From: Gemmatimonadaceae bacterium
GTDB lineage: Bacteria > Gemmatimonadota > Gemmatimonadetes > Gemmatimonadales > Gemmatimonadaceae
Length of the DNA stretch: 64,000 nucleotides
NCBI GenBank assembly: GCA_947457545.1
Contig: CANGXD010000003.1
Span: forward strand, 1 to 64,000
Direction of reading: 5' to 3'
Under the pieces are notes generated by a model that saw nothing but the letters and a program-made list of their open reading frames with translations, had not been told where the DNA came from and did no database searches. The position numbers were made by a program, and so were the translations under genes. Positions 1-64,000 of the stretch are shown in pieces; the first letter of the stretch is position 1; each line of letters starts with the position of its first letter.

Positions 1-566
1 GCCTCGTTCGCGTAAATGTTGCCAACGCCAGCGAGTCGCTTCTGGTCCATCAGGGCAATCTTGATGGCCTGTCGTGACTCCCGAACACAACCCGAAAATG
101 CAGCATCGTCGAGGGTTGGGTCAAGGGGTTCGGCACCAAGAGCGCCGGAGTATTCCGCAAATCGCGCCGGCGCCATGAGGGCGACGGTGCCCAACCGTCG
201 CACATCGCGGTAGTGCAGGGCGCGTCCGTCACGCAGCGACAGGGTGACGCACACATAGGCGCGCTCGGCGTCGTCCAGCGAGCCGTCGTCGACCACCATG
301 CCACCCGTAAAGCGCGGCTGCACTACTACCCGCCACGCCGGCTCGAGCGACGCCAACGTGGGGCGCGAATCGACGTCGAGCACGATGAGTTTTGCACGCC
401 GCCATACACGGCGGATGGGCGTTCCGACCAAAGCGCTGCTGAACTCGTCGGCGGTGGCGTCACGGAGCACGTCCGGCCGAGCGACGCGTACATCTGTGAT
501 GACGGCGCCCACGACCATCTCGTGCAGGTCGCGGGCAATCGTTTCCGTTTCTGGGAGTTCGGGCAT
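1..566 (-). CDS. mutM: Formamidopyrimidine-DNA glycosylase (partial, 3' end outside window)
   Basis: Base-excision-repair glycosylase/AP lyase that removes oxidised purines such as 8-oxoguanine. The start gives MPELPETETIAR, with the invariant PE at positions 2-3 (Pro2 is the catalytic nucleophile in the family). The reading frame is open for 188 codons to the window edge. Near the edge it encodes DQKRLAGVGNIYANEA, the helix-two-turn-helix signature. The C-terminal zinc finger that should follow lies outside the window. It sits 45 bases after purD on the same strand and is probably co-transcribed with it. No frameshift was seen. The call is firm for the family. Confidence 0.95.
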   Translation of the reverse strand, partial: MPELPETETIARDLHEMVVGAVITDVRVARPDVLRDATADEFSSALVGTPIRRVWRRAKLIVLDVDSRPTLASLEPAWRVVVQPRFTGGMVVDDGSLDDAERAYVCVTLSLRDGRALHYRDVRRLGTVALMAPARFAEYSGALGAEPLDPTLDDAAFSGCVRESRQAIKIALMDQKRLAGVGNIYANE

Positions 567-611
567 ACCGGCGGTGTGTGGCGGGCGCGTCAGCGGCGCC
601 GTGCCAGCTCC

Positions 612-1889
612 TTACGAAACTCGGGCGGCTTCGCGCCAGCCGATGTCACGACGGTAGATGGCCCCTTCGAACTCGATGCGACCGGCGGCTTCGCGCGAGG
701 CCTGTTGCGCCGAGGCAAAGTCGTCGGCGAGCGCGGTCACGGCGAACACGCGACCGCCACTCGTGAGCAGCTCACTGCCGCTACGCTTCGTGCCGGCGTG
801 GAACACACGGATGTCGTCGCTGAAACTGGGGAGATGTGCCGGATAGCCCGTGACGGGAGCATCGGGATATCCGCCGCTTGCCACCACCGTGGTCACACTC
901 GCCCCGCGGCGCCACGTGAACGGCGACATGCTGCCAATGCGCGCGCCACGTGCTACCGCCAGCATGGGATCGAGCAGACTGCTCGTGAGCATCGGCAGAA
1001 TGGCCTGCGTTTCCGGATCGCCAAAGCGGCAATTGAACTCCACCACCTTCGGGCCATCGGGCGTGAGCATCAGCCCCGCGTACAGCAAGCCGGTGAACGG
1101 CGTACCACGCTTGCGCAGTGCATGCAACGTGGGGAGAAACACTCGCTCCGTCACTTCGTCGACGAGCGCCGGCGTGCTGAATGACACCGGCGTGTAAGCA
1201 CCCATGCCGCCGGTGTTTGGCCCCTCATCGCCGTCGAGCAGGCGCTTGTGGTCCTGCGCGCCGATCATGGGAAGAACATCGTAGCCGTCAGCGATCGCGA
1301 ACAGCGACAGTTCTTCTCCGGTCATGAACGACTCCACCAGACACTCGGCGCCCGCTTCGCCAAACACGCGATCATCGAGAATGCGGTCGATGGCGTCGAA
1401 GGCTTCCTTCTCGGTGTGACACACGATGACGCCCTTTCCCGCCGCGAGTCCGCTCGCCTTGATCACGACGGGCGCCCCGAAGCGCGCGCGCACCGCGTCC
1501 TTCGCGTCGCGAGCTATACGATGGGTTTCCGCATGCGCCGTAGGAATGCCCGCCGCCATCATGAGCGCCTTGGTATCGGCCTTGCTCGTCTCTACGGTCG
1601 CCGCGCCCATGGTGGGGCCGAACGCCGGGATGCCTCGCTGCTGCAGATAATCCACCACACCCGCAGCGAGTGGCGCTTCGGGGCCGACCACCACGAGTCC
1701 CACTGGCTCCTGCTCGGCCAATGCCGCCACTTCGTGCGGATCGTTCGCGTTGATGGCCACGGTACGTGCCAGTTCCGCGATGCCAGGGTTACCCGGCGCC
1801 GCGATCAGTTCGACCGAGGTATTCTCACGGGAGAGCGCATCTGCGAGGGCATGTTCACGGCCGCCCGAGCCGAGGAGGAGGATCTTCAT
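612..1889 (-). CDS. purD: Phosphoribosylamine--glycine ligase
   Basis: Second step of purine synthesis: ATP-dependent ligation of glycine to 5-phosphoribosylamine, in the cytoplasm. The protein is 425 aa, the usual PurD length. The N-terminus MKILLLGSGGREHAL is the family hallmark; the frame is open 23 codons further upstream but without homology, so I start here. An ATP-grasp core spans about residues 100-300, with NCRFGDPETQ near residue 285 as the metal/ATP-binding signature. It is followed by mutM on the same strand. Nothing odd was seen. Confidence 0.97.
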   Translation of the reverse strand: MKILLLGSGGREHALADALSRENTSVELIAAPGNPGIAELARTVAINANDPHEVAALAEQEPVGLVVVGPEAPLAAGVVDYLQQRGIPAFGPTMGAATVETSKADTKALMMAAGIPTAHAETHRIARDAKDAVRARFGAPVVIKASGLAAGKGVIVCHTEKEAFDAIDRILDDRVFGEAGAECLVESFMTGEELSLFAIADGYDVLPMIGAQDHKRLLDGDEGPNTGGMGAYTPVSFSTPALVDEVTERVFLPTLHALRKRGTPFTGLLYAGLMLTPDGPKVVEFNCRFGDPETQAILPMLTSSLLDPMLAVARGARIGSMSPFTWRRGASVTTVVASGGYPDAPVTGYPAHLPSFSDDIRVFHAGTKRSGSELLTSGGRVFAVTALADDFASAQQASREAAGRIEFEGAIYRRDIGWREAARVS

Positions 1890-1982
1890 GCGCCGAAATC
1901 TAGCGGAGTGCTCGTGCCTGACCGGAGGAGCCGAGAAGCCGATGGGCCGCGAAGGCAACTCGACCGCTCAAAAAGCAAAGAA

Positions 1983-2011
1983 GGCACTGTGCGTTGCAAG
2001 CGCACCGTGCC
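1983..2011 (-). terminator. Rho-independent terminator after the M48-like gene
   Basis: An 11-base stem with one mismatch (GGCACNGTGCG type) and a short loop. On the minus strand it is followed at once by a T-rich run (positions 1965-1982). It lies just beyond the stop of the leftward M48-like gene and before purD, so it separates the two transcripts. Confidence 0.6.
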
Positions 2012-2051
2012 CTCCTCACCTCTGTAGCTCTACGGCTCCTTCGATCAGGCC

Positions 2052-3107
2052 CTACGGACCTGCCGGCCTTTCCGGTGCCGGCGGCTCTGGAGAAGGCGGC
2101 GGCGCCGCCGGTCCGGTATCGCCCATACTGGCTGCCGCCTTGAAGGCATCGCGGAACGCATCAGCAGCGCGATTGATCACGCCACCGACGGCATCGGCCG
2201 CTTCCTTGGCGCGCTCCTTGTAATACTCCGACGCGTCGTGCAGGTCGTCGCGGAACGGCCGCTCCGCCTCACTGCCGCGACGGATGTAGTCGCCGCCAAG
2301 GATGGCGCCGTAGGCACCGGACTGCTGCCAGCGATTGAGTTCGCCGGCGCGCACCGTGTGAAATGGATGCTCGCGCAGCGCGGTGTTGAGTGCCTTGAGT
2401 ACGCTGTCCCACGCGCTGCCACCCATCTCGTAATCTTCGGCTTGCGCGAGATAGGCGTCGAGGTCGATCGCATCGCCGTCGGCCTTGCCTCCCGCCAGCT
2501 TGAGGAAGGTCATGAGGCTGGCGCGCGGGTCCTGGGTGCCGAGCATACCGGCGCGATCGGCGCTGAGCTCGGACTTGCGGTACCACTCGAGCAAGGCGAG
2601 CTGGAAGGGGAGCAAGGCAATGCTCGCCAACAGCGGCAGCGCGCTCATGCCGAAGAAGAGCACGATGAGCGCAATGGTGCGATACGTCGTACGCCCGGTC
2701 ATGATGTGGCCAAGCTGCTGCGCGAGCACGAAGCGCTGTTCGTCGGGGGAGAGCAGTTCGAGCGTGCCCGAGCTGATCACGATGAACGGTTGGTCGAAGC
2801 CGACCGCGCCCGCGTTGGCGATAGGAGTTTGCGCCACGTACAGCTGCGGCGCCGGCTGGCCGGCGGCTGGCCAATCGAGCGCATGCAGCACTTCCTGGTA
2901 GCGCGCATGCAGGGCAGGGCGCTGCGTGGGCCCCACCAGCACGGCGTCGCCGAGGAAGAGGTTCCGGACCCCCCGCTCGCCAAAGGCGCCGGCGATTTTG
3001 CGGACGACCTCGTCGAAGCCGGGGAGCGCGCGAAGCGCCCGGAGGGCAGCCCGGTCGGCGGGGTGCTCCCACGAAACGGAGCTGATTTGCGTGAGTTGGA
3101 TGGCCAT
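2052..3107 (-). CDS. M48-family peptidase homologue with degenerate zinc site
   Basis: A 351-aa relative of M48 (Ste24/HtpX-type) membrane metallopeptidases. At residues 130-134, where the family has the zinc-binding HEXXH, this protein has QQLGH, so the first His ligand and the catalytic Glu are both Gln. The downstream part of the site is kept: ELSADRAG at 180-187 carries the third ligand Glu180 and Asp184. Hydrophobic segments at about 143-175 would span or hairpin into the membrane. The C-terminus is Pro-rich and probably disordered. I infer a non-catalytic role such as scaffold or regulator. The start at MAIQL has a GGAG-like ribosome site and there is no homology further upstream. Confidence 0.8.
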   Translation of the reverse strand: MAIQLTQISSVSWEHPADRAALRALRALPGFDEVVRKIAGAFGERGVRNLFLGDAVLVGPTQRPALHARYQEVLHALDWPAAGQPAPQLYVAQTPIANAGAVGFDQPFIVISSGTLELLSPDEQRFVLAQQLGHIMTGRTTYRTIALIVLFFGMSALPLLASIALLPFQLALLEWYRKSELSADRAGMLGTQDPRASLMTFLKLAGGKADGDAIDLDAYLAQAEDYEMGGSAWDSVLKALNTALREHPFHTVRAGELNRWQQSGAYGAILGGDYIRRGSEAERPFRDDLHDASEYYKERAKEAADAVGGVINRAADAFRDAFKAAASMGDTGPAAPPPSPEPPAPERPAGP

Positions 3108-3156
3108 GGGACTCCGTACGGCAGTCAAGCCGGAAAGGTTGCAGAAACCGAGAACT

Positions 3157-3214
3157 CGGAACCCAAGCACAAAACCCGAAACTGATCAGTTTCGGGTTTT
3201 GTGTTCGGGTTCCG
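3157..3214. terminator. 58-base near-perfect palindrome (terminator-like), CTGATCAG core
   Basis: Two 29-base arms meet at 3185/3186, paired except for a short mismatch in the outer part. The core is CCCGAAACTGATCAGTTTCGGG. It lies just downstream of the leftward cystathionine-type enzyme and before the M48-like gene, where a terminator is expected. Its outer arms contain AAAA/TTTT runs, so it could work in both directions. It shares its core and exact length with the element at 11686-11743. Confidence 0.75.
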
Positions 3215-3234
3215 GGCTAGCGGTCAACCGCGTG

Positions 3235-4404
3235 TCAAATCCCCACCAACGCCTGCTCCAGGTCTGCGACCAGGTCCTCGGCGTCTTCGATACCGCAGCT
3301 CAGGCGGACCATTCCCTCGGTGAGGCCCATCGCGTCCTTGACCTCGGCGGGGACGGAGCCGTGCGTCATGGTGTACGGGTGGTTCGTGAGGCTTTCCACT
3401 CCGCCCAGCGACTCGGCGAGGCTGAAGACCTTGACCCGCTCGAGGAACTGGCGCGCGTTGTCCTTCGAGCCGAGTTCGAGGGTCATCATGCCGCCAAAGG
3501 CCGACATCTGCCGTTTGGCCAGTTCGTGATGCGGGTGGCTGGGGAGCCCCGGATAAATGACGCGCTCGTGGCCAAGCCGGCCGGCGAGGAAGTCGGCGAC
3601 CTGTCGGCCGTTGAGGTCGTGCTGCTTCATGCGCAGCGGCAGCGTCTTGGTCCCGCGGAGGGCGAGCCAGGCGTCGAACGGCCCGGGGACGGCGCCGGCG
3701 GCGTTCAGAATGAACTGCAGTCGGTCGGCGAGATCATCCTCAAGAACGACTGCAAGCCCGCCGATCATATCAGAGTGACCGTTGATGTACTTCGTGGTCG
3801 AGTGCCAGACGATGTCCGCTCCCAGTTCGAGCGGGCGCTGGTAGATCGGCGTGGCGAAGGTGTTGTCGACGATCAGCAGCGCTTGATGGCGCTTGGCGAT
3901 TTCGCTCATGGCTCGCAAGTCGGTGAGCCGCATGAGTGGGTTGGTCGGCGTCTCCACCAGCAGGGCGCGCGTGGTCGGCGTCATCGCTTCGTCGACACGC
4001 TGCGGGTCGCTGGTATCCACATACGTGAAGGACAGCCCCATATGCTTCAGAATTCGATCGAACAGCCGGAAGGTGCCGCCGTACACATTTTCGGCGCACA
4101 CGATGTGGTCGCCGGCGCGGAACAGCTTCATGATCGAGTCGAGGCATCCCATGCCGCTGCCGAACGCGAAGCCGTGCGTGCCGCCCTCGAGGACGGCGAC
4201 GTTGCGCTCGAGCGCCTGCCGCGTGGGGTTCTTGCCCCGAGCGTATTCGTACCCTTTGTTGACGCCGATGCTTTCCTGCACGTAGGTGGACGTGAGGTAG
4301 AGCGGCGTCATGATGGCGCCCGACACGGGGTCGGGGCGTTGGCCGGCGTGAATGGCACGGGTGGCAAAGCCGCCGGTGAGGTCTTCGTCGTAAATGCGAG
4401 TCAT
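3235..4404 (-). CDS. Trans-sulfuration PLP enzyme (cystathionine gamma-synthase/lyase type)
   Basis: 389-aa Cys/Met-metabolism PLP enzyme of fold type I. The PLP-binding lysine lies in HSTTKYINGHSD (Lys near residue 205). YARGKNPTRQALE (the YxR phosphate-contact region) and VETPTNPL are also family signatures. Substrate preference (O-succinyl- or O-acetylhomoserine versus cystathionine) cannot be fixed from motifs alone. A second member, MetZ-like, lies at 14011, so this one more likely makes or cleaves cystathionine. The start MTRIYDEDL is chosen because homology begins there. It is divergent from the HD-GYP gene and ends before a long palindrome. Confidence 0.9.
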   Translation of the reverse strand: MTRIYDEDLTGGFATRAIHAGQRPDPVSGAIMTPLYLTSTYVQESIGVNKGYEYARGKNPTRQALERNVAVLEGGTHGFAFGSGMGCLDSIMKLFRAGDHIVCAENVYGGTFRLFDRILKHMGLSFTYVDTSDPQRVDEAMTPTTRALLVETPTNPLMRLTDLRAMSEIAKRHQALLIVDNTFATPIYQRPLELGADIVWHSTTKYINGHSDMIGGLAVVLEDDLADRLQFILNAAGAVPGPFDAWLALRGTKTLPLRMKQHDLNGRQVADFLAGRLGHERVIYPGLPSHPHHELAKRQMSAFGGMMTLELGSKDNARQFLERVKVFSLAESLGGVESLTNHPYTMTHGSVPAEVKDAMGLTEGMVRLSCGIEDAEDLVADLEQALVGI

Positions 4405-4579
4405 GGGCTCCGGATCGTCCGTGGGGAGATGCAGCGGGAAGCTAGCGTCGCGCCTGCACGCGGGCGAGTCGCGCTGCTGGCCGGACCGGGACGCCGCGCG
4501 CCGCGCGCGGCCGCGCCGTTCGATCCGCCGGTGGTGCAGTGGCCGGTGTTGCCACGCGATCCCAAGCCGGCCGCCTGAC

Positions 4580-5662
4580 ATGCGGTTGCTGCACGCGCTC
4601 GGCGGCGATGCCCGCCGCTGCCTCATCGTGGACGACGAGCCCGCCATGCGGACCGTCCTGCGGCGCCTTATGGCCGCCGAAGGCTTTGCGTGTGCCGAAG
4701 CGAGCTCCGGTGCAGAAGCGGTCGCCATTCTCGAGCGTGAGTCGTTTCCGCTCGTGCTGTCGGATTTTCACATGCCCGAGCTGAATGGCGCCGAACTGCT
4801 GGCGATCATCCGGCAGCGGTGGCCCCGCACGGCGGTACTGATGGTCACGGCCGTGTCCGATGTGAATCTGGCGGTACGCTGCCTCGAAGGTGGTGCCCTC
4901 GACTATCTGACGAAGCCGTTCACCACCGAAGAAGTGCGCGCGCGCGTGCTGCAGGCGCTCGAGAAGCGACGGCTGTTGCTCGACAATGAAGCCTATCGCA
5001 CCACGCTCGAAGAACGCGTGGCGCAGCAGTCACACAAGTACGAAGAGCTGTTCGTGGCGGCGCTGCAATCACTGGCCGACGCACTCGAAGTCAAAGACAG
5101 CTACACGTGGGGGCACTCCACGCGGGTCTCGCGCTACGCCATGGCGATCGCCCGTGAACTGCGGCTCGATCCGGAGCTGCTCGACCAGTTGGAGTTCGGG
5201 AGCCGCTTGCACGACATCGGCAAGATCGGGGTGCGTGAGTCGGTGCTCAACAAGAGCGGTCCGCTGACGGAAGCGGAGTACGCGCATGTGATGGAGCATC
5301 CGGTCATCGGCTGGCGACTGCTGGCGCCGCTCATGCGAGACATGCCGGTCGCGCTGGCGGTCGTGCGCTCGCACCACGAGCGGTTCGATGGGCATGGCAC
5401 CCCCGACGGACTGTCCGGGGCGGACATCCCGTTGGCGGCGCGCATTACGGCCGTGGCCGACTCGTTCGACGCGATGACCAGTGGTCGGCCCTATCGCGAC
5501 GGCATGGCTGTGGAAGACGCGGTGGCCGAATTGAAACGGTGTGCCGGCACCCAGTTCGACCCGCAGTGTGTGCACGCCTTCGAGCAAGCGTTGGCGAGCA
5601 GCGCGATCCCGCGACCGGACTGGCGCGTGCAGCGGAAGGTGACGCTACAGATCGTGGCCTGA
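4580..5662 (+). CDS. Response regulator with REC and HD-GYP-type domains
   Basis: 360 aa. REC domain about residues 13-125: acidic pair DD18-19, phospho-acceptor Asp62 (LSDFHMPELNG) and Lys112. A coiled linker (125-160) leads to an HD-GYP domain, the cyclic-di-GMP phosphodiesterase class. The metal-binding HD is intact at 211-212 (RLHDIGKIG), as are HHERFDG at 265-271 and DSFDAMTSGRPYR. The GYP signature reads GTP (271-GHGTPDGL-278), with Thr for Tyr. Phosphorylation probably controls c-di-GMP turnover. No histidine kinase is adjacent. No clear ribosome site precedes the ATG; a 49-codon open frame ends one base upstream, so coupled translation is possible. Confidence 0.9.
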   Translation: MRLLHALGGDARRCLIVDDEPAMRTVLRRLMAAEGFACAEASSGAEAVAILERESFPLVLSDFHMPELNGAELLAIIRQRWPRTAVLMVTAVSDVNLAVRCLEGGALDYLTKPFTTEEVRARVLQALEKRRLLLDNEAYRTTLEERVAQQSHKYEELFVAALQSLADALEVKDSYTWGHSTRVSRYAMAIARELRLDPELLDQLEFGSRLHDIGKIGVRESVLNKSGPLTEAEYAHVMEHPVIGWRLLAPLMRDMPVALAVVRSHHERFDGHGTPDGLSGADIPLAARITAVADSFDAMTSGRPYRDGMAVEDAVAELKRCAGTQFDPQCVHAFEQALASSAIPRPDWRVQRKVTLQIVA

Positions 5663-5673
5663 CGCTGCGCGCC

Positions 5674-6528
5674 TCAGCGCGGCAGGTCGTACTCCGTGGC
5701 CAACATAGTCGTGGTGTCGCCGGAGACACACACTACGCGCTTGAGTGCGGAGTGTGCGAGCGGAGCTCCGCGAATACCAACTGCGAGATCACCGAGCGTT
5801 GACGCCGTACCCACGAGCATGGTGACGTCGTCCTGCTCGATCAATGTTCGGCACTGATGGGTGGTGAGTTGCTCACGAAGATGCAGCAGGCCGCCGGCGA
5901 GCAGCGGCGACACCAACCCATGAATGACGGCGGACGGCGTGACGAGTGGCGACATCGTCAGGGTGCGATCCACCGGCGTGTAGGCGAACGTGGCCATGGC
6001 GGTTCGTGCGGCCGCCAGCACCTCGCGATGCGACAGCGAGGTGGACGCCAAGGGGAAGCGCAGGCACGGCTCGTTGGTGCCCTCCACGCCCGTGTCGCCA
6101 ACAAGATCGAGCCCGTAGTGGCTGCCCAGGTCGACGGTCTGCTCACGATCCGCCAGGATCACATATGCGGTGGCGGGGGCGTCGTCGAGGAGGACCCGCG
6201 TGACGGTCGCCGGGAGGCGCGAAGAGAGCGCCTTCGTGGTGAACACCGCCCTGATGCCAAGGGTTTGGCAGTGCGCGGCGAGCTCCTCGTCAGAACTGAC
6301 GGGATCGAGTACGACGGCCTCGCGCCCGTCGCTGGCCGCGAGGGCCAACAGCCAGGCCGGCCCATTGGGGAGCAGGATGCCCGACGAACGCCCCGCCAGC
6401 GCCCGCACCAGCGGTGCGGACCGCTGGAGGAGGGTCGTCCCCGCCGACACCAGCTGTGAGGCCGCCAAGGGACCAATACGGCCGCCGCCGGCGGCAATCG
6501 CGAAAGGGGTAAGGGCCAACGGATCCAT
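5674..6528 (-). CDS. Truncated adenylate-forming (ANL) enzyme homologue lacking the ATP loop
   Basis: 284 aa, about half the length of acyl-CoA synthetases. Residues 30-110 (SGILLPNGPAWLLALAA, then VLDPVSSDEELA) and 185-260 (TMSPLVTPSAVIHGLVSPLLAGG) match the N-terminal subdomains of AMP-binding enzymes. The Gly/Ser/Thr-rich ATP loop (normally TSGTTGxPKG) is missing: the sequence runs from FPLAS straight to TSLSHREVL. The C-terminal domain with its catalytic Lys is absent too. Adenylation is therefore unlikely. It may be an acyl-binding or regulatory remnant, or a decaying gene, although the frame is intact. It is convergent with the HD-GYP gene, 11 bases away. Confidence 0.65.
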   Translation of the reverse strand: MDPLALTPFAIAAGGGRIGPLAASQLVSAGTTLLQRSAPLVRALAGRSSGILLPNGPAWLLALAASDGREAVVLDPVSSDEELAAHCQTLGIRAVFTTKALSSRLPATVTRVLLDDAPATAYVILADREQTVDLGSHYGLDLVGDTGVEGTNEPCLRFPLASTSLSHREVLAAARTAMATFAYTPVDRTLTMSPLVTPSAVIHGLVSPLLAGGLLHLREQLTTHQCRTLIEQDDVTMLVGTASTLGDLAVGIRGAPLAHSALKRVVCVSGDTTTMLATEYDLPR

Positions 6529-6542
6529 GGCTTGAGCATAAT

Positions 6543-6573
6543 GGGCCCGCGGCGTTCGTGCGCCCGCGGGCCA
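6543..6573. other. GC-rich hairpin in the leader of the ANL-like gene
   Basis: Arms GGCCCGCGG and CCGCGGGCC (9 bp) around an 11-base loop, 15-45 bases upstream of the ANL-like start and within the 232-base divergent region before glmM. It could be a leader structure; no T-run follows on either strand. Nothing else recognisable was found in that intergenic region. Confidence 0.35.
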
Positions 6574-6760
6574 CGGCCGTAACGCCACGGCCCGCGACTC
6601 GTCCTATCGATGAGCCCGTGGGTACTTGCACAACGGGCACGCGGGTGAGCCCTGCCACATCGGGCGTTGGTTCCCGTGGTGTAACACGTCTAGCTTACCG
6701 GCAGCGCAGGACAGTCGTCGCGGCAGGGAACGTCCCCGCCTGGATCTCTCGAGGAGTCAC

Positions 6761-8125
6761 ATGGGTTTTGTCGGGTTGATGGTGAGCGTGTCCGGCGTAC
6801 GCGGACGCGTGGGTGAAGCGCTGACCCCGGAGGTCATTGCGACCTACGCGGCCGCCTTTGGCGCGTGGGCATCCCGCAACGGCAACCGACGCGTCGTCGT
6901 GGGCCGTGACAGTCGCGTCTCCGGCCCCATGTTCACCCGCATCGTGCACGGGGCCCTCGAATCGGTCGGCTGCACCGTCATCGACATCGGCATGGCGCCG
7001 ACGCCCACCATTCAACTGGCGGTGGAGCATCACCATGCCGCCGGTGGCCTGGGCATCACGGCCAGTCACAACCCCATCGAGTGGAACGCGCTCAAGTTCA
7101 TCGGCGCGTCTGGTTTGTTCCTGTCGGCTGCCGAAGGCGCCGAGATGCGCGCATTGTTGGAGACCGGCATTCCGCGCGCGACGTGGGACGAACTCGGACA
7201 CATCGAACGGGATGATGACGCGGTCGCGCGACACCTGGAGCAGCTGTTGGCGCTCCCCTGGCTCGACGTCGACGCCATTCGCGCTGCCCGCTTCCGCGTG
7301 GCACTCGATTGCTGTCATGGTGCCGGCAGCGTGATCATGCCGCAGCTGCTCACCGAGCTGGGCTGTGAGGTGTATGCCATCAACATGGAAGCCGATGGCA
7401 AGTTCCACCGCCCGCCCGAGCCTGTCGCTGAAAATCTTGGTGAACTCGCGGCACTCGTGAAAGCCACGCAGGCGCACATTGGCTTTGCCACCGATCCCGA
7501 CGTCGACCGTTTGGCGCTGGTCCTCGATGATGGCGTCGCGCCGGGCGAGGACTATACGCTGGCGTTCGCGGCACGCACCGTGCTCAAGCATCGTCCTGGG
7601 CCGGTGGTCACCAACCTGTCCACCAGCAAAGTGGTCTCCGATGTCGCGGCCGAATTCGGTGTGCCGTTTCAGTTTGCCAAGGTCGGCGAAGTCAACGTGG
7701 CCATTGCCATGCGCGATGCCGGTGCAACCATCGGCGGCGAGGGCAACGGCGGCGTGATTCTTCCCGAAATGCACTTGGGTCGCGATGCGCCCGTGGGTGC
7801 CGCCCTGATGCTGCAGCTGATGGTCGAAGAGGGACGTCCGTTGTCAGAGTTGGTGGCCTCCAAGCCACGGTATGTCATCGTCAAGGACAAGCTCGATCGC
7901 CCCGACGCACCGCTCGATGCGGTGTATGAGGCGCTGCGCGCGGCATTCCCGGATGCCGTTGCCGATACGCAAGACGGTTTGCGCCTCGATTGGTCCGACC
8001 GGTGGGTGCATCTGCGCCCGTCCGGCACCGAACCCATCGTCCGCGTGATTGCCGAGGCGCCGTCTGATGCAGACGCACGCCTGCTGATTGCCCAGGCTCG
8101 CGAGCCGCTCGCGGCCCTCGTCTGA
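6761..8125 (+). CDS. glmM: Phosphoglucosamine mutase
   Basis: 454-aa alpha-D-phosphohexomutase converting glucosamine-6-P to glucosamine-1-P for peptidoglycan and LPS. It has the active-site phosphoserine loop TASHNP (about residue 100), the metal loop DPDVDR (about 247), the sugar loop GEGNGG and the phosphate loop RPSGTEP near the C-terminus. The start is set by the ribosome site GAGGAG seven bases upstream; the open frame upstream shows no homology. glmS follows after 31 bases, which favours GlmM over a generic phosphomannomutase. Function is inferred from family and pairing. Confidence 0.9.
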   Translation: MGFVGLMVSVSGVRGRVGEALTPEVIATYAAAFGAWASRNGNRRVVVGRDSRVSGPMFTRIVHGALESVGCTVIDIGMAPTPTIQLAVEHHHAAGGLGITASHNPIEWNALKFIGASGLFLSAAEGAEMRALLETGIPRATWDELGHIERDDDAVARHLEQLLALPWLDVDAIRAARFRVALDCCHGAGSVIMPQLLTELGCEVYAINMEADGKFHRPPEPVAENLGELAALVKATQAHIGFATDPDVDRLALVLDDGVAPGEDYTLAFAARTVLKHRPGPVVTNLSTSKVVSDVAAEFGVPFQFAKVGEVNVAIAMRDAGATIGGEGNGGVILPEMHLGRDAPVGAALMLQLMVEEGRPLSELVASKPRYVIVKDKLDRPDAPLDAVYEALRAAFPDAVADTQDGLRLDWSDRWVHLRPSGTEPIVRVIAEAPSDADARLLIAQAREPLAALV

Positions 8126-8156
8126 GTCTGCGCGCTTTACCCTGACCTGAACTCTC

Positions 8157-9983
8157 ATGTGTGGAATCGTAGGGTACGTTGGTAACCGTGTCGCCACGCC
8201 GATGCTGATCGAGGGGCTCAAGCGCCTCGAGTATCGCGGCTACGACTCGGCGGGTGTGGCCATCATGAACGGCAAGGGTGTCGAAACCCGTCGCGCTGCG
8301 GGCAAGATCTCGCGGCTCGAGGCCGCGATCGCCGCCAATCCGCCCATGGGTACCATGGGCATCGCCCACACGCGCTGGGCGACGCACGGGCCGCCAACCG
8401 AAGCGAATGCGCACCCGCACGTCAGCCAGAACGGCAAGATCGCGGTGGTGCACAACGGCATCATTGAAAACGCGACGGCGCTCAAAGCCGGTCTCGAAGC
8501 GCGTGGCTACGTGTTCAAGTCGGACACCGATACCGAAGTGCTCGCGCACCTTATCGAGGCCGCCTACGCGGGCAATCTCGAAGCCGCGGTCATTGAGGCC
8601 CTGAGTCAGGTGGACGGCACGTATGGTATGGCCGTCATTTCCAGCGACGAAAAGGACAAGATCGTCGCGGCCCGCAAAGGCAGCCCACTACTGGTCGGCA
8701 TCGGCGAAGGCGAGTACTACATCGCCTCCGATGCGTCGGCCATCCTCGCGCACACGCGCCACGTCGTGTATCTCGACGATGGGGATATCGCCGTGGTGAC
8801 CCGCGATGGCTACAAGGTGCTCGATCTCGACGCGATCATCCACGAGAAGCCGGTGACGCGCATCGAATGGGATCTCGCGCAGATCGAACGCGGCGGGTAC
8901 CCGCACTTCATGCTCAAGGAAATCTTCGAGCAGCCCACGACGGTGGAGAACACCATGCGCGGGCGCCTCATCCTCGAGGAAGGGTTCTCGAAGCTGGGTG
9001 GCTTGAATATCTCCAAGGAAGACCTGCTCAACGTCGACAACATCATCATCACGGCGTGCGGTACCAGCTGGCACTCCGCGCTCATCGGCGAGATGATGAT
9101 CGAAGAGTTGTGCCGCATTCCGGTCGAAGTGGAGTACGCGTCGGAGTTCCGGTATCGCAATCCGATCGTCACGCCACGCACGTTGTGCATCGTCATTTCG
9201 CAGTCGGGTGAAACGGCCGACACGCTCGCCGCGATGCGCGAAGCCAAGCGCCGTGGTGCCCGCACGCTCGGTCTGGTCAATGTGGTCGGCTCGACCATTG
9301 CCCGCGAAGACGACGGCGGCATCTATCTGCACGCCGGTCCGGAAATCGGCGTGGCGTCGACCAAGGCCTTTACCAGCCAGGTCGTGGCATTGGCGTTGTT
9401 CACGCTCAAGCTGGCGCGTTTGCGCGACCTGAGTGTGGCGCGCGGTCGGGAGATCGCGCAGGCGCTCGCGAACCTGCCGGGGCAGATCCAGAGCATTCTC
9501 GATCGTGCCGAGGAAATCGAAGCGCTGGCCGAAGAATTCAAGCGCGCGTCGAATTTCCTGTATCTCGGTCGCGGATACAATTTCCCGGCCGCACTCGAAG
9601 GCGCGCTCAAGCTCAAGGAAATTTCGTACATCCACGCCGAGGGCTATCCCGCGGCCGAGATGAAGCACGGCCCCATCGCCCTCATCGACGAAATGATGCC
9701 GGTGGTGTGTATCGCGCCGCACGATTCGGTGTTCGACAAGATCACGTCGAACATTCAGGAGGTGAAGGCACGCAAGGGCAAGGTCATCGCCATCACCACG
9801 CGTGAGGAGCCGAGCCTGGCCGGCAAGATCGACTACGAGTTCCGCATTCCGGAGACCGTCGATCTGCTCACGCCCATCCTGGCGAGCGTACCGCTACAGC
9901 TGCTGGCGTACTACATCGCGGTGAAGCGCGCATGCAACGTGGACCAGCCGCGGAACCTGGCGAAGTCGGTGACGGTGGAGTAA
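8157..9983 (+). CDS. glmS: Glutamine--fructose-6-phosphate aminotransferase (isomerising)
   Basis: 608 aa, full length. It makes glucosamine-6-P, the entry step of hexosamine synthesis. The N-terminus MCGIVGYVGN places the nucleophile Cys2 of the glutaminase domain (about 1-230; HTRWATHG is conserved). Two SIS sugar-isomerase domains follow (about 285-420 and 455-590, with ACGTSWH, SQSGETADT and the C-terminal RNLAKSVTVE). It is directly downstream of glmM, forming a two-gene UDP-GlcNAc supply unit. No glmS ribozyme is evident in the 31-base gap. Confidence 0.98.
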   Translation: MCGIVGYVGNRVATPMLIEGLKRLEYRGYDSAGVAIMNGKGVETRRAAGKISRLEAAIAANPPMGTMGIAHTRWATHGPPTEANAHPHVSQNGKIAVVHNGIIENATALKAGLEARGYVFKSDTDTEVLAHLIEAAYAGNLEAAVIEALSQVDGTYGMAVISSDEKDKIVAARKGSPLLVGIGEGEYYIASDASAILAHTRHVVYLDDGDIAVVTRDGYKVLDLDAIIHEKPVTRIEWDLAQIERGGYPHFMLKEIFEQPTTVENTMRGRLILEEGFSKLGGLNISKEDLLNVDNIIITACGTSWHSALIGEMMIEELCRIPVEVEYASEFRYRNPIVTPRTLCIVISQSGETADTLAAMREAKRRGARTLGLVNVVGSTIAREDDGGIYLHAGPEIGVASTKAFTSQVVALALFTLKLARLRDLSVARGREIAQALANLPGQIQSILDRAEEIEALAEEFKRASNFLYLGRGYNFPAALEGALKLKEISYIHAEGYPAAEMKHGPIALIDEMMPVVCIAPHDSVFDKITSNIQEVKARKGKVIAITTREEPSLAGKIDYEFRIPETVDLLTPILASVPLQLLAYYIAVKRACNVDQPRNLAKSVTVE

Positions 9984-10031
9984 CCACCGTCCCGGCCTGC
10001 TGTCCTACGGACGATCCTGCTACCTTTCGGG

Positions 10032-11666
10032 ATGTCCGAAAGTACGCCAGAACTCGATACGGCCCCGGCGCCGCTTGACCACTCCCGCCTCGAACGGGAG
10101 ATCAAGCGGCGGCGCACGTTTGCCATTATTTCGCACCCCGACGCCGGCAAGACGACGCTCACCGAAAAGCTGCTGTTGTACGGTGGCGCCATTCACCTGG
10201 CCGGCTCCGTCAAGGCGCGTCGTGCCACCCGCCACGCGACCTCGGACTGGATGAAGCTGGAGCAGGAGCGCGGCATCTCCGTCACCAGCTCGGTGCTGCA
10301 GTTCGAGTTTCTGGGCTACCAGCTCAACCTGCTGGACACGCCGGGGCACGAAGACTTCTCCGAAGACACGTATCGCACGCTCGTCGCGGCCGACAGCGCC
10401 ATCATGCTGCTCGACAACCGTCGCGGCGTCGAAGAGCGCACGCGACAGCTGTTCGATGTCTGCAAGATGAAGCGTACGCCGATCTTCACGCTCGTGAACA
10501 AGTGCGACCGGCACGGCGAAGATCCGCTCAAGCTCATCCAAGACGTCGAAGCCGATCTCGGCATCGATTGCTACGCGGCCACCTGGCCGGTGTTCGAGAA
10601 CGACATTTTCGTGGGTGTGTACGACCGCCTCAAGCGCGAGGTCCACCTCTTTGAGCGCAGCGGTGACCGCGGAGCGACCCGTGCCGACGACACGATTGTC
10701 AGCATCGATGATCCCAAGCTCATCGACGCGATGGGTGAGAGTGCCTTCGATCGCCTCATGACGGACATCGAGCTCCTCGATGCCGCCGGTCACGAATACG
10801 ATCATCAGCGGGTCATCGACGGCGCGCTGACGCCAGTGTTCTTCGGATCCGCGCTCACGAACTTCGGGATCGAGCCGTTCCTGCGCGAGTTCCTCGAACT
10901 CGCGCCGTCGCCCGGACCGCGCGAGTCGAGCACGGGACCGGTCGATCCTGCCCGCGAAGATTTCACCGGCTTCGTGTTCAAGATTCAGGCGAACATGGAC
11001 CCCAAGCACCGTGATCGCGTGGCGTTTCTACGTGTGGTGTCGGGGCATTTCGAAGCGAACATGCAGGTCGTGCATCAGCGCACGGGAAAGCCCATTCGCC
11101 TCGCCGCACCGCAGCAGTTCATGGCGCGCGATCGTGTGGCGATCGAAGAAGCGTGGCCCGGTGACGTCATCGGCGTGATGGACCGCGGCAACCTGCGCAT
11201 TGGCGACACGCTCGGCGGCGACGGCAAAATGGAGTTCCAGGGGATTCCGCGCTTCGCCCCCGAGCATTTTGCGCGCGCGATGCCCGCCGACCCGATGAAG
11301 CGCAAGCAGTTCGATCAGGGGCTGCGTCAGCTCACCGAGGAAGGTGCCGCCCAGGTGTTCTATGCGGAAACCAGCGCCGGCTCACAGCCGATCGTGGGCG
11401 CCGTCGGGCAGCTGCAGTTCGATGTCATGGCGTTCCGCCTCGAATACGAGTACTCGGCGCCGTGCAAGTTCGAAAAGATGAGCTATCGCTGGCCGCGGTG
11501 GGTGACGGGCCCCAAGGCCGACGTGGAACGCGTGGCGACTGGACTGAGCCGCCTCAAGGTGTACGACCACAAGGGCGCCGTGGTGGTGCTCTTTCAGGAT
11601 CAGTGGGCGCTGCGCCGCGCGCTGCAGCACGAGACGAGCGTGCAGTTCCACGAGACCGCGCCGTAA
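10032..11666 (+). CDS. prfC: Peptide chain release factor 3
   Basis: 544-aa translational GTPase that recycles RF1/RF2 from the ribosome. The G1 loop is SHPDAGKTTLTEKLL (about residue 35), G3 is DTPGHEDFSEDTYR and G4 is NKCD. GIPRFAPEHF and GQLQFDV in the C-terminal half are RF3 signatures that separate it from EF-G. It begins 48 bases after glmS and ends before a long palindromic terminator facing the next, convergent gene. Confidence 0.97.
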   Translation: MSESTPELDTAPAPLDHSRLEREIKRRRTFAIISHPDAGKTTLTEKLLLYGGAIHLAGSVKARRATRHATSDWMKLEQERGISVTSSVLQFEFLGYQLNLLDTPGHEDFSEDTYRTLVAADSAIMLLDNRRGVEERTRQLFDVCKMKRTPIFTLVNKCDRHGEDPLKLIQDVEADLGIDCYAATWPVFENDIFVGVYDRLKREVHLFERSGDRGATRADDTIVSIDDPKLIDAMGESAFDRLMTDIELLDAAGHEYDHQRVIDGALTPVFFGSALTNFGIEPFLREFLELAPSPGPRESSTGPVDPAREDFTGFVFKIQANMDPKHRDRVAFLRVVSGHFEANMQVVHQRTGKPIRLAAPQQFMARDRVAIEEAWPGDVIGVMDRGNLRIGDTLGGDGKMEFQGIPRFAPEHFARAMPADPMKRKQFDQGLRQLTEEGAAQVFYAETSAGSQPIVGAVGQLQFDVMAFRLEYEYSAPCKFEKMSYRWPRWVTGPKADVERVATGLSRLKVYDHKGAVVVLFQDQWALRRALQHETSVQFHETAP

Positions 11667-11685
11667 AGCGGTTCAACCCGCCCCT

Positions 11686-11743
11686 CAAAACATGAACCCA
11701 CGACCCGGAACTGATCAGTTCCGAGTCGTGGGTTCATGTTTTG
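11686..11743. terminator. 58-base palindrome between convergent genes, CTGATCAG core
   Basis: Arms of 29 bases with one mismatch meet at 11714/11715. The core is CCCGGAACTGATCAGTTCCG. A further imperfect outer stem (GCGGTTC at 11668, GAACCGC at 11753) extends the structure to 11668-11760. It fills the gap between prfC and the leftward gene at 11774, and AAAA/TTTT runs near both ends suit a bidirectional terminator. It has the same core and length as 3157-3214 but different outer arms. Confidence 0.75.
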
Positions 11744-11773
11744 GGTTCGAGTGGAACCGCGTTACTTCACCGC

Positions 11774-13324
11774 TTACTTGCCGAGGACGTCGATCTGGCG
11801 GCCGACGTGTCCGATGACGAACCCGCCGTCTTCGGTACTGGCGAAGTAGATGCGCAGGCAGGTGACGGGGTTGCTCCCCTTTCGCAGCTGATCACCGCAC
11901 TCCACTTCGCGATCACCCTCACGGAAGACATACGGCGTCTTGCGCGTGGCGTCGGTGGGGCCCGGCGAGTAGTCGACGCCGAGATCCGCGAACACTTCAC
12001 CGAGCGGACGACCGAGGGCGCGATCCTGACGACGACGGCCGACTTCACCGAGCGCCTTGAGATACGACCACGCCGTATCCGGATCGGGGAATTCCGATTC
12101 CTTGGCCGACGCGTACGCCGACGGAAGAATGCGGAGTGCATCGCTGTAGAGCGCCTGAGCGCGTTCCACCGCTTCGAGTACCGACTGCGGCGCGTCGCTG
12201 GCGGGCTTGGAGATGGGCTGCCGTTCCTTGTGCGCGGCAAGCGTGGTGCGCAGTGCGCGTGCCGACGCCTTTTCCGCTTCGAGGGCCTGCCGCGACTCGA
12301 CAAGTCGCTCGCGCGTGCGCGAGAGCTCGCCTTCGGCAGCACGCACCGCTTCTTCGAGCTGACGCACCAGGGCGATCATCTGCCCCTTGTCCATCTCCAC
12401 ACCCGACTCGGCGGCCGCGAGGGCTTCGCTGGCGTCGGGACGCTGGCTGTACGCGTCGGACCGCTTATCGCGCAGCGTGTCGACGATGGCCGGGTCGGAG
12501 AACGGACGCGCCACCGACACTTCGGCCAGTCGCTGCACGAGGCGGCGACGTTCGCCGGGCAGAGCGAGGGCACGAGCCAGGACCAGCGGATGCTGGAACG
12601 GGTCGGCCTCGAGCGTGAAGCCCGGAAGATAGGCGCGGGCGGAGCCGAGGAACACCGAGCGAGCGTGGCCACCGACGGCGTCGGACAGGGCGAACGTATC
12701 GGAGTGACGCAGCTGGAAGCAGAGCCCCAATCCGAACATCTCGGCCGCGAACTGCTCGGGGGGCAGCACATAGCCGCCGTCGGGCAATTCGGTGAGCAGC
12801 AACACCGGCATCGTGCGGGCCGGATCGCAGAGCACAAAGCGCACGAAGGCGTCGAGCGTGCCGGCTTCGAGCTGTGTGGGGGTGCGCTGCAGCGGCCCGT
12901 CGTTGGAGGTCAACGTGAACGCCGCGTCGAGCTCCGACAGGAGCCGTGGCGGTCGCACTGGCGGCGGCGCGCCATTGGCGGCGCCCCCATCGGTGCTCAC
13001 GCGAATGTTCACCTGCCGATGCTGGGCACCGGCCGCGTTGGTCGTGACGACGTACGTGACGTGCGTGGACCATTGCAGCGAACGGTCGAGCGGATCGGGC
13101 GCGTGCACGACGATGTCGGCAAGCGCCGAGCCCTCGTGACGGTAGGGCGCCCAGCGGAGAATGCGTCCGCCGTCGAGCGTGTGATTGGAGGGCGCATCCC
13201 AGCTGAGCTGCTGGCCCTGGTCCAGCCCAAGCCACGCCACACAGGCAGCGAGGAAGGCCGAGTCGGCGTCCGTCGCTGCGGTGCGCGGCGTCAGATCGAA
13301 GTGTAGCGCAAGACGTGGTTGCAC
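11774..13324 (-). CDS. Uncharacterised coiled-coil protein with RIYF...GHVGR C-terminal module
   Basis: 516 aa; not recognised with certainty. No signal peptide and no membrane segment, so it is probably cytoplasmic. Residues 1-170 look beta-rich, with a Pro-rich linker at 119-128. Residues 170-300 are mixed alpha/beta. Residues 305-368 form a charged coiled coil (Glu/Arg/Ala heptads). Residues 385-430 are helical (ALYSDALRILPSAYASA). The C-terminal 90 residues end in CLRIYFASTEDGGFVIGHVGRQ, a strand-turn-strand pattern vaguely like RelE/ParE-type folds; that likeness is an impression, not a result. The start is GTG without a clear ribosome site. It is divergent from the AT-rich dtd gene. A role in nucleic-acid binding or defence is possible but unproven. 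Confidence 0.7.
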   Translation of the reverse strand: MQPRLALHFDLTPRTAATDADSAFLAACVAWLGLDQGQQLSWDAPSNHTLDGGRILRWAPYRHEGSALADIVVHAPDPLDRSLQWSTHVTYVVTTNAAGAQHRQVNIRVSTDGGAANGAPPPVRPPRLLSELDAAFTLTSNDGPLQRTPTQLEAGTLDAFVRFVLCDPARTMPVLLLTELPDGGYVLPPEQFAAEMFGLGLCFQLRHSDTFALSDAVGGHARSVFLGSARAYLPGFTLEADPFQHPLVLARALALPGERRRLVQRLAEVSVARPFSDPAIVDTLRDKRSDAYSQRPDASEALAAAESGVEMDKGQMIALVRQLEEAVRAAEGELSRTRERLVESRQALEAEKASARALRTTLAAHKERQPISKPASDAPQSVLEAVERAQALYSDALRILPSAYASAKESEFPDPDTAWSYLKALGEVGRRRQDRALGRPLGEVFADLGVDYSPGPTDATRKTPYVFREGDREVECGDQLRKGSNPVTCLRIYFASTEDGGFVIGHVGRQIDVLGK

Positions 13325-13414
13325 GGTTCTGTTGATTGCATTAGCCCCCCCATCTCCGTCTGGAAGCGCAGGCTACGCTTACCTCAGGCGATAACAGAGC
13401 CAAACTTTGAAGCT

Positions 13415-13894
13415 ATGCGAATACTACTCCAACGCGTAAAACGTGCTGAAGTCCGCATTCGAGAGGAATCGGACAAAGGACCCACAGAGCGGGTCTCCGG
13501 ACGAATCCATGGCGGATACGTACTCCTCGTCGGCTTCACTCATTCCGATACGATGCAGGAAGTCGAGTGGATGGCCGACAAGGTGATCGGACTCCGTCTG
13601 TTTCCGGACGAGGCCCAGAAGCTGAATCGCGATCTGGTGGAACAGGGTGGTGCACTACTCGTGGTATCTCAATTCACACTGTATGGCGACGCCAGGAAGG
13701 GCCGTCGTCCCAGCTTCATCGACGCAGCGAAGCCGGAGATTGCGATACCGTTATATAACCAATTCGTGAAGTACTTACGACAGCAGGGACTTGAGGTCGA
13801 GACAGGCGAATTCGGTGCCAACATGGACGTCGAACTCGTAAATGATGGCCCCGTCACGATTTGGCTGGAACGAGACGCGCCGATATCCCCTTAA
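13415..13894 (+). CDS. dtd: D-aminoacyl-tRNA deacylase
   Basis: 159 aa, usual length. It hydrolyses D-amino acids (and glycine) mischarged on tRNA. Family marks are MRILLQRVKRAEV at the N-terminus, the active-site SQFTLYGDARKGRRPSF (about residues 85-101) and the Gly-cisPro loop NDGPVT near the C-terminus. Codon use is clearly different from its neighbours: ATA, CTA, TTA and AGG-type codons and a run TTATATAAC appear in an otherwise strongly GC-biased window, and both flanks are AT-richer too. This suggests acquisition by transfer or replacement. The ATG is chosen because homology starts there. Confidence 0.95.
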   Translation: MRILLQRVKRAEVRIREESDKGPTERVSGRIHGGYVLLVGFTHSDTMQEVEWMADKVIGLRLFPDEAQKLNRDLVEQGGALLVVSQFTLYGDARKGRRPSFIDAAKPEIAIPLYNQFVKYLRQQGLEVETGEFGANMDVELVNDGPVTIWLERDAPISP

Positions 13895-14010
13895 CGCGCG
13901 CCCCGGACCGTTCGCTGTCACCGGCGGAAGAAAAACGTACCGAAAAAGTTGCTCGGCAAACAGTCCGTATAAATTCCCAAGGCGGTTCCGCTAGGGGACG
14001 GGGCCGCCCC

Positions 14011-15204
14011 TCAGGGGGTGCCGAGGGCCTGCTCGAGGTCGGCGATGATGTCGGCGACATGTTCGAGCCCGACGCTCACCCGGATCAGCCCGTCAGAAAT
14101 GGCCACTGCCTCCCGTTCGGCGGGAGTCAGCTTGCTGTGGGTCGTCGAGGCCGGGTGGGTCACGATCGTACGCGTGTCCCCGAGATTGGCGGAGTGCGAG
14201 ACCATCTGCACGCGATCGAGGAATCGCCGGCCCGCTTCGAGACCGCCCTTGAGCACGAGCACGACGATGCCGCCGCCCTGGGACATCTGCCGCTTGGCGA
14301 GCTCATGGTGCGGGTGCGACGCGAGGAACGGGTAGCGCACCGACTCCAGCGCCGGGTGCCCCTCGAAGTGCTTCGCAATCGCCAACGCGTTGCTGCAATG
14401 ACGGTCCATGCGTACCGCGAGCGTTTCGAGCGACTTGGAGAGCAGCCACGCGTTGAATGCACTCATGGCGGGGCCCGTGTGCCGGGCAAAAAAGCGGCAG
14501 TCCGCGATGTACTCGCGGGTACCCACGATGGCACCACCCAGGGCACGCCCCTGTCCGTCCATGTACTTGGTGGCGGAGTGGATGACCACCGATGCCCCCA
14601 GCGCGAGCGGGCGCTGCAGATATGGCGTCGCAAAACAGTTGTCGACCACGAGCGGGATACCGCGTGACTGCGCGAGTGCACCAAGCCATTCGAGATCGAT
14701 CAGTTCGAGCCCCGGATTGGACGGGGTCTCGATGAAGATGAGCTTCGTCTCCGGACGAATCAGGCGCTCCCAACTGGCCGGGTCGCCGACGTCGGCGTAG
14801 TCGCTCGTTACCCCCCACTTGGGCAGAATGCGCGTGAACAGCTGGTGCGTGCTGCCGAACAGCGCCCGCGACGCGAGCACATGATCCCCACTCGAGACGC
14901 GCGCGGCAATCGCACAGAAGACCGCCGACATCCCCGACGACGTGGCGATACCATCTTCACCGCCTTCGAGCAGGCACAGCTTGCGCACGAATTCGTCGGT
15001 GTTCGGATTCGCGTAGCGGCTGTAGATGTTGCCCGCGACTTCCTCGGAGAATAAGGCGCGCGCGTGCTCGGCGTCGTCGAAGCGGAAACTGGACGTGAGA
15101 TACAACGGCACCGAGTGTTCACGCTCCGGCGACACGGGCGCCTGTGCCCGAATGGCCAGTGTTTCGAAGTGGGCGTCGGTCGGGTCGAAGGAGTCTGTGG
15201 ACAT
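14011..15204 (-). CDS. metZ: O-succinylhomoserine sulfhydrylase (trans-sulfuration PLP enzyme)
   Basis: 397-aa fold-type-I PLP enzyme. The PLP lysine lies in HSATKYMDGQGR (about residue 210), a form typical of O-succinylhomoserine sulfhydrylases, which make homocysteine directly from sulfide. YSRYANPNTDEF and IETPSNPGLELID are further signatures. The start MSTDSFDPTDAHFETLAIRA begins the homology; 54 codons of open frame upstream do not match. It is divergent from maf, with a 69-base gap. No SAM riboswitch is apparent upstream. An O-acetylhomoserine or cystathionine enzyme is the alternative. Confidence 0.88.
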   Translation of the reverse strand: MSTDSFDPTDAHFETLAIRAQAPVSPEREHSVPLYLTSSFRFDDAEHARALFSEEVAGNIYSRYANPNTDEFVRKLCLLEGGEDGIATSSGMSAVFCAIAARVSSGDHVLASRALFGSTHQLFTRILPKWGVTSDYADVGDPASWERLIRPETKLIFIETPSNPGLELIDLEWLGALAQSRGIPLVVDNCFATPYLQRPLALGASVVIHSATKYMDGQGRALGGAIVGTREYIADCRFFARHTGPAMSAFNAWLLSKSLETLAVRMDRHCSNALAIAKHFEGHPALESVRYPFLASHPHHELAKRQMSQGGGIVVLVLKGGLEAGRRFLDRVQMVSHSANLGDTRTIVTHPASTTHSKLTPAEREAVAISDGLIRVSVGLEHVADIIADLEQALGTP

Positions 15205-15273
15205 GATCAGCGCAGCAAGGTCGGATAAACACGGGCGCTGCCATCGGCAGCGGTTGCCCCGTAAACTTACCGC

Positions 15274-15882
15274 ATGAACGCCACGACCAAGACGCCCGTT
15301 CGGATCATTCTTGCTTCGCAGTCGCCGCGCCGTCGCGAGCTCCTCGCGCAGATCGGCCTCGCCCATGAAGTCCGGCCGGCCGACATCGATGAATCAGTGC
15401 ACCCGGGCGAGGAGCCGGTGCCGCACTGCGAGCGGCTGGCGCGCGACAAGGCACATACTTTGGCACTGGTGCACCCCGACGCGGTCGTTATTGGCTCGGA
15501 CACGATCGTCGTGATTGACGGCGCCATCCTGGGCAAACCACGTGATGCCGCCGATGCGGTGACGATGCTCGAGCGGCTCTCCGGGCGCGAGCACACGGTG
15601 TACACCGCGGTTGCCGTGGCACAGGGAGGGCGCACCCTCTCCGCCGTCGAGGCCGTTCGCGTGCAGTTCCGCGCCCTTACGCGCGAACAGATCGAGGCCT
15701 ACGTGAACACGGGTGAACCCATGGACAAAGCCGGCGCCTACGGCATCCAGGGGTTCGGGGCCACCATCGTGCAGCGCATCGACGGCGACTACTTCGCCGT
15801 GATGGGACTCCCGCTGGGCAAACTGGTCGAGTTGCTGGTCGGTCTGGGCTATCAGTACGCGTTCGGAGCGCTCACCGCGTAA
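15274..15882 (+). CDS. maf: Maf-type nucleoside triphosphate pyrophosphatase
   Basis: 202 aa, usual length. House-cleaning NTP pyrophosphatase (dTTP/UTP or modified nucleotides). The N-terminal signature ILASQSPRRRELLAQIG, the catalytic-region VIGSDTIV (Asp), LGKP and the C-terminal DKAGAYGIQG are all present. The 3' end overlaps the end of the leftward glycosyltransferase by 11 bases (tail to tail), so neither gene has its own terminator there. Exact substrate is not deducible. Confidence 0.94.
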   Translation: MNATTKTPVRIILASQSPRRRELLAQIGLAHEVRPADIDESVHPGEEPVPHCERLARDKAHTLALVHPDAVVIGSDTIVVIDGAILGKPRDAADAVTMLERLSGREHTVYTAVAVAQGGRTLSAVEAVRVQFRALTREQIEAYVNTGEPMDKAGAYGIQGFGATIVQRIDGDYFAVMGLPLGKLVELLVGLGYQYAFGALTA

Positions 15883-16978
15883 GGCCGCGGTCGCGCAGTG
15901 CCTGCAACCGGGCGGGCGCATACACGCGCTGCCACTGCGCCAGCTTCTCGGCCACGTCATGCACCGTAATGCGAGGCAGTCGTCCTTCGCGGTATACCAT
16001 GTCCAGCGGATAGTCTTCGCCGGGATCGCCGTACGCATCGATCATGAGATCGTGCGCGAAATCGTATGGGCCGACGCGCTTGGGGTTCGTATAGCCGAGC
16101 AGTGATACCACCGGCGTTCGCAGGGCGATGGCCAGGTGCAAGGGGCCCGTGTCGGGCGACAAGGCCACCGCGGCACCGTCGAGGATCGCCGACAGCTTGC
16201 GCAGTCCACTCCCTAAAGCGGAGTGCGCCATGGGTGCGTCGCGCATGATGACGGCTTCAGCCGCCACCTCGCGCTCCGAACGCCCGCCCACCAACACCGG
16301 CTGCAGCCCGTAGTCATTCCACAGGATATGGCACACCTGCGCCCACCGTTCCGGCATCCAGTCCTTCGCCGCCTTGCTCGTGGCGACGACAATCGGCGCG
16401 ATCGGGCGGTCGAACTGCGTTACGAACGTGCGCTGCCACTCGCGCTCCTCGGCGTTCCACGGGCCGAGCGTCCACTGCGGCGCACCATGCGGTACGGCGA
16501 GTGCATCGAGGAATTCGAAGTACTGGTCCTGCACATGCTGCCCGCTATGCGGCGCAATGCGATGGGTCGTGAAGAGCCAGTTGGCGTCACGGGCACGGGC
16601 TTTATCAAAGCCAAGCTTGACCGGCGCGTGCGTAAAGCCCGTGATGAGCCCCGCCTTGAAGTACACCTGCAGGCCGAGCACCACATCGAACTGTCGCGTG
16701 GCCAGTTCCGCGCGCGTGTCGAGAAAGCCGCGCCATCCCTTGGAGCGATCGAACAGCACGATGTCATCCACCAGCGGATGGCCACGCACGAGTGTCGCCG
16801 GTCCCGGTTGCAACACCCAGCTCACATGACAGCGCGGCGCGTGCGCCTTGAGGGCGTGAATGATGGGCATGACGTGCACGGCGTCGCCGACGGCACTCAT
16901 CATGACGATACCCACGCGCTCGAGGCGGAGCGGGGGCAGTGGGGGCGAGGTGGCCACGCCAGTGCGGGCCGCGCTCAC
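15872..16978 (-). CDS. Glycosyltransferase family 9 (heptosyltransferase-like), LPS core assembly
   Basis: 368 aa, GT-B fold. The N-terminal RVGIVMMSAVGDAVHVMPII and the C-terminal SPDTGPLHLAIALRTPVVSLLG are the paired signatures of ADP-heptose:LPS heptosyltransferases. It acts at the inner face of the cytoplasmic membrane on lipid A-core. Its GTG start overlaps the stop of the upstream LPS kinase gene (GTGA, positions 16975-16978), so the two are translationally coupled. The specific sugar and acceptor are unknown. It overlaps maf tail to tail. Confidence 0.9.
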   Translation of the reverse strand: MSAARTGVATSPPLPPLRLERVGIVMMSAVGDAVHVMPIIHALKAHAPRCHVSWVLQPGPATLVRGHPLVDDIVLFDRSKGWRGFLDTRAELATRQFDVVLGLQVYFKAGLITGFTHAPVKLGFDKARARDANWLFTTHRIAPHSGQHVQDQYFEFLDALAVPHGAPQWTLGPWNAEEREWQRTFVTQFDRPIAPIVVATSKAAKDWMPERWAQVCHILWNDYGLQPVLVGGRSEREVAAEAVIMRDAPMAHSALGSGLRKLSAILDGAAVALSPDTGPLHLAIALRTPVVSLLGYTNPKRVGPYDFAHDLMIDAYGDPGEDYPLDMVYREGRLPRITVHDVAEKLAQWQRVYAPARLQALRDRGLTR

Positions 16979-17775
16979 AAGGCGCTCCCTGATGCCGCCG
17001 CTGGAACACGGGCGAGTGCCGCTTTGGCGAAGGCGGCAATGCGCGCGTCGGCCATGTCACACCCGAACTGCCGGTTCCATTTGTGCAGCGAGCGCTCCAG
17101 TCGCGCGACATTGCGCTCCATGGTGCGAGCCGGCGAGACCCCACCGATGGTCGCGACATCCACATCGATCACCATGGCGGATGGCGGCGTGTCGGGAGGC
17201 GTATGCAACAGAATATTCTTCACGTTCAGATCGGGATGGACCACGCCGTGCCGCGCCAGCTGCTCGAGAAGCGTCAGCGTAGCCGCGAGCGCGGCGTCGC
17301 ACTCAATGGCGGGCGCGAGGTTGGCGAGGACCATGCCGAGATCCGCCGTGTGTTCGACGTAGCGCGACACGACGTCGACGCGTACCAGACCAAAGGCGGC
17401 GTGGTACAGCGCGTACCCCAGCACTTCCGTCGTGGGGATCCCCAACTCCAACAGCTTCCGCGAGTGCTCGAACTCCAACGGGGCCCGCGTGGGTCGCCGG
17501 AACACGTCTCGCGTGAGCGGCGCCAGCAGGCCACCATGCCATGAATGGCGCACGACGACTGCAGTGCGCGTCGTGGGGAGTGCGGCGACGTATACGGGTG
17601 CCCGCCCACGCAACGCACGCGGCTGCGGCTGCGACGACGCCCATTCATACAGCGTGCCGTGGTCTCGAATAACGGTGCTCAAGTCGTCGAGGTACGCGGC
17701 GCAACCGAACACCGTCGCCTGCGCGAGCGGTCTCGAGTCGAGCGCTGGCGCGAAGGCCACCGGTGCGGTCGTCAT
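16975..17775 (-). CDS. LPS core sugar kinase (Kdo/WaaP family)
   Basis: 266 aa, protein-kinase-like fold. It phosphorylates Kdo or heptose in the LPS inner core. The catalytic loop HGVVHPDLNVKNILL and the metal-binding VIDVDVA (replacing DFG) are clear. RHSWHGGLLAPL near residue 80 is typical of the family's glycine-rich loop. It lies in an operon with overlapping ends on both sides: ATGA with the cyclase gene upstream (17772-17775) and GTGA with the glycosyltransferase downstream. KdkA versus WaaP cannot be told apart. Confidence 0.9.
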   Translation of the reverse strand: MTTAPVAFAPALDSRPLAQATVFGCAAYLDDLSTVIRDHGTLYEWASSQPQPRALRGRAPVYVAALPTTRTAVVVRHSWHGGLLAPLTRDVFRRPTRAPLEFEHSRKLLELGIPTTEVLGYALYHAAFGLVRVDVVSRYVEHTADLGMVLANLAPAIECDAALAATLTLLEQLARHGVVHPDLNVKNILLHTPPDTPPSAMVIDVDVATIGGVSPARTMERNVARLERSLHKWNRQFGCDMADARIAAFAKAALARVPAAASGSAL

Positions 17776-19355
17776 TCGCCGCGCTCGACTTGCCACACGA
17801 AACGCTCTTCGCTGTTCCGGCGCAGTACGCGCAGCTCTTCGCGGGAGCGACACGACACGGGCACGGCGCGGGAGGCCGTGACGGCCTCGACGATGCTCTC
17901 ACTCACCAGCACTTCGTCGGCTTGGGCCAGGCTGCACAGGCGACTCGCCACGTTGACGGTATCACCGATGAGCGTGAACTCGAGGCGTCGCGGAGAGCCG
18001 ATGTTCCCCACGAAGGCTTCGCCCTGATGAATACCAATACCCGCATGCAGTTCGGGGCGTCCCTCGTCTCGCCAGCGGGTGTTGAGTTCCGCGAGTGCCA
18101 CCTGCATGTCGAACGCCGCCAATACCGCGCAGTCGACATCGTTCTCCTGGGTCTCCGGCGCGCCCCAATAGGCCATGATCGCGTCGCCGATGAACTTGTC
18201 GAGGGCGCCGCCATGACGGAACACACACTCCACCATCGCGGTGAAGTACTCGTTCAGCTGGTTCGCCATGTCCGTCGCCGGCAGCGACTCGGCAATGACC
18301 GTAAAGCCGCGGATGTCGCTGAACAGCACCACCACCTGCTGTCGTGTCCCGCCGGGTTCCACGCGCGTCGTGGTGAGCGCAATACGCTCGGCCAACTGCG
18401 GCGTGAAATACCGCTCGAAGTTTTCGCGCACGCGGGCGGCCTGCAGCAACTGTGCTGCCGCCGTTTCGCGTTCGACCGCGGCGGCCGCGATACCGGCAAA
18501 GGCGACGAGCAAGGCCAGGTCGTCATCATCGAAGACAGACCCGTCGCGCAGATGGTCGACATAGAGCACGCCCAGCGTCGCGCGCTGCTCGCCGAGCAAG
18601 GGGGCGGCGATCGCCGACTTCACCGCCTGCTTGAGGACCGACTCGCCGGCGGTACGCTCGTCGCTGCCGGCATCGTTGGTGAGCAGCGCGACCTGGCGTT
18701 CGGCCACGCCATTGGCAATGGCGCGGGGCACCGGTCGCGGAATGTTGCCGCGACGGTCGCGAGATACGCGAGTGTCGAGGACGCCGTCGGGAGTCGCCAG
18801 AAGAATGGCCACCCGGTCGGCGTCGAAGGTGCTGAACAAGTCCTCGGTAATCGCGTCCAACAGCCCGTCGAGATCGCCGAAGGAACCAAGGCGCTGCGCG
18901 ATGCGCACCAGCTGTGTGAGTCGCTGCGTTGCCTGCGCATTGCCCGCAGTGGTGTTGGCGACATCGGCTAAGGCCTGATCGGGCGACGGCACCACGCGTT
19001 CACGCAGCAGCGTGGCGGCCGGATCGCTCGAAGCGTTTGCCATCGCCGTTCGCATCGGCGTGGCTGGGGCCATGCGCAGCGTGAACGCGACGGTGCCAAA
19101 GGCGATGCTGTCGCCAGCGCGCGCCACACCGTGCGACACACGCGCGTCGTTGATCCACGTGCCGTTGCGCGAGCCGAAGTCGATGACGTGCACCACGACA
19201 TCACGCTCGTCCACGCGCAACTCGGCGTGGCGACGCGAGACGGCCGGGTGCAGGATGGGAAGATCACTGATGGGGTCGCGGCCTACGATCAGCGATTCCT
19301 TGCCGGCGAGCGAAAACCGACGATCGCCGGCGGTGGACTCCAGCACGAAGGGCAA
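17772..19355 (-). CDS. FHA-GAF-class III adenylate/guanylate cyclase
   Basis: 527-aa soluble signalling protein. FHA domain about residues 20-92 (GRDPISD, SRRHAEL, SRNGTWIND), which reads phosphothreonine. GAF domain about 150-300. Class III cyclase domain about 340-510: metal Asp in LFSDIRGFT, KFIGDAIMAYWG with the purine-contact Lys, and LIGDTVNVASRL with the second specificity Asp and transition-state Asn/Arg. Lys plus Asp favours ATP, so cAMP is the likely product. It lies 3 bases after trpE and overlaps the LPS kinase start (ATGA), an unusual coupling of second-messenger signalling to LPS core genes. Confidence 0.92.
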   Translation of the reverse strand: MPFVLESTAGDRRFSLAGKESLIVGRDPISDLPILHPAVSRRHAELRVDERDVVVHVIDFGSRNGTWINDARVSHGVARAGDSIAFGTVAFTLRMAPATPMRTAMANASSDPAATLLRERVVPSPDQALADVANTTAGNAQATQRLTQLVRIAQRLGSFGDLDGLLDAITEDLFSTFDADRVAILLATPDGVLDTRVSRDRRGNIPRPVPRAIANGVAERQVALLTNDAGSDERTAGESVLKQAVKSAIAAPLLGEQRATLGVLYVDHLRDGSVFDDDDLALLVAFAGIAAAAVERETAAAQLLQAARVRENFERYFTPQLAERIALTTTRVEPGGTRQQVVVLFSDIRGFTVIAESLPATDMANQLNEYFTAMVECVFRHGGALDKFIGDAIMAYWGAPETQENDVDCAVLAAFDMQVALAELNTRWRDEGRPELHAGIGIHQGEAFVGNIGSPRRLEFTLIGDTVNVASRLCSLAQADEVLVSESIVEAVTASRAVPVSCRSREELRVLRRNSEERFVWQVERGE

Positions 19356-19358
19356 TGC

Positions 19359-20870
19359 TCAGTGCCCCGCGGCCGCACGGGCGCGACCGATGGCGGTGAG
19401 CATGGCCCGCGCCTTGTTGTTCGTTTCTTCCCACTCGTTCTCGGGCACGGAGTCGTGCACGATACCGCCGCCCGCCTGTACCGATGCGACACCGTCGGCA
19501 ATCACACAGGTGCGGATGGTGATCGCGAGGTCCATGCGCGTGTCGCCGGCGCCAATGACGCCGAGCGCCCCCGCGTAGGCACCGCGACGCTCGGGTTCGA
19601 GCTCGTCGATGATCTCCATGGCGCGCACCTTGGGGGCACCGGTCATGGTGCCAGCCGGGAACACCGCGCGGAACGCATCGAGCGCACTCGCCCCGTCGGG
19701 GAGCTGTCCCTCGACTTGGCTTACGATGTGAAAGACGTGCGAGTACTTCTCGATGTCCATGAGGTCCGTCACTTCGACGGTGCCATACTTGGCCAGGCGT
19801 CCCACGTCGTTGCGGCCGAGGTCAACGAGCATGACGTGTTCGGCACGCTCCTTTTCGTCGTTGATGAGTTCATCCGCGAGCGCCGCATCTTCGGCGTCCG
19901 TGCGACCACGGGGGCGTGTGCCGGCGATGGGGCGCACCGTCACCTTGCCGTTCTCCACGCGCAGCATCATCTCGGGCGAACTGCCCACAAGCTCGAGGCC
20001 GTCGAGCTGCAGATGGAACATGTACGGGCTCGGATTGAGCGCGCGCAGCATACGGTAGAGCGTGGTGCTATCGAAGTCGAACGGTACTTCCATGCGACGC
20101 GCAAGGAGCGCCTGAAAGACGTCGCCCGAGAGGATGTACTCCTTGATGCGGTCGACATTGCGCAGGAAGTCTTCGCGCGCGAACGTCGAGCGTGCCACGG
20201 CGGGCGCGGCATCTTCGTGCATGGAGAGTGGCGGGAGTACTTCGGGGCCCTGCAGTCGCGCGATCGTGTCGTCGAGCGTCGCGGTTGCCCGCGTGTGCAG
20301 CGCGACCAGCGTCTCGTCGCTGGCGCCGGCCGGCACCGGCACCGACACGATGACTCGGGCCTGCCCACGCCAGTTATCGATGACGACGAGTGCGTCGGTA
20401 AAGACAAAACAGGCGTCGGGGTAGGTGAGCGCGCGTGGCGGCGCATTGGGGAGGCGCTCGATGTGGCGTACGGTGTCGTACGAGAAGAACCCGAACGCGC
20501 CGCTCCACAGCGTCCCGAGCTCCGGGGCATCCACCGGCCGCATATCGCGCACGAGGTCGCGCAGATCCCCAATGGGGTCCGACGGGGTACGCGCCCCGTG
20601 CCAGCCGGTATCGGGCGCCCAGTCTTCCACCACGCCGTCCATGAGGCGCCACGCGCCACGGGGGGCGCTGCCGAGATAGGTGTAGCGCGACCATGCCTGT
20701 CCGCGGGTGACCGCGGATTCCAGCAGAAACGCAAACGGCCCGCTCCGCAGCTTGGCGAAGGCGGAGACGGGGGTACAGAGGTCGAGCAGGCAGTCGCGCC
20801 ACACGGGCACGAGGCCACCGGCCGCGCGGCACGACTCGGCGCGGGCGCGGAAATCAGCAAAGGTGGTCAT
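19359..20870 (-). CDS. trpE: Anthranilate synthase component I
   Basis: 503 aa. Uses chorismate plus ammonia (from the TrpG partner) to make anthranilate, the first step of tryptophan synthesis. The C-terminal chorismate-binding domain shows IAGTRPRGRT, ELINDEKERAEHVMLVDLGRND and GTMTGAPK. Near residue 50 is LLES, the element that binds feedback tryptophan, which favours TrpE over PabB. No trpG is in the window. A GTG immediately before the ATG is an alternative start. It is first in a leftward operon leading to the cyclase and LPS genes, and is divergent from the Nudix gene. Confidence 0.92.
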   Translation of the reverse strand: MTTFADFRARAESCRAAGGLVPVWRDCLLDLCTPVSAFAKLRSGPFAFLLESAVTRGQAWSRYTYLGSAPRGAWRLMDGVVEDWAPDTGWHGARTPSDPIGDLRDLVRDMRPVDAPELGTLWSGAFGFFSYDTVRHIERLPNAPPRALTYPDACFVFTDALVVIDNWRGQARVIVSVPVPAGASDETLVALHTRATATLDDTIARLQGPEVLPPLSMHEDAAPAVARSTFAREDFLRNVDRIKEYILSGDVFQALLARRMEVPFDFDSTTLYRMLRALNPSPYMFHLQLDGLELVGSSPEMMLRVENGKVTVRPIAGTRPRGRTDAEDAALADELINDEKERAEHVMLVDLGRNDVGRLAKYGTVEVTDLMDIEKYSHVFHIVSQVEGQLPDGASALDAFRAVFPAGTMTGAPKVRAMEIIDELEPERRGAYAGALGVIGAGDTRMDLAITIRTCVIADGVASVQAGGGIVHDSVPENEWEETNNKARAMLTAIGRARAAAGH

Positions 20871-20928
20871 CACCGGAAAGTTCGCCGCCCCGCTCGCCGT
20901 GAGGCAAGCGACGACCTAGCATTCGCTC

Positions 20929-21432
20929 ATGAGCTTCGACGATACCCAATTGTCCACGACCCGCGTCGACGTACGCGTGGTGGACGTAGTCGTGTTGGCG
21001 CCGGCACCGCCGGGGGGTGCTGACCGGTGGCAGGTATTGGCCATGCGGCGCGCCGCAGGAACGCGCTGTACCGGCGCCTGGGAGATCGTGCACGGCCGCA
21101 TCGAGCGGGGAGAGCGTCCCGGCCAGGCGGCCCGACGCGAGGTTCAGGAGGAGACCGGACTGACACCGGAGCGCCTGTACAGCATTACCGTGAACCCGTT
21201 CTATCTGCACCGTTTTGACAGCGTGCAACTCGCCGTGGTGTTCGCGGCGGTCGTCGATGGTTCAGTCCCCATCACGACGGGCGCGGAGCACGATGCGTGG
21301 GAGTGGCTCAGCCCCGCGGACGCCATGGACCGCCTCGCCTGGCCGCGGGAGCATCAGGCGTTGCAGTACACCCTGCATCTATTGCGGCACGGCGATGCTG
21401 GCCCGGTCGAGGATGTGCTGCTGGTGCCGTAA
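20929..21432 (+). CDS. Nudix hydrolase
   Basis: 167 aa. A full Nudix box is visible from Gly56 onward: GRIERGERPGQAARREVQEE, then TGL, fitting GX5EX7REUXEEXGU exactly. It therefore hydrolyses a nucleoside diphosphate linked to some other group; substrate unknown. It is divergent from trpE (58 bases between starts), and the downstream leftward lipoprotein gene ends 17 bases away. Confidence 0.9.
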   Translation: MSFDDTQLSTTRVDVRVVDVVVLAPAPPGGADRWQVLAMRRAAGTRCTGAWEIVHGRIERGERPGQAARREVQEETGLTPERLYSITVNPFYLHRFDSVQLAVVFAAVVDGSVPITTGAEHDAWEWLSPADAMDRLAWPREHQALQYTLHLLRHGDAGPVEDVLLVP

Positions 21433-21449
21433 GGCTCAGCGTGCTGCGC

Positions 21450-22118
21450 TCAGCGCTTGCCGGCTGCGCGCGAACGTACCAGCGCGCGCTCACGCTCGAT
21501 GCGCTGCAGCACACTGTTCCAGTCGGTCACGCTCGTCGTGGTTTCGAGCTGCGCGGTGACTGGCTGATTGAGATCGATCTGCCCGTCGAACACCAGCAGT
21601 GCCGATTGCACTTCGCGCTGCTTGAGACGGTATTCGCCGAATCCCGGCGTGAGCGGCACCATGTCCAGCGGGCGAAAATCGCGCCCGGTGTTGCTGATGA
21701 TGAACTCCTGGGGCGAAAAACGCGTCTCGCCTTGCTCGAGGGCGAAAAAGCTCACGTACCACACCGAGTACGATGGCAGCCGGCTGCGCTCTTTCACCGC
21801 GAGGAGCTGCTGCTCCTTGCTCGTCTGCAGGTCGCGCAGGGCGCGATAGGAGTCGGGGGAGAGCAGGCGAATGATCCGCTCGTCGAGCGGCACCGCGCGC
21901 ACCTGCAGCCCGTTGGCCGGCGAGGTCTTGAGCGCAATGTCGTCCTGTCGGAGCGTTCCGAAACCGGCGGGCACCCAATTGGGGTCGAGGGTGTCTCCGC
22001 TGACACTGGTTTGGCCCGCCGGCGGCGGCACCTGCGCCACGACCTGATTGGCGGTAGCGCATGCCGCCGTCAGCGACACGAGGGCGAGCAGGAGCAGCTG
22101 TTGAGCACGGGAGATCAT
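21450..22118 (-). CDS. Conserved hypothetical lipoprotein
   Basis: 222 aa, function not recognised. The N-terminal signal LLLLALVSLTAAC is a lipobox (cleavage before Cys20), so the mature protein is lipid-anchored, probably in the outer membrane. The mature part has alternating strands (YSVWYVSFFALEQGETRFSPQEFII) and a basic C-terminal helix. Its ATG overlaps the engB stop (ATGA, 22115-22118), making it the last gene of clpX-lon-engB-lipoprotein. Confidence 0.75.
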   Translation of the reverse strand: MISRAQQLLLLALVSLTAACATANQVVAQVPPPAGQTSVSGDTLDPNWVPAGFGTLRQDDIALKTSPANGLQVRAVPLDERIIRLLSPDSYRALRDLQTSKEQQLLAVKERSRLPSYSVWYVSFFALEQGETRFSPQEFIISNTGRDFRPLDMVPLTPGFGEYRLKQREVQSALLVFDGQIDLNQPVTAQLETTTSVTDWNSVLQRIERERALVRSRAAGKR

Positions 22119-22783
22119 GGCGCGGGTATCCTCCAGTCGGGCAAGGCAAGCAGGTCCATGAGTGCCGACGCGAGTTCATCGCGTCCGGCGCCGGTGGTCG
22201 AACTGAACGGCACGATCTGGTCCGCGTCGAGGCGCAACTGCGTCGCCAGCGCTTCGACCCGTGGCGCCACCTCGATCTTCTTGAGCTTGTCGACCTTGGT
22301 GACGGCAAAGATCGTCGGTACGCCCAATGTTGCCAGAAAGTCGAGCATGACCATGTCGTCGGCCGTCGGATCGTGACGCACGTCGAGCAACTGCACGACA
22401 CCCCACAGTTTGGGGCTGTCGCTCAGATACCCCTCGATGAGCGGACGCCACTCGGCGCGACGTTCCTTGCTGATGCGTGCGTAGCCGTAGCCCGGCAAGT
22501 CGGCGAGGACGAACTGCCGGTTCACGTCGAAGAAGTGAATCTCGCGCGTGCGCCCGGGCGTGTTGCTTACACGCGCGAAGGCTTTGCGCTTCATGAGCTT
22601 GTTGAGCAGCGACGACTTGCCCACGTTCGATCGCCCCACAAAGGCGATTTCCGGATGCGTGACATCGGGACGCCACCCGCCACGCTGAGACATCGGCCCC
22701 AGGTACTCGAGATACCGAATGACCAGCGGATCGGGCGCCGACGTATCGGACTTGGGTTTGTCGGTGCGAACGGTTTTGCTCAT
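22115..22783 (-). CDS. engB: Ribosome-biogenesis GTP-binding protein EngB/YsxC
   Basis: 222 aa. TrmE-Era-like GTPase needed for 50S subunit assembly. G1 GRSNVGKSSLLNK (about residues 50-62), the switch region NTPGRTREIHFF, G3 DLPGYGYA and G4 TKVDKLKK are all present. It begins 7 bases after the lon stop and overlaps the lipoprotein start, so it is co-transcribed with both. Confidence 0.95.
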   Translation of the reverse strand: MSKTVRTDKPKSDTSAPDPLVIRYLEYLGPMSQRGGWRPDVTHPEIAFVGRSNVGKSSLLNKLMKRKAFARVSNTPGRTREIHFFDVNRQFVLADLPGYGYARISKERRAEWRPLIEGYLSDSPKLWGVVQLLDVRHDPTADDMVMLDFLATLGVPTIFAVTKVDKLKKIEVAPRVEALATQLRLDADQIVPFSSTTGAGRDELASALMDLLALPDWRIPAP

Positions 22784-22790
22784 GATGTCC

Positions 22791-25160
22791 TCACGTCACC
22801 ATGCCCGGTGCATCGGACAATACGATGCGCTCTTCGCGCAACGTCGGCACGGCACCGCGCAACGCCACCGCGAGCACTTCGTCCATGGTGCGCGCCACAT
22901 GCCAGGTGACGCCGGCGCGCACGTCGTCGGGCAGTTCGTTCAGATCCTTCATGTTTGCGGCCGGCACGATCACGTGCGCAATGCGATGCCGGTGTGCGGC
23001 CACGCCTTTCTCGCGCAACCCGCCAATAGGCAACACCCGACCACGCAACGTGACTTCGCCCGTCATGGCCACATCGCCGCGTACCGGGATGCCCGTGAGG
23101 GCACTGATCAGCGCCGTGGCCAACGCAATACCCGCCGACGGGCCATCCTTGGGCGTGGCACCTGCAGGCAAGTGTACGTGAATGTCGCGCGTACGATGGA
23201 AGTCTGGCGAGAGCCCCAGTGCCGACGCGCGCGCGCGTACGAAGCTCAATGCGGCGGCCGCCGACTCCTTGATGACATCCCCCAGCGTGCCGGTGAGTTG
23301 CAGACGTCCACGTCCAGGTACCACGCTCACTTCGATTTCGAGCAGTTCACCACCGGTGCTCGTGTACGCGAGTCCGTTGGCGACGCCCACCTGGTCCTCG
23401 AGATTGAGCTCATCTTCGGGGTGCGGAGCGGTGCCGAGCATCGCGTGCAAGTCGTCGGTGCTGACGGTATGCGTATTCTTGTCGGTCCATGCGCGGCGCG
23501 CGAGTTTGCGCGACAGGCGCGCGATGCGGCGCTCCAGATCACGCACGCCGGCTTCGCGCGTGTAGTTACGAATGATGGCCGGCAGCACATCGTCGGCGAG
23601 CGTGACGCGGTCGGCAGGAACGCCATTCGCCACGAGCTGCTTGGGCACGAGGAAGCGGCGGGCAATCGCGAGCTTCTCCTGTTCCAGATAGCCGGGCAGG
23701 CGAATGATTTCCATACGGTCGCGCAGCGCTTCCGGAATGCTCCCCAGCGAGTTGGCCGTGGTCACGAACAATACCTGCGACAGGTCGTAGTCGACTTCGA
23801 GGTAGTGATCGTTGAACGCGCTGTTCTGCTCGGGGTCGAGCACTTCGAGCAGTGCCGCTGCCGGGTCGCCGCGGAAGTCGGCGCCCAGCTTGTCGATTTC
23901 GTCGAGCAGAATGACCGGGTTGACGCTCTCCGCACGGCGCATCGCCTGCAGGATGCGTCCCGGCATCGCGCCGATGTAGGTGCGACGATGACCACGGATT
24001 TCCGCTTCGTCACGCACACCGCCGAGGGCCATGCGCACGAACTTGCGATCGAGCGCATGGGCAATGGAGCGGCCTAACGACGTCTTGCCCACGCCCGGCG
24101 GTCCCACCAGACAGAGAATGGGCCCGGGAAGCTTCCCCACGCGCGCGAGCACGGCAATGTGGTCGAGGATGCGTTCCTTGACCTCGGCGAGCCCGTAGTG
24201 ATCGCCTTCGAGCGACGTGCGCGCGACGTCGAGGTCGGTGGTGTCGACCGTACGCGCCGTCCACGGAAGGGCGAGCACCCAGTCGAGCCATCCGCGTGAG
24301 ACCGCGGCGTCGGGGCTGGTGGGCGAGCTGCGCTTGAGTCGGCGCAACTCACGATGCGCGCGCGTTTCGACCGCCTCCGGCAATCCACGCGCGGCGATCT
24401 GTTTGGCCATCTCCTCGAACTCGTCGCCGTCTTCCTGGCCGAGCTCGCGGTGAATGGCCCGCAGCTGCTCCTGCAGAAAGAACTCGCGTTGATTCTGAAA
24501 GAGCGACCCGCGCACCTGATCGTCAATCTTGCGTTCGAGCTTGAGCAGTTCGAGCTCGGCCCCAAGAATGTTGACCAGCTGCGTGGAGAGATCCGCGAGC
24601 GAGGCGGCGCCAAGCAGTGCCTGACGTTGTTCGATGGGGATCTGCAAATGCGCAGCGATGCCGAAGGCAATGCGCTCTTCGTCGTCGAGCCCCTGGAGCA
24701 GTCCGATGACTTCGGGGGGCAACCGGCGTTGCAACCCGCTGTAGTCCTCAAACAAGGAGAGGGCATGGCGGATACGCGCGTGCGTCGTTTCGCTCCCCTG
24801 CGGGCCGCCTGCGCGCGCGCGCTTGAAGGGCAGGGGGTCGACGCGCGCTTCGATGAGCGTGCCGGCTTTGGCGCCCTTGGTGGCCTGCAGCGCCTTGGTG
24901 GTGGTGAAGCGCGAGACCTGCACACGCTCCAGCCCGTCGACCAGAATTTTGGTGGTGCCGTTCGAGACGCGCGTCGCCTGCTGTACGCGGGCGCGCACGC
25001 CGATGCGGTACAGGTCGGTCCCGGTGGGGACGTTCACATCGGCATTGCGCTGCGTGACGAGCAGAATTTCCCGGGAGCCGTCGAGGGCCGCGGTCACGGC
25101 CGCCAGCGACGCGTCCCGTCCGATGAGGAGGGGCATGGCGACGTGGGGGAACAGCACCAC
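22791..25160 (-). CDS. lon: ATP-dependent protease Lon
   Basis: 789 aa from the first conventional start (GTG at 25160). Cytoplasmic AAA+ serine protease. N-terminal substrate domain about 1-300; Walker A GPPGVGKTSLG about 355; S16 protease domain from about 590 with Ser in KDGPSAG (about 673) and Lys in GLREKG (about 716). The conserved Lon N-terminus LPVLPLRD is encoded in frame immediately upstream of the GTG (25161-25184) with no ATG, GTG or TTG before it. A CTG at 25184, giving 797 aa, may be the true start. That region also forms a perfect hairpin. It lies downstream of clpX and upstream of engB. Confidence 0.95.
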   Translation of the reverse strand: MVLFPHVAMPLLIGRDASLAAVTAALDGSREILLVTQRNADVNVPTGTDLYRIGVRARVQQATRVSNGTTKILVDGLERVQVSRFTTTKALQATKGAKAGTLIEARVDPLPFKRARAGGPQGSETTHARIRHALSLFEDYSGLQRRLPPEVIGLLQGLDDEERIAFGIAAHLQIPIEQRQALLGAASLADLSTQLVNILGAELELLKLERKIDDQVRGSLFQNQREFFLQEQLRAIHRELGQEDGDEFEEMAKQIAARGLPEAVETRAHRELRRLKRSSPTSPDAAVSRGWLDWVLALPWTARTVDTTDLDVARTSLEGDHYGLAEVKERILDHIAVLARVGKLPGPILCLVGPPGVGKTSLGRSIAHALDRKFVRMALGGVRDEAEIRGHRRTYIGAMPGRILQAMRRAESVNPVILLDEIDKLGADFRGDPAAALLEVLDPEQNSAFNDHYLEVDYDLSQVLFVTTANSLGSIPEALRDRMEIIRLPGYLEQEKLAIARRFLVPKQLVANGVPADRVTLADDVLPAIIRNYTREAGVRDLERRIARLSRKLARRAWTDKNTHTVSTDDLHAMLGTAPHPEDELNLEDQVGVANGLAYTSTGGELLEIEVSVVPGRGRLQLTGTLGDVIKESAAAALSFVRARASALGLSPDFHRTRDIHVHLPAGATPKDGPSAGIALATALISALTGIPVRGDVAMTGEVTLRGRVLPIGGLREKGVAAHRHRIAHVIVPAANMKDLNELPDDVRAGVTWHVARTMDEVLAVALRGAVPTLREERIVLSDAPGMVT

Positions 25161-25173
25161 GTCCCGAAGCGGA

Positions 25174-25202
25174 AGGACCGGCAGCTTTAGGCTGCCGGTC
25201 CT
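25174..25202 (-). promoter_or_regulatory. lon: Perfect 12-bp hairpin over the lon start region
   Basis: Arms AGGACCGGCAGC and GCTGCCGGTCCT are exactly complementary around a 5-base loop, between the clpX stop (25220) and lon. No T-run follows, so it is not a typical terminator. It would hide the candidate CTG start and a GAGGA ribosome-site-like motif, so it could limit lon translation or mark an mRNA processing point. Role inferred. Confidence 0.6.
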
Positions 25203-25219
25203 CGAAGTGCGTTGCGTGC

Positions 25220-26482
25220 TCAGGCTTCCTTCTTCTGCCGCTTGGGCGCGATCTCGAGGAGCGGGGGGCCGCCGTGCTGCACCGCAGCCTCGGTCACCCG
25301 AACCTCCACGACATCGTCGCGGGTCGGCAGTTCGAACATGGTATCGAGGAGTGTCTCCTCAAGGATGGCGCGCAAGCCGCGCGCCCCGGTGCCACGCTTG
25401 AGGGCCTTGGCGGCAACGGCGCGGAGCGCCGATTCCTCGAACGTGATTTTGACTTCTTCGAGATCGAAGAGGCGCTGGTACTGCTTGGTCAGCGCGTTCT
25501 TCGGCTCCTTCAGAATGCTGACGAGTGTGTCTTCGTCGAGGGCTTCGAGCGGCACACAGACTGGCAGACGGCCCACGAGTTCAGGGATGATCCCGAAGCG
25601 GAGCAGATCGTCCGGTTCGACTTCGACGAACGGGGTCTTGGGCGTGGTCTGCTTGATGGAGACGACCTTGCTGTCTCCCTTCTTCGCATCGAAGCCGAGC
25701 TGACGCTTGCCGGTGCGGGCCTCGATGATCTTCTCGAGGCCGTCGAAGGCGCCACCGCAGATGAACAGGATGTCCTTCGTGTTGATCTGGATGTACTCCT
25801 GCTGCGGGTGCTTGCGGCCGCCCTGAGGCGGTACGCTGGCCACCGTGCCCTCGAGAATCTTGAGGAGCGCCTGCTGCACGCCTTCGCCGGAGACATCGCG
25901 CGTGATGCTCGGGTTCTCCGACTTGCGCGCGATCTTGTCGATTTCGTCGATATACACGATGCCGCGCTCGCATTCGGCGACATTGAAGTCGCCGGCCTGC
26001 AGCAGCCGCACCAGGATGTTTTCGACGTCTTCGCCCACGTAGCCCGCTTCCGTGAGCGTGGTGGCGTCGGCGATCGTGAACGGCACGTCGAGGATGCGGG
26101 CGAGCGTCTGCGCGAGCAGCGTCTTCCCGGTACCCGTGGGGCCGATCAGCAGGATGTTGGACTTGTCGAGCTCGACATCGTCTTCGCGGGCCGTGCCGGC
26201 CGCGTTGATGCGCTTGTAGTGGTTGTACACCGCCACCGACAGCGCCTTCTTGGCATGTTCCTGCCCGATGACGTACGAGTCGAGGATGTTCTTGATCTCA
26301 CGCGGGGTAGGCACCTGCGTGATCGATTCCGCGACCTCGCGCTCCTCGTCCTCCGCCAGAATTTCATTGCAGAGGGCAATGCACTCGTTGCAGATATAGA
26401 CCGAGGGCCCCGAAATGAACTTCCGGACGGCGTCCTTGGACTTTCCGCAAAAAGAGCAGCGCAGATGCTTGTCGTGGGACAT
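25220..26482 (-). CDS. clpX: ClpXP protease ATP-binding subunit ClpX
   Basis: 420 aa, full length. AAA+ unfoldase that feeds substrates to ClpP. The N-terminal C4 zinc finger (CSFCGKS ... CNECIALC, about residues 10-38), Walker [13 protein letters not shown] (about 120) and Walker [10 protein letters not shown] are clear. The start MSHDKHLRC matches homologues; 22 codons upstream do not. Usually clpP lies directly upstream, but here clpP is 2.5 kb away and a rightward membrane protein/P450 pair lies between. Confidence 0.97.
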
Positions 26483-26506
26483 GGCGATCCGGTACGGTGG
26501 GCAGCC

Positions 26507-26525
26507 CGGGGACCAGAAGTCCCCG
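26507..26525 (-). promoter_or_regulatory. Leader hairpin upstream of clpX
   Basis: CGGGGAC and GTCCCCG arms (7 bp) around CAGAA, ending 24 bases before the clpX start. A modest leader structure; function unknown. Confidence 0.3.
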
Positions 26526-26570
26526 CACAGCATTGGAACGAGCAGCACGACACGGCTGCACGGATGGTAG

Positions 26571-26599
26571 AGTTAACCCCGTAAGCTACGCAGGGTCAA
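26571..26599 (-). promoter_or_regulatory. Candidate sigma-70-type promoter for clpX
   Basis: On the minus strand TTGACC (5 of 6 to the -35 consensus) is followed after exactly 17 bases by TTAACT as a weak -10. Transcription would begin near 26564, leaving an 80-base leader containing the hairpin at 26507-26525. Nothing else is recognisable in the 279-base divergent region between clpX and 26762. Confidence 0.35.
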
Positions 26600-26761
26600 G
26601 CGAATCAGCATGGATGGGAGTGTCGGCACCCTGCCGGAAAAACCGCACCCGGACCAAGTTGGTGTCAGGAACTTCACCGTGGCGTTCCGGCGGCGGTCTC
26701 TCCAGTTTGGCTTGTCTCCCCGTCATACCCCGCTCTCCGTCACAGGATACCCAAAGTCCGT

Positions 26762-27511
26762 ATGTGGCCCTTTGAAGGTTTTCTCTTCGTCCACATCACC
26801 ACCGGCGCGGTGGGGCTGCTCCTGTTCTGGATCCCCGTGCTGGGGAAAAAGGGGAGTGCCACCCATCGGAAGGTCGGGACGTGGTACAGCCGGCTCATGC
26901 TCGTGACCGCCAGCATGGCCATCGGTATGGCGAGCACGACACTGCTGGCCCCCATTGCCACCCACCCCAAGCAAGTGGCCCTCAATTGGCCGCAGTCGCG
27001 CATCGAGGGGATTTTCGGCTGGATGATGCTCTACCTGGCCATCATGACCATCCATCTGGTCTGGCACGGCGTGGCGACCATCCGCAACAAGAAGCAGCAT
27101 CTGGCGAATCGCCACTGGGCGAACGTGGGGCTCAACCTCTTCACGATCTTCGCCGCGCTCGTCTGCGCCTACCGCGGGTGGCTGATCGACGAAACGCTCA
27201 TGATGGGCTTCTCGCTCGTCGGCGTGGCGTCCGGGCTGACCAATCTCTGGTTCATTTACACCGACGAGCCCAGCCGCATCATGTATCAGCTCGAGCACGT
27301 GAAAAGCATCGTCGGGTCGGGAATCTCCGTGTACACGGCCTTCATGGCCTTCGGGTTCGTGCGCCTCAACCCCGGACACGCGCTCAACCCCAAGATGTGG
27401 TCCATTCCGCTCGCGGTGGGCCTCGTAATCATCATCTACCAGCAGATGCGCATTCGGCTGGCTTACTGGCGGACGCGTTCGGCGGCCGCCCGCGTCCCCA
27501 GTAAGGCGTGA
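26762..27511 (+). CDS. Polytopic membrane protein (DUF2306-like)
   Basis: 249 aa with about six to seven hydrophobic spans (first at residues 5-27, then about 42-65, 88-105, 125-145, 150-170, 193-210 and 220-235). The sequence HRKVGTWYSR after the first span resembles the HRxxG-loop seen in DUF2306-type membrane proteins; the family match is tentative. Enzymatic motifs are not seen. The stop is only 4 bases before the P450 start, so the two are co-transcribed and it may serve the same pathway. Confidence 0.75.
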   Translation: MWPFEGFLFVHITTGAVGLLLFWIPVLGKKGSATHRKVGTWYSRLMLVTASMAIGMASTTLLAPIATHPKQVALNWPQSRIEGIFGWMMLYLAIMTIHLVWHGVATIRNKKQHLANRHWANVGLNLFTIFAALVCAYRGWLIDETLMMGFSLVGVASGLTNLWFIYTDEPSRIMYQLEHVKSIVGSGISVYTAFMAFGFVRLNPGHALNPKMWSIPLAVGLVIIIYQQMRIRLAYWRTRSAAARVPSKA

Positions 27512-27515
27512 GGCC

Positions 27516-28913
27516 GTGACCGCCCCCGCCATGCCCGCAGGGCCCGCTTCCGGGTCGCTCTGGCGCCCGCCCGCACCGGTGCCGCGCCCGCCCGTGCCGT
27601 CGCTGCTGCGCCTCATGTGGCGGCGCGAGAAAGACCTGCTGAGCCTCCTCCCCGATCTCGCCTACCGCGAGATGATCACGCCCCTCGGCTACACGCGCCG
27701 CGGCATTCTGCTGGTGAACGACCCGGTGTGGGTCAATCGGATTCTCACCGATCACGACACGTTCCCCAAGAACGACCTGTTCGTGGAAGCGCTCGAAGAT
27801 CTGGTCGGCAATTCGATGTTCGTCACCAGCGGCGACACCTGGCGCCGGCAGCGCAAGATGGTGGACCCGGCGTTCTCGCATATGCGCATCAACCGCGCCT
27901 TCGAGTTCATGGTGGCCGCCGTGGACGACTACGAGCGGCAACTCGCCGCCGACGCCGCCGCGGCCACCGTCTTCTCGCTCGACGCGGCCATGAGCCACCT
28001 CACGGCCGACGTCATTACCCGTACCATCTTTTCGGTCCCGTTGGGCGGTGAGACATCGCACGAGGTGTTCGAAGACTTCATGCGCTTCGAACGCCAGGTG
28101 GGGAGCATCGACATCAAGCGCATGCTCTGGGACAAGCCGTGGTCGCCGCATCAGCAGCCGGAGCCCGTGCGCAAGGCCTGCGCGCGTATTCGCATGCACT
28201 TGGGCACGATGCTCGATGAACGCCTCAAGCATCTCGAGTTCGATGACATCGCCGGCGCGATTCTCGAAGCGCGTGATGCCGACACGGGCCAGCCCTTCGA
28301 TCGTGAGGGACTCATCGATCAACTGGGTGTCTTCTTCCTCGCGGGACACGAGACCACCGCGAGCTCGCTCACATGGGCGTTCTTCATTCTGTCGCAGCGC
28401 CCCGACATGGTGGCGCGCATTCGTGCCGAGGTGGCGGAAGTGGTCGGCGATGGTGAGGTGTTGCTGGAGCACACCAAACGGCTGCCGTTCGTGCGCAATT
28501 TCTTCCGCGAAGTGCTGCGCCTCTACCCGCCCATCACCTTCCTGCCGCGGGTGGCGGGGAAGGACACCGAGATCGATGGACGCCGGGTCAAACGCGGCAC
28601 GATGCTCATGATTGCCCCGTGGAGCATGCATCGGCACGTGAAGCTGTGGGACAACCCCGATCGCTTCGATCCCGATCGCTTTTTGCCGGAGAACGAATCG
28701 AAGCAGGTACCCGGGAGTTATCTGCCGTTCGGTGCCGGTCCACGCATTTGCGTTGGCGCGGCGTTCGCCACCATCGAAACGGCGCTGATCATTGCGCGGC
28801 TCGTGCGGCGCTTCGATTTCGAGGCGCTCGATGCGTCGAAGGTGCGGCCGTACGCGCGACTGACAACCCGGCCGGCCACCGAGATTTCCATGCGGGTGCG
28901 TCGACGCGCGTGA
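27516..28913 (+). CDS. Cytochrome P450
   Basis: 465-aa soluble bacterial P450. I-helix oxygen-activation motif AGHETTASS (about residues 276-284), ExxR in FREVLRLYP and the haem loop FGAGPRICVG with thiolate Cys412. GTG start, 4 bases after the membrane protein gene. The form resembles carotenoid and fatty-acid hydroxylating P450s (for example CYP175-type), and crtI, cruF and crtB lie 2-6 kb away, so a carotenoid hydroxylase is a reasonable but unproven guess. No redox partner gene is adjacent. It is followed by a strong bidirectional terminator. Confidence 0.93.
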   Translation: MTAPAMPAGPASGSLWRPPAPVPRPPVPSLLRLMWRREKDLLSLLPDLAYREMITPLGYTRRGILLVNDPVWVNRILTDHDTFPKNDLFVEALEDLVGNSMFVTSGDTWRRQRKMVDPAFSHMRINRAFEFMVAAVDDYERQLAADAAAATVFSLDAAMSHLTADVITRTIFSVPLGGETSHEVFEDFMRFERQVGSIDIKRMLWDKPWSPHQQPEPVRKACARIRMHLGTMLDERLKHLEFDDIAGAILEARDADTGQPFDREGLIDQLGVFFLAGHETTASSLTWAFFILSQRPDMVARIRAEVAEVVGDGEVLLEHTKRLPFVRNFFREVLRLYPPITFLPRVAGKDTEIDGRRVKRGTMLMIAPWSMHRHVKLWDNPDRFDPDRFLPENESKQVPGSYLPFGAGPRICVGAAFATIETALIIARLVRRFDFEALDASKVRPYARLTTRPATEISMRVRRRA

Positions 28914-28943
28914 CCGGTACTCGTGTTGGCTGATGGCAATAAA

Positions 28944-28982
28944 CGACAAAGGCCCCGCGCATCGAGCGCGGGGCCTTTGTCG
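28944..28982. terminator. Bidirectional terminator between P450 and clpP
   Basis: A perfect 17-bp stem (CGACAAAGGCCCCGCGC and its complement) with a 5-base loop ATCGA, between convergent genes. AAA/TTT at the stem base serves both directions. Confidence 0.9.
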
Positions 28983-28996
28983 TACAAGCGTCCTGA

Positions 28997-29611
28997 TTAC
29001 TTCGGGGCGGCGACGAGCTCTGCCTGATGCTGGATGACGTTGTCGACGAGGCCGTACACCTTGGCATCTTCGGCGCTCATGAAGCGGTCACGATCGGTGT
29101 CACGCTCGACCTGTTCGACCGGACGACCACTGTGCTTGGCCATGAGCTCGTTCATCTTCGAACGGAGATACAGGATTTCGCGCGCCTGGATCTCGATATC
29201 CGACGCCGAGCCACCGCCACCGTTCTGCGACGGCTGGTGGATCATGATGCGGCTGTGCGGCAGCGCGCTGCGATGGCCGGCAGCACCGGCGCAGAGCAGG
29301 AACGCACCCATCGAGGCGGCCATACCCATGCACGTGGTGTGCACCGGCGCCTTGATGAACTGCATCGTGTCGTACATCGCGAGGCCGGCCGACACCGAGC
29401 CACCCGGCGAGTTGATGTACAAGTGGATCGGCTTCTCGGGGTTGTCAGCCTCGAGGAAGAGCATCTGCGCAATGATGATGTTCGCGACGTCGTCGTTGAT
29501 CGGCGAGCCGAGGAACACGATGCGGTCCATCAACAGGCGCGAGAAGATATCATACGTGCGCTCGCCACGGCTCGAGCGCTCGATGATGTACGGCATGTAA
29601 ATCGATGCCAT
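28997..29611 (-). CDS. clpP: ATP-dependent Clp protease proteolytic subunit
   Basis: 204 aa. Serine protease that forms the tetradecameric barrel with ClpX. The catalytic triad is visible: Ser100 (GMAASMGAF), His125 (MIHQPS) and Asp175 (DTDRDRF). A Gly/Ser-rich loop GGGGSA follows His125, one residue longer than in E. coli. Little or no propeptide. It begins 40 bases after tig on the same strand and may be read from the carotenoid/tig transcript. Confidence 0.97.
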
Positions 29612-29651
29612 TGCGTTGAACTCCTGAACGGGGAACTGCGAAGGCGGAGGC

Positions 29652-30896
29652 TTACGCCGCCGTCACGGGATTCTTCTCGAGCAACCAGCCGAACACGCGC
29701 TCTTCGGTGACTTCGCGCTCGATCTCCTGAAGACGACCCTGCTTCTGGAGTTGCGCGTACACCTGGCCGGGATCGGCGTTCCGGGCCTTGGCCAGCTCTT
29801 CGACGCGCGCATCCACTTCGGCGGCAGAAGCCACCAGCGACTCCCGCTCGGCGATCGTGTCGATGATCAGGTCGCGACGGACCTGGTTTTCGGCCATCGG
29901 CATGAACTCGTTCGCGAACGTCTGCTTCTGCGCATCGGGGACGCCGTACATCTTCATGTAGCCGTCGACGAGCTGCATGACCCACGCCTTGGGCACGTCG
30001 AACGGATTCGCTTCGACGATCTGCTTGATGAGCTGACCGCGCACGTCGGCGTCGGACTCACGCTTGCTGTGCTCGCCCATGTCCACGCGGATCGCCGCGC
30101 GCAGCGCGTCGATGGTATCGAAATCGCCGACTTCACGGGCAAACGCATCGTCGAGCGCCGGCAGCGCCTTGCGCTTGACGTCCTTCACGACGACGCGCAC
30201 GAGCTTGGAGACGCCGCGCTGTGATTCATCGGGGAAGTCATCGGGCCAACGGACCGCACGCTCGTTCGTGGCGCCAGGCGCCGTTTCGGTGACGAGTTCT
30301 TCGATGCCGGGAATGGCCTGACCGCCGCCGAGCACGAGGCGATACTCCTTGCCCTCGGGGAGGGTGCCGTCGGCTTCAGCGGTGGAGAGGAGCACGGTGA
30401 CCATGTCCCCTTCGGTGGCCTTTTCGTCCACCGGCGTCCACTCGGCCTTCTGCTCGCGGATGCGCTCGAGCTGCTCTTCGACGAGCTCGTCGGTCACCGG
30501 CGTTTCGGTGCGCGTGAGTGCAAAGCCATCGAGCTTGTCGAGCGAGAGCTCGGGGCGCACTTCGCAGTGCAGCTCGAACTCGAGCGGCTGGCCGGGCTCC
30601 GACTTCAGATCGTGCACGTGCGGCTGCGCGGCGAGCTTCAGTCCTTCGCGCTCGATGGCCTCACGGAACGCCTCGTTGATCACGAGTTCGATGGCTTCCT
30701 GACGGACGGCCTCGGGGAACTTCTTGCGCACCATGGACGGCGGCGCTTTGCCCGGGCGGAAACCAGGAAGGCGGACCTGCGTCGCGTACTTGCGCGCCGC
30801 CTGGTCTTCGTACGATGCCACAGTGTCGGCCGGCACCGTGATCTGCAGGCGCCGCGAGACGCCTGCGGTCTCAGTCGGAGTGATGGTAATGTTCAT
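29652..30896 (-). CDS. tig: Trigger factor (ribosome-associated chaperone)
   Basis: 414 aa. Binds the ribosome exit tunnel and nascent chains. The N-terminal ribosome-binding loop reads [16 protein letters not shown] (about residues 44-59), matching the family. A PPIase/FKBP-like domain follows (about 150-240), then a helical C-terminal chaperone domain. The start [10 protein letters not shown] is at the homology boundary. It lies 70 bases downstream of crtI and 40 bases upstream of clpP. Confidence 0.96.
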
Positions 30897-30966
30897 CTTG
30901 GAGAATCTAGTGAGGGGAGGGGGGCGGGTACCACTGGCCCCGCCCGTTCCCCTGGGTGACCCCGGA

Positions 30967-32481
30967 TCAGACCGGGGCCAGCGTCGGCGCCGGCGACGGC
31001 GCCCCCTTCTTGGCCGGGGCACCGCCGATCAGTTCGGCCACGATCTTGCCCGAGGCGATGACGCCGGGCAAGCCGGCGCCCGGATGGGTCCCGGCGCCGC
31101 AGAAATACAGGTTGGGGATGTCCTTGCTCTGGTTGTGCGGGCGCATATACGCCGACTGCGTGAGCACGGGCTCCGGGCCGAACGCGCTGCCCATGTAGCT
31201 GTTGAGCGTATTCTGGAAGTAGCGCGGATCGATACGCCGCTCCGTGACGATGTGCTTCTGCAGGTCGGGGACGTACCGGTCCTCGAGGTACTGCATGATG
31301 CGATCGCGGTAGCGCTGGCCGACCGCTTCCCAATCGGTGTTGCTCCCCAGGTGCGGCACGGGGGAGAGCACGTACCAGCAATCGTGGCCCGGCGGCGCGA
31401 GCGACGGATCGGTGGCCGTGGGGCGGTGCAGGTAGAGCGAGAAATCATCGGAGAGGATCTTCTTTTCGAAGATGTCCTCGAGCAGCGACTTGTAGCGCGG
31501 GCCCATGATGATTTCGTGGTGCGCGATGTTGTCGTACTTTCGGTTGGTGCCGAAGTACACGACGAACAGCGACATGCTGTGGCGCAGGTTTTCGACCTTC
31601 TTGTTCGGCACACTGGGCCGCGCCGCGGCCGGCAACAGCGTACGATACGCCTGCACGAGGTCGCCGTTGCACACCACCGCATCGGCCTTGAGCAGCTGCC
31701 CCGTCTTGAGCTTCACGCCGCTCGCGCGTCGCTTCTCGTCGACGAGAATTTCCTGCACTTCACTCTCGAGACGGATTTCGCCGCCGAGGTCCTCGAACGC
31801 CTGCACGAGCGCGCGCACCAGTGCCCCGGTGCCGCCCATGGCGAAGAGAACACCCCACTGCTGTTCGAGCTTGTGAATGAGCGCATACACGCTCGACGAG
31901 CGGAACGGATTGCCACCGACGAGCAGCGGGTGGAAGGAGAACACCTGCCGCAGGCGATCGTCCTTGATGTACTTCTCGGCGAGGCCGGCCACCGACACGT
32001 CGGCACGCGTGCGAATGAGGTCGGGGATGACGCGCATCATCGAGCCGATCGACAGGAACGGCTTGTCGATGAGCGGCATCCCGATGTTGAAAATGTCCCA
32101 CGACTTCTCGCGGAAGCGCTGGTAGCCCTGCACGTCGCGCGGGGAGAACTCACCCACCTGACGGATGAGATCTTCCTTGTCGCCGTTGTAGTGGAAGACC
32201 GTACCGTCTTCGAACCGGATGTTGTAGAACGGGTCGAGGAGGACGAGCTTGATGTAGTCTTCGGTTTTGCGGCCCGTCAGCGCGAACAGTTCATCGAGCA
32301 CCCACGGGGCGGTGATGATCGTCGGGCCGCCGTCGAACGTGAAGCCATCCTGTTCGAAGACGTACGCGCGCCCTCCCGGTTTATCGAGTTTCTCGACAAC
32401 CGTGACTTGGTGCCCCTGAGCCTGCAAGCGAATGGCTGCGGCGAGTCCGCCGAAGCCGCTGCCGATGACGACAATGCGCAT
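30967..32481 (-). CDS. crtI: Phytoene desaturase
   Basis: 504-aa FAD-dependent carotenoid desaturase, membrane-associated. The N-terminal dinucleotide fold VVIGSGFGGLAAAIRL and GGRAYVF is present, and the C-terminal CrtI signature GAGTHPGAGLPGVIASGK is complete. It converts phytoene to neurosporene or lycopene, or further; step number cannot be read from sequence. It is the last carotenoid gene in crtB-cruF-small protein-crtI. The C-terminal tail is Ala/Pro/Lys-rich. Confidence 0.95.
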   Translation of the reverse strand: MRIVVIGSGFGGLAAAIRLQAQGHQVTVVEKLDKPGGRAYVFEQDGFTFDGGPTIITAPWVLDELFALTGRKTEDYIKLVLLDPFYNIRFEDGTVFHYNGDKEDLIRQVGEFSPRDVQGYQRFREKSWDIFNIGMPLIDKPFLSIGSMMRVIPDLIRTRADVSVAGLAEKYIKDDRLRQVFSFHPLLVGGNPFRSSSVYALIHKLEQQWGVLFAMGGTGALVRALVQAFEDLGGEIRLESEVQEILVDEKRRASGVKLKTGQLLKADAVVCNGDLVQAYRTLLPAAARPSVPNKKVENLRHSMSLFVVYFGTNRKYDNIAHHEIIMGPRYKSLLEDIFEKKILSDDFSLYLHRPTATDPSLAPPGHDCWYVLSPVPHLGSNTDWEAVGQRYRDRIMQYLEDRYVPDLQKHIVTERRIDPRYFQNTLNSYMGSAFGPEPVLTQSAYMRPHNQSKDIPNLYFCGAGTHPGAGLPGVIASGKIVAELIGGAPAKKGAPSPAPTLAPV

Positions 32482-32521
32482 AACCGTAGAGCTGAAGGAT
32501 CGTTGGCCTGGTGCCGCGCGG

Positions 32522-32812
32522 TCAGCGGCGGAGCAGGACGGCGATGTGCCACAAGTGAATCACCATCGCGCACAGCATCGCGAGGGCAAATCCCTCGGGA
32601 AACGGTTCGGGACGGCGGTGAAAAATCATGGCGGCAACCAGAGATCCGCCGGCACCCAGAAACGACACGATGCGTGCCGTGTTGGGCCGCCCCATGGCGG
32701 ACTCGGGGTTGCGCCGCTGCCACAGGACCAGCCCCAACGCCTCGACGACGATGAGAACCAGAATGCCGATTGGCAGTGCATCAGAATCGAAAATCGGGAT
32801 GAGGCGATCCAT
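32522..32812 (-). CDS. Small membrane protein in the carotenoid operon
   Basis: 96 aa, unrecognised. Three hydrophobic spans (about residues 11-28, 47-62 and 75-92) joined by short basic loops; no signal sequence cleavage site. It lies between cruF and crtI on the same strand, 40 bases before crtI. It could be a carotenoid-complex subunit or a chance passenger. The start MDRLIPIFDSD is preferred because the first span begins right after it. Confidence 0.65.
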   Translation of the reverse strand: MDRLIPIFDSDALPIGILVLIVVEALGLVLWQRRNPESAMGRPNTARIVSFLGAGGSLVAAMIFHRRPEPFPEGFALAMLCAMVIHLWHIAVLLRR

Positions 32813-32889
32813 ACCGCAGTCGAAAAGGCTAACGCACAAGGCTTTCGCCGTGTGCCCGGGAAACCCCTATCGGGGCGTGGATGAAAGGC

Positions 32890-32917
32890 GAACGGCCGGG
32901 CGTGGGCCCGGCCGTTC
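32890..32917 (-). terminator. 12-bp hairpin after cruF
   Basis: Perfect stem GAACGGCCGGGC / GCCCGGCCGTTC with a 4-base loop, 48 bases beyond the cruF stop and 78 bases before the small membrane protein gene. No strong T-run follows on the minus strand, so it may be a partial terminator or mRNA stabiliser that sets the ratio of crtB-cruF to crtI. Confidence 0.55.
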
Positions 32918-32964
32918 TGGTACCGCGTACAACACTGTGCGACATACCGCCGGGTTCGGTGCGA

Positions 32965-33927
32965 TCAGCGGGCGCTCAAGGCGCCATCGCGGACACCGGC
33001 CGACGGCGAGGTGCCGAGGCTCGTCAACGGCGCCGGATCGTTGCGAAGGGCGGCCCAGAGCGGCACCACCATCGCGATCGTCCCCAGGATACCGGCCGGT
33101 ACCATGTCCCAGCGCAAGCAGATGGCAATCGGCAGCAACCCGTTGATGGCGTAGAGCGCAATCGGCAACCGATGCGGCGCCACCTTGCTCACCCATTCCG
33201 ACGGGGGAATGATCATGAGCATCACCCGCGCCACCAGAATGCCGGTGAGCAGCCAGCCAAGCCAATTCGTAATGGGCATCCCGAAAAAGATGGGCTTGCC
33301 GATCAGCTGCTCGAAGGCGCTGCGGTCAGCCAGGTCACCCATCTGCCAGAACCAGTGATTGGTCTTCACCATCGCCGGATCCATGGACACGTCCCACAGC
33401 GTCAACACCACACCGCCGACGAACGCCCACCACCACTTGGACACGTTGTCGTCCTTGGCTGGCAGGAACCGCCCGCAGATGGCGAGCGACGCGACCAGCA
33501 TGTAGAACCATGACGTCGGGATGTTGAACGGGACCCGATCGAACAGCTTGTACCCGAGCTGGCTGGTGTACTCGTACGCCCCGAACGGGTAGTCCGTCAC
33601 GGTGCCGAGATACTCCGACGTAAACGCGAGCAGGAAGGCGACGCCGAACGTGATCAGCGCCTTGCGAACTCCCACCGCGTACGCGAGGAACGCGAGCCCG
33701 GAGATAGCACCAAGGGTGACGGTAGTCGCACCGCCGTACGCATAGCCGACCGCCATGACCTTCTGGTTCTGGGCAGTCTGCAGCCAATCGGGATAGGGCG
33801 GAAGCAGGAACGTGGCGAAGGCGAACGCCGAGAACGCGCTGAAGGCCAGGTGGCCGAGCAGCGTGAGCGTGGCAATACGAAACAGCGTCGACTTCGAGGT
33901 GTCCTGAAGGTCCGTGTAAGAAGTCAT
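32965..33927 (-). CDS. cruF: Carotenoid 1,2-hydratase, CruF type
   Basis: 320-aa polytopic membrane enzyme (about seven spans) of the CruF/DUF422 family, which adds water to the psi-end group of acyclic or monocyclic carotenes to give tertiary 1-hydroxy groups. FTSEYLGTVTDYPFGAYEYT and WDVSMDPAMVKTNHWFW carry the conserved acidic and aromatic residues. It starts 12 bases after crtB. Together with crtI it supports an acyclic dihydroxy-type carotenoid end product; that is pathway inference. Confidence 0.88.
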   Translation of the reverse strand: MTSYTDLQDTSKSTLFRIATLTLLGHLAFSAFSAFAFATFLLPPYPDWLQTAQNQKVMAVGYAYGGATTVTLGAISGLAFLAYAVGVRKALITFGVAFLLAFTSEYLGTVTDYPFGAYEYTSQLGYKLFDRVPFNIPTSWFYMLVASLAICGRFLPAKDDNVSKWWWAFVGGVVLTLWDVSMDPAMVKTNHWFWQMGDLADRSAFEQLIGKPIFFGMPITNWLGWLLTGILVARVMLMIIPPSEWVSKVAPHRLPIALYAINGLLPIAICLRWDMVPAGILGTIAMVVPLWAALRNDPAPLTSLGTSPSAGVRDGALSAR

Positions 33928-33939
33928 GCGAACTGCACC

Positions 33940-34923
33940 TCAGGCGAGACGGACAAGTGCGTCGGCGTTGGACGACGCAGCGTTGGGTTCCCAGACAATG
34001 CGCGGGCCGTGGCCCAGCGCCGAAAGATCAGGGGTGGGGGCACGATAGCGCCACGCGTTCCACAAAATTCCCACGCGCGCCAGCCGGCCGATGCGGGCCC
34101 GCGACGTAATGGTGTCGTAGCCCTGGGCTTCGATCGCCGAGAGAATGCCGGCGTACCCGTTGGCGCAAGCCGCCGCACAGCGCTGGGCATCGGCCTCGAG
34201 AAGCGCAATGCCAGGCATCGCCGCGGCATAGAGCGCTCGTGCACGGCTGACCTCGAATGCCATGAGCTTGGCCCACGATGGGTTCCGGGCCAGCGCCGGA
34301 TCCCGGGACAGCACGTCCTGCGCGGTCAGGCCGAAGCGGGCCATGTCTTCCGCCGGGAGGTAGCACCGCCCGCGGTGGGCATCTTCGCCAACGTCGCGCA
34401 GGATGTTGGTGAGCTGCATCGCGGTGCCCAGCGTGCGCGCGTACTGAATGGCCTTGGTGCGCATGGCCGGTCCGGCGGGCACACCAAAAACATACGTGCA
34501 CATCTCACCGACCGAGCTCGCGACCCCTTCGCAATACTGCTCGAGCGCCGGCCACGTGTCGTAGGTGTGCGCCTCGAGGTCTCGCCCCACGCCGTCGAGC
34601 AGTTCGAACAGCGGGTCAGGCGCGACGTCGTACGCTCGCGTCACCCAGGCCATTTCGCGGAAAATCGGTCCTGCGGGGCGGCCGTCGAGCGCTGACTGCA
34701 GTTGCTCGCGATAACCATCGAGCTGAATGCGGAGCTCGCCCAGATTGTCGTGGTCCGCCTGGTCGACAAGATCATCGGCGACGCGGCAGAAGGCGTACAA
34801 GCCATAGGCGGCGCGACGTTTATCGAGCGGCAGCAGCTTGCTGGCCAGCGAAAACGTTCGCGCGTGGGTCATGGTGATGCGCGCGCACTCCGCGGCATCG
34901 CTGAGCGAAGCGGGTGCGATCAT
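33940..34923 (-). CDS. crtB: Phytoene synthase
   Basis: 327 aa. Condenses two geranylgeranyl diphosphates to phytoene. The two Asp-rich metal sites are RVADDLVD (about residues 47-54) and RDVGEDAHRGRCYLP (about 176-190), and LTNILRD is conserved. First gene of the leftward carotenoid operon. The upstream 408 bases hold tandem TGT-N12-ACA elements, so regulation by light or redox is suggested. Confidence 0.95.
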   Translation of the reverse strand: MIAPASLSDAAECARITMTHARTFSLASKLLPLDKRRAAYGLYAFCRVADDLVDQADHDNLGELRIQLDGYREQLQSALDGRPAGPIFREMAWVTRAYDVAPDPLFELLDGVGRDLEAHTYDTWPALEQYCEGVASSVGEMCTYVFGVPAGPAMRTKAIQYARTLGTAMQLTNILRDVGEDAHRGRCYLPAEDMARFGLTAQDVLSRDPALARNPSWAKLMAFEVSRARALYAAAMPGIALLEADAQRCAAACANGYAGILSAIEAQGYDTITSRARIGRLARVGILWNAWRYRAPTPDLSALGHGPRIVWEPNAASSNADALVRLA

Positions 34924-35331
34924 GCCACCGAACTCGGGAGACGCCGAGGATTCATCGAAGCGATGTCAGGCAGGGATGAGGATGGCACACACAGGGCAAA
35001 CGCCGACGGGCGCACTGACTGGAACTTAACGCGAGCGAGGGCTGCGGGTTCCTGCGCGTCAGTGCGGGACAGCGGTTCGGCTCTGATCATACTAATGAAA
35101 TTGCGACCGCTCGGTCCAACTGTCAACATATTTTGACACTCGAAGTGTCAGGCGACCGTTACAGTCCCGGCGCATACCCAAGCCGCTTGACGGGGACGAG
35201 GCGCGGCTTCACGTTGGCGGTTCTGGCCGATCAGCTTGCCGACCGGTGCATTCCATTACCATTCGGGATGCCGGGCGCAGCGATCCGCGCTTCCCGCCCA
35301 TAATCAGGCCCGACTCCCCAGTGCCTGTTCG
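34924..35331. promoter_or_regulatory. 408-base divergent control region between crtB and nuoA
   Basis: No gene is visible. It is locally AT-richer near 35085-35140 than the rest of the window. It contains the dyads at 35121-35163, and a short AGCCGC/GCGGCT stem at 35181-35208. TTGACA occurs on both strands inside the first dyad, but good -10 boxes at the correct spacing were not found on either strand. Confidence 0.7.
35121..35163. promoter_or_regulatory. Tandem TGT-N12-ACA operator pair (PpsR/CrtJ-type pattern)
   Basis: Site 1, 35121-35138, is TGT-N12-ACA with extended symmetry TGTCAA-N6-TTGACA. Site 2, 35146-35163, is also exactly TGT-N12-ACA. They are separated by 7 bases, close to the 8-base spacing known for paired CrtJ sites in purple bacteria. 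An overlapping dyad TGACACT-CGA-AGTGTCA spans 35134-35150, so another dimeric regulator is an alternative. It lies about 200 bases from crtB and 170 from nuoA. Confidence 0.5.
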
Positions 35332-35697
35332 ATGACGCCGTATATCACGTTCCTGCTGTACTTCACCGCCATCGTCGGCTTTGTCGGCCTGGCGCTGACC
35401 CTCAATGCGTTGCTGGGCCCCAAGCCCACCGCCACGTCCACCAAACTCGAACCGTTTGAATGCGGTGCGACGGTCGTGGACGTCATCAACGTGAAAGCCG
35501 TCCCCATCAAGTACTACGCGGTGGCGATCGCCTTTTTGCTGTTCGATCTCGAGACAATGTTCTTGATCATCTGGACCCTCGGCGCGCGACCGCTCTCGGG
35601 GTTCATGGTGTTCACGTTCTTCCTGTTCACCACGTTGCTGGTGCTGTGCCTCCTCTATGTGTACAAGGCACGCATCCTCGAAGCTGTGACGGAGTAG
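35332..35697 (+). CDS. nuoA: NADH-quinone oxidoreductase subunit A
   Basis: 121-aa membrane subunit of complex I with three spans. The conserved loop KLEPFECG (about residues 40-47) and LFDLETMFL in the second span identify it. First gene of a complete nuoA-N operon. The ATG at 35332 begins the homology; the frame is open upstream without matches. nuoB starts 3 bases after the stop. Confidence 0.95.
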   Translation: MTPYITFLLYFTAIVGFVGLALTLNALLGPKPTATSTKLEPFECGATVVDVINVKAVPIKYYAVAIAFLLFDLETMFLIIWTLGARPLSGFMVFTFFLFTTLLVLCLLYVYKARILEAVTE

Positions 35698-35700
35698 TCG

Positions 35701-36255
35701 ATGTACGGCAAAAGCCTCCCCATTCTTGGCGGCGCCGGTGCGCTGCCGGTCGCCGGCACCGCGGCCGAGAGCCGTTCGAAAGCGGCCACGTTCGAGTATC
35801 TCACGACACGCAAAGACGAACTGGTTGGATGGGCGCGCAAGTTTTCGCTCTTCCCGTATCCGTTCGTCACCGCGTGCTGCGCGATGGAGTTCATGGCAGT
35901 CAGTGCGTCCAACTACGACACCGATCGATTTGGTGCCGCGCTGCCGCGCTTCTCGCCACGACAGGCCGACCTGCTCATGGTCGTCGGAACGGTGACGCAG
36001 AAGCAGGCGCCCATTCTGCTCAAGGTCTACGAACAGATGTGCGAGCCCAAGTGGGTCATGGCGTTCGGGGTCTGTGCGAGCACGGGGGGCTTCTATCAGA
36101 ACTACGCGTCGCTCCCCGGCATCGATCGCATCATTCCGGTGGACATCTACGTCCCCGGATGTCCGCCGCGACCCGAGATGGTCATCGACGGCATCATGCG
36201 GCTGCAGGAAAAGATCGCCAACGGGCGGCATCCCATCATCAACGACAGCTTCTGA
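35701..36255 (+). CDS. nuoB: NADH-quinone oxidoreductase subunit B
   Basis: 184 aa. Peripheral-arm subunit holding cluster N2, the last Fe-S centre before quinone. Ligands are Cys59-Cys60 (TACCAMEF), Cys125 (GVCAS) and Cys154 (PGCPPRPE). It has an N-terminal extension of about 25 residues that is probably flexible. It is followed two bases later by nuoC. Confidence 0.97.
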   Translation: MYGKSLPILGGAGALPVAGTAAESRSKAATFEYLTTRKDELVGWARKFSLFPYPFVTACCAMEFMAVSASNYDTDRFGAALPRFSPRQADLLMVVGTVTQKQAPILLKVYEQMCEPKWVMAFGVCASTGGFYQNYASLPGIDRIIPVDIYVPGCPPRPEMVIDGIMRLQEKIANGRHPIINDSF

Positions 36256-36257
36256 TC

Positions 36258-36818
36258 GTGACTGCCCCGATCTTCGACCTCCTGCAGGCGCAGTTGATCC
36301 CCGCATCACGTGACCCGGAGCCCGAAGGCGCGGCTCCCGAAGGCGCGGCTTCGGAGGGACACGAGCCGTCCGTTCGTTCGCTCGGTGTGCAACACGGAGT
36401 CCTCGTTCTCGCCATTCGCCCCGACGCGCTCACGTCGCTGGCCACACGGCTGCGCGACGACTTCGCCTTTGATCTCTTCCTCGACGTCACGGCCGTGGAT
36501 TGGCCCGGCGAAGCGCTGCGATTCGAAGTGGTGCACCACTTCTATTCCACCAGCCACAAGGTGCGCGTACGACTCAAGTGCCGCGTACCCGAAGCCGACC
36601 CCACGGTCGATTCGCTCACGCCGCTCTACGGATCCGCCGGTTACATGGAACGCGAATGCCACGACATGTATGGCATCGTCTTCCGGGGAAATGCCGACCT
36701 GCGCCCGATTCTGTTGTACGAAGGCTTTGTGGGGCACCCGCTGCGCAAGGATTACCCGAAGCAGAAAGAGCAGCCGCTGGTGCCGTACCTTCCGCCGCAG
36801 GGTGCCCTTGTCCGCTGA
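36258..36818 (+). CDS. nuoC: NADH-quinone oxidoreductase subunit C
   Basis: 186 aa, GTG start two bases after nuoB. 30-kDa-type subunit; signature ERECHDMYGIVFRGNADLRPILLYEGFVGHPLRKDYP near residues 130-170. Residues 22-32 contain a PEGAA-PEGAA repeat encoded by a 15-base tandem duplication, absent from usual NuoC proteins and probably disordered. The end overlaps the nuoD start. Confidence 0.95.
   Translation: MTAPIFDLLQAQLIPASRDPEPEGAAPEGAASEGHEPSVRSLGVQHGVLVLAIRPDALTSLATRLRDDFAFDLFLDVTAVDWPGEALRFEVVHHFYSTSHKVRVRLKCRVPEADPTVDSLTPLYGSAGYMERECHDMYGIVFRGNADLRPILLYEGFVGHPLRKDYPKQKEQPLVPYLPPQGALVR
36321..36350 (+). repeat. 15-base tandem duplication inside nuoC
   Basis: The unit CCCGAAGGCGCGGCT occurs twice in direct succession and adds five residues (PEGAA) in frame. 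Likely slippage product in a flexible N-terminal stretch. Confidence 0.9.
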
Positions 36819-38040
36819 GCCGATTATCCAGCCGCCGATCGCCAACCCGGTGCGGTCTGTCTTCACGGCGTCCCGTGACGACACCACCATCGTCAACATC
36901 GGCCCGTCGCATCCGGCCACGCATGGCACCGTGCAGATCATCGCCGAGATGGACGCGGAAATGGTCGTCCGGACCGACGTTCACTGTGGCTATCTGCACC
37001 GCGGCTTCGAGAAGGAGTGCGAGGATCATACCTGGCACAACCTCATGCCGTACGTCGATCGCCTCAATTACTGCTCGGCGCTGATCAACAACTTCGCGTA
37101 TTGCGATGCGGTCGAGCAGCTCATGGGGATCGAGATCACGCCGCGCACCAAGTATCTGCGCACGCTGCTCGCTGAATACAACCGACTCGCCGACCACCTC
37201 ACGTGCGTTGCCGCGCAGCTCATGGAGCTTGGCGCGATGACGGGCTTTTTGTATCTGGTCACGGTACGCGACTCCATTTACGAACATCTCGCCGCCCTTA
37301 CCGGCGCGCGCGTGACGTACTCGTACGGGCGCATTGGTGGTCTGGCCTTCGATGTGCCGGCCGGATGGTTCGCCCGCCTCGAAGAGATTCTGAAGGACTA
37401 CGAGCAGTATATCGAACGAGTGCACGGCCTCGTCGACCGCAATCGCATCTTCATCGACCGCATGCGCGATGTCGGCGTGATCAACACGCGTGACGCGCTC
37501 CACTGGGGCTTCACCGGGCCCATTCTGCGGTCCACCGGTGTGCCGCGCGATCTGCGCAAGGATACGCCGTACCTCGCGTACGGTGAGCTCGACTTCGACG
37601 TTCCGGTGGGGATCAAGGGCGACAATTACGATCGCTACTACGTCCGCATGCGCGAGATGGACGAGTCGGTGTACATGGTGCGCCAGCTGCTCGAGATGAT
37701 TCCCGATGGACCGATCATGGTGGACGATCGACGCTGCGTGTTTCCCGACAAGGCACTCGTCTACACCGAGATCGAATCGCTCATCAATCATTTCAAGCTG
37801 GTGATGGAAGGCCCCGTTGTGCCGGCCGGTGACATCTATCTCGCACACGAAGGCGCCAACGGCGAACTCGGTTTTTACATCGTGAGCACCGGCGACGGTC
37901 AGCCTCACAAGGTTCATGTGCGCTCCCCCAGTTTCGTCCACATGGGCGGCGTGCACACCATGCTCAACGGCTACCAGCTCGCCGACATCGTGACGACCTT
38001 CGGGTCCGTCAACATGATTGGCGGCGAGTGCGATCGATGA
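36802..38040 (+). CDS. nuoD: NADH-quinone oxidoreductase subunit D
   Basis: 412 aa. 49-kDa-type subunit that forms the quinone site with NuoB. Signatures are NIGPSHPATHGTVQ, HCGYLHRGFEK and a C-terminal GSVNMIGGECDR. I take the GTG at 36802, overlapping the nuoC end by 17 bases; a TTG at 36808 is an alternative. The frame is open much further upstream but that part is the shadow of nuoC. It overlaps nuoE. Confidence 0.95.
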   Translation: MPLSAEPIIQPPIANPVRSVFTASRDDTTIVNIGPSHPATHGTVQIIAEMDAEMVVRTDVHCGYLHRGFEKECEDHTWHNLMPYVDRLNYCSALINNFAYCDAVEQLMGIEITPRTKYLRTLLAEYNRLADHLTCVAAQLMELGAMTGFLYLVTVRDSIYEHLAALTGARVTYSYGRIGGLAFDVPAGWFARLEEILKDYEQYIERVHGLVDRNRIFIDRMRDVGVINTRDALHWGFTGPILRSTGVPRDLRKDTPYLAYGELDFDVPVGIKGDNYDRYYVRMREMDESVYMVRQLLEMIPDGPIMVDDRRCVFPDKALVYTEIESLINHFKLVMEGPVVPAGDIYLAHEGANGELGFYIVSTGDGQPHKVHVRSPSFVHMGGVHTMLNGYQLADIVTTFGSVNMIGGECDR

Positions 38041-38525
38041 CGGCACCCATGCAGAGTATTCAGCATCTCATCCCGGAGTTCGAGCGCTGGAAGGAGCGCT
38101 ACCCCGCGGGATTCGAAGGCTCCCTCACCATCCCCTGTCTGCAGCGCATTCAGAAGGAGCGGGGGTACATCGCCGACAGCGATATCGACGAACTGGTCGC
38201 GTATCTCGGCGTGCCGCGCACGCAGGTCGACGAAGTGCTCGGCTTCTACACCATGTTCACGCGCACGCCGCTGGGGCATCACCACTTGCAGGTGTGTCAC
38301 AACGTCTCCTGCTCGCTGCGGGGTGCCGAAGGGTTGCTGAAGTATCTGTGTGGCCGGTTGGGGATCCAGCCCGGCGAAACGACGCCCGACGGCAAGTTCA
38401 CCATCAGTACCGCCGAGTGCCTCGCGTCGTGCGGCACGGCCCCGATGATGATGGTGAACGAGGCGTATCACGAGAATCTGACGCCCGCCGCTGTCGACGC
38501 CTTGCTCGAGGAGCTCGCCAAGTGA
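38037..38525 (+). CDS. nuoE: NADH-quinone oxidoreductase subunit E
   Basis: 162-aa thioredoxin-like [2Fe-2S] subunit of the NADH module. Cluster ligands are CHNVSC and AECLASC. The ATG overlaps the nuoD stop (ATGA); a GTG nine bases earlier is possible. The end overlaps nuoF (GTGA). Confidence 0.95.
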   Translation: MTAPMQSIQHLIPEFERWKERYPAGFEGSLTIPCLQRIQKERGYIADSDIDELVAYLGVPRTQVDEVLGFYTMFTRTPLGHHHLQVCHNVSCSLRGAEGLLKYLCGRLGIQPGETTPDGKFTISTAECLASCGTAPMMMVNEAYHENLTPAAVDALLEELAK

Positions 38526-39892
38526 CGACAGAGCAGACAGGCGCACCGGCGCTGTCGGGGCGGAAGTTCTTCATGAACTTCCCGGTCACGGACAGCTCGC
38601 ACACGCTGGCGTCGTATCGCGCGCGCGGCGGCTATCAGGCGTTGGAGAAGGCACTCAAGGAAATGCAGCCGGCCGATGTCACCAAAGAGGTGTCGGCGGC
38701 GGGCTTGCTGGGACACGGCGGCGCAGCGTTTCCCGCGGGGCGCAAGTGGGGCGTGATCAAGCCCAACGACGGCGAAGACCACTTCGTGTGCATGAACGCC
38801 GACGAGGGCGAGCCCGGAACCTTCAAGGACCGGTGGATCCTCGAGCACACGCCGCATCTCTGCCTCGAGGGTCTTATCCTCGCGTCGTACGCCATCGGTG
38901 GCCGGCACGCGTTCATCTACATTCGCGGTGAATTCGACTTGCCGTTCCGCCGCATTCAGGGCGCGGTCGACGAAGCCTACGCCGCCGGGCTGCTCGGAAC
39001 GAACATCCTTGGCACCGGCTACTCGCTCGATGTCGTGGTCTATCGCGGCGCCGGCTCGTATGTGTGCGGTGAAGCGTCGGCGATGCTCGCCTCCCTCGAA
39101 GGGCGCAAGGGATGGCCTCGCAACCGGCCGCCTCGCCTCACCGTGAAGGGGTTGTATCAGAAGCCGACGGTCGTCAACAACGTCGAAACTCTGGCCAATG
39201 TGCCGGTCATCATCAGTCTCGGTGCCGTCGACTTCAAAACGACGGGAACGCCCAAGAGCCCCGGCACACAGATGATTTCGATTTCGGGGCACATCGCGCG
39301 TCCCGGCGTCTACGAGGTCGAGTACGGGTACTCGTGGGAGAAGTTCCTCTACGAGGATTGCGGCGGCATGCAGGACGGGAAGGCGCTCAAGTGCATCATC
39401 CCGGGCGGCGTCTCCACCAAGATCCTCGATGCCAACGAGATCAAGGGTGTGACGCTCGATCACAACAGCGCGGTCGCCGCCGGCTCGCAGTTGGGCTCCG
39501 GCGGAATGATTGCGGTAGCCGAGGGCACCTGCATGGTGCGTCTCGCCCGCGTCATTCAGCGCTTTTATCACCATGAGTCGTGTGGTCAGTGCACGCCGTG
39601 TCGTGAAGGGATGGGATGGATGGAGCGCATTCTCGACCGCATCGTGCGTGGGGAAGGCCGGCCGGAAGACATCGATCGGCTGTATCTCATTTCGAACGCC
39701 AACGACGGGACTACCATCTGCAGTCTCGGCGACTCAGCCGGCTATGCCTGCACGGCGATCATCGATCATTATCGCGACGAGTTCGAGTACTACATCCTGA
39801 ACGGACGCTCCATGTTCGACGGCCGCCTCGCGGTGGTCGACCCGTTCGAAGGGGCGGTGCCGGCGCCGCTGTATGCCGGAGCCGCGGTATGA
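38522..39892 (+). CDS. nuoF: NADH-quinone oxidoreductase subunit F
   Basis: 456 aa. Binds NADH, FMN and cluster N3. Glycine-rich NADH/FMN loops GLLGHGGAAFPAGRKW and GAGSYVCGEASAMLASLEG are present, and the Fe-S motif ESCGQCTPCREG lies near residue 350. GTG start overlapping nuoE; the stop overlaps the nuoG start (ATGA). Confidence 0.97.
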   Translation: MTTEQTGAPALSGRKFFMNFPVTDSSHTLASYRARGGYQALEKALKEMQPADVTKEVSAAGLLGHGGAAFPAGRKWGVIKPNDGEDHFVCMNADEGEPGTFKDRWILEHTPHLCLEGLILASYAIGGRHAFIYIRGEFDLPFRRIQGAVDEAYAAGLLGTNILGTGYSLDVVVYRGAGSYVCGEASAMLASLEGRKGWPRNRPPRLTVKGLYQKPTVVNNVETLANVPVIISLGAVDFKTTGTPKSPGTQMISISGHIARPGVYEVEYGYSWEKFLYEDCGGMQDGKALKCIIPGGVSTKILDANEIKGVTLDHNSAVAAGSQLGSGGMIAVAEGTCMVRLARVIQRFYHHESCGQCTPCREGMGWMERILDRIVRGEGRPEDIDRLYLISNANDGTTICSLGDSAGYACTAIIDHYRDEFEYYILNGRSMFDGRLAVVDPFEGAVPAPLYAGAAV

Positions 39893-41409
39893 GCACCGGG
39901 ACGCGACTGAAGGGCAGCAACGAGCCGGTGAACACCGGCAAGACACTCGACTTCTTCATCAACGGCGTACCCTGTACGGCGTTTCAGGGGGAGTCGGTGT
40001 TGCAGGCGGCGCGGCGCGCGGGCGTAGACGTGCCGCATTTCTGCTGGCATCCAGAACTGTCGGTGCCTGGCAATTGCCGTATCTGCATGGTGGAAGTGGA
40101 GCAGGATGCCGGTGACCCGTGGTTTGATATCGGCTGCAACATGCCGGTGACCGCAGGCATGCGCGTGCTCACCGAGAGCGATACGGTGAAGAAGCTGCGT
40201 CGGGAAACGATGCAGTTCATCACGCTCAACCATCCCGTCGATTGCGGCATTTGCAACAAGGCGGGTGAGTGCATCCTGCAGGACTACCACTACGAGCACA
40301 ACGGCAAGGCGTCGCTCTCGAGCGATCGGAAGAATCACGCGACCAAGTTCTACCCGTTGTCCGATCGCATCATGCTGGACAACGAGCGGTGCATCATGTG
40401 CACGCGCTGCGTGCGATTCACGCATGAGGTGTCGGAGTCGCATGCGCTGGCTGCGGTGTATCGCGGCGACCACGCGCTGATCCGTCCGGCCGAAGACGCG
40501 AACTTCAACGAAGACGCGTATTCCGACAACGTGATCGACATCTGCCCGGTGGGAGCGCTGCTGTCGCGGGAGAACCTCGATCATGCGCGCGTGTGGTATA
40601 CCAAGGCCACGCCCAGTGTGTGTCCGGGATGCTCGCGCGGCTGCAGCGTGAATATCTGGCATCGCAAGCCGGAGTGGGCGCTCAAGGCGCTGGACCCGCA
40701 GCTCAATGTGCGCATCGAGCGGGTCACGCCGCTCGAGAACGTCGACGTGAACGGCCCCTGGATCTGCAATAAGGGACGTGATCTCGCACGCATCTTCGAG
40801 CGGCCGCGCGCGACCCAAGCCATGGTGAAGGGACAGGCGGTCACACTGGAGGCGGCGACGCAGCGCGCGGCCGCGTTGCTGGCTGGCGCAAAGTCGGTGG
40901 TGGCGCTGGTGTCGTCGTGGGGCTCGAACGAGGAGCTCGCGGCGTTTCATGCGGCGTTCGGCTCGCAGAGCGGCGGTCGACTGACGGCGTTCAGCAAGGC
41001 CGATCATCTGCCGCAGCCCGGTGAAGTGCTCGAGGATCACCTGCTCATCAAGAGCGACAAGAACCCCAATCTGACGGCGGCGGCGGCGCGGTACCCGCTG
41101 TTGTCGCTCACCGATGCCCCGTCGACTGCCGCCGCGCTGGCGTCGGCCGATGTCGTGCTGGTGTGGGGAGAAGGGGTGGACGCGGCGGTGTTGCCGGCGG
41201 GGGCTGCGGTCATCCGACTGGAGTCGTACGAGCAGCCGTATCTGGCCACGGCCGATGTGTTCATTCCCCTCAGCATCCAGACTGAACGCGCAGGGCACTA
41301 CACCAACTTCGCAGGGACGGTGACGCCCTTTGCGGCGTGCTTCGAAAGCAAGGCGCCCATCGCACATGCCGAGTCGCTGTTTGCACAGCTGGCAGGAGGG
41401 GAGACATGA
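39889..41409 (+). CDS. nuoG: NADH-quinone oxidoreductase subunit G (short form)
   Basis: 506 aa versus about 700-900 in E. coli or Thermus. The Fe-S part is complete: a [2Fe-2S] domain (CWHPELSVPGNCRICMVEV), HPVDCGICNKAGEC, CIMCTRCVRFTHEVSESHALAAVYRGD and the molybdopterin-type [4Fe-4S] motif VCPGCSRGC (about residue 245). The molybdopterin-like C-terminal domain is cut to about 200 residues, a natural variant in several phyla. It overlaps nuoF and nuoH by ATGA. Confidence 0.95.
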   Translation: MSTGTRLKGSNEPVNTGKTLDFFINGVPCTAFQGESVLQAARRAGVDVPHFCWHPELSVPGNCRICMVEVEQDAGDPWFDIGCNMPVTAGMRVLTESDTVKKLRRETMQFITLNHPVDCGICNKAGECILQDYHYEHNGKASLSSDRKNHATKFYPLSDRIMLDNERCIMCTRCVRFTHEVSESHALAAVYRGDHALIRPAEDANFNEDAYSDNVIDICPVGALLSRENLDHARVWYTKATPSVCPGCSRGCSVNIWHRKPEWALKALDPQLNVRIERVTPLENVDVNGPWICNKGRDLARIFERPRATQAMVKGQAVTLEAATQRAAALLAGAKSVVALVSSWGSNEELAAFHAAFGSQSGGRLTAFSKADHLPQPGEVLEDHLLIKSDKNPNLTAAAARYPLLSLTDAPSTAAALASADVVLVWGEGVDAAVLPAGAAVIRLESYEQPYLATADVFIPLSIQTERAGHYTNFAGTVTPFAACFESKAPIAHAESLFAQLAGGET

Positions 41410-42566
41410 CCAGTACCAGTGTGCTCCCCGATCTGGCGGTGACGACAGTGTTCATCGTCTATGCCATCGTCATGCTGCTCAGCTTTGGCGGGCTGCTGAC
41501 GTGGGTGGAGCGGAAGCAGTCCGCGGTCATGTCGGACCGCATTGGTGCCAACCGCGCGTACATCCGCATCCCGTTCACCGACATCAAGCTGGTGTGGCTG
41601 GGATTGTTTCACGGGATGGCCGACGGGTTGAAGATGCTCCTCAAGGAGAACTTCAAGCCCAAGACGCACGACGGGGTCGGCTACTTTCTGGCACCGTTCA
41701 TCGTGTTCACGCCGGTGCTGCTCGTGTTCGCGGTCGTGCCGTTCGGCGGGACGGTGGTGCCCGGTGAGCTCTTTCCGGCGCTTTCCGACTGGTTCGGCAC
41801 GCGCGCGTATCCCATGCAGATCGCGTCGCTCGATGCGGGGCTGCTGGTCGTCTTTGCCTTCAGTGGGCTCGGGATCATTGGCGCGATGCTCGCCGGCTGG
41901 GCGTCTGACAACAAATTCTCGCTGCTCGGTGGACTCCGCGCCGGCTCCCAGATGATCAGCTATGAGCTCGTGCTGGCGCTCACGGTCCTTGGGCTCATCC
42001 TGGTGTACGGGACGGTCGATCTGGGCGCCATCGTACGGCAGCAGTCCGGCATGATCGGCGGTGTGTTGCCGGCCTGGGGGATCTTTTATCAGCCGCTGGC
42101 CGCGTTTCTGTTTCTCACGGCCGCCATTGCCGAAAACAAGCGCATTCCGTTCGACCTGCCAGAAGCGGAATCGGAGCTGATCGCCGGATACTTCACCGAA
42201 TACAGCGCGATGAAGCTCGGCTTGTTCATGTTCTCCGAGTTCATTCAGATCGCGGTCGTGGGGGCGTTGTTCGCCACGTTGTTCCTTGGTGGCTACAATC
42301 TGCCGTTCATGACCGACGCTGGCTTTTCGCTGCCCGGGGGGACGGAGATCGCGTTGAGTCAGGCGGTGCGGGTGCCGCTGCAGCTGCTCACGTTCCTCGG
42401 GAAGACCGCGTTGCTATGCGTCATTCAGATCCAGATTCGCTGGACGCTCCCGCGCTTCCGGTATGACCAGATGCTCGGCCTCTCGTGGAAGATGCTCCTG
42501 CCGTTGTCTCTCGCGAACCTGGTGGTGACCGTGTTGTGGATGTGGCTGGTGGGAGGTGGGCAGTGA
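41406..42566 (+). CDS. nuoH: NADH-quinone oxidoreductase subunit H
   Basis: 386-aa membrane subunit with about eight spans that lines the quinone entrance. Signatures are WVERKQSAVMSDRIGANRAY (N-terminal loop) and AENKRIPFDLPEAESELIAGY. The ATG overlaps the nuoG stop and the stop overlaps the nuoI GTG. Confidence 0.97.
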   Translation: MTSTSVLPDLAVTTVFIVYAIVMLLSFGGLLTWVERKQSAVMSDRIGANRAYIRIPFTDIKLVWLGLFHGMADGLKMLLKENFKPKTHDGVGYFLAPFIVFTPVLLVFAVVPFGGTVVPGELFPALSDWFGTRAYPMQIASLDAGLLVVFAFSGLGIIGAMLAGWASDNKFSLLGGLRAGSQMISYELVLALTVLGLILVYGTVDLGAIVRQQSGMIGGVLPAWGIFYQPLAAFLFLTAAIAENKRIPFDLPEAESELIAGYFTEYSAMKLGLFMFSEFIQIAVVGALFATLFLGGYNLPFMTDAGFSLPGGTEIALSQAVRVPLQLLTFLGKTALLCVIQIQIRWTLPRFRYDQMLGLSWKMLLPLSLANLVVTVLWMWLVGGGQ

Positions 42567-43288
42567 CGCCGTCGGGCAACGCATCGGGCAACGGACCGAA
42601 GGTGCCGGCTGCGGGCGTTACCAGTCCGGCCTTTGGCAACCAGGTGAACGGCGACAAGGCCGTTGCGGCGGGCGCGCCGCGGAAAGTGGTGCGCTACGAG
42701 CGGAAGCAGTACTGGAACGAGCCCACGATGACACTGTGGGAGCGTGCGTATCTGCCGGAGATTTTCCGCGGGCTGGCCATTACGACCGGCATTTTCCTGC
42801 GCAATATGGGCAAGTGGATCACGGGCCGTCGTGGCGCCGTGACCACGTATTATCCGGAAGAAAAGCGGTCGGACTTTGCCCCGCGAAACCGCGGGAAGCA
42901 TATCCTCACCCAGCGTCCGGACGGGTCCCCGCAGTGCATCGCGTGCAACATGTGCGCGACTGTGTGCCCCGCCAAAGTCATCGAAATCGAATCGGGCTTC
43001 GATCCGAACGATCCGGCGCACCCCAAGTTCCCGGTGCGCTTCGAGATCGACTACTCGCGATGCGTGTTCTGCGGCTTGTGTGTGGAGGCGTGCCCGGAAG
43101 ACGCCATCCGCATGCAGGAAGACGTGCCGAACCTCGTATCGGATAATCGCTACAACATGTGGATCACGATGGACGAGATGTTGACGTGGCGTCCCGAACA
43201 GGACGTCGCGAAACCCTATCCGCCGAAACCGGTGCCGTTGCAGCTCGGGGACAGCGTGAAGCGGGGGCGTGACTCATCGAAACACTGA
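42563..43288 (+). CDS. nuoI: NADH-quinone oxidoreductase subunit I
   Basis: 241 aa. Carries clusters N6a and N6b: CIACNMCATVCP and CVFCGLCVEACP. GTG start overlapping the nuoH stop. About 45 N-terminal residues (Gly/Ala/Asn-rich) precede the domain and are longer than usual, so a later start cannot be excluded. The stop shares a base with the nuoJ ATG. Confidence 0.95.
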   Translation: MTPSGNASGNGPKVPAAGVTSPAFGNQVNGDKAVAAGAPRKVVRYERKQYWNEPTMTLWERAYLPEIFRGLAITTGIFLRNMGKWITGRRGAVTTYYPEEKRSDFAPRNRGKHILTQRPDGSPQCIACNMCATVCPAKVIEIESGFDPNDPAHPKFPVRFEIDYSRCVFCGLCVEACPEDAIRMQEDVPNLVSDNRYNMWITMDEMLTWRPEQDVAKPYPPKPVPLQLGDSVKRGRDSSKH

Positions 43289-43779
43289 TGCTGGGTCTGT
43301 TCGGCGTCATGGCGCTGGTGAGCGCGGCGTCGATGCTGGTGCTTCGCGAGCCGATGCGTGTGGCGCTGGCCCTCGTAACGAGCATGTCATCGCTGGGCGC
43401 GGTGTATGGCCTCATGGGCGTGCACTTCATCGCCGCCTTTCAAGTGCTCATTTACGTGGGCGCGGTGATGGTGTTCATGGTGTATGTCATCATGTTGCTC
43501 GAGGTCAAGGAAGCACCGGGGAGCAAACGCTTTTCCCGGTTTGTCGTGCCAGGTTTCATTGCCGGTGCGTTGCTCACGGCGGTCCTTGGCGTGAGCGTCC
43601 TGCGCAGCGGGACGGGGCGCGCGCCCGTGGCCACCGGTGAGGTGTTCGGGCTGGTGCCGTTCTCGTCGGCGTTTCTGACGCAGTACTGGCTCGAGTTCGA
43701 ACTGACGACCGTCTTTCTCGTGGGTGCCATCGTGGCGGCGCTCGCCGTCGTGAACGTGAGCCGGCGTCGCCAGGGATGA
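43288..43779 (+). CDS. nuoJ: NADH-quinone oxidoreductase subunit J
   Basis: 163-aa membrane subunit with five predicted spans. FQVLIYVGAVMVFMVYVIMLL (the unwound third-helix region) is diagnostic. The start is fixed by an in-frame TGA six codons upstream. It overlaps nuoI and nuoK. Confidence 0.95.
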   Translation: MLGLFGVMALVSAASMLVLREPMRVALALVTSMSSLGAVYGLMGVHFIAAFQVLIYVGAVMVFMVYVIMLLEVKEAPGSKRFSRFVVPGFIAGALLTAVLGVSVLRSGTGRAPVATGEVFGLVPFSSAFLTQYWLEFELTTVFLVGAIVAALAVVNVSRRRQG

Positions 43780-44087
43780 TGCTTATGGATCAGTCTCAGG
43801 CCATGCTCTGGCTCGCCGGTGCGTTGTTCTCGTTCGGGCTGCTGGGCGTCATCATCCGCCGCAATGCGCTCATCATGCTCATGTGCATGGAGCTCATGCT
43901 CAATGGCGTGAACCTCAGCCTCGTGACCTTCTCACAGCAGCGCGGCGATGCGGCCGGTGTGGTGATGGTGTTCCTCACCTTCGTCGTCGCGACCGCCGAA
44001 GTGGCGCTCGCCATTCCCATCGTGCTGCTGCTCGTCCGGCACGCGCGGTCGTTGGATATCGACCGCTACTCTGAGCTAAAGGGTTAG
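43776..44087 (+). CDS. nuoK: NADH-quinone oxidoreductase subunit K
   Basis: 103-aa, three-span antiporter-like subunit. LMCMELMLNGVNLSLV (with the conserved membrane Glu) and ATAEVALAIPIVLLL (second Glu) identify it. Two adjacent ATGs; the first overlaps the nuoJ stop. Confidence 0.96.
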   Translation: MMLMDQSQAMLWLAGALFSFGLLGVIIRRNALIMLMCMELMLNGVNLSLVTFSQQRGDAAGVVMVFLTFVVATAEVALAIPIVLLLVRHARSLDIDRYSELKG

Positions 44088-44093
44088 ACGCAC

Positions 44094-45992
44094 GTGACGC
44101 ATATGTTGGCGCTCATCGCGCTCCTCCCCCTGCTTGGGTTCCTGCTCAACGGCATCTTTGCCACCGCTCTCGGTGGACACCGCTTCAGCAACAAGACGGC
44201 CGCCTTCGTGGGATGCATCATGCCGCTCGCGGCGTTTGCGCTCACCATTCAGGCGTTCCTGACGCTCCGTGGCGGCGGGGAGTACGCCCCCATTGTCGAG
44301 CCGTTGTATCGCTGGGCCGCCATTGGCGACCACACCTTCGACATCACCTTCTACTTCGACCGGCTCACCGCCGTCATGGCGCTCATCGTGACAGGTGTCG
44401 GGTCGGTGATTCACATCTATTCCACCGGCTACATGCACGATGACAAGAGCTTCGGGCGCTTCTTTGCGTACCTGAATCTCTTCCTGTTCTTCATGCTGTT
44501 GCTGGTGCTCGGTCGCTCCATGCTGGTGCTGTTCGTAGGCTGGGAAGGCGTGGGGCTGGCGTCGTACCTGCTCATCGGCTTCTGGTTCGACGATATCACC
44601 AACGCGATTGCCGGCCGGAAGGCTTTCATCACCAACCGCATTGGTGACGCCGGATTCCTGCTCGGCATGTTCCTGCTATACCGCGCGTTCGGTACGCTGG
44701 ACATGGACACCATCAACGGCGCGTTCGCTGCCGGGTCGGCGACGATGGTGTCGGCCAGCCTCGTCGGTCTGTTCCTGTTCATCGGTGCCACCGGCAAGTC
44801 GGCGCAGATCCCGCTCTACGTGTGGCTCCCCGATGCCATGGCCGGCCCGACGCCGGTGTCAGCGCTCATCCATGCCGCCACCATGGTGACGGCCGGCGTG
44901 TATCTGGTGGCGCGCATGTCCGGACTCTATCTGCAGGCGCCAGAGGCATCACAGCTCATGGCGGTCGTGGGCGTGCTCACGGCCTTTATCGCCGCGACGA
45001 TCGCGCTGGTGCAAACGGACATCAAGAAAGTCCTCGCGTATTCGACGGTGTCCCAGCTGGGGTTCATGTTCGTCGCACTGGGCGTCGGGGCGTATGGTGT
45101 GGCGATCTTTCACGTGGTCACGCACGCCTTCTTCAAAGCCTGCCTGTTCCTTGGTGCCGGCAGCGTCATTCATGCGCTGGGCGGCGAGCAGGACATCCGG
45201 AAAATGGGTGGGCTTCGCAAGCACATTCCGGTCACTTTCTGGACCTTTGCCATCGCCACGGCTGCCATTGCGGGTATTCCCGGGCTCGCCGGGTTCTTCT
45301 CGAAAGACGAGATCCTGTGGTATGCCTTTGCGAGTGAGCGTGGCGGGGCCTCATGGCTCTGGGCCATGGGGGCACTCACCGCGTTTATGACGGCGTTCTA
45401 CATGACGCGATTGCTGTGGCTCACGTTCTTCGGTGCGTCGCGCATGGCGCCGGACGTCGAGCATCATGTGCACGAGTCGCCGCTGTCCATGACGGCGGTG
45501 CTTGGCGTGCTCGCGCTCTTGTCGGCGGTTGGCGGCTACATCGGCATCCCGCATTTCCTGGAGCCGCTCATTCCATTGCCACCGGTGGTGGAGGCACTCG
45601 AACACTACGAGCACACGTTGCTGTACGTGTCGGTCGCCATTGCCTTCTCTGGCGTTGGGCTGGCGCTGTTCATGTACAATGGCCCGGCCTCGCGCGCGGC
45701 CGGTGTTGCCCGCGCGGCGGGGCCATTGTACGGATTGCTGCAGGGCAAGTACTTCGTCGATGAACTCTATGCCGCGGTGATCGTCAAGCCACTGGCATGG
45801 TTCTCCGAGGTGGTGCTTTTCAAGGCGGGCGATCGTGTCGTCATCGACGGGAGTGTGAACCGTCTCGCGGGGCTGACGCAGTGGACCTCCGCACTGCTCG
45901 GACGGGCGCAGTCGGGGAGTCTGCAACTGTACGCGCTGTTCGTGATGGTCGGCATCGTTGGTGCGCTGCTGTGGAGCTGGCGTCATGTCTGA
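44094..45992 (+). CDS. nuoL: NADH-quinone oxidoreductase subunit L
   Basis: 632 aa, the distal proton-pumping antiporter-like subunit with the lateral helix. WEGVGLASYLLIGFW, the lysine-bearing GKSAQIPLYVWLPDAMAGPTPVSALIHAATMVTAGVY region and QTDIKKVLAYSTVSQLG are conserved. GTG start (an ATG nine bases later is possible). The 3' end overlaps nuoM by 8 bases. Confidence 0.97.
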   Translation: MTHMLALIALLPLLGFLLNGIFATALGGHRFSNKTAAFVGCIMPLAAFALTIQAFLTLRGGGEYAPIVEPLYRWAAIGDHTFDITFYFDRLTAVMALIVTGVGSVIHIYSTGYMHDDKSFGRFFAYLNLFLFFMLLLVLGRSMLVLFVGWEGVGLASYLLIGFWFDDITNAIAGRKAFITNRIGDAGFLLGMFLLYRAFGTLDMDTINGAFAAGSATMVSASLVGLFLFIGATGKSAQIPLYVWLPDAMAGPTPVSALIHAATMVTAGVYLVARMSGLYLQAPEASQLMAVVGVLTAFIAATIALVQTDIKKVLAYSTVSQLGFMFVALGVGAYGVAIFHVVTHAFFKACLFLGAGSVIHALGGEQDIRKMGGLRKHIPVTFWTFAIATAAIAGIPGLAGFFSKDEILWYAFASERGGASWLWAMGALTAFMTAFYMTRLLWLTFFGASRMAPDVEHHVHESPLSMTAVLGVLALLSAVGGYIGIPHFLEPLIPLPPVVEALEHYEHTLLYVSVAIAFSGVGLALFMYNGPASRAAGVARAAGPLYGLLQGKYFVDELYAAVIVKPLAWFSEVVLFKAGDRVVIDGSVNRLAGLTQWTSALLGRAQSGSLQLYALFVMVGIVGALLWSWRHV

Positions 45993-47520
45993 TGCGCTGA
46001 TGCTCAACCTCGTGCTCTTTCTGCCGGTAGCCGGCGCCATCGTGCTTGGCCTGCTGCGTGGCAATGCCTCGGCCGTTCGTGGGGCCACCGTCGCGGTGAT
46101 GACCGTGCAGTTCGCGCTGGCCTCGCTGCTGTACATGCACTTCGATGCCACGGTGCCCGGGTTGCAGTTCGCCACGTCGGTGCCATGGATTGCCGACTGG
46201 GGGGTATCGTACGCCATCGGGCTTGATGGCGTGAACCTACTGCTCGTCCTGCTCACCGCGTTCCTCGGCCCTCTCGTGGTGCTCGGCGCGTGGACGTCCA
46301 TCGAAAAGGACGTCACGTTCTTCCACGTGAACGTGCTGTTGCTGCAGTTCGCGATGATGGGGGCGTTTCTGGCGCAGGATCTCTTCCTGTTCTACGTGTT
46401 CTGGGAAGCGATGCTCATCCCGATGTTCCTCATCATCGGCATCTGGGGCGGCGCGCGTCGTAGTTACGCGACCATCAAGTTCGTGTTGTATACCGCCTTC
46501 GGCAGCATCCTCATGCTCGCGGCGGTGATTTATCTGGTGTGGTCGCTCCAGCAGGCGGGGGGCGTGCCGAGCTTTGCGTTCAGCGATCTGCTGCAGGCGC
46601 AGTTGCCGTTGAGCGTGCAGACCACGTTGCTGGCGGCGTTTGCGCTGTCGTTCGCGATCAAAGTGCCCATGGTGCCGTTGCACACCTGGTTGCCCGACGC
46701 GCACGTCGAGGCGCCGACGCCGGGCTCCGTGATTCTGGCGGGTGTGCTGCTCAAGATGGGCACGTACGGGTTCATGAAGCTCGGTCTGCCCCTCTTCCCC
46801 GATGCCACGCGGGTCTTTACGCCCGCGCTCATGACCCTCTCGGTGGTGAGCATCGTGTATGGCGCCTGTCTCGCGCTGGTGCAGCAGGACATCAAGAAGA
46901 TCATTGCGTACTCGTCGATCAGTCACCTTGGCTATGTGATGCTGGGGTTGCTGAGCCTCGACCTCGCGGGGATTCAGGGCGCGGTGGTGCAGATGGTGAG
47001 CCACGGTCTCGTGGCGGCCGGCCTGTTCCTGCTCGTGGGCATGGTGTACGAGCGCTGCCACACGCGTGAGCTGTCGGCGTATGGCGGGCTGGCGCGCCAG
47101 ATCCCGGTGTTCAGCGTGTTTTTCATCGTGTTCACGCTGGCGTCGGTCGGGCTGCCGACCACCAGCGGCTTCACGGGCGAATTCCTGGTGTTGCTCGGCG
47201 CGTTTGCGGCAGCATGGCCGCAGCATCTCGATGGCAACCACCTGCCGCTCATTCTGTCTGTGACGGCGGTGACCGGCGTGGTACTTGGCGCGCTGTACAT
47301 GCTGCGCTTTGCCCTCACGTTCATCTTCGGACCGTCCAAGGCGCCGCATCAGCCGCTCGCGGACTTGTCACTGCGCGAGCGGACGGTGCTGGGCATTCTC
47401 ACGATCTCCATTTTCGCATTGGGTCTCTTCCCGGACAGTGCGCTTCGCAAAACCGAGCTGGCGTCCAAGACCTATCAGCAGCTCGTATCCACCTCCCGCG
47501 TACCTGCCAATGCCCGGTAG
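45985..47520 (+). CDS. nuoM: NADH-quinone oxidoreductase subunit M
   Basis: 511 aa, antiporter-like pump subunit with about 14 spans. FYVFWEAMLIPMFLIIGIWG holds the key Glu; KVPMVPLHTWLPDAHVEAPT and QQDIKKIIAYSSISHLGYV hold the Lys and His pathway residues. The start is inside the nuoL end, and the end overlaps nuoN. Confidence 0.97.
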   Translation: MSDALMLNLVLFLPVAGAIVLGLLRGNASAVRGATVAVMTVQFALASLLYMHFDATVPGLQFATSVPWIADWGVSYAIGLDGVNLLLVLLTAFLGPLVVLGAWTSIEKDVTFFHVNVLLLQFAMMGAFLAQDLFLFYVFWEAMLIPMFLIIGIWGGARRSYATIKFVLYTAFGSILMLAAVIYLVWSLQQAGGVPSFAFSDLLQAQLPLSVQTTLLAAFALSFAIKVPMVPLHTWLPDAHVEAPTPGSVILAGVLLKMGTYGFMKLGLPLFPDATRVFTPALMTLSVVSIVYGACLALVQQDIKKIIAYSSISHLGYVMLGLLSLDLAGIQGAVVQMVSHGLVAAGLFLLVGMVYERCHTRELSAYGGLARQIPVFSVFFIVFTLASVGLPTTSGFTGEFLVLLGAFAAAWPQHLDGNHLPLILSVTAVTGVVLGALYMLRFALTFIFGPSKAPHQPLADLSLRERTVLGILTISIFALGLFPDSALRKTELASKTYQQLVSTSRVPANAR

Positions 47521-48913
47521 TGAGGCGCTTCTGACCATGCTCCCCGAGCACCTGTTGCTCGGGGGGATGGTGTTGCTCATCGTGGTCGCGCTCTCCGATC
47601 GACTTCGCCCGTTGGCATTGCCGGTTGGACTGTTGTCGGTCGCTGGAGCGGCCACGGCCGCGTTCTGGTTGGCGGGCACGGGGATGACGGCGCAGCCGTT
47701 TCCGGGGCAGTACTCGGTGTCGCCCGCAGTGTTCATCGCCAAGGGGGCGCTGTTGGCGCTCGCGATTCCGGTGTTGCTCATGTCACGCACCGACTTCGGT
47801 GACGATCGGGCAGGCGATACCGAGTTCCCGTTGTTGCTCGTATCGTCGCTGTATGGCATGAGCCTGTTGCCGTCAGCCGACAGTGCGTTGGTGCTCTTTC
47901 TGGGATTGGAGATGATGTCCATCCCGGTGTATGCGCTCATCGTGCTCGCGTTCCGCCGTCCGCAAGCGGCGGAGTCGGCGCTCAAGTATCTGGTGCTCAG
48001 CGGCGCGGCGTCGGCGACCTTCCTCATGGGGCTGTCGCTCGTGTACGGGACTACTGGCTCCATGGGCGTCGAGGCCTTCGCGCAGGCGCTGTCCGCACCG
48101 GATCTGTTGTCGCGCACGGCGGTCGTGCTCGTGCTGCTGGCACTGTTCCTCAAGGCTGCTGTCGTGCCGTTCCACGCGTGGGCGCCGGACACGTACGAAG
48201 GGGCCAGTGTATCAGTAACCGCCTACATGGCGACGCTCTCCAAGGCGGCCGTGCTCATGGTTGCGGTGCGCCTGTTCGCCGGCGTCACCGTGAGCGGCAC
48301 GATGGTCGACCTGCTGGCCGCGTTGCCGCTGCTCTCCATCGTGTGGGGCAACATCGCGGCCATCCGGCAGGGCAGTTTGCGGCGCATGATCGCGTACTCG
48401 TCCATCGCCCACGCCGGCTACCTGTTCTACGCGTTCCTGGGCAACCCCGACGGACGCATGGAAGCGGTCACCTTCTACATCGTGGTGTATTCCGCTGCCA
48501 ACCTGCTCGCCTTCGCCGCGCTGCCGGCGCACGACGACGACACGGTGCGTGACCGCATGGACACGCTCGACGGCCTCTTTCACCGTGACCCGCTGGCGGC
48601 GACGCTGATTGCGGTAGCGATGCTGAGCTTGGCGGGACTGCCGCCGTTCCCGGGTTTCACGGCCAAGTTTCTCATTTTCAAAACAGTGGTCGCCGCGGGA
48701 TACAGCACGTACGCGGTCCTCGGCCTCGTTGGAAGCTTCCTCGGTTTGTATTTCTATCTCCGCGTCATTCAGCGGATGTTCATGACGAACAGCACGGTAG
48801 CCGTGGCGACCACGTCACGGGGGGCCGCGTTGGCGCGTGCCGGCGGACTGCTCTGCCTTGCCGCGACGGCAGTACTCACCATCGTGCCGGGCTGGATTCT
48901 TTCGCGCATCTGA
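47510..48913 (+). CDS. nuoN: NADH-quinone oxidoreductase subunit N
   Basis: 467 aa, third antiporter-like subunit. LFLGLEMMSIPVYALI, KAAVVPFHAWAPDTYEGAS and SLRRMIAYSSIAHAGY are diagnostic. The ATG lies 11 bases inside the nuoM end. Last gene of the operon. A small GCCCCTG-TCG-CAGGGGG hairpin at 48919-48936 may be a weak terminator. Confidence 0.96.
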   Translation: MPGSEALLTMLPEHLLLGGMVLLIVVALSDRLRPLALPVGLLSVAGAATAAFWLAGTGMTAQPFPGQYSVSPAVFIAKGALLALAIPVLLMSRTDFGDDRAGDTEFPLLLVSSLYGMSLLPSADSALVLFLGLEMMSIPVYALIVLAFRRPQAAESALKYLVLSGAASATFLMGLSLVYGTTGSMGVEAFAQALSAPDLLSRTAVVLVLLALFLKAAVVPFHAWAPDTYEGASVSVTAYMATLSKAAVLMVAVRLFAGVTVSGTMVDLLAALPLLSIVWGNIAAIRQGSLRRMIAYSSIAHAGYLFYAFLGNPDGRMEAVTFYIVVYSAANLLAFAALPAHDDDTVRDRMDTLDGLFHRDPLAATLIAVAMLSLAGLPPFPGFTAKFLIFKTVVAAGYSTYAVLGLVGSFLGLYFYLRVIQRMFMTNSTVAVATTSRGAALARAGGLLCLAATAVLTIVPGWILSRI

Positions 48914-48967
48914 CCGGTGCCCCTGTCGCAGGGGGCGCGGTGCTCATCACTTCGTTCCGGATACTCC

Positions 48968-50608
48968 GTGACTGATCTTTCGACCGTGAAGCGCGGCGCT
49001 GCGCTGCTCAACGATCCCGAGTTGAACAAGGGAACGGCGTTCACCGAAGCTGAGCGCACGGCGCTTGGCCTGCGCGGCCTGTTGCCGCCGCGCGTGATGA
49101 CGCAGGAGGAACAGCTCGAGCGTATTCTGCCCGGTGTGCGCTCGCGCCCCACGCCCATCGATCAGTACGCCTACCTCGTTGGCTTGCACGATCGCAACGT
49201 GACCCTGTTTTACCGGCTCGTGATGGATCATCTCGAGGAGATGATGCCCATTCTGTACACGCCGACGGTGGGGCAGGCGTGCCAGGAGTTCGGCCGGATC
49301 TTCCGTCGCAGTCGCGGCCTTTACGTCACCTCGGACGATATCGGACGCGTGCGCGAGGTGCTCGCCAACTGGCCACACGATGATGTGCGCATGATCGTGG
49401 TGACCGATGGCGAACGCATTCTCGGACTTGGTGATCTGGGCGCGAACGGCATGGGTATTCCCATTGGCAAGCTCACGCTGTACACGGCGTGTGCCGGCCT
49501 GAATCCCATGCAGTGCCTCCCGATCACCATCGATGTCGGCACCGACAACACGCATCTGCGCGAGAGCGCCGCGTACATGGGCCTGCGTCAGCCGCGTCTG
49601 CGCGGCGCCGCGTACGATGCGTTGCTCGACGAGTTCGTCGAAGCTGTGCAGGAACGCTTTCCGCACGTCTGCCTGCAGTTCGAAGACTTCGGCAATCACA
49701 ACGCGTTCACGCTGCTCGAGAAGTGGCGTGACCGGATCAGCACGTTCAACGACGACATTCAGGGGACGGCGTCGGTGACGCTGGCTGGCCTCTACTCGGC
49801 GTCGCGCATTTCTGGCACCGCGTTCAAGGACATGCGTCTGCTGTTCCTGGGCGCGGGGGAGGCTGGGATCGGTATCGGTGATCTGGTCGTCTCAGCCATG
49901 GTCGAAGAAGGCGTCAGCCTCGAGGAAGCACGTCAGCGGTGCTGGTTTGTCGACTCCAAGGGATTGGTGGTGAAGACGCGCACCGATCTCGCCTCGCACA
50001 AGAAGCCGTACGCGCACGACTACCCGGGCACGGAGTCGTTGCTCGAAGCCGTCGAGGCGCTCAAGCCACACGCCATCATCGGCGTCTCTGGCATGCCGGG
50101 AACGTTTACCGCACCGGTGCTCGCTGCGATGGCGCGGCAGCATGCCCGGCCGATTGTCATGGCGCTCTCCAACCCCACCTCGAAGGCGGAGTGCACCGCG
50201 CGAGAGGCGTACGCGAGCACAGACGGCCGGGCGATCTTTGCCAGCGGCAGTCCGTTCGCGCCGGTCACCCACAAGGGACGCACGCACGTGCCGGGCCAAG
50301 GGAATAACGCCTACATCTTCCCGGGGGTCGGCCTGGGTGTCGTCGTGGCCGATGCCTCACGCGTGACCGACGAGATGTTCGCTGCGGCCGCGCGGACGCT
50401 GGCGAACATGGTGAGCGAAGACGACCTCGCCATGGGGCGCATCTTCCCCAGTCTGTCGCGCATTCGCGATGTCTCCAAGGCCATCGCTACCGAAGTGGCG
50501 GAGATCGCGTATCGTCGCGGACTCGCGCGGGCGCCGCGTCCGCACAATCTCGAAGAGGCGGTCGCGGCCGCCATGTACCAGCCCGAGTACCCGTCGTTCG
50601 TCGACTGA
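48968..50608 (+). CDS. NAD(P)-dependent malic enzyme
   Basis: 546 aa, the large (eukaryotic/MaeA-like) class. Oxidative decarboxylation of malate to pyruvate. NKGTAFTEAER at the N-terminus, YTPTVGQACQEFG, FEDFGNHNAF, the NAD-fold FLGAGEAGIGIGDLVV and MALSNPTSKAECTAREAY are conserved. The GTG at 48968 matches homologue starts; a GTG at 48917 would add 17 unsupported residues. Coenzyme preference (NAD or NADP) is not certain. It follows complex I by 54 bases and faces korB. Confidence 0.95.
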   Translation: MTDLSTVKRGAALLNDPELNKGTAFTEAERTALGLRGLLPPRVMTQEEQLERILPGVRSRPTPIDQYAYLVGLHDRNVTLFYRLVMDHLEEMMPILYTPTVGQACQEFGRIFRRSRGLYVTSDDIGRVREVLANWPHDDVRMIVVTDGERILGLGDLGANGMGIPIGKLTLYTACAGLNPMQCLPITIDVGTDNTHLRESAAYMGLRQPRLRGAAYDALLDEFVEAVQERFPHVCLQFEDFGNHNAFTLLEKWRDRISTFNDDIQGTASVTLAGLYSASRISGTAFKDMRLLFLGAGEAGIGIGDLVVSAMVEEGVSLEEARQRCWFVDSKGLVVKTRTDLASHKKPYAHDYPGTESLLEAVEALKPHAIIGVSGMPGTFTAPVLAAMARQHARPIVMALSNPTSKAECTAREAYASTDGRAIFASGSPFAPVTHKGRTHVPGQGNNAYIFPGVGLGVVVADASRVTDEMFAAAARTLANMVSEDDLAMGRIFPSLSRIRDVSKAIATEVAEIAYRRGLARAPRPHNLEEAVAAAMYQPEYPSFVD

Positions 50609-50640
50609 CACGACGGGGCTCGGCGGTAGGCGCATTGCCG

Positions 50641-51696
50641 TTAGCGGAAGCGCTTCATCAGTGAATCGAGCGCTGCCGAACCGGGACACAGCGCTTCGTA
50701 CGGCAGATCGATGAGCGGGGTGGCGGGGGTGCGCAGATAATCGTGCATCTCCTTCCCATTCTCATCGACGAAGAGCAACCCCGTGGCGATTTCCCCTCGG
50801 GCCTGGCAGGCGCGAACGTGCGCGTATGCCGACTCGCGGTTGGTGGGGTCGTAATCGTCGGCGGTGGAACGCAGGCGAACCGAGGCGCCGTCGTGCATGA
50901 CGACCGTGCGGACTTCTTCGTGCGTTTCCGCCACCGTGATTTCGCGCTGCAGCGGGATGAAGTCGGCGTGAACCGCTTCCACCTCGTGTTCACGCGTGAA
51001 GGCGTAGCTCTTGGTTGAGCCTTCGTGATCGTTGAAGCTCACGCAGGGCGAAATGACATCGATGATGGCGAACCCTTTGTGGGTCAGCCCCGCCTTGATG
51101 ATGGGCACCAGCTGCTTCTTGTCGCCGGAGAAGGAACGCGCGACGAATGTGGCGCCCAGCGTGAGCGCCAGCAGCACCGGATCGATGGGAGATTGCTCGT
51201 TGGCCTCACCTTTCTTGGACATCGAGCCGATATCGGCCGACGCGGAGAACTGCCCTTTGGTGAGGCCGTACACGCCGTTGTTCTCCAGCATGTAAAGCAT
51301 GTTCACGTTGCGCCGGATGGCATGTGAAAGCTGCCCCAAGCCAATGGAGAGCGAATCGCCGTCGCCGGACACGCCGATGTACGTGAGTGTGCGATTGGCA
51401 GCGGCGGCGCCCGACGTGACTGACGGCATGCGGCCATGCACGGAGTTGAATCCGTGCGACTGCTTCATGAAATACGCCGTCGTTTTGGACGAGCAGCCGA
51501 TGCCGCTCATCTTTCCCACGCGGTGCGGTTCGAGGTCGAGCTCCCACCCGGCCTGTACGATGGCGGCCGTCACGGAGTCGTGACCGCAGCCGGCGCAGAG
51601 CGTGGACATCGCGCCTTCGTAGTCGCGAATGGTGAGCCCAAGACCATTGGTGCGCGAGCTCGGATGCCGGACTGGCGGCTTGGCAATGGAGGTCAT
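50641..51696 (-). CDS. korB: 2-oxoacid:ferredoxin oxidoreductase beta subunit
   Basis: 351 aa. Thiamine-diphosphate subunit of a 2-oxoglutarate-type ferredoxin oxidoreductase. Cluster-ligand cysteines are in LCAGCGHDS, GIGCSS and SPCVSF; the ThDP motif is SGDGDS followed by LENNGVYGLTKGQFS. It oxidatively decarboxylates a 2-oxoacid to acyl-CoA and passes electrons to ferredoxin. The start overlaps the korA stop (ATGA, 51693-51696). Substrate assignment to 2-oxoglutarate is by subfamily resemblance. Confidence 0.92.
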   Translation of the reverse strand: MTSIAKPPVRHPSSRTNGLGLTIRDYEGAMSTLCAGCGHDSVTAAIVQAGWELDLEPHRVGKMSGIGCSSKTTAYFMKQSHGFNSVHGRMPSVTSGAAAANRTLTYIGVSGDGDSLSIGLGQLSHAIRRNVNMLYMLENNGVYGLTKGQFSASADIGSMSKKGEANEQSPIDPVLLALTLGATFVARSFSGDKKQLVPIIKAGLTHKGFAIIDVISPCVSFNDHEGSTKSYAFTREHEVEAVHADFIPLQREITVAETHEEVRTVVMHDGASVRLRSTADDYDPTNRESAYAHVRACQARGEIATGLLFVDENGKEMHDYLRTPATPLIDLPYEALCPGSAALDSLMKRFR

Positions 51697-53501
51697 GCGG
51701 ACACCTTCGTGTTGCTGGGAACGTGGGAGGCGACGGCGTCCACCACGACCTTGGCGGTCAGCGGCATGCCGCCGTAGTCGAGGACCGCAATCATGGCGTC
51801 GCGCGGAATGCCGAGCTCGATGGCAAGCAGTGAGCGGAGCTGCGCATCGCGGTTCTGCTCGATGACGAAGTTCTTCTCGTGCCGATCGAAGAACTCCTTC
51901 ACTTCGGCCGCGAAGGGGAAGCCGCGCACGCGCATGATGTCGACGACGATGCCGCGGGCGCGCAGCGTATCGGCCGCTTCCCGCACGGCGGCGTCGCAAC
52001 CACCAATGGTGATGAGCCCGATCTCGGCGCCGGCCTGCAGCGTATACGCCGGGCGCGGCACGGCTGTCGCCGCATGTTCGAACTTCCGCTTGAGCCGGTC
52101 GACGAGCTCCTGATAGGCATCGGAGTCTTCGGTGTACGCCGCGTGCTTGTCGTGCCCAGATCCACGCACGAAGTACGCGCCCTTGCCGCCAACGCCCGGG
52201 AGTGTGCGGGCGGCGATGCCATCGCCGTCCACGTCGAGGTACCGCGAGAACTTGGGCAGCTTCTCCAGTGCAGCGGCATCGAGCACCTTGCCGCGATCGG
52301 GGCGATAACTGTCGTCCCACTGGAAGCGCTTGACCATCCAGTCGTTCATGCCGATGTCGAGATCGGTGGCTACGAAAACCGGCGTCTGATAGCGCTCGGC
52401 CAAGTCGAAACTCTGTACCGCCATCTCGAACGCTTCGCCCGGGTTGGCGGGGAAGAGCACGAGGTGCTTGGTGTCGCCGTGTGAGGCATACGCCAGCGAA
52501 AGCAGGTCGGCCTGCTGCGTGCGTGTGGGCATGCCCGTCGCCGGTCCACAACGTTGCACGTCGAAGAAGACGGCGGGAATGTCGGTGTAGTACGCCAGCC
52601 CGATGAATTCCTGCATGAGCGAGATACCGGGGCCTGATGTGTTCGTGAAGGCCCGCGCACCGGCCCAGCCAGCGCCGATCACGATACCGGCGGCAGCCAG
52701 CTCGTCTTCGGCCTGCAGGATGGCGTAGTTGTGCACGCCGGTGTCCTTGTCCACGCGGAACTTCTCACAGAACGCCTTGAACTGTTCCATGAGTGCCGTT
52801 GCCGGCGTGATGGGATACCACGCACCGACCGTCGCCCCCGCGTACACGGCGCCCAATGCACAGGCCGTGTTGCCGTCGATGAGAATGGAGTCGCTGGTCG
52901 CGTCCATTTTCTCAAGGTGGAACGGCAGCGGACAGGCAAAGTGCTCCTGCGCGTAGTCGTAGCCGAGCTTGATGGCCTTGTGGTTCGAGTCGAGCAACTT
53001 GGGCTTCTTGCCGTACTTCTCGGCGAGCATCGTACCGACGACATCCATGTCGATACTGAGCAGCGCCGCGAGTGCGCCAGCGTAGACGATGTTGCGCAGC
53101 AGCGTGCGGTCGCGGTCCCCCTGGAAGTTGTCGACGCAGAGCTTGCCGAACGGGATGCCAAGAATGGTGATGCCTTCGCGTACGAGATCCGGTTCGAGCG
53201 GCCACGAGGAATCGTAGACGAGAAACCCGCCGGGGCGCACGGTGGCGACATCTTTGGCGTAGGTCGCGGGGTTGAGCGCGACGACGAGATCGACTTCACT
53301 GGGACGTGCCGTGTAGCCGTCTTTGCTCACCCGGATTTCGTACCAGGTGGGCAGTCCCTGAATGTTGGACGGGAAGATGTTCTTGCCCGTGACGGGGATC
53401 CCCATGCGGAAGATCGCCTGCATGAGCAGACCGTTGGCACTGGCTGATCCCGTACCGTTGACGGTGCCGATCTTGAACGCGAAATCGTTGATGCCGCTCA
53501 T
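51693..53501 (-). CDS. korA: 2-oxoacid:ferredoxin oxidoreductase alpha subunit (gamma-alpha fusion)
   Basis: 602 aa. Residues 1-190 are the gamma (CoA-binding) domain (GTVNGTGSASANGLL), followed by the alpha pyrimidine-binding domain from about 210 (AVYAGATVGAWYPITPATALMEQF, AEDELAAAGIVIGAGWAGARAFTNTSGPGISLM). This gamma-alpha order is usual for the two-subunit KOR class. ATGA overlaps at both ends couple it to korB and to the upstream FAD/Fe-S gene. Confidence 0.94.
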   Translation of the reverse strand: MSGINDFAFKIGTVNGTGSASANGLLMQAIFRMGIPVTGKNIFPSNIQGLPTWYEIRVSKDGYTARPSEVDLVVALNPATYAKDVATVRPGGFLVYDSSWPLEPDLVREGITILGIPFGKLCVDNFQGDRDRTLLRNIVYAGALAALLSIDMDVVGTMLAEKYGKKPKLLDSNHKAIKLGYDYAQEHFACPLPFHLEKMDATSDSILIDGNTACALGAVYAGATVGAWYPITPATALMEQFKAFCEKFRVDKDTGVHNYAILQAEDELAAAGIVIGAGWAGARAFTNTSGPGISLMQEFIGLAYYTDIPAVFFDVQRCGPATGMPTRTQQADLLSLAYASHGDTKHLVLFPANPGEAFEMAVQSFDLAERYQTPVFVATDLDIGMNDWMVKRFQWDDSYRPDRGKVLDAAALEKLPKFSRYLDVDGDGIAARTLPGVGGKGAYFVRGSGHDKHAAYTEDSDAYQELVDRLKRKFEHAATAVPRPAYTLQAGAEIGLITIGGCDAAVREAADTLRARGIVVDIMRVRGFPFAAEVKEFFDRHEKNFVIEQNRDAQLRSLLAIELGIPRDAMIAVLDYGGMPLTAKVVVDAVASHVPSNTKVSA

Positions 53502-55294
53502 ACGCTGGCCATCCCGGCGAACATGCCCGCCATTGGCTTCTTGAGGTCGAAAAGGCGCATGTCCCACGCGGCCGTGGGGCAGCGTTCGGCGCAGAGGCCG
53601 CAGTGGAGACAGACGTCCTCGTCTTTCACCATGATGCGCTTGGTTTGCGGTAGCGCATCGGAGACGTAGATGTCCTGCGACGTATTGAGCGCCGGCGCCG
53701 AGAGGCGCGTGCGCAATTCGTCGATCGGCGTACCGTTGGTGGTGATGGTAAGACAGTTGGTGGGGCAGATGTCGACGCACGCATCGCATTCGATGCATGT
53801 CGACGCGGTGAAGTGCGTCTGGATGTCGCAGTTGAGGCAACGACCCACTTCTGTAGCGACCTGCTCGGCCGTGAAGCCGAGCTCCACTTCGGTGTCGAGA
53901 TCCTTGAAGCGCTTCGTGAGCTCCTCGTGCTGCATCTTTGCACGCTTGCTGCTTTCGTAGTCGTTGTCGTACGCCCACGAGTGCATGCCCATCTTGGCAC
54001 TCACGAGCGTCATGCCGTACGGCGGACGGTCGGCGACTGCATCGCGCTGATGACAGGCGAGATCGATGGAAATGGCGGCGGCGTGTCCGTGCGCGACCGC
54101 CCAGATGATGTTTTCCGGGCCCCAGGCGGCATCACCACCGAAGAACACTTTCGGGTGCGTGCTCTGGTGCGTCTGCTTGTTCACCACCGGCATGCCCTTG
54201 GCGTCGAACTCCACACCGATGTCGCGCTCGACGAACTCGAACGCGTTGTCCTGTCCGATCGCGAGAATGACCTGGTCGCACGGGATGATCACGGTGCTCA
54301 GCACCGTGCTCGACTGCTTGCCGTTGGCGTCTTCGGTCCACTGCAGGACCTCGAACTCCATCCCCACCAGCTTGCCGTTCTCGACGACCATGCGCTTGGG
54401 GGCGTGGTTCTCGATGATCTCCACCTGTTCTTCTTCGGCGTCTTCGAGCTCCCACGGTGACGCCTTGAAGAACTTCCGGCCGCGGCGCGCGATGACCTTC
54501 ACGTCGGTGGCGCCAAGACGCTTGGAGGTTCGACAGCAGTCCATGGCGGTGTTGCCCACCCCGATGATGATGACGCGGGGCCCAACTTGTTCGATGTGCT
54601 TGAAGTGCACGTTGGCAAGGAAGTCGATGCCGATGAACACCTGATCGGGCGCATCCCACCGACCGGGAATATCGAGCTCTTTCCCCTTGGGCGCGCCGCT
54701 TCCGATGAACACCGCATCGTAGCCTTCGTCGAGCAGCGCCTTGAGCGACGCGACCGGCGTGCCGTAGCGCATGTGAGCGCCCATGTCGATCACATAGCCG
54801 CACTCTTCGTCGAGCACCTGTGCGGGGAGACGAAACGACGGGATGTTGATGCGCATGAGCCCACCGGGCTGCGCATTCTTTTCATAGATCGTGACGTCGT
54901 AGCCGTGCGGCAGCAGGTCGTTGGCGACCGTCAGCGAGGCCGGACCGGCACCAATGAGCGCCACGCGCTTGCCGTTCTTGACGGCGGGCGCCTTGGGGAG
55001 GAACGACGTGATCTCGTCGCGGTGGTCGGCTGCGACACGCTTGAGGCGACAGATGGCGACGGGCTTTTCCTCAACTCGCCCGCGCCGACACGCTGGCTCG
55101 CAGGGGCGGTCGCACACTCGACCGAGAATCCCCGGAAAGACATTCGACTCGCGGTTGAGGAGGTAGCTCTCGGTGTACTTGCCCTGGGCGATGAGGCGAA
55201 TGTAGCCGGGAACGTTGGTGTGAGCCGGACAGGCCCACTGGCAATCAACAACCCGGTGATAGTAGTTCGGGTCGGACACATCTGTCGCTGCCAT
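53498..55294 (-). CDS. FAD/NAD(P)-dependent oxidoreductase with 4Fe-4S domains (GltD-like), KOR operon
   Basis: 598 aa. N-terminal Fer4_20 domain (CPAHTNVPGYI, CDRPCEPACRRG) as in glutamate synthase small subunits, then two dinucleotide folds (ALIGAGPASLTVANDL about residue 113; IIIGVGNTAMDCCR about 245), and a C-terminal pair of ferredoxin motifs (CIECDACVDICP, CLHCGLCAERCP). No glutamate synthase large subunit is nearby. First in an operon with korA and korB (ATGA overlap), so I infer it exchanges electrons between KOR/ferredoxin and NAD(P)H. A ribosome site AGGAG precedes the ATG. Confidence 0.9.
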   Translation of the reverse strand: MAATDVSDPNYYHRVVDCQWACPAHTNVPGYIRLIAQGKYTESYLLNRESNVFPGILGRVCDRPCEPACRRGRVEEKPVAICRLKRVAADHRDEITSFLPKAPAVKNGKRVALIGAGPASLTVANDLLPHGYDVTIYEKNAQPGGLMRINIPSFRLPAQVLDEECGYVIDMGAHMRYGTPVASLKALLDEGYDAVFIGSGAPKGKELDIPGRWDAPDQVFIGIDFLANVHFKHIEQVGPRVIIIGVGNTAMDCCRTSKRLGATDVKVIARRGRKFFKASPWELEDAEEEQVEIIENHAPKRMVVENGKLVGMEFEVLQWTEDANGKQSSTVLSTVIIPCDQVILAIGQDNAFEFVERDIGVEFDAKGMPVVNKQTHQSTHPKVFFGGDAAWGPENIIWAVAHGHAAAISIDLACHQRDAVADRPPYGMTLVSAKMGMHSWAYDNDYESSKRAKMQHEELTKRFKDLDTEVELGFTAEQVATEVGRCLNCDIQTHFTASTCIECDACVDICPTNCLTITTNGTPIDELRTRLSAPALNTSQDIYVSDALPQTKRIMVKDEDVCLHCGLCAERCPTAAWDMRLFDLKKPMAGMFAGMASV

Positions 55295-55499
55295 GATGCG
55301 GTGCTCCTGGGGAGGGATAGGCTGGCAATCGCTAGCATGTGTTCCGGACCGCTGCTCGGCAAGAAGGAAAATCCCCTCTTCTTCATGGTTTTTTCTCTTC
55401 CGGGACGTAATTTCGGGCCAAACTCAGCGTATTCGACGCTGCCACCCTGGGATGGCTGTCTCCCGGCGGTGCCGCTCCCTCACGTCCAAGTGTCCGGCA

Positions 55500-56648
55500 A
55501 TGTCCACAGCGTACGACGTCATCGTGGTTGGTGTGGGAGGGATGGGGAGCGCCGCGGCCTACCACATGGCCGCCCGCGGTCTCCGGGTCCTGGCCCTCGA
55601 GCAGTTCAAGCCAGGCCACAGTCATGGCTCCTCGCACGGCCTCACGCGCATCATCCGCCTGGCGTACTTCGAGCACCCGTCGTACGTGCCACTGCTGCAC
55701 AGGGCCTTCGCGCTGTGGCGCGACCTCGAGACCGGGCTCGATGAGCCGCTGTTGCACGTGACGGGGGGGCTGGATGTCGGCTGGGCAGGGAGCGAGGTGT
55801 TCGAAGGCTCGCTTCGCAGCTGTCGGGAGCACGCGCTGGCGCACGAAATCCTTGATGCTCGTGGCCTTGCCACGCGCTTCCCGGGATGGGTGCCGGCGGA
55901 GAACGCCATGGCCGTCTATCAGTCCGATGCCGGCTTCGTGACCCCCGAACGATGCATCGCCGTGCACACGGCTCGCGCCATTCAAGCCGGCGCCACCGTG
56001 CTCACCAACACCCGGGTGCTCGATGTCGTACCGGAGCACGGCGGCGTGCGCGTCCGCACGAGCGCCGGGGAGTACACGGCCGGGCAGGTCGTGTTGTCGG
56101 CAGGCCCGTGGATGGCCGACTTGGCGCCCGAGCTCGCCCCCGTGCTTTCGCCCGAGCGACAGGTGCTCGGCTGGTTCGACATTGCTCAGCCCGACGCGTT
56201 CGCCCCGTCACGCTTCCCCGTATTCGTGCTCGATGCCGCCGAGGGGCGCTACTACGGCTTCCCGGAGTATGGCGTCCCCGGTTTCAAGATCGGCTGTTAT
56301 CACCATCACGCCGAACGGGTGCACCCTGATTCGATGACTCGCGACGTGTCACCCCGCGATGAAGACACGCTGCGTCAGGCGGTCGCGCGCTATTTCCCGC
56401 AGGCCAATGGCGCCATGCGCCAAAGTACCACCTGTCTGTTCACCAATACGCCCGACGAGCATTTCATCATCGATCGTGCGCGATCGGCGCCGCAGGTGCT
56501 GCTCGTATCTCCGTGTTCAGGGCACGGGTTCAAGTTTTCGTCGGTGATCGGAGAGATCTGCGCCGATCTGGTCCAGCACGACCGCACATCGCACGACATC
56601 TCCCTGTTCCGCCTCGCACGATTCGCCCGGAGTGATCGTCCGTCATGA
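55500..56648 (+). CDS. Covalent-flavin amine oxidase (monomeric sarcosine / N-methyltryptophan oxidase type)
   Basis: 382 aa. FAD-dependent oxidation of a secondary amine (N-methyl amino acid), giving formaldehyde and hydrogen peroxide. N-terminal fold VIVVGVGGMGSAAAYHMAARG; HGSSHGLTRIIRLAY is the MSOX signature; the flavin-attaching Cys339 is in PCSGHGFKFSS. Substrate (sarcosine, N-methyltryptophan, pipecolate) is not defined by sequence. The stop overlaps the start of the next gene (ATGA), so the two are coupled. The 205 bases upstream, shared with the KOR operon, show no clear promoter. Confidence 0.9.
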   Translation: MSTAYDVIVVGVGGMGSAAAYHMAARGLRVLALEQFKPGHSHGSSHGLTRIIRLAYFEHPSYVPLLHRAFALWRDLETGLDEPLLHVTGGLDVGWAGSEVFEGSLRSCREHALAHEILDARGLATRFPGWVPAENAMAVYQSDAGFVTPERCIAVHTARAIQAGATVLTNTRVLDVVPEHGGVRVRTSAGEYTAGQVVLSAGPWMADLAPELAPVLSPERQVLGWFDIAQPDAFAPSRFPVFVLDAAEGRYYGFPEYGVPGFKIGCYHHHAERVHPDSMTRDVSPRDEDTLRQAVARYFPQANGAMRQSTTCLFTNTPDEHFIIDRARSAPQVLLVSPCSGHGFKFSSVIGEICADLVQHDRTSHDISLFRLARFARSDRPS

Positions 56649-59600
56649 GGTTCACTATGTGTCGCATCTCGCCTAAAGGTCGCCCGCGTTTGTCCTGTGC
56701 CGTGGCGATCCTGGCGAGTGTGCTCCTCTCGTCGGCGCTGCAGGCGCAGCGCACCGTGTCCTTCTCCACGACCGAAGGCACATGGATGTCACTCGACGTG
56801 GCGCCCGATGGAACGCGCATCGTGTTCGAGCTGCTCGGCGACCTGTACGCCGTCTCCACCGCAGGCGGAGAAGCGCGCGCCATTCAGCGTGGTCCTGCGT
56901 TTCAGTCGCAACCGCGCTATTCGCCCGACGGAAAACAGATCGCGTTCATCAGCGACGCGAGCGGCAGCGACAACGTGTGGGTTGCTGCCGCCGACGGAAG
57001 CGGGGCACGAGCGGTGAGCGGGATGCCGCGGGCACTCATGTTGTCACCGGCGTGGTCGGCCGATGGGCGGTTCATTTACGCCACGGTGGTCGAGGGGCGT
57101 ACCGCCGACCTCTGGCGCTTCGACGTGCAGTCGGGGCAGGGGAGCAAAGTCATCGGCAACGCCAACGGGCCGGCGGCCCCGCTCGTGTCGTCACCGGGAC
57201 CTGGACCATATTCGGCCCACGCATCACGCGATGGTATGTCACTGTACTACACCGCAGTGACGCCGCGTCCGTACGGCAGCCGTCTTGGCGCGTCGAGTGT
57301 GGTCATGCGTCGTGATCTGGCGAGTGGGGTCGACGAGCCCGTGGTGCTGCAGGAGCCGTCGGCCATGGCGCCGGTCCTTTCGCATGATGGTCGCACGCTC
57401 GCGTACATGGCGCAGAGCCGTGGGCGTACCGGGCTGCGTGTCCGTGATCTCGCTACGGAAACCGAGCGTTGGCTGGCATGGCCACTCGAGCGCAATGAGC
57501 TCGAGTCGCGGGCCTCGCGCGATGTCATGCCGGGATACGCCTTTACTCCGGACGATCGCGCGGTCGTCGTTGCGTATAGCGGGCATCTGCACCGCATCGA
57601 AGTGGCGACGGGTGTTGATGTGATCATCCCGTTTCGCGCAGAGGTCAGCGCCGAACTTCCCGAACCACTGCGCGCTCCGCGGCGCATCACGGACGATTCG
57701 GTGCGTGGCCGCTTTGCGCAGCAGCCCGCCATCTCCGTCGATGGGCGCGTGGCGTTCTCCATGTTCGGCCAGCTGTTCGTGCGGGCGGCGCGAGGTGGCG
57801 TCCCGCGTGCGCTTACGACCGGTGCCGCACGGGCGTTCATGCCCGCGTGGTCACCAGACGGGCAGTGGATTACCTACGTGACGTGGGGCCCGGCAGGCGG
57901 CGCGTTGTACAAGGTGCGAGCCGCTGGCGGCGCGCCGGTGCGACTCACCAGCGACAGCGCGTACTGGATCGATCCCGTCTGGACTCCCGATGGCCGCGCG
58001 CTGTACGCCGTTCGCGCGCCGGCGAGTACAGCGCGGGCGCAGCCGGTTCCGCTACCAACCGATGCGATGATCGTGCAGGTGAGTGCGCAGGGCGGCGCCA
58101 CGCGCACCGTGGTGCGTGCCGCGGGCATGCGTCACCCGCACTTCGCCGGCGACACCGGCCGCCTCTGGTTCAGCGCTCCAACCGGTTTGGTTTCGACGAC
58201 CACGGCCGGGCTCGATCGCCGGGTCCACGCGCGGGTGACGGGGCTCTCGGGGCCAGCCGGCTCGCCGGTTGGTACGGAGCTTCGGGTGAGTCCCGATGGC
58301 CGCCATGTGGCGGTGCTCGCGGGCGATCGCGTGTGGACGGTGCCATTGATGGCACGCGACAGCGTGCCGGGTAAAGCCGCCGATCCGCAGCTGCTCGCGC
58401 TCGGAGGGGTACCCGATATCTCCGGGCCTACGGTGACTTCGCTCGCCTGGGCACCGCGCGGACACACGGTGGCGTGGGTGACCGGCGCCACGCTGCACCA
58501 GCGCGACGTGACAGCGGGCAGTGCGGTCACGTCGCAATCGCTGGCGGTGACCGCGCCGCGTGTCGTATCGCGTGGTACGACAGTGCTGCGAGGCGCCAGG
58601 GTCATCACCATGAAGGGCGACGAGATCATCGAGAACGCCGATGTCATCGTCGCGGATAGCCGCATCGCCGCGGTTGGTGCACGGGGGACGGTGACCTTCC
58701 CGTCCACGGCACGCATTGTGGACGTCAGCGGCAAGACCATCATGCCGGGTATCGTGGACATTCACGCGCACTGGCAATACCGCCGTGAGCTGCTGGAACC
58801 AGAGACGCCATCCATGTACGCCAATCTCGCGTACGGTGTGACCACTGTGCGCGATCCGCAAACGAGCGCGGAGATCTTTGCGTACGCCGATCTGGTGGAA
58901 GTGGCGGGACTCGCCAGCCCACGGGTGTTCAGTACCGGCCCCGGCGTGTTTGCGGAAACCGATTTCAAGTCGCTCGACGACGTGCGGCTCACACTCAAGA
59001 GATATCGCGACGAATACGGCACGCACCTCATCAAAAGCTACATGGTGGGGAATCGTCAGCAGCGGCAGTGGGTGGTGCAGGCGAGCCGTGAGCTTGGCCT
59101 ACTGCCCACCACTGAGGGCGGTGCCGACACCAAGATGGACCTCACGCACGCGCTCGATGGGTTCTATGGCAACGAGCACGCGTTCCCCAACGCGCCGTTG
59201 CACGACGATGTCGTGCAGTTCATGGCGCGCAGCGGAATCCACTACACACCTACGCTGCTCGTGTCATTCGGCGGCGCACTGCCGGTGTACCGGTTGCTGG
59301 CGCAGGAGCGGCCCTTTGACGATCCCAAGCTGTCGCGCTTCTTTCCGCGCAGCGAGCTCTATGCGCGCACGGCCACGCGCCTGTTGGCCTTCCCCGACGA
59401 AGACTACAACGACAAGGAGACGTCGGCGGGCGCGACCGCGATTCTTCGCGCCGGTGGCAAAGTGGCGCTCGGTGGCCACGGCGAAATGCAGGGGCTTCAA
59501 GTGCATTGGGAAATGCGCCTGCTCGCGCAGGGTGGGATGCGTCCGCTCGAGGTGCTTCGCGTTGCCACGTTGAACAGCGCCGAGGCGATCGGGCTCGACG

Positions 59601-61150
59601 CGGACATCGGGAGTCTTGAACCGGGTAAGTTGGCCGATCTGGTGGTGCTCGACCGCGACCCATTGAGTGACATTCGCAACAGCAGTGCGGTGCGATGGGT
59701 GATGAAGGGTGGCGCGCTCTACGACGCCGAAACGCTCGATCAGGTCGCCCCCAAGGTTGCGGCGCTACCGTCGCCGTGGTGGCGGAGCGACGAGGCGCCG
59801 CGCGGCGGTCTGGCCTTCAACGAAGCGGCCATCGATGCCATTGCGCGCGACGAAATGGAGCGGCAGCGCATTCCCGGAATGGCGGTGGCGATCGTGCGCG
59901 GCGACCGCGTGCTCATGAGCAAGGGCTACGGGCTGGCCAATATGGAGCAGCAACGGCCCGTCACCAACGAGACGATGTTCCTGTCGGGCTCCATGGGCAA
60001 GATGTTCACTGCCGCCGGCATCATGGCGTTAGTGGAAGAGAATCGTGTCGCACTCGATTCCTCCATTCGCACGTACTTGCCGGAGGCACCCGCCGCCTGG
60101 CAGGGGATCAAGATCCGCCATCTGCTGTCGCACACCAGCGGCATTCCCGACTACACCAGCGCCACAATGGATTACCGGCGCGACTTCACCGAAGCACAGC
60201 TGGCGAACATGGCGTATGCGCTTACGCCGGAGTTTCCGCCGGGGAGTCGCTGGAATTACTCCAATACGGGCTACGTCTTGCTCGGCGTGATCATGAGCAA
60301 GGTGACGGGGCGTCCGTACTGGGAGTATTTGCGTGCGCGCATTTTCACGCCGGCGGGGATGCCCACCATTCGCATCATTACCGAAGCCGAGATCGTCGCC
60401 CAACGGGCGTCCGGTTATCGCGTCCAGGACGGTGCGTATCTGCATCAGGAGTGGGTCTCTCCATCGCTCAATACCACCGCCGACGGTTCCATGCTCGTGA
60501 GTCTGCGTGACATGGTCGCGTGGAACGCCGCGGTGCGCGACCGACGGGTGCTGAGCAAGAGCAGCTGGGAGCAAATACTTTCGCCCGTGCGACTCACCAG
60601 TGGCAACCCGCAGAGCTACGGCTACGGATGGTTCCTCGAACAGCTCAATGGTCAGCGTGTACTGCAGCATGGCGGTTCGTGGCAGGGGTTCCGCACGCAG
60701 CTGTCGCGCTATGAGCCCAGCGACGTGGCGGTGGTCGTGCTGACCAATTCGAGTGCCAATCTGCCGCCCATCATCACCGCACGTTTGGCTGGGGCCGTCG
60801 ACTCGGCGCTCATCACTGCGCCGCTACCTACCGTGGCGCTCCCGGATCGTGCGCCAGAAGTGACGGCGTATCTCAAGACCGTGCTGGCAAAGATCACGCG
60901 CGGCGAGCTGGCGTTGGCCGACTTCGAGTTCGTGCGCACGACGCTCGTGCCACGCATGAGTGCCGGCTATGCTCGGCTTCTCCAGCCGCTGGGGGCACTC
61001 ACGGCCCTCGAGGTACTCGCGACCGGGGTGGAAGGCGACGATCGCACCTTCGTGTATCGCGCGCGCTTTGCCACTGGTGACGTGCGCATGAACGTGAGCA
61101 TTGGCCCCGGCGGCCGCATGACGAACCTGCTGCTATCGCGCATGCCCTGA
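56645..61150 (+). CDS. Secreted TolB-propeller / amidohydrolase / beta-lactamase-family fusion
   Basis: 1501 aa with three modules in one frame. Signal peptide 1-35 (cut near LQAQ). PD40/TolB-like beta-propeller about 36-640 (repeats such as QPRYSPDGKQIAF and MPAWSPDGQWITY). Metal-dependent amidohydrolase about 645-1035: HAH at 707-709, LIKSYMVG for the bridging Lys, and GSLEPGKLADLVVLDRDP. Serine beta-lactamase/class C-like domain about 1056-1390: Ser1116-x-x-Lys1119, Tyr1205-Ser-Asn1207, His1342-Gly-Gly. A C-terminal tail (1391-1501) resembles extensions of such hydrolases. Probably a periplasmic peptide or amide hydrolase; propeller-amidohydrolase proteins are common, the added serine hydrolase is not. 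Confidence 0.9.
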   Translation: MRFTMCRISPKGRPRLSCAVAILASVLLSSALQAQRTVSFSTTEGTWMSLDVAPDGTRIVFELLGDLYAVSTAGGEARAIQRGPAFQSQPRYSPDGKQIAFISDASGSDNVWVAAADGSGARAVSGMPRALMLSPAWSADGRFIYATVVEGRTADLWRFDVQSGQGSKVIGNANGPAAPLVSSPGPGPYSAHASRDGMSLYYTAVTPRPYGSRLGASSVVMRRDLASGVDEPVVLQEPSAMAPVLSHDGRTLAYMAQSRGRTGLRVRDLATETERWLAWPLERNELESRASRDVMPGYAFTPDDRAVVVAYSGHLHRIEVATGVDVIIPFRAEVSAELPEPLRAPRRITDDSVRGRFAQQPAISVDGRVAFSMFGQLFVRAARGGVPRALTTGAARAFMPAWSPDGQWITYVTWGPAGGALYKVRAAGGAPVRLTSDSAYWIDPVWTPDGRALYAVRAPASTARAQPVPLPTDAMIVQVSAQGGATRTVVRAAGMRHPHFAGDTGRLWFSAPTGLVSTTTAGLDRRVHARVTGLSGPAGSPVGTELRVSPDGRHVAVLAGDRVWTVPLMARDSVPGKAADPQLLALGGVPDISGPTVTSLAWAPRGHTVAWVTGATLHQRDVTAGSAVTSQSLAVTAPRVVSRGTTVLRGARVITMKGDEIIENADVIVADSRIAAVGARGTVTFPSTARIVDVSGKTIMPGIVDIHAHWQYRRELLEPETPSMYANLAYGVTTVRDPQTSAEIFAYADLVEVAGLASPRVFSTGPGVFAETDFKSLDDVRLTLKRYRDEYGTHLIKSYMVGNRQQRQWVVQASRELGLLPTTEGGADTKMDLTHALDGFYGNEHAFPNAPLHDDVVQFMARSGIHYTPTLLVSFGGALPVYRLLAQERPFDDPKLSRFFPRSELYARTATRLLAFPDEDYNDKETSAGATAILRAGGKVALGGHGEMQGLQVHWEMRLLAQGGMRPLEVLRVATLNSAEAIGLDADIGSLEPGKLADLVVLDRDPLSDIRNSSAVRWVMKGGALYDAETLDQVAPKVAALPSPWWRSDEAPRGGLAFNEAAIDAIARDEMERQRIPGMAVAIVRGDRVLMSKGYGLANMEQQRPVTNETMFLSGSMGKMFTAAGIMALVEENRVALDSSIRTYLPEAPAAWQGIKIRHLLSHTSGIPDYTSATMDYRRDFTEAQLANMAYALTPEFPPGSRWNYSNTGYVLLGVIMSKVTGRPYWEYLRARIFTPAGMPTIRIITEAEIVAQRASGYRVQDGAYLHQEWVSPSLNTTADGSMLVSLRDMVAWNAAVRDRRVLSKSSWEQILSPVRLTSGNPQSYGYGWFLEQLNGQRVLQHGGSWQGFRTQLSRYEPSDVAVVVLTNSSANLPPIITARLAGAVDSALITAPLPTVALPDRAPEVTAYLKTVLAKITRGELALADFEFVRTTLVPRMSAGYARLLQPLGALTALEVLATGVEGDDRTFVYRARFATGDVRMNVSIGPGGRMTNLLLSRMP

Positions 61151-61172
61151 ACTGGGCGCGTAGTATGGCAGG

Positions 61173-62780
61173 CTAGGGTGCCCGTCTCAGCGCTTTGCCG
61201 GGGCGGGCACCGGTCATTTTTGCGTCGCGAATGACCGCTTGGCCGTTGATGAACAGATGGACCACGCCCTCGGCGTAATGATGAGGATCGGTGTACGTGG
61301 CCTTGTCGGCAAAGCTCGCGGGATCGAATAGCACGAGGTCTGCGACCTTTCCCTGCTGGACGACCCCGCGATCGCCGAGTCCAAGCGCGCGCGCGGGAAC
61401 CGTGGTCATCTTCGCAATGGCCGCTTCAAGGCTCATGATCTTCCGCTGCTTGACGTAGTACGACAGCACGCGCGGAAAGGCGCCGTAGCTACGGGGATGC
61501 GGGAAGCCTTTGCCCGGGGTGACCAGATCACCATCGGTAGAGACCATGGAGGCCGAGTGAGTGAGAAACGCTTCGATATCGCGCTCGTTCATCGCCTCTA
61601 CGATTGCGGTAAAGCCGCCGTCTCGCTGCAAGGCGATGAGTGCCTCGATGGCTGCGTCGAGAGATACTGGCTGGCCGCGCGCCGTGAGGTACTCCGCCAA
61701 CGTCTTGCCCGCGAACTCCGGCGACGTGGGCATTGTACGAAAGCGCACACTGCCGGCGGTGCCACCGGTTTGCGCTTCGAAGATGCCGCGCATTTCCCGG
61801 CGCAGGCGCGTGAGCAACGCTGGGTTGCGCAGTCTGGCACTCACGGAGTCCTGCCCGTCGGCCAATACCCAACCGGGAAAGAGGACGTCGGAGTAGGTAC
61901 TGTAGGCGTTGTACGGATACACGTCGAACGAAATGCGAGCGCCGCGCGCATTGAGCGCATCGAAGCCGGCCAAGACTGCGGTGCTCTTGCCCCAGTTGGC
62001 CTTGCCGGTGCTCTTGAGGTGGCTCACATGCACGGGCTGCTGCGAGCGCCGTCCGACATCGATGGCTTCGGCCAGCGCGAGTTCGAGCGCCACTCCTTCA
62101 TCGCGCAAATGCGTGACGTACAACGAGCCGGGGCGTTTGGCGGCCTGTGCGAGCGCGACAATCTCCTCTGGCGGTGCATAGACGGCCGGGATGTATTCGA
62201 GCCCTGTGCCGAGGCCAAAGGCGCCGTCATCCATGGCTCGCGAGACAAGCGCACGCATGCTGTCGAGTTCTGCGGCGGTGGCGGCGCGGTTCTGCGTCCC
62301 CATGACCCGCTTGCGCGCCCACGTGTGTCCCGCGGTCCAGAGCGTATTGGGGGCGATGCGCAGCGTATCGAGAAACGCGCGCAGCGGATAGGGCTGGTCG
62401 AGACTGTGCAGCGAGTTGAAGATCGTGGTGACGCCTTGCCGCAAGAAGTTCTCGGCGTCCGGCTGTTCGGCAATGGCGCTGATGTGCGCGTGCGGATCGA
62501 TGAAACCGGGCGCGACAATCAGCCCCGTCGCGTTGATGGTATCTCGCGCCGATCCCGTGACGCGAGCGGCAACGCGGACGATGCGCCCATTCCGCACCGC
62601 CACGTCGGCCCGACGGGCGGGCGTTCCCGTGCCGTCGATGACCTGACCGCGCGTGATCAGGACGTCAAACGGCGGTTCTGTTGTCATGGTCGCTCGTTGC
62701 CCCTGTATCACTGTCGGAAGCAGGAACAGCAGACCCAGCGATACCAGTGTGGAAGCAGGGAAAAACGGGCGAACCTGCAT
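61173..62780 (-). CDS. N-acyl-D-amino-acid deacylase / D-aminoacylase family amidohydrolase, secreted
   Basis: 535 aa. Signal peptide about 1-28 (LVSLGLLFLLPTVIQGQ), so periplasmic. Amidohydrolase with N-terminal LITRGQVIDGTGTPARRADVAV, metal ligands in FIDPHAH, VTHLRDEG and VSHLKSTG, and a C-terminal STDGDL and GVVQQGKVADLVLFDP. Family members remove acyl groups from D-amino acids or cleave D-dipeptides. Its neighbours (the amine oxidase and the fusion hydrolase) suggest scavenging of cell-wall or peptide material. The start MQVRPFF is chosen because the signal peptide begins there. Confidence 0.9.
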   Translation of the reverse strand: MQVRPFFPASTLVSLGLLFLLPTVIQGQRATMTTEPPFDVLITRGQVIDGTGTPARRADVAVRNGRIVRVAARVTGSARDTINATGLIVAPGFIDPHAHISAIAEQPDAENFLRQGVTTIFNSLHSLDQPYPLRAFLDTLRIAPNTLWTAGHTWARKRVMGTQNRAATAAELDSMRALVSRAMDDGAFGLGTGLEYIPAVYAPPEEIVALAQAAKRPGSLYVTHLRDEGVALELALAEAIDVGRRSQQPVHVSHLKSTGKANWGKSTAVLAGFDALNARGARISFDVYPYNAYSTYSDVLFPGWVLADGQDSVSARLRNPALLTRLRREMRGIFEAQTGGTAGSVRFRTMPTSPEFAGKTLAEYLTARGQPVSLDAAIEALIALQRDGGFTAIVEAMNERDIEAFLTHSASMVSTDGDLVTPGKGFPHPRSYGAFPRVLSYYVKQRKIMSLEAAIAKMTTVPARALGLGDRGVVQQGKVADLVLFDPASFADKATYTDPHHYAEGVVHLFINGQAVIRDAKMTGARPGKALRRAP

Positions 62781-63076
62781 GGTCCGGAATGCTCGTGCAG
62801 AGGAGAGCGCTGACGACTCGTTGAGCAGCGAGTATGCATGAGCGTAAGCGCGGTCGCCAGTCTCGAGGGCGCGGCCTTGGAGAATGCGTGGCCGCTCCAT
62901 ATGCACGTCGGCCGCCATGGCGGCTCAACACGGGCGAGTCGTGGCGGGTCAGTAGCGGCGATCGTACATTCCCGTTACGGTCGTCGGGGGGCTTCACCGC
63001 CCAACGACGGCCGGATTGGTACGATGTACCCTTCACCAGAAGGGCAGAGCGGTTCCCTCAAATGGAGATGCTACTG
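62781..63076. other. Divergent intergenic region
   Basis: 296 bases between the deacylase and lipoprotein genes. It holds a 14-base perfect palindrome GCCGCCATGGCGGC (62911-62924). No convincing promoter was identified. Confidence 0.5.
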
Positions 63077-63595
63077 ATGCGACGAGAACTCTTGGTCGTG
63101 GGCGTGGTGATGGGGTTGAGCGCCTGCAATGGTGGTGGTGAAGCCGCCAAAACAGACAGCGCCGCAGCGCCTGCCGCCGTCGCCGCCACGGCCGATCCGG
63201 TCGCCGTACGAGCCGCCATTGATTCCGCGAACAAGCGCGGCGCGGAGGGCTTCAACACGGGCAGCGCCGACGCCATGATCGCGAATTATGCCGACGACGC
63301 CGTCGTGATGATGCCCGGCATGAAAGCGATGGTGGGAAAAGCAGCCATCGACGCCGGCATGAAGGGGATGTTCCAGTCGATGGACATGAAGAACTTCCTG
63401 CAGGCGACCACGGATGTCGTCGTCGAGGGAGACGTGGCGATCGAGTCGGGAACGATGACTTTGGAGGCGGGGCCCAAAGGCGCCAAGCTGGCCGTCGATA
63501 CGATCAAGTACCTCACCGTGTGGAAGAAGCAGCGCGACGGTAGCTGGAAGATCATTCGGGACATCAACAACACGGATATCGCGCCGAAAATGTAG
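63077..63595 (+). CDS. NTF2-like (SnoaL/DUF4440-type) lipoprotein
   Basis: 172 aa. Lipobox LSAC at residues 17-20 marks a lipid-anchored protein. An Ala-rich linker leads to an NTF2-like domain (about 50-172: AIDSANKRGAEGFNTGSADAMIANYADDAVVMMPG ... DGSWKIIRDINN). Such domains bind small ligands or have minor enzyme activity; nothing specific can be said. The third in-frame ATG is chosen: GGAG lies nine bases upstream and the basic n-region MRRE starts there. Confidence 0.85.
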   Translation: MRRELLVVGVVMGLSACNGGGEAAKTDSAAAPAAVAATADPVAVRAAIDSANKRGAEGFNTGSADAMIANYADDAVVMMPGMKAMVGKAAIDAGMKGMFQSMDMKNFLQATTDVVVEGDVAIESGTMTLEAGPKGAKLAVDTIKYLTVWKKQRDGSWKIIRDINNTDIAPKM

Positions 63596-63633
63596 GCACC
63601 ACGCTAGCTGGCCACCGCCGGCTGGGCGCATCC

Positions 63634-63666
63634 CACCGACGACCCTTCATCAGTAGGTCGTCGGTG
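63634..63666. terminator. Hairpin between convergent genes
   Basis: Perfect 11-bp stem CACCGACGACC / GGTCGTCGGTG with an 11-base loop, between the NTF2-like lipoprotein and the leftward partial gene. No T-run, so terminator activity is only inferred from position. Confidence 0.5.
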
Positions 63667-63686
63667 ACCGCGACCATCGCGTCCTG

Positions 63687-64000
63687 CTATTGCTGCTGAT
63701 TGAGCACCACCAGTACCGCGACAATGGCCAATACCACCAGCGCGGCAAGCGTGAGCTTGACGATCGACCACGGGCGATCGCCGCGCACTGCACCGGTCTG
63801 TCCGTTCACGACGACGCACCATGACTTGTCGCCGAAGCGGTAGGAGCAGATCCAGGCCGGCAAAAGGATGTGCTTGAACGTGACGTCATCGTAGCGCGTG
63901 GTCACGTCGTGCACACGCTGGTGATTGCCTCCGATGTCCTGATGCACCGCCGCGATAATGCCCGCGCCGAACTGCGCCTTGGCCTCCTCGAATGCGGGCT
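63687..64000 (-). CDS. Zinc-ribbon-type membrane protein, C-terminal part (partial)
   Basis: Only the last 104 codons are in the window; the frame stays open to the edge. The sequence FKHILLPAWICSYRFGDKSWCVVVNGQTGAVRGDRPWS followed by a single membrane span (VKLTLAALVVLAIVAVLVVL) and a short polar tail matches the C-terminus of TFIIB-type zinc-ribbon membrane proteins. The zinc ribbon itself would be at the missing N-terminus. Function unknown. Confidence 0.75.
   Translation of the reverse strand, partial: PAFEEAKAQFGAGIIAAVHQDIGGNHQRVHDVTTRYDDVTFKHILLPAWICSYRFGDKSWCVVVNGQTGAVRGDRPWSIVKLTLAALVVLAIVAVLVVLNQQQ

Follow-up and report, generated by a model that had tools for sequence, protein, structure and literature searches.

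A predicted tandem PpsR operator over the crtB promoter of phototrophic Gemmatimonadaceae

The carotenoid gene crtB and the complex I gene nuoA are divergent neighbours in the stretch of Gemmatimonadaceae DNA analysed here (64,000 nucleotides of contig CANGXD010000003.1, referred to as the window; its genome is G000), and two TGT-N12-ACA dyads lie between them. The question is which protein would bind these dyads, and which of the two genes they serve. A preliminary description had proposed control by the photosynthesis repressor PpsR/CrtJ. For crtB, this proposal is strongly supported by an encoded PpsR, by the conservation of the dyads among phototrophs and by the presence of the same motif at promoters of the photosynthesis cluster, all of which are read from sequence.

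The dyads and the crtB promoter

The two exact elements, TGTCAACATATTTTGACA (proximal to crtB) and TGTCAGGCGACCGTTACA (distal), are present 7 bp apart as had been described (Table 1). Single TGT-N12-ACA matches are not special in the window (13, versus 8.8 +/- 3.0 in shuffles). When the 408-bp intergenic region was shuffled 20,000 times with dinucleotides preserved, no pair with a 24-27 bp period arose, and the extended form TGTCAA-N6-TTGACA occurred once. The exact N7 tandem is found once in the 4.63-Mb genome, where the reversed-pattern control gives none, and in 7 of 30 genomes, upstream of crtB in six of those seven; it was not found in the 11 order-level relatives searched.

Table 1. Positions of the dyads, promoters and neighbouring genes in the window
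Feature	Position	Strand	Basis or remark
Proximal PpsR dyad (predicted), TGTCAA-N6-TTGACA	35121-35138	-	Exact match; right half, read on the minus strand, forms the predicted -35 box of crtB
Distal PpsR dyad (predicted)	35146-35163	-	Exact match; 25 bp from proximal dyad
Predicted crtB promoter, TTGACA-N17-CAATTT	35098-35126	-	-35 at 35126-35121, -10 at 35103-35098
Predicted nuoA promoter, TTGACG-N17-CACGTT	35187-35215	+	Outside the dyads; conserved upstream of nuoA
crtB, phytoene/squalene synthase family, first carotenoid operon gene	33940-34923	-	NCBIfam HpnD/CrtB families, below equivalog cut-offs
cruF-like carotenoid 1-hydratase gene	32965-33927	-	NCBIfam CruF family 132.6 bits, below cut-off of 400
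crtI-family phytoene desaturase gene	30967-32481	-	TIGR02734 625.8 bits, above cut-off
nuoA, adjacent gene, unsupported as target	35332-35697	+	NuoA family

In the operon, crtB is followed by cruF and then crtI. As noted earlier, the proximal site overlaps TTGACA boxes on both strands; only the minus-strand box is conserved together with a -10 element at a distance of 17 bp. This TTGACA half-site is the predicted -35 box of crtB, so that the operator would overlap the core promoter of a pigment gene. The promoter pattern TTGACA-N17-CANNTT is shared by genus phototrophs, G018 and genus g30, and counts of the -35/-10 spacer from the window and several regions of the cluster peak at 17 bp. The crtB, nuoA and puf promoters share the pattern TTGAC-N18-CANNTT (window 35098-35126 and 35187-35215; L094 puf region), which suggests that the -10 element in the Gemmatimonadaceae group studied differs from TATAAT. 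A standard scan of the region for sigma-70 promoters and terminators gave no match, the likely reason being a predicted -10 of CANNTT instead of TATAAT, and no known RNA element in the crtB-nuoA region scored above threshold. In the window genome the crtB spacer also has a GACC-N4-GGTC dyad, which was dropped as a candidate, since it is conserved only in the nearest relatives. It is worth noting that a short leader frame (34924-34960, minus strand) ends, in most genus phototrophs, in an ATGA overlapping the crtB start codon; it is possible that this frame and crtB are translationally coupled.

Conservation with phototrophy and the likely regulator

A PpsR homologue, on which the proposal depended, is encoded in the window genome (L001:1456-2931, minus strand). 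It is a full-length family match with PAS domains and a C-terminal FIS-type helix-turn-helix (HTH), scoring 477.5 bits against TIGR02040 (cut-off 275.4). Its neighbours are a BchG-like gene and a reading frame resembling aerR; in the relative G028, family models confirm bchG and ppsR, while the aerR assignment is based on reading of the sequence and on the ppsR-aerR gene order of annotated records. Two reaction-centre genes are also present in the window genome.

To follow the dyads across genomes, crtB was extracted from genus relatives together with the DNA upstream of it, and the sequences were anchored on the promoter pattern TTGAC-N18-CANNNT alone, the dyad itself playing no part in the anchoring. 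Exactly 12 bases upstream of TTGACA, a TGT is present in 23 of the 24 genus phototrophs, the exception (L017) being off by one base, and likewise in each of the five g30 genomes, versus 0 of 14 nuoA promoters of the same pattern. The distal dyad, with at least five of six bases matched and a 25- or 26-bp period, is found in 21 of the 24. The dyads are thus kept in the phototrophs of the genus, where a lack of conservation had been named as what would speak against them. In two genus non-phototrophs that are 99% complete (G004 and G020) the crtB-cruF-crtI-tig order is kept and the dyads are absent. Across the family, among genomes with readable DNA upstream of crtB, a dyad occurs in 31 of 42 genomes positive for PpsR or reaction-centre genes versus 2 of 21 negatives (Fisher value 1.7e-6, which is overstated, as the genomes are related and the counts not independent). 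Outside the window's own genus the numbers are 7 of 18 versus 1 of 18 (p = 0.04). Here, G017 and G027 were counted as phototrophs, having reaction-centre genes with PpsR not detected, and G008, with only 107 bp upstream of crtB, was left unjudged.

The wiring of PpsR to crtB is not universal, as no dyad was found near crtB in the PpsR-positive genera g46, g4, g25, g39 and g48. This counts against the PpsR reading, as do two PpsR-negative genomes with a dyad, G018 and G119. In G018, neither PpsR nor reaction-centre genes were detected; the G119 dyad is the same site as in its PpsR-positive congener G120. Both dyads may be relics of lost phototrophy or reflect incomplete assembly. G018 (L036) has kept the crtB promoter and just one dyad, CGTCAACGTAGATTGACA, in which one of the half-sites is changed.

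A weight matrix was built from crtB dyads alone (36 distinct sites, the proximal window site among them); it is partly circular for crtB, since training sites had to resemble TGT...ACA, and the photosynthesis cluster is not affected by this. The proximal dyad has the best score in the window (28.9) and the distal dyad a weaker one (13.9); these two are the only sites in the window above 9. That the motif should also occur upstream of bch and puf genes is borne out in the single-contig genome G028: matrix sites are found at bchG, at bchC, as a pair at puf, in the aerR-like/bchF interval, and in the interval between bchI and what is probably crtF, the gene that lies upstream of bchC. Several of these were found again in G029, G015, G012, G005 or G032, and the window genome also has the aerR/bchF-type and puf sites. 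Genome-wide counts of the single-dyad pattern show no excess over the reversed control, and single degenerate matches beyond the cluster are therefore not claimed as targets.

Two further arrangements were seen. In the aerR-like/bchF interval, two dyads share a common half-site with a 16-bp period (L220:2140-2173 in G000:C56; G028:C1:1563049-1563082), unlike the tandems at crtB and puf, which have a period of 25-26 bp. A second tandem in the window genome, CGTAACAGCTAGTTGACG-N8-CGTCACAAAAAATTGACA (L221:1541-1584; G000:C12:43140-43183), lies upstream of a small minus-strand gene whose frame, by eye, resembles a VOC/glyoxalase protein (no family hit), and is a possible further PpsR target.

Very probably, then, the dyads in the window constitute a tandem PpsR operator over the crtB -35 box, which would keep RNA polymerase off the resident crtB-cruF-crtI operon. 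PpsR, encoded in the horizontally acquired photosynthesis gene cluster, would bind both dyads. As one half-site is itself the -35 box, a plain steric model can be proposed, in which bound PpsR would cover the box and exclude RNA polymerase. One regulator would thereby set the carotenoid supply as well as the bch and puf promoters. It is improbable that a different regulator is at work, for example a B12-dependent protein of the CarH/LitR type or another dyad-binding carotenoid repressor, with the likeness to PpsR sites being incidental. G018 and G119 would fit such a regulator, but the matrix built from crtB dyads also recovers promoters of the photosynthesis cluster, and across the family the dyads track PpsR or reaction-centre genes.

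The neighbouring complex I genes

The preliminary description had also suggested that one repressor may set respiration. In that case the tandem would be a bidirectional operator, at which bound PpsR represses crtB together with the divergent nuo operon and so couples pigment synthesis with respiration. The two genes are divergent neighbours in five genus genomes (G000, G017, G028, G012 and G025), a local arrangement, and in the window some 24 bp separate the distal dyad from the -35 box of nuoA. However, nuoA has its own predicted core promoter, which does not overlap the dyads, and the pattern TTGAC-N18-CACGTT is conserved there in phototrophs and non-phototrophs alike. In G028 the dyads lie about 100 bp further from nuoA. 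The crtB dyads persist in genomes where crtB has another neighbour, and as nuoA does not adjoin crtB in most of these genomes, the dyads belong to crtB. Where nuoA lies apart from crtB, it was found without dyads. On these grounds complex I is rejected as a target, and the suggestion about respiration is unsupported; a bidirectional operator has little probability. That the pair is a chance pattern is next to impossible: single matches in the window are no commoner than expected, but the pair was absent from all shuffles, and conservation refutes chance, with half-sites kept in register while interior bases have diverged.

Likely recruitment, signal and known systems

The crtB-cruF-crtI operon is present in non-phototrophs, from which we infer that it is older than the dyads. 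The position of the dyads on the promoter of this resident operon suggests that it was recruited by PpsR after gene transfer. The promoter contexts of the crtB dyads differ among genera g1/g30, g34 and g47, so there was perhaps more than one capture in the family. In the crtB tree the deep branches are unresolved and long branches meet, and recruitment is not separated there from loss of sites. On balance, with odds only a little better than even, an imported PpsR captured the host's older carotenoid operon through new operators, perhaps repeatedly, while losing its HTH redox cysteine, and now coordinates pigment supply instead of acting as an oxygen sensor. Phototrophic Gemmatimonadota are in this sense a natural experiment in how transplanted photosynthesis is wired into a distant host. 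New here are the location of the probable operator outside the cluster, the probable recruitment of a resident operon, and an enlarged list of predicted PpsR targets.

The loss of the cysteine bears on the signal. Among PpsR of G000 and its relatives L043-L066, L178 and L179, each of the 26 Gemmatimonadota sequences that cover the HTH redox cysteine has Phe there, versus Cys in three proteobacterial references. This cysteine is variable within the PpsR family, and is absent in Bradyrhizobium PpsR2. In Rhodobacter, the corresponding residue, CrtJ Cys420, carries much of the redox response of PpsR (cited in PMC4452267). The substitution would lower redox sensing through that residue, without affecting membership of the PpsR family, and the earlier idea of a redox-sensing repressor is doubtful as far as PpsR itself is concerned. 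Loss of repression does not follow, because a Rubrivivax PpsR mutant with the equivalent Cys-to-Ala change still represses (PMC4452267). As the cysteine is missing, release would probably proceed through a partner, such as the AerR-like B12 protein, and not through oxidation of the PpsR HTH; the AerR-like neighbour is the more likely signal input. The predicted effect of the Phe fits the absence of oxygen control reported for the photosynthesis cluster of Gemmatimonas phototrophica (PMC11406998), and the change from Cys to Phe is a possible molecular reason for it.

In Rhodobacter capsulatus, the CrtJ/PpsR-AerR system (PMC6199135, PMC5362033) likewise has a PpsR-type repressor beside a gene for a B12-binding AerR-type protein, as well as TGT-N12-ACA half-sites; the HTH redox cysteine of that system is absent in Gemmatimonadota. 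The closest likeness in the operator itself is to Rubrivivax gelatinosus, whose PpsR binds paired TGT-N12-ACA sites and variants of them (PMC4452267). Its crtI and pucB operators are also two dyads of this type in tandem, at crtI on a carotenoid promoter, and at pucB the protected region overlaps both the -35 and -10 elements. Degenerate half-sites such as cGT or ACG occur there. The dyads are 8 or 9 bp apart in Rubrivivax, versus 7 bp in the window, a difference that counts against the PpsR reading, and 8 bp at puf of G028. Unlike in Rubrivivax, the target operon here is outside the photosynthesis cluster, belongs to another phylum and has crtB as its first gene, and PpsR carries Phe in place of the HTH cysteine.

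The G. phototrophica system very probably involves the same genus and the same regulator. In its main text, the 2024 transcriptome study of this species (PMC11406998) reports one PpsR site in the cluster, at bchID-puhE, and describes little regulation of the cluster by oxygen or light, which counts against the PpsR reading. The crtF/bchI region is recovered here too; the crtB operator and further cluster promoters are not mentioned in that main text. Degenerate half-sites, as known in Rubrivivax, may explain why one site was published and several are found here. In the view published there, regulation is minimal and the cluster has a single PpsR site, whereas the present comparison points to a conserved set of PpsR targets that includes a resident carotenoid operon.
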